Positions 1 to 15,605 of a DNA stretch of 15,605 bases are shown here, one piece after another (the first letter of the stretch is position 1; every line of letters starts with the position of its first letter). The DNA comes from an uncultured Planctomycetaceae bacterium (GTDB taxonomy: Bacteria; Planctomycetota; Planctomycetia; Planctomycetales; Planctomycetaceae). The notes under the pieces are model-generated. The model worked only from the letters and a program-made list of their open reading frames with translations, was not told where the DNA came from and searched no databases. Position numbers and translations under genes: made by a program. The stretch is from positions 1-15,605 of the forward strand of contig CAIXQV010000121.1 in NCBI GenBank assembly GCA_903921605.1, in the 5' to 3' direction.

Positions 1-1017
1 GGTGGCGAGTTTCCATTCGTCTATCAGCCGGGACAGTTCATCAACATTCAGCTGATGATTGACGGCAAGCGAATTAACCGATCGTATACGCTGGCTTCAT
101 CGCCGACTCGCGCTGATGCGTGCGAACTTTCCATCAAACGCGAGCCTATGGGATTGGCGTCGCGGTTCATCCACGAAACCTTCAAAGTGGGTGATGTTCT
201 GAAGGTATCGGGTCCGTCAGGCAAGTTTACTTTCACTGGTGATAATGCCTCCGGAGTTGTCTTGATCGCCGGTGGTGTGGGCATCACGCCGGTGATGTCG
301 ATATTGCGATATCTTACCGATCGAGCATGGACGGGCAACATCCACTTCCTGATCGTTGCGAAGACGGAACAGGATCTGATCTTTCGGGACGAACTTCGAT
401 GGCTTCAGAGTCGGTATCCTAACCTGCACGTCTGCATCACGTTGACTCGCCCGGATTCAAACACCATGTGGACAGGTGATCGAGGTCGTGCGACGGCTGA
501 GTTGTTCAATCGCTTCGTTCCCAATCTGACTCAGCTTCCAGTCTATCTTTGTGGCCCAAACGAAATGATGGACGCCACTACAGGACTGCTTACCACGCTC
601 GGCGTACCTTCTTCAAAGATTCATACCGAAGCCTTCGCCGGGAACAAATCTTCTGTATCAAATGGTGAGGGTGAAACCGCATCGGCGAGTGATTCCGCCC
701 CGACGACATCCCGAGCAACGCCGCCGTCGATAACGATGCCACCTGCAAAGGGCGGCACTGCAACCATCCGCTTTTCGCGTTCCGGCAGCTCAACTCAGGT
801 TGACGCCGATACCACGATTCTGGAAGCCGCCGAATCCGTCTCAATCGAAATCCCGTATGAATGCCGCTCCGGCATCTGCGGTCAATGCAAAACGAGACTC
901 CTCGAAGGCATAGTGCAGATGGACTGTGAAGACGCCCTTAGCGCCACAGAGAAAGCTGCCGGCTTCATCCTCGCCTGCCAGGCTCGCCCACAGTCGCACG
1001 TCGTCGTTGACGTATAG
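1..1017 (+). CDS. Flavin reductase with C-terminal 2Fe-2S ferredoxin domain (5' partial)
   Basis: The reading frame is open from base 1, so the N-terminus lies outside the window; 338 residues are visible. Domain order is FAD-binding (RSYTLASSP at visible residues 27-35), NAD(P)-binding (GGVGITPVM at about 90-98, then CGPNEMM at about 184-190) and a plant-type 2Fe-2S ferredoxin domain. The cluster cysteines are at about 288, 293, 296 and 326 and fit the C-x4-C-x2-C-x29-C pattern. This architecture is known from NADH oxidoreductases that pass electrons from NAD(P)H to a partner, such as Hcr (partner of hybrid cluster protein) and oxygenase reductases. A linker rich in Ser, Thr, Ala and Pro (about 215-250) separates the flavin and iron-sulfur modules. 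The partner is probably encoded upstream and is not visible, so the physiological acceptor cannot be named. It is likely cytoplasmic; no membrane segment is seen. Confidence 0.9.
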   Translation, partial: GGEFPFVYQPGQFINIQLMIDGKRINRSYTLASSPTRADACELSIKREPMGLASRFIHETFKVGDVLKVSGPSGKFTFTGDNASGVVLIAGGVGITPVMSILRYLTDRAWTGNIHFLIVAKTEQDLIFRDELRWLQSRYPNLHVCITLTRPDSNTMWTGDRGRATAELFNRFVPNLTQLPVYLCGPNEMMDATTGLLTTLGVPSSKIHTEAFAGNKSSVSNGEGETASASDSAPTTSRATPPSITMPPAKGGTATIRFSRSGSSTQVDADTTILEAAESVSIEIPYECRSGICGQCKTRLLEGIVQMDCEDALSATEKAAGFILACQARPQSHVVVDV

Positions 1018-1235
1018 CCAGTTCAAAGGGAATTGACTCGCAGGTGCTTCAGTTGACGCATCTCGCGGCCATTCGTGTCGATGCGAAAGCCTCCCGGCAT
1101 AAGCCGCTGAGAATTCAAGCCATGCTGCACGTTTGTTGCAGTCGTCAATAGGAAAGAAATTCTCGGAAATCGAGAGTAAGGCGTGTAGATCCTGCCGCGT
1201 CAGAGACACATGGAGCAAGTCGCTCAGCAACTGAC

Positions 1236-1239
1236 GAGG
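1236..1239 (+). promoter_or_regulatory. Ribosome binding site GAGG for the DUF417-like gene
   Basis: GAGG lies 9 bases before ATG 1249 and is the reason for preferring that start over ATG 1210. Confidence 0.5.
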
Positions 1240-1248
1240 CTAAAGAAA

Positions 1249-1767
1249 ATGTCACATGAATCTCAGCAATCCCGGCACGCTTTTTTTTCAACTCAATCGT
1301 CCGCTGGTGTATTCGGCGTTTTGAAACCGGCTATCAGCGGCTGGCTGCAATTCGGATTCTCGGGCGTTCTGGTTTCCATCAGAACGATGAAGTTTTCACG
1401 TGACAGAATCAAAGGGATCCGCTCGTTTCTGGAGAACAGTCCGCTGGTCTCCGGGACGGCTCAGTGGCTTGGGATTCAGGACCTTTCGAACCTGCTTAGA
1501 TGCCTGGATATCCTAAAAGGATTCCTGGTCGACCTCCGCGAGTGGATCCCGAGACGGCTGCTGATCGGGCACAGTTCAACCATCGGTACCGTTACTGTGG
1601 CTCTGGTGTTTCTAGCTGCTGCACCAAAAGCCTGGCTGGTTGTTCCGGGCGAGTTGCCCTGTCCTGTTGTTCCTTTGCAACTTGCATTGAACAGCATCGT
1701 ACAGCATGCAGCTTCGCTTTGGTCGCTGAGTGAGACTGTGGCGAGGCAGAGTGCGGTCAGCAACTAA
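1249..1767 (+). CDS. Diverged DUF417 (YkgB/RclC-like) membrane protein, possibly decaying
   Basis: This 172-residue product resembles the DUF417 family of small inner-membrane proteins (E. coli YkgB/RclC). Recognisable anchors in the right order are MKF, KGI..F.ENSPLVS, SNLL, a PRR turn, IGTVTVALVFLAAAPKAW and a C-terminal AASLWSLSE. Several positions that are normally conserved look replaced: the usual WIG before MKF reads SIR, and the usual FTAYEA stretch reads FSRDRI. The frame is nevertheless uninterrupted and close to family length. I chose ATG 1249 because GAGG at 1236-1239 sits 9 bases upstream; an ATG at 1210 in the same frame has no such site. RclC belongs to a reactive-chlorine resistance operon in E. 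coli, but no function is demonstrated here. It may be a gene in early decay or a divergent paralogue; the family call is from memory of its motifs. Confidence 0.5.
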   Translation: MSHESQQSRHAFFSTQSSAGVFGVLKPAISGWLQFGFSGVLVSIRTMKFSRDRIKGIRSFLENSPLVSGTAQWLGIQDLSNLLRCLDILKGFLVDLREWIPRRLLIGHSSTIGTVTVALVFLAAAPKAWLVVPGELPCPVVPLQLALNSIVQHAASLWSLSETVARQSAVSN

Positions 1768-1892
1768 GGATGAGCAGGGCACGTCATGTCGCATTTAAAC
1801 AAAATGAAACATCGCGTTCTCGACCTGGAAGTTATCTGAAAAGCGTCCATTCGTCCGTAACAACAAAGCAACAACGTTAGTAGGAGTTAGTC

Positions 1893-2693
1893 ATGATCTT
1901 CGGTCGGTCAAAATTCGTCGCGATTACTTCTATCGCACTTCTCGCTGCAGCTGTGGAGACTGGAACTGTTGTCCGTGTTCAGTCTGCGAATGGAAGCGAG
2001 AAGAATGGGAAGCCAGCGGCTGTTGTCGAGCTATTCACATCTGAAGGCTGCAGCAGTTGTCCACCGGCTGACGAGAATCTTCAACGCATCTCGGAGTTGG
2101 CAGTGGAAGGACTCAATGTCATACCGCTCTCATTCCACGTTGACTATTGGAACGGACTCGGTTGGACCGATCCGTTCAGTCAGAAGGGGTTCTCTGAACG
2201 GCAGCAGGACGATGCTGTCGCGATGAAACGAAAAGGCGTCTACACGCCGCAAATGATTGTGAACGGAGTCTACGAATTCAATGGGGCGAGCAAAGATCTC
2301 TCCGACAAAGCCATCGGATTGGCGCTGGATAGGGTTGTCAGGCACAGCATTGATCTCAAGGTCGCAGATCCTGGAAGTGGCTCAGTTGGTCTCCCGCTGA
2401 GTTATCGAGTTGCATCACTTTTGTCCGATGCCAGTGATGACTCTGAGTACGTTCTGAACGTGGCTATCGTAACGGACACAGAAACAGTGGATGTTCCGCG
2501 CGGAGAAAACGGTGGACGTAAGCTGTCACATGTTTGGGTGGTTAAGAGTCTCGAAACTCGCCCACTGAAAGACGGGACAGGTACTGTCGAGGTAGATGCG
2601 GCACTCGTGCAAAAGAATCACACCCGACTTGTCGCTTACGTTCAGTCAAAGACCACTCGGGAAATCACTGGTGCGTCAGTGGTTGAGCTTTGA
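1893..2693 (+). CDS. DUF1223 family exported thioredoxin-like protein
   Basis: The 266-residue product begins with a probable signal sequence (basic residues then a hydrophobic run at about 9-20) and is likely exported. The family hallmark follows: VVELFTSEGCSSCPPAD at about 44-60, with a CxxC pair at Cys53 and Cys56, then a second conserved block, SFHVDYWNGLGWTDPF, and later TPQMIVNG. DUF1223 proteins have a thioredoxin-like fold; their substrate is generally not established, so a thiol-disulfide role in the cell envelope is inference. AGGAG at 1882-1886 is 6 bases upstream of the ATG, a strong ribosome site. The stop is only 39 bases before the response regulator downstream, so the two may be cotranscribed. 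The length is normal and no defect is seen. Confidence 0.88.
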   Translation: MIFGRSKFVAITSIALLAAAVETGTVVRVQSANGSEKNGKPAAVVELFTSEGCSSCPPADENLQRISELAVEGLNVIPLSFHVDYWNGLGWTDPFSQKGFSERQQDDAVAMKRKGVYTPQMIVNGVYEFNGASKDLSDKAIGLALDRVVRHSIDLKVADPGSGSVGLPLSYRVASLLSDASDDSEYVLNVAIVTDTETVDVPRGENGGRKLSHVWVVKSLETRPLKDGTGTVEVDAALVQKNHTRLVAYVQSKTTREITGASVVEL

Positions 2694-2732
2694 TTGCTCA
2701 TTTCCGCAAACTGCCGATAGCGAAACATTTTC

Positions 2733-3428
2733 ATGAATTCTTCACCCATTCTGATTATCGAAGATGATCCTAAAACGTTGCTGCTTATTCAGAACTATCT
2801 GCGAGAAGAGTCCTTTGCGACAGTTTCAGCTTCTGATGGGCAGTTGGGTTTGGAATTGTTTCGTGCCAGCAGGCCACAATTGGTAATCCTGGATGTAATC
2901 CTGCCCAGAATCGATGGCCTGAGGATCTGTGAAGAAATACGACGGGAGTCAAATGTTCCGATTTTGATTCTGTCTGCGCGTGCCGCAGAAGTGGATCGAG
3001 TTCTGGGGCTGGGGTTGGGTGCTGATGATTTCGTTGCGAAGCCTTTTAGCCCACGTGAATTAGTGGCCCGTGTCAAAGCGCTATTGCGACGATCGCAGGT
3101 GCTTTCCTGTCCCCGCCCCTCAGCAGGGATCGAATTCTGCGGATTGACTTTCGACATCAAAAAGCGTCGATTTGCCCTCAATGGAAACTCACTCGAGCTG
3201 ACGCCAATAGAATTCACTCTTCTGTCAACGCTTTTCAATTCGCCCGGTCGAGTTTTCCTCCGGCGTGAAATGCTCGACCGGTTGTATCCAACCGGCGTGC
3301 TTGTTGTCGACAGAGTCATTGATGTGCGTATAGGAAAACTTCGGCAGAAGATTGGGGATGATCCCGACAAGCCGACATACATCCACACTGTTCGCGGTAC
3401 TGGATATCGTTTTTCCGATTTTGCGTAG
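2733..3428 (+). CDS. OmpR/BaeR-type response regulator (orphan)
   Basis: This 231-residue two-domain transcription regulator has a receiver domain at about 5-120. It carries the acidic pair Asp11/Asp12, the phosphoacceptor Asp54 in LDVILP, Ser81 and Lys103 in AKPFSPRE. A winged-helix DNA-binding domain follows at about 135-229, with LTPIEFTLLSTL and the terminal RGTGYRF wing typical of the OmpR/PhoB class. Within that class it most resembles BaeR-like regulators (envelope stress), especially in the GLxxGADDFxxKPFSPRELVARV segment. No histidine kinase gene lies on either side in this window, so its sensor is encoded elsewhere. It follows the DUF1223 gene by 39 bases and precedes the GH13 gene; whether it controls either is unknown. 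No clear Shine-Dalgarno sequence precedes ATG 2733. Confidence 0.93.
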   Translation: MNSSPILIIEDDPKTLLLIQNYLREESFATVSASDGQLGLELFRASRPQLVILDVILPRIDGLRICEEIRRESNVPILILSARAAEVDRVLGLGLGADDFVAKPFSPRELVARVKALLRRSQVLSCPRPSAGIEFCGLTFDIKKRRFALNGNSLELTPIEFTLLSTLFNSPGRVFLRREMLDRLYPTGVLVVDRVIDVRIGKLRQKIGDDPDKPTYIHTVRGTGYRFSDFA

Positions 3429-3555
3429 TCTGTTGTAATCTGAGAATTAATGAGATTGATCTGTAAACTTCCCATCTACAAGCGACGCTACACTTTGGAG
3501 ACCAACAGCAGGTGCAATCTCGCATTTGTCACGTTAGTGAGGCGGAAGCAGCCTC

Positions 3556-3560
3556 AGGAG
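3556..3560 (+). promoter_or_regulatory. Ribosome binding site AGGAG deciding the GH13 start
   Basis: AGGAG ends 6 bases before ATG 3567. The frame stays open upstream to an ATG at 3450, but the intervening 39 codons look unlike the family and have no ribosome site, so 3567 is preferred. Confidence 0.75.
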
Positions 3561-3566
3561 TTTTCA

Positions 3567-5087
3567 ATGTCGTCCTCCAGGTACCCACTTCTGTTTCAGT
3601 TTAATACTCGTGTTTGTCTTCAGGAGCTTGCTGGTCATCTTGGACGGCCGGTGACTCTGAAGGACATCCCGGAGGAGCTTCTTGATCTTCTGGAAACAAA
3701 TGGCTTCAACTGGTTCTGGTCACTTGGGGTCTGGACCACGGGAGCAGCAGCACGAGAGATCTCAAGAACCAATCCGGTCTGGCGCGAGGAGTGCAAGAAG
3801 GATCTTCCGGATCTGGAAGAGTCGGATATTTGCGGGTCTCCATTTGCCGTTTGCGCCTATGAAGTTCATCCGGATTTTGGTGGCCGGGCCGCGTTGGCGC
3901 ACCTTCGGAAACGGCTTGCTCAGCGCGGTATTCGACTCATGACCGATTTCGTTCCTAATCATACGGCTCCGGATCATCCGTGGGTCGTGGAACATCCTGA
4001 GTACTACGTAAACGGGATTGAATCCGATCTCGAAGCTGAGCCACAAAACTATGTTCAGGTCGTGACGAAGCACGGACCGCGAGTACTGGCGCACGGCAGG
4101 GATCCTTATTACGGCGGATGGGTTGACACTCTGCAACTCAACTACCGCTGCAAAGAACTTCATGACATCCAGCGGCAAGTCCTGCATAACATCGCGGATC
4201 AATGTGATGGCGTGCGTTGCGATATGGCGATGCTCCTGCTGCCAGACATTATCGCCAAAACATGGGGAAACAAATCTGTTCCTGCAGATGGAATTGCACC
4301 GACCGAAGTTTGCTTCTGGCCGGAGGCTATTCAGTCCGTGCGACGTCAGCATGCGGACTTTGTCTTCATGGCTGAGGTCTATTGGGATCTCGAATGGGAG
4401 TTGCAGCAGCAAGGCTTTGATTTCACTTATGACAAGCGGCTCTATGACCGCATGTTGTCATTCGACGGTGGAGCGGTGCGAGACCATCTCATGGCTGATC
4501 TTCTGTTTCAGCAACGCTGTTGTCGCTTTCTTGAGAATCACGACGAGCCACGTGCCGCGTCGATGTTCTCAAGGCCTCAATACCTTGCGGCAGCGACAAT
4601 AACCTATCTTTCGCCCGGCCTTCGTCTATTTCATGAAGGACAGTTTGAAGGGCGTAAGCATCGAGTTTCTATGCACATCTCCAGGCGTGCTGCGGAGACT
4701 CCAGATCCAGCGATTCAGGAACTTTACAAGAGCTTGCTGACTTGTCTCCGATCAAAAGCGTTTCGTGAAGGATCATGGTCGTTGCTGGAGTGTATTCCTG
4801 AATGGGAAGCCAATCCGACGTTCCGCCAGTTTGTTTCATTCTCCTGGGAACACTCAGATGAACGCTGGTTGATCTCCGTGAACTACGGACCGGGATCCGC
4901 TCAGACGTTTGTGAGGTTACCATGGGCGGATTTGAATGGACGCCACTGGACTCTAAACGATCAACTGACGCAAGAGAGCCTTGTGCGTGATGGAGATGAT
5001 CTCGCTGAGCACGGTCTCTATCTCAACGTTCCTGCGTGGCACGTGCATATCTTCCTGATGACGGAAAGTGCTGAGCAAGCTACCTGA
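3567..5087 (+). CDS. GH13 alpha-amylase family glycoside hydrolase or transglycosylase
   Basis: The 506-residue product carries the four conserved regions of clan GH-H (GH13) TIM-barrel enzymes. Region I is DFVPNHT at about 127-133. Region II is DGVRCDMA with nucleophile Asp219. Region III is FMAEVYWD with acid/base Glu270. Region IV is FLENHDEPR with transition-state stabiliser Asp326. All three catalytic carboxylates are present, so the enzyme should be active on alpha-glucosidic substrates. The N-terminus has no evident signal peptide, which suggests cytoplasmic action on glycogen, trehalose-type or maltooligosaccharide substrates. The exact subfamily is unclear; the LSPGLRLFHEGQFEGRK segment after region IV is typical of intracellular GH13 enzymes. 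The C-terminal 120 residues probably form the usual beta domain. The gene begins 138 bases after the response regulator and ends in a convergent arrangement with a small minus-strand gene. Confidence 0.9.
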   Translation: MSSSRYPLLFQFNTRVCLQELAGHLGRPVTLKDIPEELLDLLETNGFNWFWSLGVWTTGAAAREISRTNPVWREECKKDLPDLEESDICGSPFAVCAYEVHPDFGGRAALAHLRKRLAQRGIRLMTDFVPNHTAPDHPWVVEHPEYYVNGIESDLEAEPQNYVQVVTKHGPRVLAHGRDPYYGGWVDTLQLNYRCKELHDIQRQVLHNIADQCDGVRCDMAMLLLPDIIAKTWGNKSVPADGIAPTEVCFWPEAIQSVRRQHADFVFMAEVYWDLEWELQQQGFDFTYDKRLYDRMLSFDGGAVRDHLMADLLFQQRCCRFLENHDEPRAASMFSRPQYLAAATITYLSPGLRLFHEGQFEGRKHRVSMHISRRAAETPDPAIQELYKSLLTCLRSKAFREGSWSLLECIPEWEANPTFRQFVSFSWEHSDERWLISVNYGPGSAQTFVRLPWADLNGRHWTLNDQLTQESLVRDGDDLAEHGLYLNVPAWHVHIFLMTESAEQAT

Positions 5088-5299
5088 CAGCATTCTGTTT
5101 CGAGTGAATGTGTTGCTCTCGGAAGAATCGTCCATTCAACGACGAGAGTTCCAGTCGTGCTCAGATAGCCAACACGATGCATTTGAAGACACACCGTGTC
5201 CTGGTGCTGGTGGACCCGCGCTCCGCTTGTCACATCCTACGCACAGAGAAACTCCCCAGGCGTCGTCGTGCTGCTCCGACAGTTGTTTCGACGCCTGTC

Positions 5300-5494
5300 C
5301 TAAGCATAGGCGAGTTCCGAATATGCGTACCCCATCTTTCGACGCAGCGTGTACTCCTGCTGAAGCATGTCTTTGACAAGCTCCAGTGAAACAGTTCGCA
5401 GATCGACGTTTGCCTGAACGAGCGCATCAAAGACCGCCTGCCCAGCGCTGGACTCAAATAATTGACGCTCAAGCTGAAGACTGCTGATGTTCAT
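5300..5494 (-). CDS. Small protein of unknown function (64 aa)
   Basis: I do not recognise the family. The product starts MNISSLQLERQLF and ends GYAYSELAYA. It has no cysteine, no signal peptide and no membrane segment, and its pattern of charged and hydrophobic residues suggests mostly alpha-helix. Evidence that it is real: GGAG (complement of 5501-5504) lies exactly 6 bases before the ATG, composition is protein-like with few rare residues, and the overlapping alternative frames lack such a site. It is convergent with the GH13 gene and diverges from the MsrA-MsrB gene across a 366-base gap. No function is proposed. Confidence 0.6.
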   Translation of the reverse strand: MNISSLQLERQLFESSAGQAVFDALVQANVDLRTVSLELVKDMLQQEYTLRRKMGYAYSELAYA

Positions 5495-5860
5495 TGCTTA
5501 CTCCATCGATCACTGACTCAGGCAGCAGAGACTTCGTGCGGAGCTCTGTACTTCAGCCGAAAAAAAACGCACCACGTATCAGGCAAGTTGAATTCGTCGT
5601 CAGGTGGGGCCTCAAACCGGCGTGGGAAACCATTCCGGGTTGATCATGGATTAAGCCTTGTGACACTGATTGACTGCTTCTTATTCGACTTTTCTGCGGA
5701 ACATCCTTCTGACGCAACAAGTGATGCATTTCTTACCTCGAATTTGGCCGGAATGCAGTTCTCCCGTGCACAGCCATTTCACGTAAGACAACTTGTGGCA
5801 ACGACGTCTTAATGCCGTTGACGTTTGTTTTCAGGTTTGGTGGTGAGTGAGGAAACTACA
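5495..5860. other. Intergenic region between small gene and msrAB
   Basis: This 366-base gap separates two divergent genes and should hold promoters for both. The ribosome site of each gene is visible at its ends (GGAG complement at 5501-5504, GAGGA at 5849-5853). I could not identify convincing -35/-10 pairs, an operator or an RNA gene. A + strand frame is open from 5462 to 5812, but it has no ribosome site and no recognisable motif. Confidence 0.5.
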
Positions 5861-7011
5861 ATGTTACGTAAACGACTTTTGTCTGTTCTGTGTGTTGCAT
5901 TGAGCGTCGGCTCACTTCAAGTCTTTCGATCGCAGGAACAAATTAAAAGCGAGGCGAACGAGATGGTTCCCCAGCAGTTCGTTCAGACTGCTGTGTTTGC
6001 CGGTGGCTGTTTCTGGAGCATAGAGCGTACGTTCGAAAAACTTCCGGGTGTTATCAAAGTTGAATCCGGCTACACCGGTGGTCGGTTGAAGAATCCAACG
6101 TATAAGGACGTCTCGCATTCTGATACCGGTCACGTGGAAGCGATTCAGGTAACCTATGACTCACGTCGAATCGCATACAACGATCTCCTCGAGGTCTTCT
6201 GGCGAAATGTTGACCCTACAGATAATGGTGGTCAGTTCGTCGACCGAGGGGTTCCTACATTCCCGTGATCTTCGTTTCAGGGGAAGAACAACAGCAGACG
6301 GCTGAAGCATCCAAGGGCAACCTTGAGAAGTCCGGAAGATTCAAACGACCAATCAAAACGTCGATTCGTCTGGCCGGCGTGTTTTATCCAGCTGAAGAAT
6401 ATCACCAGGATTTTTACAAGAAGAATCCTGTTCGATACGAAGCTTGTCGTCTTGGATCGGGCCGTGAAGATTTCATCAACGAAGTTTGGGGCGCCGATCG
6501 CAACTACATGGTTCCCGAGAAAAATGGGGAGATGACAATGACATCAGCCAGGGGCGAAGACCGAGAATACACGAAACCGTCCGATGCCGTATTGCGAACA
6601 ACTCTGACGGCAATTCAATACAAGGTGACTCAGCAGGAGGGCACCGAGCCCCCGTTCGACAATGAGTACTGGAACAATACGGCCGATGGAATCTACGTCG
6701 ACGTTGTTACCGGGGAGCCGTTGTTCAGTTCACGTCACATGTTCAAATCTGGAACAGGATGGCCGTCGTTCTATCGTCCTATCAGTGAAGGCAGCGTTGT
6801 CGAAAAGACGGACGGTCATCTTTTTATGCAGCGGACGGAAGTTCGTTCGAAGCACGGCGATTCTCATCTGGGGCATGTCTTTGATGATGGGCCGAAGCCA
6901 ACCGGACTGCGTTATTGCATGAATTCCGCAGCCCTGCGTTTCGTGCCCGCAGACGAACTTGAGTCGCAGGGGTATGGCGAGTTTTCAATGATGTTTGCTT
7001 CTGCCAAATAG
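5861..7011 (+). pseudogene. msrAB: Exported MsrA-MsrB methionine sulfoxide reductase fusion, single-base frameshift
   Basis: MsrA reduces methionine-S-sulfoxide and MsrB methionine-R-sulfoxide in proteins. A signal sequence (about residues 1-22) points to envelope repair. MsrA has GGCFW with catalytic Cys50. MsrB has [14 protein letters not shown] and RYCMNS with the catalytic Cys at about 353 in the restored frame; the usual paired CxxC zinc ligands are absent. The frame breaks after codon 130: GGQFVDRG is followed by VPTFP and a stop at 6266-6268, while the next frame continues as [13 protein letters not shown]. Adding one G to the four at 6248-6251 gives [12 protein letters not shown], which aligns without a gap to the family DRGSQYRP region and yields 383 residues. 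The start is ATG 5861, with GAGGA at 5849-5853. The break may be a real mutation, a sequencing or assembly error, or programmed slippage. As written, only a truncated MsrA (135 residues) would be made, plus MsrB only if reinitiation occurs. Confidence 0.88.
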
Positions 7012-7466
7012 ACTGGGGCTCATGTTTCTCTATGAAGACTTCGCGTCAGCGAGAAGATTGAAAGCAGTTCGACCGCTGCGAATCGTCTCGCTGACGTTTC
7101 GGTTTGGGCACTAACAAAACCGGTTCAACGCGAAATCATGTACGCGAGCATGGCAGTTGGAAATCCCTGCGATCAATCCTGAATGGATGGCAGAAATTAG
7201 CCGGTGGTCGCCGACAGACGCACCACCGGTGACCGAACGCGTTGCAAACTCATCCTGAAGGGATGACAGAAACCACGATTCTGGCACCCATTTCAGGGTG
7301 CAATCGCAGGATTCGCCGCAAACCGGTGGTTGGCGCTGCGCTGACCACCGGCTAACTTCCTAAACCGCTTCGCGGTGAATCACAACGACCTCCGTGAAGG
7401 CCGAAGCGGAGTTAATACAGCTTCACCCCAGTCGCTCGTGCACTTGATTTCGCGCAGAGCTGAAGC
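7012..7466. repeat. Gene-free region with clustered inverted and direct repeats (REP-like)
   Basis: No coding frame is credible here. Several structures can be read directly. An 11-base inverted repeat pairs 7044-7054 (CGTCAGCGAGA) with 7086-7096. Two copies of one hairpin share the arms CCGGTGGT/ACCACCGG, at 7201-7208 with 7222-7229 and at 7323-7330 with 7344-7351, each with a 13-base loop. A direct repeat of the form ATCCTGAAkGGATGrCAGAAA occurs near 7177-7196 and 7252-7272, and each copy contains a small hairpin. A 6-bp stem lies at 7284-7289 with 7296-7301, and a 5-bp stem at 7364-7368 with 7372-7376. The duplicated hairpin suggests members of a dispersed intergenic repeat family, possibly also acting as a transcription end barrier between msrAB and the convergent arsS gene. 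Confidence 0.7.
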
Positions 7467-7483
7467 CTACTTCTGAAGGCTTC
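7462..7483 (-). terminator. Weak hairpin spanning the arsS stop codon
   Basis: A 7-bp stem (7462-7468 pairing with 7477-7483, 8-base loop) covers the last codons and the stop of arsS. No U-run follows on the minus strand, so it is at best an atypical terminator or an mRNA end stabiliser. Confidence 0.3.
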
Positions 7484-8519
7484 CCTGACAACTTGAGCCA
7501 GCACCTGCCGTGCATCCCAAACAATGACGGGCCGTGGCAATTTTACGATTGCGAATAACCGTCAGAGTGGATTCATTGAGATCGCGAATGTGACCCGGCA
7601 CTCCGGGCTTTAGTCCTAGTCCCAGCATTTGATTGAAGTCGCAATCGAAAAGGTTGCCCTGCCAATCCACGGAAAGCATCGAGCGACACATAACTCCGTC
7701 GAGCGTCGAAGCGTTGAATGCATTCAAGAGCTTGTTCATGTACTCGTCATAACGCCCGGCCGTCAACAGGTCATCAAGAAAACGACTGATGGGCATATTG
7801 GTGATGGTGAACAGTTGAGTGAATTCGATTCCGTAACGACTCCTGAGTTCGCGACGATAGTCTGCCTCCAACTTCGCCTGCGAAGGCGGCAGTGAGAATC
7901 CAACGGGGTTGTAAACGAGTGACAACGGCAGCGACGAACCCGGCAGACCGTACCCCAGTCGGTTCAATCGTACCAAGGCCTCTATTGATCGCCGGAAGAC
8001 GTCATTGCCACGCTGCTTATCGACGTTTTCTTCCAGATAACACGGCAGCGATGCCACGATCTCGACCTGATTGGCGGCCAGGAAGTCTGGCAGGTCATCA
8101 AACCCAGGTGCGAGCAGGATGGTTAAATTGCAGCGATCGATGATGCGTTTCCCCATCGAGGCGGCTTCGGTCACAAGCCGTCGAAACTGAGGATTCATCT
8201 CTGGCGCACCTCCCGTGATATCAAGCGTCAGGATCTGTGCCAGTTTCAAAACTCGAAGACACTCGGATGCGATCTCTTCCGACATGCTCTCGCGACGATC
8301 GGGCCCGGCATCGACATGGCAGTGAGTGCATGTCTGATTGCAAACTTTGCCAACGTTGATTTGCAATACGTCGATGCCAGTCGCAGACAGTTCACCAAGG
8401 CCGTGTGATGAAAGGACGTCATTAAATCTCGGGATGGATTCATTGGATTCCAGAACTCGCAACTGCTCGCTGGCGAGAGCAAGCAAGCTTTGTCGTTTTG
8501 TCAGCGACGCCTGGGCCAT
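7467..8519 (-). CDS. arsS: Arsenosugar biosynthesis radical SAM protein ArsS
   Basis: The 350-residue product is a radical-SAM enzyme: CNQTCTHC at 60-67 supplies the three cysteines for the 4Fe-4S cluster, and ITGGAPEMN at about 101-109 is the GGE-like SAM-binding segment. The cysteine-rich C-terminus (Cys278, Cys293, and HCLGCTAGAGSSCQGSL at about 332-348) matches the radical SAM/Cys-rich family TIGR04167. ArsS in cyanobacteria is reported to join dimethylarsenic to the 5'-deoxyadenosyl group of SAM, giving the nucleoside precursor of arsenosugars. Here it lies 99 bases downstream of arsM on the same strand, which supports that role. Some family members carry selenocysteine; this one appears to use only cysteine. 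ATG 8519 is preferred although its ribosome site is weak (AAAAGAA); a TTG at 8579 would add 20 residues unlike the family. Confidence 0.9.
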   Translation of the reverse strand: MAQASLTKRQSLLALASEQLRVLESNESIPRFNDVLSSHGLGELSATGIDVLQINVGKVCNQTCTHCHVDAGPDRRESMSEEIASECLRVLKLAQILTLDITGGAPEMNPQFRRLVTEAASMGKRIIDRCNLTILLAPGFDDLPDFLAANQVEIVASLPCYLEENVDKQRGNDVFRRSIEALVRLNRLGYGLPGSSLPLSLVYNPVGFSLPPSQAKLEADYRRELRSRYGIEFTQLFTITNMPISRFLDDLLTAGRYDEYMNKLLNAFNASTLDGVMCRSMLSVDWQGNLFDCDFNQMLGLGLKPGVPGHIRDLNESTLTVIRNRKIATARHCLGCTAGAGSSCQGSLQK

Positions 8520-8579
8520 ATTACGTTCTTTTCGATGTTGAAAAACTAATGATTCAAATTTGCTATGGCGTACTGCCAA

Positions 8580-8606
8580 CGGTTTTTCATGGCAAACGGA
8601 AAACCG
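8580..8606 (-). other. Intercistronic hairpin between arsM and arsS
   Basis: Bases 8580-8588 pair with 8598-8606 (nine pairs, one of them a T-G wobble in the + strand reading) around a 9-base loop. The structure starts 12 bases past the arsM stop and ends 60 bases before the arsS start. No U-run follows, so it is more likely an mRNA processing, stability or partial attenuation element than a full terminator. Confidence 0.45.
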
Positions 8607-8618
8607 CAGCCACCCAAT

Positions 8619-9800
8619 CTAGCAACAAACCCCATCTGTTGCGCAGTTAGGTCCGGACGCTTCGGTGGTCGCATTGTATTCGAGTCCCTTGGTCTCCCTC
8701 GGATCGCGTAACTGGCTGCGATGGCAGTCAAAGGCGACCGCGTCATCGAGCGCAATAGCTTCCATCGGCTCAATGGGAGTGAATGATCCATCGTATGGCG
8801 CTTTGTTCAAGAGCTGGAACGTCTTGTCGCAGACGGCCGTCCGCAAGCCGCGGTGGTAAATATGACCGTCGTCATCTCGAACGGTCTTGAATGGACCTCG
8901 ATAAACAACGGCTTGTTTGCGTTCAAGGCAAGGACCTTGTTTACCCTTATAAGCCACCACAGTCATCGATCGAAACTCAATTCCCTCAATCGTTTGCCAC
9001 GGTTCACTTTGACGCTTTGCAATCTGCATCCCATAGAAACCTGCGTCCTGGAACGCTTGCAGAAACTCGTCTTCACGAAACGCGCCGGACAGGCATCCGG
9101 ACCAAAGCGTCGGGTCCTTGGTCAAATGATCAGGAACGGATTCATCAGATACGATATCACTGATTGCTGCCCGGCCGCCTCGCTTGAGCACTCGAAAGAT
9201 TTCGGCGAACAATTGACGTCGATCAGCCTGCCGGACAAGGTTCAAGACACAGTTTGAAATCACGCAATCGATTGAGTCGCTCTCAACAAGCGGATGCTCG
9301 GCACGCAATTGTTCCTCAAGATTTCTAAGCCGCAGATAGCCCGACGCATCCTGAATCGGAGCTCCATCCAGTTCGCTCTCAAGCTTTTCCAGACTAAGCC
9401 GCAAATCCTGAATCAGACCGTACCGGAAATCGACATTCGCAAACCCAACATTGGTGGCAACGGTCGGAGCGTGTTTTCGTGCAAGGGACAGCATCTCACG
9501 ATTGCAATCCACGCCGATCACTCGGCCAGCGGAACCAACAATCTGCGAAGCGATGAAACAGAGCTTTCCGCCGCCCGAACCAAGATCCAGAACTGTCTCA
9601 CCCGCATTAATGTATGGAGTCGGATCGCCGCAGCCATAATCTCGTTCAATGATCTCCGCCGGAATCGCCGCCAGATATTCAGCATTTGAATAAGAAACAG
9701 GACAGCAAAGTGCAGCTTCGACGGCCTGAGCTGCAGCCGCGTAACGTTCATACACGCTGGATTCTGCAGTGTGAGTTGGATTGGTTGTCGTACTTTCCAT
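8619..9800 (-). CDS. arsM: Arsenite methyltransferase ArsM, arsenosugar type
   Basis: The 393-residue SAM-dependent methyltransferase should convert arsenite to methylated arsenicals, the substrate of ArsS. Motif I is VLDLGSGGGKLCF at about 70-82, and the acidic end of beta-2 is GVDCN. The ArsM cysteines that hold As(III) are represented by Cys32/Cys33 (CCPVSY), Cys184 (SNCVLNL) and Cys236 (SGCLSGA). An insertion at about 131-172 (LRLSLEKLESEL to EEQLRAEHP) and a C-terminal extension of about 100 residues distinguish it from the short detoxification ArsM. The extension ends with Cys386, Cys392 and Cys393 (NCATDGVCC), a likely extra arsenic or thiol site. It is the first gene of the minus-strand arm and is followed by arsS. 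The start ATG at 9800 has only an AGAAG-like ribosome site. Confidence 0.92.
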   Translation of the reverse strand: MESTTTNPTHTAESSVYERYAAAAQAVEAALCCPVSYSNAEYLAAIPAEIIERDYGCGDPTPYINAGETVLDLGSGGGKLCFIASQIVGSAGRVIGVDCNREMLSLARKHAPTVATNVGFANVDFRYGLIQDLRLSLEKLESELDGAPIQDASGYLRLRNLEEQLRAEHPLVESDSIDCVISNCVLNLVRQADRRQLFAEIFRVLKRGGRAAISDIVSDESVPDHLTKDPTLWSGCLSGAFREDEFLQAFQDAGFYGMQIAKRQSEPWQTIEGIEFRSMTVVAYKGKQGPCLERKQAVVYRGPFKTVRDDDGHIYHRGLRTAVCDKTFQLLNKAPYDGSFTPIEPMEAIALDDAVAFDCHRSQLRDPRETKGLEYNATTEASGPNCATDGVCC

Positions 9801-10400
9801 GAGAGGTCTTCTTGATTCTGGCGGAAGGAACGTGCGAGTGGTTTCTGTTGAACGCGACTATTTGGTTCAGTTTGATGAAGCAGCTTTCTGATTCTTACGG
9901 GCTTTCATTAACGTTTTTGGTCATACAATCCCCTGTCATATTCCAAAAAGCTGAAACGACCAGCCCCGGCCGCCGCAGATTTTTGTGCGTTTCCTTCCGG
10001 TCACCATGCTGCGATCTTCTTAAGTCGATGCCAACTATCACATCCGCTGCCACAACAGCTTTGGGTGAGAGAAGCAAGGCCGCAATAAACGCACACCTGC
10101 TTGACGTCTATCAGGCTGTTAAATTGGTCACAAGACTGAGCCACAATGCGCTAGCCGCGGGTGTTTTCCTTTTGTTTTCTGACATTTACCCGCAGCCAAC
10201 GCTTTGCGGCTCGCTAAATCAATAGCTTGAAATGCGATTGAGCGATAGACGCCGACAGATTCTTTGATGCACCAGCCGCAACCTCCTTACTTTAAATTCT
10301 CCAGAATCTGGACGTTCTTTCACTACATCACGAATCATTCCGTAATGATTGCGTATGGAGTGCGTCAGAGGAACACTCGCCGGACCTCCTTCCAGGACGA
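9801..10400. other. Divergent intergenic region of the arsenic locus
   Basis: These 600 bases separate arsM (leftward) from the TVP38 gene (rightward) and must contain both promoters. The + strand frame open from 9812 to 10225 and the one at 10264-10461 have no ribosome site and no family resemblance, so I treat them as chance. The notable structure is a perfect palindrome at 10333-10350. A smaller palindrome, CCAGA-a-TCTGG, lies at 10301-10311. I could not fix -35/-10 boxes with confidence, and no arsR gene is present in the gap. Confidence 0.5.
10333..10350. promoter_or_regulatory. Candidate operator palindrome upstream of the TVP38-reductase operon
   Basis: AATCATT at 10333-10339 and its exact complement AATGATT at 10344-10350 are separated by 4 bases (CCGT). 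The dyad is 50 bases before the upstream ATG candidate of the membrane-protein gene. AT-rich dyads of this size are typical of dimeric repressors, including ArsR/SmtB-type ones, but the regulator is not identified. Confidence 0.4.
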
Positions 10401-11258
10401 ATGGCCTGGCCACGGGTATCAAGCGAGACACTTCTCAAAGCATCAGACTTCTGCACCATGAATCGATTGAATCCATCGAACCCATCAGAAAAAAGTCCCA
10501 GCGGCGGATTGAGTGAACCTCAGGAAGGGTCGCCGAAAGTCCGCAAGACGTGGGGGAAGCCAGTTGCACTGGTAGTTGTAGCCGTTATCGCAGCCATCGC
10601 GTACTGGCAATTGGGCGACCGATTGTCACTTGACTACCTGGCTCAACGTGAATCCCAATTACGAAGCTTGCAGCGATCTGCTCCAGGACTTGCCGCGTTT
10701 GTTGCGATCGGCATTTACGTCGCGGTCACCGGGCTTTCTTTGCCCGGCGCAGCCGTATTGACATTGGTCTTCGGCTGGTACTTTGGATTCGTACAAGGAC
10801 TCTTCATCGTCAGCGTCGGTTCGACGACCGGAGCGACGGTTGCATTTCTGCTCAGCAGGTATTTCCTTCGAGATTGGGTGCAGCGTTCGATGCAAGCTCG
10901 ATTAACTGGCATTAACGATGCACTGGAACGTGAAGGCGCGTTTTATCTGTTCACGTTGCGGTTGATTCCCGTCGTCCCGTTCTTTGTTGTCAACGCGGTC
11001 ATGGGGCTGACCAGGATTCGAGCCACCACGTTTTGGTGGGTCAGTCAGATCGGAATGCTGCCCGGCACCGCCGCATATGTGTATGCCGGCTCAACAGTCC
11101 CAAGTCTTGAAGTTCTGGCGAAGGAAGGCGCAGGAAAAGTGCTCAGTTGGCAACTTGTCCTGGGCTTTATCATCCTCGGACTTTTTCCTCTCGCCGTCAA
11201 AAAACTCGTTAGCCTTTTCGCGAGTCAGCCAACCACAGAAGAAGTCACATCAACATGA
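10401..11258 (+). CDS. TVP38/TMEM64 family membrane protein
   Basis: The 285-residue integral membrane protein belongs to the TVP38/TMEM64 (VTT/DedA-like) family. Hydrophobic segments lie at about 55-68, 94-112, 115-145, 170-195, 202-220 and 245-265. Family signatures are LSLPGAAVLTLVFGWYFGFVQG, then GATVAFLLSRYFLRDW, and later LRLIPVVPFFVVNAVMG. Proteins of this fold are thought to move lipids or small ions; no substrate can be read from sequence. In many bacteria the family sits beside, or is fused to, a mercuric-reductase-like flavoprotein, as here, where the next gene overlaps by 4 bp (ATGA). The start is uncertain: ATG 10401 has AGGA at 10394-10397 but only 3 bases of spacing, while ATG 10458 (266 aa) has no clear ribosome site but fits a normal cytoplasmic tail. 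A transport step for an arsenic intermediate is inference from context only. Confidence 0.87.
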   Translation: MAWPRVSSETLLKASDFCTMNRLNPSNPSEKSPSGGLSEPQEGSPKVRKTWGKPVALVVVAVIAAIAYWQLGDRLSLDYLAQRESQLRSLQRSAPGLAAFVAIGIYVAVTGLSLPGAAVLTLVFGWYFGFVQGLFIVSVGSTTGATVAFLLSRYFLRDWVQRSMQARLTGINDALEREGAFYLFTLRLIPVVPFFVVNAVMGLTRIRATTFWWVSQIGMLPGTAAYVYAGSTVPSLEVLAKEGAGKVLSWQLVLGFIILGLFPLAVKKLVSLFASQPTTEEVTST

Positions 11259-12769
11259 GTTACTTGAAACAGCTTGAACCGCTCGGCCCGTCAAACCAGA
11301 TCCTGCAATCGAATGTCCATCCACTCGACTGGACGAATCCGACTCCGACTGGGCGTTACAACCTGGTGGTGATCGGCGCAGGAACGGCGGGACTCGTAAC
11401 GGCCGCGGGGGCTGCGGGGCTTGGAGCCAGGGTTGCCATTATTGAACGCGGCCTGATGGGAGGCGATTGCCTGAACGTGGGCTGTGTGCCGTCAAAAGCC
11501 ATCATCAGCGCGGGCCGTGCAGCAGCAGCCGTTCGTCATGCTCATGGTTTTGGCGTCAACGGAGCCGACGGAGCCTCCGTCGACTTTGCAGCCGTGATGC
11601 AGCGAATGAGAGACCTGCGTGCTCGCATCAGCCCCAACGATTCAGCCGCCAGGTTCCGCGCTTTGGGGATTGACGTATTCTTTGGTCAGGCCAGCTTTGT
11701 TGATTCCAATACGATCGACGTAGATGGGACCAGGCTTCAGTTCAAGCGAGCGGTGATCGCAACCGGAGCGCGAGCCGCCGCGCCACCGATTCCGGGTCTG
11801 AACGAAGTCGATTACTTGACGAATGAAACACTGTTCTCGCTGACAACGCTGCCGCGAAGGCTGGGTGTTATCGGAGCTGGACCGATCGGATGTGAGATGG
11901 CTCAGACGTTTGCTCAGCTTGGCTCCGAAGTCCTTATCGTCGAAACCGCGAACGGTGTCCTGCCGCGAGAAGATCGGGACGCCGCCGCGATCGTCGAACA
12001 AGCGATGATTCGAGACGGAGTTAAGTTATTGCGAGGTGGCAAGAATTTGGCGATCAAGAATCATGACGGGATTCGATTGAGTGTTGAATGCAATGGAGCT
12101 GGATTCAACGAGATGGTGGATCAGCTTTTGGTTTCCGTCGGTCGTGCTCCCAACGTGGAGAATCTGAATCTCGAAGCGGTCGGTGTCGAATATACGAAGA
12201 AGGGCGTCGTCGTTAATGATCAACTGCAAACGACGAACCGCATGATCTATGCGGCCGGAGATGTTTGTTCGCCCTATCAATTCACCCACGCCGCCGACTT
12301 CATGGCACGCATCGTGATCCAAAATGCACTCTTCAAAGGCAGACTGAAATCCAGTTCGCTGATTATTCCCTGGTGTACCTACACCTCGCCCGAGATTGCT
12401 CACGTTGGCTTGTACGAGCATCAGGCAATCGAACAAAACGTGGCCATTGACACCTACGTGCAAAAGTTTCACGACGTGGATCGAGCGATCCTTGAGGGTG
12501 AGGAAAATGGCTTTGTCAAAGTCCATGTGAAGCATGGCACTGACAAAATTGTAGGAGCAACGATCGTCGCAAGGTCGGCCGGAGATTTGATCTCGGAGAT
12601 CACATTGGCCATGACAAACGGCGTTGGGTTATCGAAGATTGCCAACACCATTCATCCGTATCCAACTCAAGCGGAAGCGATTCGCAAACTTGGCGACCAG
12701 TACAATCGCACTCGCTTGACGCCCTTCGTCAAATCCCTGTTTTCTCGCTGGCTTAAATGGACGCGATGA
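11255..12769 (+). CDS. Flavoprotein disulfide reductase, MerA/RclA-like
   Basis: The 504-residue class I pyridine nucleotide-disulfide oxidoreductase has an FAD-binding GAGTAG at about 41-46 and the redox pair Cys72/Cys77 in GGDCLNVGCVPSK. The NAD(P) fold is GVIGAGPIGCEMAQ at about 204-217, the second FAD motif is AAGDV at about 334-338, and the dimerisation-domain His467 and Glu474 (HPYPTQAE) act across the subunit interface. It has no N-terminal heavy-metal-associated domain and no C-terminal cysteine pair, so it is not a classical mercuric reductase. It groups better with the MerA-like/RclA enzymes found next to TVP38 proteins. The first 34 residues form an extension before the FAD fold. 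The 4-bp start/stop overlap with the membrane-protein gene indicates translational coupling. Its substrate may be a thiol, a metal or an arsenical; the sequence does not decide. Confidence 0.9.
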   Translation: MSYLKQLEPLGPSNQILQSNVHPLDWTNPTPTGRYNLVVIGAGTAGLVTAAGAAGLGARVAIIERGLMGGDCLNVGCVPSKAIISAGRAAAAVRHAHGFGVNGADGASVDFAAVMQRMRDLRARISPNDSAARFRALGIDVFFGQASFVDSNTIDVDGTRLQFKRAVIATGARAAAPPIPGLNEVDYLTNETLFSLTTLPRRLGVIGAGPIGCEMAQTFAQLGSEVLIVETANGVLPREDRDAAAIVEQAMIRDGVKLLRGGKNLAIKNHDGIRLSVECNGAGFNEMVDQLLVSVGRAPNVENLNLEAVGVEYTKKGVVVNDQLQTTNRMIYAAGDVCSPYQFTHAADFMARIVIQNALFKGRLKSSSLIIPWCTYTSPEIAHVGLYEHQAIEQNVAIDTYVQKFHDVDRAILEGEENGFVKVHVKHGTDKIVGATIVARSAGDLISEITLAMTNGVGLSKIANTIHPYPTQAEAIRKLGDQYNRTRLTPFVKSLFSRWLKWTR

Positions 12770-12868
12770 CCGCTATGATGCTCGGCGGCAATGTGGACCA
12801 GAGTCACTTTTCCCAAAGCGAACGTTGACCGTCAAACAAATCAGATAAGAGTGCTGCCAGAAAGGTGC

Positions 12869-13996
12869 ATGATTGTGCTCGCCCGTTCCGTTGTATTGCT
12901 GGGAGTTGGGCACACGAACGCTCACATCCTCAAGGAATGGGCCAGCGATCCGATTCCTGATTGCCGACTTGTCTGCATCTCGCAGTACCCAACAGCCACC
13001 TATTCCGGAATGCTGCCGGGGACTCTGGCGGGGCAGTTTTCACCAAACGAAATGCAGATCGACCTGGAGAAGCTCGTCTCCCGTGCGGGTGCAACATTGA
13101 TTCGTGCAGACGTCACATCCGTCGATTGGAAGCAGCGTGTGCTGAAGTTCTCAGACACTGACTCTCTAAGTTTCAATGTGCTATCCGTCGGCGTTGGATC
13201 GATTCCTTCTGGAATTCCGGACCCAAAGACGGATTGCGTTATACCTGTGAAACCGATGCAGACATTTCTGCGGCGTCTGGATGATCGCATGGAATTCCTG
13301 GCGCCAAAGTCAGGTCGAACGCTGCAGATCGCTGTTGTAGGCGGAGGTGTCGCGAGCGTTGAGATAGCACTATGCCTGCAAACAGGATTTCAATTACAGT
13401 TCCCCGCAGTAAATATCAAGATTCGCATTTTGACTGCGGCCGATGAGATCGCATCTGAACTGGCAAAAAACAGTATTCAAAAGATCAGGAGGATTCTTCA
13501 CTCACGTGGAATTGAAGTACTAACGCAAACGCGAGTCTCAGAAGTTAATGATTCCGGCATGATGATGAATGGAACTGAGTTTCTGTCGGCCGACTGTGTC
13601 ATCTGGTCCACCGGCGCAGTGGCTCCTCCAGTGTTGTCACGACTGGGACTGCCAGTTGATGAACACGGTTTTCTTCTGACAAGTTCGACGTTGCAAAGCA
13701 CGGCCGATCCAATGGTTTTTGCGGTTGGTGATTCCGGGAGCATCACGGGAATTCCATTCGCCAAAGCAGGGGTCTATGCGGTGAGGCAGTCACCAGTACT
13801 CTGGCACAATCTCAGATCCGTTCTGGTTGGCGGACCACTGACAAGATTCACGCCCCAACACAACTTTTTGAAGATCTTGAATACCGGCGATGATCGAGCG
13901 CTAATGATCTACAAGTCACTGGCGATTCATGCTCGCTGGTGCTGGACACTCAAAACCTGGATTGACCGAAGGTTCCTCCGACGGTTTCAGAGCTAG
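12869..13996 (+). CDS. Stand-alone FAD oxidoreductase related to the N-terminal half of SelD fusions
   Basis: The 375-residue NDH-2-like flavoprotein contains LLGVGHTNAHIL at about 10-21 (dinucleotide fold) and TYSGMLPGTLAGQFSPNE at about 44-61. A second dinucleotide site, AVVGGGVASVEIAL, lies at about 155-168, an FAD-contact FAVGDSGS at about 284-291, and a C-terminal LKTWIDRRFLRRF. This combination matches the family described as the N-terminal part of bifunctional selenide, water dikinase proteins (TIGR03169); here the SelD part is absent. No CxxxxC redox pair is seen, unlike the preceding reductase, so quinone- or sulfide/selenide-type chemistry is possible but unproven. The start is uncertain: ATG 12869 follows AAAGG closely, GTG 12875 has better spacing, and an ATG at 12791 would add 26 residues. 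The gene is 99 bases downstream of the reductase and probably in the same operon. Confidence 0.82.
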   Translation: MIVLARSVVLLGVGHTNAHILKEWASDPIPDCRLVCISQYPTATYSGMLPGTLAGQFSPNEMQIDLEKLVSRAGATLIRADVTSVDWKQRVLKFSDTDSLSFNVLSVGVGSIPSGIPDPKTDCVIPVKPMQTFLRRLDDRMEFLAPKSGRTLQIAVVGGGVASVEIALCLQTGFQLQFPAVNIKIRILTAADEIASELAKNSIQKIRRILHSRGIEVLTQTRVSEVNDSGMMMNGTEFLSADCVIWSTGAVAPPVLSRLGLPVDEHGFLLTSSTLQSTADPMVFAVGDSGSITGIPFAKAGVYAVRQSPVLWHNLRSVLVGGPLTRFTPQHNFLKILNTGDDRALMIYKSLAIHARWCWTLKTWIDRRFLRRFQS

Positions 13997-14237
13997 TCCG
14001 ACGGCATTTTTTGACATGATGGTGGCACAGATATGGAAAGAAATGCCTGACCCCGCGTTCCGAGACACAGCTTTTCGATACATCCATCGATCGAGAACCT
14101 GACATCAGAATCAAAGGTGATCCTGTCAGCCGATAAATCACATGAACAATTCCCACAAATTGTCGGTTTCCAGTGCGATTGTTCCGTTCACAAAACAGAA
14201 ACACGGGATCACGAGCTCAACAAAGGGATGCTCAGAG

Positions 14238-14903
14238 ATGTCCAAACGTGGCTTGAATCAGGACTCTGGAACTGCCCGTCGGCAGGTTTTCTCTGCCTTC
14301 CTGCGCCGTCTCCACGATTCAAGACGCCTCCTTCACAAGCTCTCAGCCGGAACTGGCTTGATCCGATTCGGATTCGCCCTGACGCTGATCAGTACCACTC
14401 TGCTGGCTGGATGTTCAAAATCGTCCGGCTGGGTTCGTCGAGGCCACAGTGGCGACAGTAGTGCCGACGATCGTGGCATCGCTCGACTGGAAGAAGAGGC
14501 TGCTCCCAAGTCAGCGTCAAATGCAGATCGCAGCCGTGAAAGGAAATTTGAGCTGACCGGCATGACAAAGCCCGCCGCTGAACCATCGCTGATAACTCTC
14601 GGACCAGGTGACAGCTTTGAATCGCAGATCCAGAACGCTCAGGGTGTTGTTCTGGTGGATTTCTTCGCCGAGTGGTGTGGGCCATGCAAAAAACAGGCAG
14701 TGATTCTCCACGATCTTGAACCAGAAGCGGCAGAGTACGGAGCGAAGATTGTCAAAATCGATGTGGATGAACACAAAGATGTCGCGAAGAAATTCGGTGT
14801 TTCATCGCTGCCGACACTGATCGTGTTCAAAAACGGAGAAATCGTTGATCGCCATACGGGGCTAACTGACCGCAGGAGTGTCGAACGGCTTCTCAAAATG
14901 TAA
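14238..14903 (+). CDS. Thioredoxin-domain lipoprotein
   Basis: The 221-residue product has a long basic N-terminus, a hydrophobic segment and a lipobox LLAG-Cys59. It should be lipid-anchored with the soluble part outside the cytoplasm. After a charged, low-complexity linker (about 60-115) comes a thioredoxin domain (about 118-221) with FFAEWCGPCKK (Cys147, Cys150) and the cis-proline motif SLPTL. The redox pair is the classical thioredoxin type, so it probably reduces disulfides or oxidised substrates. ATG 14238 is chosen because AAGGG lies about 10 bases upstream. An in-frame ATG at 14142 would lengthen the signal region by 32 residues, while a TTG at 14358 would give a more usual signal length (Cys at about 19). 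It lies between the flavoproteins and the glycosyltransferase of the arsenic locus, with gaps of 241 and 429 bases. Confidence 0.85.
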   Translation: MSKRGLNQDSGTARRQVFSAFLRRLHDSRRLLHKLSAGTGLIRFGFALTLISTTLLAGCSKSSGWVRRGHSGDSSADDRGIARLEEEAAPKSASNADRSRERKFELTGMTKPAAEPSLITLGPGDSFESQIQNAQGVVLVDFFAEWCGPCKKQAVILHDLEPEAAEYGAKIVKIDVDEHKDVAKKFGVSSLPTLIVFKNGEIVDRHTGLTDRRSVERLLKM

Positions 14904-15332
14904 GCGGTCCACAAACCAACGCTGCCCATAGATCTTTCGAATCATCGTTCGACGGCACGGCAATGAAGTCTCACGGCCTTATTTCTGCCCGTGCAGCAGT
15001 CTCCGAATGAAGAGCCGCCATCGTTTATTGTCCGGGAACAAGAAAAGACAATCGCGATTGGTACCTCGCAAACATGACCAGGACGAATGGCATTCCCGTG
15101 CTCAAGGGAACTCACCCTCAATAACAGATTCGCCACGCACAACACTCCGCAACATACCTGACCACAGCGCCGCACTCGGTACGCCGAGCAGACGAACGTT
15201 CCTCGCCATTGTCCCACGCAGAGCCGCGTCCCGTCTGGTCTTCACTTGGTCAGAAATGATACTCTTGTCTATCAGCCGGAGCGCGCGCGGCCTGACTCCA
15301 TTGCTTGCCCCCTGTTGAACTAAGCCTGCCGA
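14904..15332. other. Intergenic region before the glycosyltransferase gene
   Basis: These 429 bases contain no frame I can support. Open frames on both strands (14942-15217 minus, 15007-15318 plus) lack ribosome sites and have unprotein-like composition rich in Arg, Ser and Cys. I see no strong hairpin, promoter or RNA gene. It may hold a separate promoter for the downstream gene. Confidence 0.45.
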
Positions 15333-15605
15333 ATGACAAACTCTGAGCCAACGTCTGCCGCTACCGGAAAGCCGGAGAAACAACGGAATGTCCCGGGGCA
15401 TGTCGTCGATCAGCGAATCATCGTGATGGCTCGCTGCCCCGAAGCCGGCAAAGTGAAGACTCGACTCATCCCAGCACTGGGGCCAGACGGAGCTGCAAAA
15501 CTGCACTTTTGCCTTGTTGAGAACACTCTGAAAACCGTAAGACAGTTTACGAACCGGCAGTCCTGTGATATCGAGGTGCAGTTCGCTGGCGGCTCGACAG
15601 ATGAC
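15333..15605 (+). CDS. TIGR04282-type arsenosugar biosynthesis glycosyltransferase (3' partial)
   Basis: Ninety-one codons are visible before the window ends. After an N-terminal tail of about 28 residues comes RIIVMARCPEAGKVKTRLIPALG, the nucleotide-binding start of the DUF2064/TIGR04282 family (GT-A fold, related to CofC-like nucleotidyltransferases). GAAKLHFCLVENTL follows and continues the family pattern. This family is named for its co-occurrence with arsM/arsS and is thought to add or process the sugar part of arsenosugars. A TIGR04283 partner and a nucleoside phosphorylase often follow in such loci and might lie beyond the window. ATG 15333 is the first suitable start, and no clear ribosome site precedes it; a GTG start nearer the conserved block is possible. 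The family call is firm from the motif, while the reaction is inferred. Confidence 0.85.
   Translation, partial: MTNSEPTSAATGKPEKQRNVPGHVVDQRIIVMARCPEAGKVKTRLIPALGPDGAAKLHFCLVENTLKTVRQFTNRQSCDIEVQFAGGSTDD

Follow-up and report, generated by a model that had tools for sequence, protein, structure and literature searches.

A putative membrane redox module in a planctomycete arsenosugar-type locus

The window, the whole 15,605-nucleotide stretch of planctomycete DNA analysed here, contains what is very probably an arsenosugar-type locus, in which arsM and arsS are accompanied by genes for a TVP38/VTT membrane protein, a MerA-like FAD reductase and a stand-alone SelD-N-like flavoprotein. The latter three proteins are likely to be functional partners of ArsM and ArsS, and we moderately favour the view that they form a membrane redox module that would keep methylated arsenic reducible. 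The exact step may be the reduction of pentavalent arsenicals, although we stop short of expecting this. The association of the module with arsenic genes is statistical and is strongest for the reductase. In algae and seafood, arsenosugars make up a major pool of organic arsenic. Of their synthesis, the ArsM and ArsS steps are known; we know of no enzyme assigned to the arsenic redox steps. Among the literature matches listed, none assigns a VTT, MerA-like, SelD-N-like or thioredoxin gene to the arsenosugar pathway. Because they accompany arsenic genes in unrelated bacteria, the membrane protein and the two flavin enzymes are good candidates for the missing parts.

All of these genes are located in 7467..15605 of the contig (Table 1), and each was identified from its open reading frame and a family-profile match, confirming the gene set of an earlier sequence-only reading. 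The arsenosugar-type assignment made in that reading is supported by the family matches, and the host probably makes arsenosugar-type organoarsenicals, by analogy with other organisms. The two divergent arms that it described were not supported as a conserved feature. In the closest relative with a readable neighbourhood (L191; ArsS 84%, ArsM 84% and reductase 80% identical to those of the window), the VTT, reductase, arsM, arsS and glycosyltransferase frames all lie on the same strand, and divergent arms were therefore rejected as a functional layout. A consensus scan of 7000-15605 gave one promoter-like site against 4.4 in shuffled sequences, and none between the arms; the Rfam and tRNA scans gave no match, and neither did a megablast comparison of the locus with plasmids. 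The upstream part of the window also contains an msrA/msrB gene and one for DUF1223.

Table 1. Features of the locus, in window coordinates, with the matches on which each assignment rests
Feature	Position	Strand	Basis
arsS, radical SAM ArsS	ORF 7467..8579, likely start 8519	-	TIGR04167, 445 bits (cut-off 300)
arsM, arsenite methyltransferase	8619..9800	-	NF040538, 339 bits (below cut-off 500); PDB matches
Gap between arms	9801..10400		600 bp, read as sequence
TVP38/VTT (DedA superfamily) membrane protein	10401..11258	+	PF09335, 86.2 bits (cut-off 33.9)
MerA-like FAD/NAD(P) disulfide reductase	11255..12769	+	NF004991 (PRK06370.1-3), 815 bits (cut-off 620)
Stand-alone SelD-N-like flavoprotein	12791..13996, probable start near 12869	+	TIGR03169, 329.7 bits (cut-off 310)
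Exported-type, lipoprotein-like thioredoxin	14142..14903	+	PF00085; TIGR01068, 100.1 bits (cut-off 96.8); CGPC
TIGR04282 glycosyltransferase, 5' end	15333..15605, cut by window end	+	Positions 1-57 of 189, 52.7 bits (cut-off 134)

The start of arsS was placed inside its ORF because aligned relatives start 20 residues downstream of the ORF start, and the CX3CX2C cysteines C80, C84 and C87 of ArsS are invariant in 18 aligned sequences including that of the window. The window ArsM did not reach the cut-off of any NCBIfam ArsM model listed, NF040538 being the best. However, the best five of its seven PDB matches are arsenic methyltransferases, and the cysteines of its ygCg, isnCv and Cl motifs align with those of two solved arsenic methyltransferases. 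It reached 132 bits with the curated arsenosugar-type model NF038099, below the cut-off of 400; judged by its sequence, it is of another branch than the NF038099 type, with the cysteines aligned. ArsS-type adenosylation of arsenic is covered in the accessible text of PMC12159101, and the cyanobacterial arsenosugar pathway of Synechocystis, with SsArsM and SsArsS, in that of PMC8552651. The window has the ArsM and ArsS families in common with this pathway, its host being a planctomycete. In Synechocystis, slr0303 is arsM and slr0305 is a Tvp38 homologue, and slr0304 is presumably ArsS.

No TIGR04283 match was detected in the window up to 15605. In relatives, TIGR04283 adjoins or is fused to TIGR04282, the two sharing a single frame in 16 of the 33 planctomycete arsS regions with both, and the cut gene of the window is predicted to be such a pair or fusion. 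A six-frame search of the window with two profiles gave no purine nucleoside/MTA phosphorylase; since 14 of 100 planctomycete arsS regions have one, a phosphorylase is not obligatory within ~9.5 kb.

The reductase ORF overlaps the VTT ORF by 4 nt, and in four loci (L049, L052, L268 and L294) the two are a single protein. In 16 of the 18 arsS regions having the reductase, and in 25 of 40 arsS-less regions, VTT was found no more than 2.5 kb from it. Among 80 other arsS loci, VTT occurs in four, all of which also have the reductase, and in 4/4 of those having the reductase it again lies within 2.5 kb. In the reductase family, the CxxxxC motif is present in 77 of 77 aligned rows, and a Tyr occupies the column that we take to be the catalytic His position of LPD in all 76 rows filled there, some rows in both counts being duplicates. 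DedA proteins of COG0398 fused to PF07992/PF02852 are the commonest COG0398 fusion and are tied to aerobic metabolism (PMC10127716, accessible text). These fusions contain the same domains as the window, which has separate adjoining genes instead, and an arsenic link is absent from that text.

What ties the reductase to arsenic? Among 297 genomes of the planctomycete class, the reductase was found in 79 of 93 genomes with arsS versus 62 of 204 without it (odds ratio 12.9), and among 299 Pseudomonadota genomes in 67 of 91 versus 40 of 208 (odds ratio 11.7), counts that, like every comparison here, ignore kinship. In Pseudomonadota, where the threshold was E <=1e-130, only 4 of 107 matches exceed the NF004991 cut-off, as against 128 of 141 in planctomycetes. 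At the thresholds used, the reductase is absent from 14 of the 93 planctomycete genomes with arsS and from 24 of the 91 in Pseudomonadota. Synechococcus elongatus alone among 14 control genomes was observed to match ArsS, and it alone matched the reductase at the threshold used. Where reductase and arsS share a contig, 23 of 42 planctomycete pairs lie within 15 kb (0.44 expected), as do 14 of 18 Pseudomonadota pairs (0.72 expected); with assumed genome sizes of 7 Mb and 3 Mb, respectively, this closeness is ~50 times and 19 times that due to chance, and 19 of the 42 planctomycete pairs are at least 44 kb apart. The association recurs in separate lineages, in three phyla counting one cyanobacterial locus. 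In a reductase tree of 82 rows made by a quick method, which includes 39 of the 40 arsS-less rows (one short row being left out), the window and four named loci, the "near arsS" label needs at least nine changes, four of them forced by starred branches.

The reductase also follows ArsM. A strong ArsM match (>=365 bits, the next best being 80 bits) was found in 27 of 62 arsS-less planctomycete genomes with the reductase versus 2 of 62 without it, the latter sampled at even steps from 142 arsS-less, reductase-less genomes, again ignoring kinship; 35 of the 62 genomes with the reductase and without arsS also have no strong ArsM match. The earlier proposal, made from position, that the redox and membrane genes belong to the same pathway is upheld in part: the partnership of arsS with TVP38, with the FAD reductase and, in planctomycetes, with the SelD-N-like protein is non-random, whereas the case for the thioredoxin is weak. 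The extended cluster had been regarded as coincidental should relatives keep arsM-arsS alone. This is partly so, as none of TVP38, reductase, SelD-N-like protein and thioredoxin lies within ~9.5 kb in 75 of the 100 planctomycete arsS regions, or in 44 of those 60 that bear arsM, and contig ends truncate many of the regions; yet the co-occurrence and proximity of the reductase are far above chance. These region counts cover 100 of 101 planctomycete arsS regions (G129 left out) and 40 of 62 arsS-less reductase regions.

Loci with VTT and reductase near arsS were found in Pseudanabaena, Acinetobacter, Burkholderia and Cupriavidus. Four of six arsS plasmid loci opened carry both genes, and the other two carry neither within 7 kb. 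Pseudanabaena galeata pPg_02 and Cupriavidus sp. KK10 p1 resemble the window in having TVP38/VTT, a reductase of the same family, arsM and arsS within 7 kb; unlike in the window, the genes lie on one strand and a SelD-N-like match is absent. The Pseudanabaena reductase is 54% identical to that of the window (NF004991, 833 bits), and its stretch contains two TVP38 genes but lacks TIGR04282, whereas the Cupriavidus locus contains TIGR04283, TIGR04282, an MTA-phosphorylase-like gene and a DUF547 gene.

The SelD-N-like ORF of 401 aa stops after the TIGR03169 domain and gave no match to a SelD domain; the closest solved sequences are the NDH-2-like YjlD and FSP1. It thus shares a domain family with SelD fusions and differs from them in standing alone. 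In planctomycetes, stand-alone TIGR03169 frames (limit 600 aa) were found in 23 of 93 arsS genomes versus 11 of 204 without arsS, ignoring kinship, whereas long frames, called SelD fusions from their length and the model name, showed no difference (17 of 93 versus 33 of 204). Just 5 of 34 planctomycete stand-alone forms lie near arsS or the reductase; in one planctomycete locus (L126), a 71% identical homologue adjoins arsS. In Pseudomonadota, stand-alone frames (<700 aa; G589 excluded, being at a contig end) showed no enrichment with arsS (4 of 91 arsS genomes versus 12 of 208), and 9 of 16 lie within 10 kb of the reductase, as opposed to 0 of 21 long forms. The stand-alone form therefore tracks arsS in planctomycetes and lies near the reductase in Pseudomonadota, and the long form does neither. 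One long form of the planctomycete set (G101) was also seen 2 kb from the reductase.

The thioredoxin contains CGPC and a lipobox-like LLAGC, the latter being read by eye as a putative lipobox. Of the 100 planctomycete arsS regions, one (L126) has a clear homologue, which is 62% identical and follows the SelD-N-like gene. Elsewhere, only distant thioredoxins were observed, beside CcdA in two proteobacterial loci; CcdA and ABC-importer profiles gave no match in the planctomycete arsS regions. Its candidacy as a conserved partner of arsS is therefore weak, and its membership in the extended cluster is weakly supported.

By homology with other organisms, ArsM would methylate arsenite, ArsS would put a 5'-deoxyadenosyl group on dimethylated arsenic, and TIGR04282 and an off-window TIGR04283 glycosyltransferase would complete the sugar. 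VTT, the MerA-like reductase and the SelD-N-like protein may be a recurrent membrane-linked redox module for methylated-arsenic chemistry, by which methylated or adenosylated arsenic in the pentavalent state would again become trivalent and thiol-bound, the form used by ArsM and ArsS. Electrons from NAD(P)H would pass through the MerA-like active site, with its CxxxxC redox pair and invariant Tyr, VTT would be the membrane anchor of the reductase, and a link to quinones may come from the SelD-N-like protein. A bolder and rather doubtful proposal is that TVP38/VTT, the NF004991 reductase and stand-alone TIGR03169 are one membrane-bound enzyme system, linked to NAD(P)H or quinones, that reduces methylated and ribosylated arsenicals in their pentavalent form. 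It would occur in Planctomycetota, Cyanobacteriota and Pseudomonadota, often with VTT and reductase in one polypeptide, and would be mis-annotated as mercuric reductase or generic oxidoreductase. Were this true, bacterial arsenic methylation and arsenosugar synthesis would have the reduction step that they lack, and a function could be assigned to the COG0398 fusions of VTT and oxidoreductase. Families with generic names (TVP38/TMEM64, "mercuric reductase"/FAD-dependent oxidoreductase and "Nterm_to_SelD") recur with arsS and with each other, so that the means by which methylated arsenic is kept reduced, and the purpose of the fusions, can now be addressed in the laboratory; NF004991 proteins beside arsM and arsS should not be read as mercury resistance.

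Alternatively, the VTT, reductase and SelD-N-like proteins could be a membrane redox system concerned with lipids, which we consider unlikely. In arsenosugar loci it would make, flip or protect arsenosugar phospholipids, and at other loci it would serve other unusual phospholipids. All five arsS-less proteobacterial plasmid loci opened have a fused VTT-reductase near a CDP-alcohol phosphatidyltransferase, indicating a wider use of the module, perhaps with lipids, and two also have a sterol desaturase. Fatty-acid hydroxylase/sterol-desaturase genes occur in 8 of 100 planctomycete arsS regions versus 0 of 40 arsS-less reductase regions, DUF547 is found in both arsS and arsS-less loci, and the accessible text of PMC10127716 includes lipid flippases and scramblases among DedA-family proteins. 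However, a profile from four proteins detected the CDP-alcohol phosphatidyltransferase in none of the 100 planctomycete arsS regions, 40 arsS-less regions and 80 other arsS loci, and a role in lipids does not predict that the reductase follows ArsM even without arsS.

There is a slim chance that the redox genes are a general envelope oxidative-stress or repair set, with MsrA/MsrB and thioredoxin, drifting near arsS, to which arsenic is incidental. Four of the 100 planctomycete arsS regions contain MsrA/B-like genes, which also occur, with a thioredoxin, beside VTT-reductase in two arsS-less loci (L237 and L238), in addition to the msrA/msrB and DUF1223 genes upstream in the window. Against such drift stand the closeness of reductase and arsS relative to chance in both groups and its recurrence across phyla.

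A true mercuric reductase, with the plus-strand genes as a mercury-resistance island beside the arsenic genes, is very improbable: although mercuric reductase is the best solved match of the window reductase, the Pseudanabaena homologue is annotated as one and the aligned MerA chains also have Tyr in place of the LPD catalytic His, the island was rejected because the MerA model TIGR02053 scored 394.7, below its cut-off of 454.45, because the vicinal cysteine pair that MerA has at its C terminus was found in the last 30 residues of none of the 78 family rows (among them that of the window, and some duplicates), and because no further mer gene was present among the window proteins scanned. On the Burkholderia glumae plasmid, merA-merC-merR are annotated as a separate set lying ~12 kb from the fused VTT-reductase.

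The arsenosugar-type locus is of a known kind; the new element here is a module of a TVP38/DedA membrane protein (VTT, PF09335), a MerA-like FAD/NAD(P) disulfide reductase (NF004991) and a SelD-N-like flavoprotein (TIGR03169). Among the matches listed in a search of open-licence papers, neither TVP38 nor this reductase was found to be tied to arsenosugar genes. All genes named in the sequence-only reading are indeed present, with arsM and arsS on one strand and the membrane, redox and glycosyltransferase genes on the other. The CX3CX2C cysteines of ArsS do not vary across an alignment of 18 sequences that includes the window's, and its relatives with an organism name, among the matches listed, are planctomycetes, including Pirellulales. 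The window ArsM falls short of the cut-off in each of the ArsM models listed. The split msrA-msrB gene is a pseudogene, or else its sequence contains an error, and the DUF1223 gene is a further redox-type gene upstream of arsS.

Genes of the window and the gap between its two groups of arsenic-locus genes
Feature	Position (nt)	Strand	Remark
DUF1223 protein (PF06764)	1893-2693	+	apparently exported; thioredoxin-like CSSCPP motif
msrA-msrB	5825-7011	+	apparent signal sequence; split by frame change near 6265
ArsS	7467-8579	-	likely start 8519; above curated cut-off
ArsM	8619-9800	-	arsenic methyltransferases make up the top five of seven PDB matches
Gap between minus- and plus-strand genes			600 bp
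VTT/TVP38 membrane protein	10401-11258	+	
FAD reductase	11255-12769	+	4-nt overlap with VTT gene
SelD-N-like flavoprotein	12791-13996	+	
Thioredoxin	14142-14903	+	lipobox-like signal
TIGR04282 glycosyltransferase	15333 to window end	+	first 91 codons only

The idea that the redox and membrane genes belong with arsS, originally drawn from position, was supported for the reductase by co-occurrence and proximity in two bacterial groups. Among 297 genomes of one planctomycete class (that of genome G001), ArsS was detected in 93 and the reductase (NF004991 match at E <= 1e-130) in 141. The reductase occurs in 79 of the 93 arsS genomes versus 62 of the 204 arsS-less ones (odds ratio 12.9, kinship ignored), and is missing at this threshold from 14 of the 93. 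Of 42 same-contig arsS-reductase pairs, 23 (each from a different genome) are at most 15 kb apart, where 0.44 would be expected by chance in 7-Mb genomes, and 13 within 2 kb; the remaining 19 are separated by at least 44 kb. In 299 Pseudomonadota genomes, the reductase was found in 67/91 with arsS versus 40/208 without it (odds ratio 11.7, kinship ignored), only 4 of these 107 matches exceeding the curated NF004991 cut-off, and 14 of 18 same-contig pairs fall within 4 kb (0.72 expected within 15 kb in 3-Mb genomes). Synechococcus elongatus alone among 14 named control genomes was matched in the ArsS or reductase search. On a reductase tree of 82 proteins, built by a quick method, the label "near arsS" changes at least nine times, four of these changes being forced by starred branches; linkage to arsS has therefore been gained or lost repeatedly.

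The reductase also accompanies ArsM in genomes lacking arsS. The DISCRIMINATING result was a strong ArsM match (at least 365 bits to the window's ArsM over at least 70% of its length; next best, 80 bits) in 27 of 62 arsS-less planctomycetes with the reductase versus 2 of 62 sampled without it (odds ratio 23, p 7e-8); 35 of those with the reductase have no such match. The reductase thus follows arsenic methylation and not sugar assembly alone, which speaks for a function in methylated-arsenic redox chemistry, although common ancestry may lie behind part of this co-occurrence. Compared with solved proteins, the reductase scores best with a mercuric reductase, followed by dihydrolipoamide dehydrogenases and more mercuric reductases, and the window protein scores under the MerA cut-off. 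The redox CxxxxC is conserved in 77/77 aligned rows, and tyrosine occupies the column that we assigned to the catalytic histidine of lipoamide dehydrogenase in 76/76 rows, the same as in aligned MerA chains. A C-terminal CC was found in 0/78 rows (some duplicates). These features make the active site MerA-like, minus the cysteine tail of MerA.

Methylated arsenic is easily oxidised to the pentavalent state, so a reductase would be needed. In the proposed pathway, arsenite is methylated by ArsM and its dimethylated form is then adenosylated by ArsS. A phosphorylase would strip adenine and glycosyltransferases would complete the sugar, in keeping with model names. The MerA-like enzyme, anchored by VTT, would carry out the reduction, and the NDH-2-like SelD-N protein is its putative electron partner. 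Radical SAM chemistry of ArsS is reported in passages of two papers (PMC12159101, PMC8552651).

Of 101 planctomycete arsS regions, 100 were fetched, with at most 9.5 kb per side and many ending at contig ends. They contain arsM (60), TIGR04282 (37), TIGR04283 (33), VTT (22), the reductase (18), phosphorylase (14), MsrA/B-like (4), SelD-N-like (3) and thioredoxin-homologue (1) genes; within these often truncated spans, 75 of the 100 show no VTT, reductase, SelD-N-like or thioredoxin gene. Where an arsS region has the reductase, VTT is at most 2.5 kb from it in 16 of 18 cases; the corresponding figure for reductase regions from genomes without arsS is 25 of 40. Fusions of the two occur at the arsS locus of Methylotetracoccus (L049) and at that of a Burkholderiales genome (L052), on plasmids of Acinetobacter and Burkholderia, and in one planctomycete without arsS (L249). 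The best 120 of at least 8000 homologues of the fused protein combine PF09335, PF07992 and PF02852, and a DedA subfamily study reports that COG0398 proteins are fused in this way more often than in any other, with a connection to aerobic metabolism (PMC10127716). MsrA/B-like genes were seen near VTT-reductase at six loci (L237, L238, L178, L182, L220, L222), and PHO4-type transporters in 6/100 arsS regions.

A lipid role of VTT-reductase is a serious rival to the arsenic role, because a CDP-alcohol phosphatidyltransferase gene lies near the fused VTT-reductase in all five loci opened on arsS-less proteobacterial plasmids, marine or algae-associated and other (L291, L292, L293, L295, L296), some adding DUF547, ABC transporters, sterol desaturases or TIGR03169. 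However, a four-protein profile of this transferase found none near arsS in the 100 planctomycete regions and 80 other arsS loci. The plasmid loci possibly encode uptake of, and a lipid pathway for, either an organoarsenical or a different head group. Fatty-acid hydroxylase/sterol-desaturase genes occur near arsS in 8/100 planctomycete regions (L134, L142, L158, L161, L165, L169, L184, L194) and in 0/40 arsS-less reductase regions. DUF547 recurs at arsS loci of several phyla and also next to the reductase where the genome has no arsS (L268 10052-10846, L270 3271-4002, L267 13740-14645; planctomycete regions L133, L178, L181, L184, L219, L221).

The SelD-N-like protein has YjlD and FSP1 as its closest solved structures. 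TIGR03169 gave 84 matches in 83 of the 297 planctomycete-class genomes, 50 of them in long frames (at least 600 aa, mostly > 700 aa), a length that fits the SelD fusions after which the model is named. The stand-alone form (< 600 aa) occurs in 23/93 arsS genomes versus 11/204 others (odds ratio 5.8, p 5e-6), whereas the long form is unbiased (17/93 versus 33/204). Either arsS or the reductase is no more than 10 kb away from five of 34 stand-alone genes (G003, G016, G096, G130, G213), compared with one of 50 long genes (G101). In Pseudomonadota, the reductase lies within 10 kb of 9/16 stand-alone and 0/21 long genes, and the stand-alone form is not enriched in arsS genomes (4/91 versus 12/208). 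At L242, in genome G016, a cluster joins VTT, the reductase, a SelD-N-like gene and a TIGR04282-TIGR04283 frame, and neither arsS nor ArsM was detected in the genome. For the thioredoxin, placement with arsS is suggestive, no more: one clear homologue (62% identical) lies beside arsS, at L126, where it immediately follows a SelD-N-like gene (71%), and distant thioredoxins occur with CcdA near arsS in Acinetobacter and Burkholderia. The L126 pair lies downstream of arsM-arsS, with genes for a PHO4 phosphate transporter and for a rhodanese (CTIGVR loop) in between, and is followed by an ArsR-like regulator on the opposite strand (8588-12779 for these accompanying genes).

The closest relative with a readable neighbourhood is L191, a 5.2-kb contig of G303 (ArsS 84%, ArsM 84%, reductase 80% identical; closer ArsS proteins reach 94%), which carries on one strand a partial VTT gene, reductase, arsM, arsS and a single frame of TIGR04282 plus the start of TIGR04283. 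From this layout, and because 16 of the 33 planctomycete arsS regions with both domains have them in a common frame, we predict that the window's cut TIGR04282 gene runs into TIGR04283 or has it next. In Pseudanabaena galeata, TVP38, reductase (54% identical to the window's), arsM, TVP38 and arsS are consecutive on a single strand, and in Synechocystis arsM (slr0303) and a Tvp38 homologue (slr0305) are two locus tags apart. Acinetobacter portensis carries arsS, fused VTT-reductase, DUF547, TIGR04283, TIGR04282, a methyltransferase and a phosphate transporter.

Of six arsS plasmid loci examined, five of them with gene annotation, four carry VTT and reductase (Pseudanabaena galeata, Acinetobacter portensis, Burkholderia glumae and Cupriavidus sp. 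KK10); at the Thiodictyon and Hymenobacter loci neither was found within 7 kb. A Burkholderia glumae plasmid stretch holds TIGR03169, TIGR04282, TIGR04283, MTA phosphorylase, fused VTT-reductase, CcdA, thioredoxin and arsS; its stand-alone TIGR03169 (346.8 bits, 31% identical to the window's) overlaps TIGR04282. On the unannotated Cupriavidus sp. KK10 plasmid p1 (L267 5089-14645), profiles place arsM, arsS, reductase, VTT, TIGR04283, TIGR04282, an MTA-phosphorylase-like gene and DUF547 in this order, compactly and on a single strand, making it a promising choice for laboratory work on the complete pathway. An annotated mer set lies ~25 kb from the arsenosugar-type genes on the B. glumae plasmid (L294), and Burkholderia accounts for 47 of the 52 plasmid records that gave an ArsS match.
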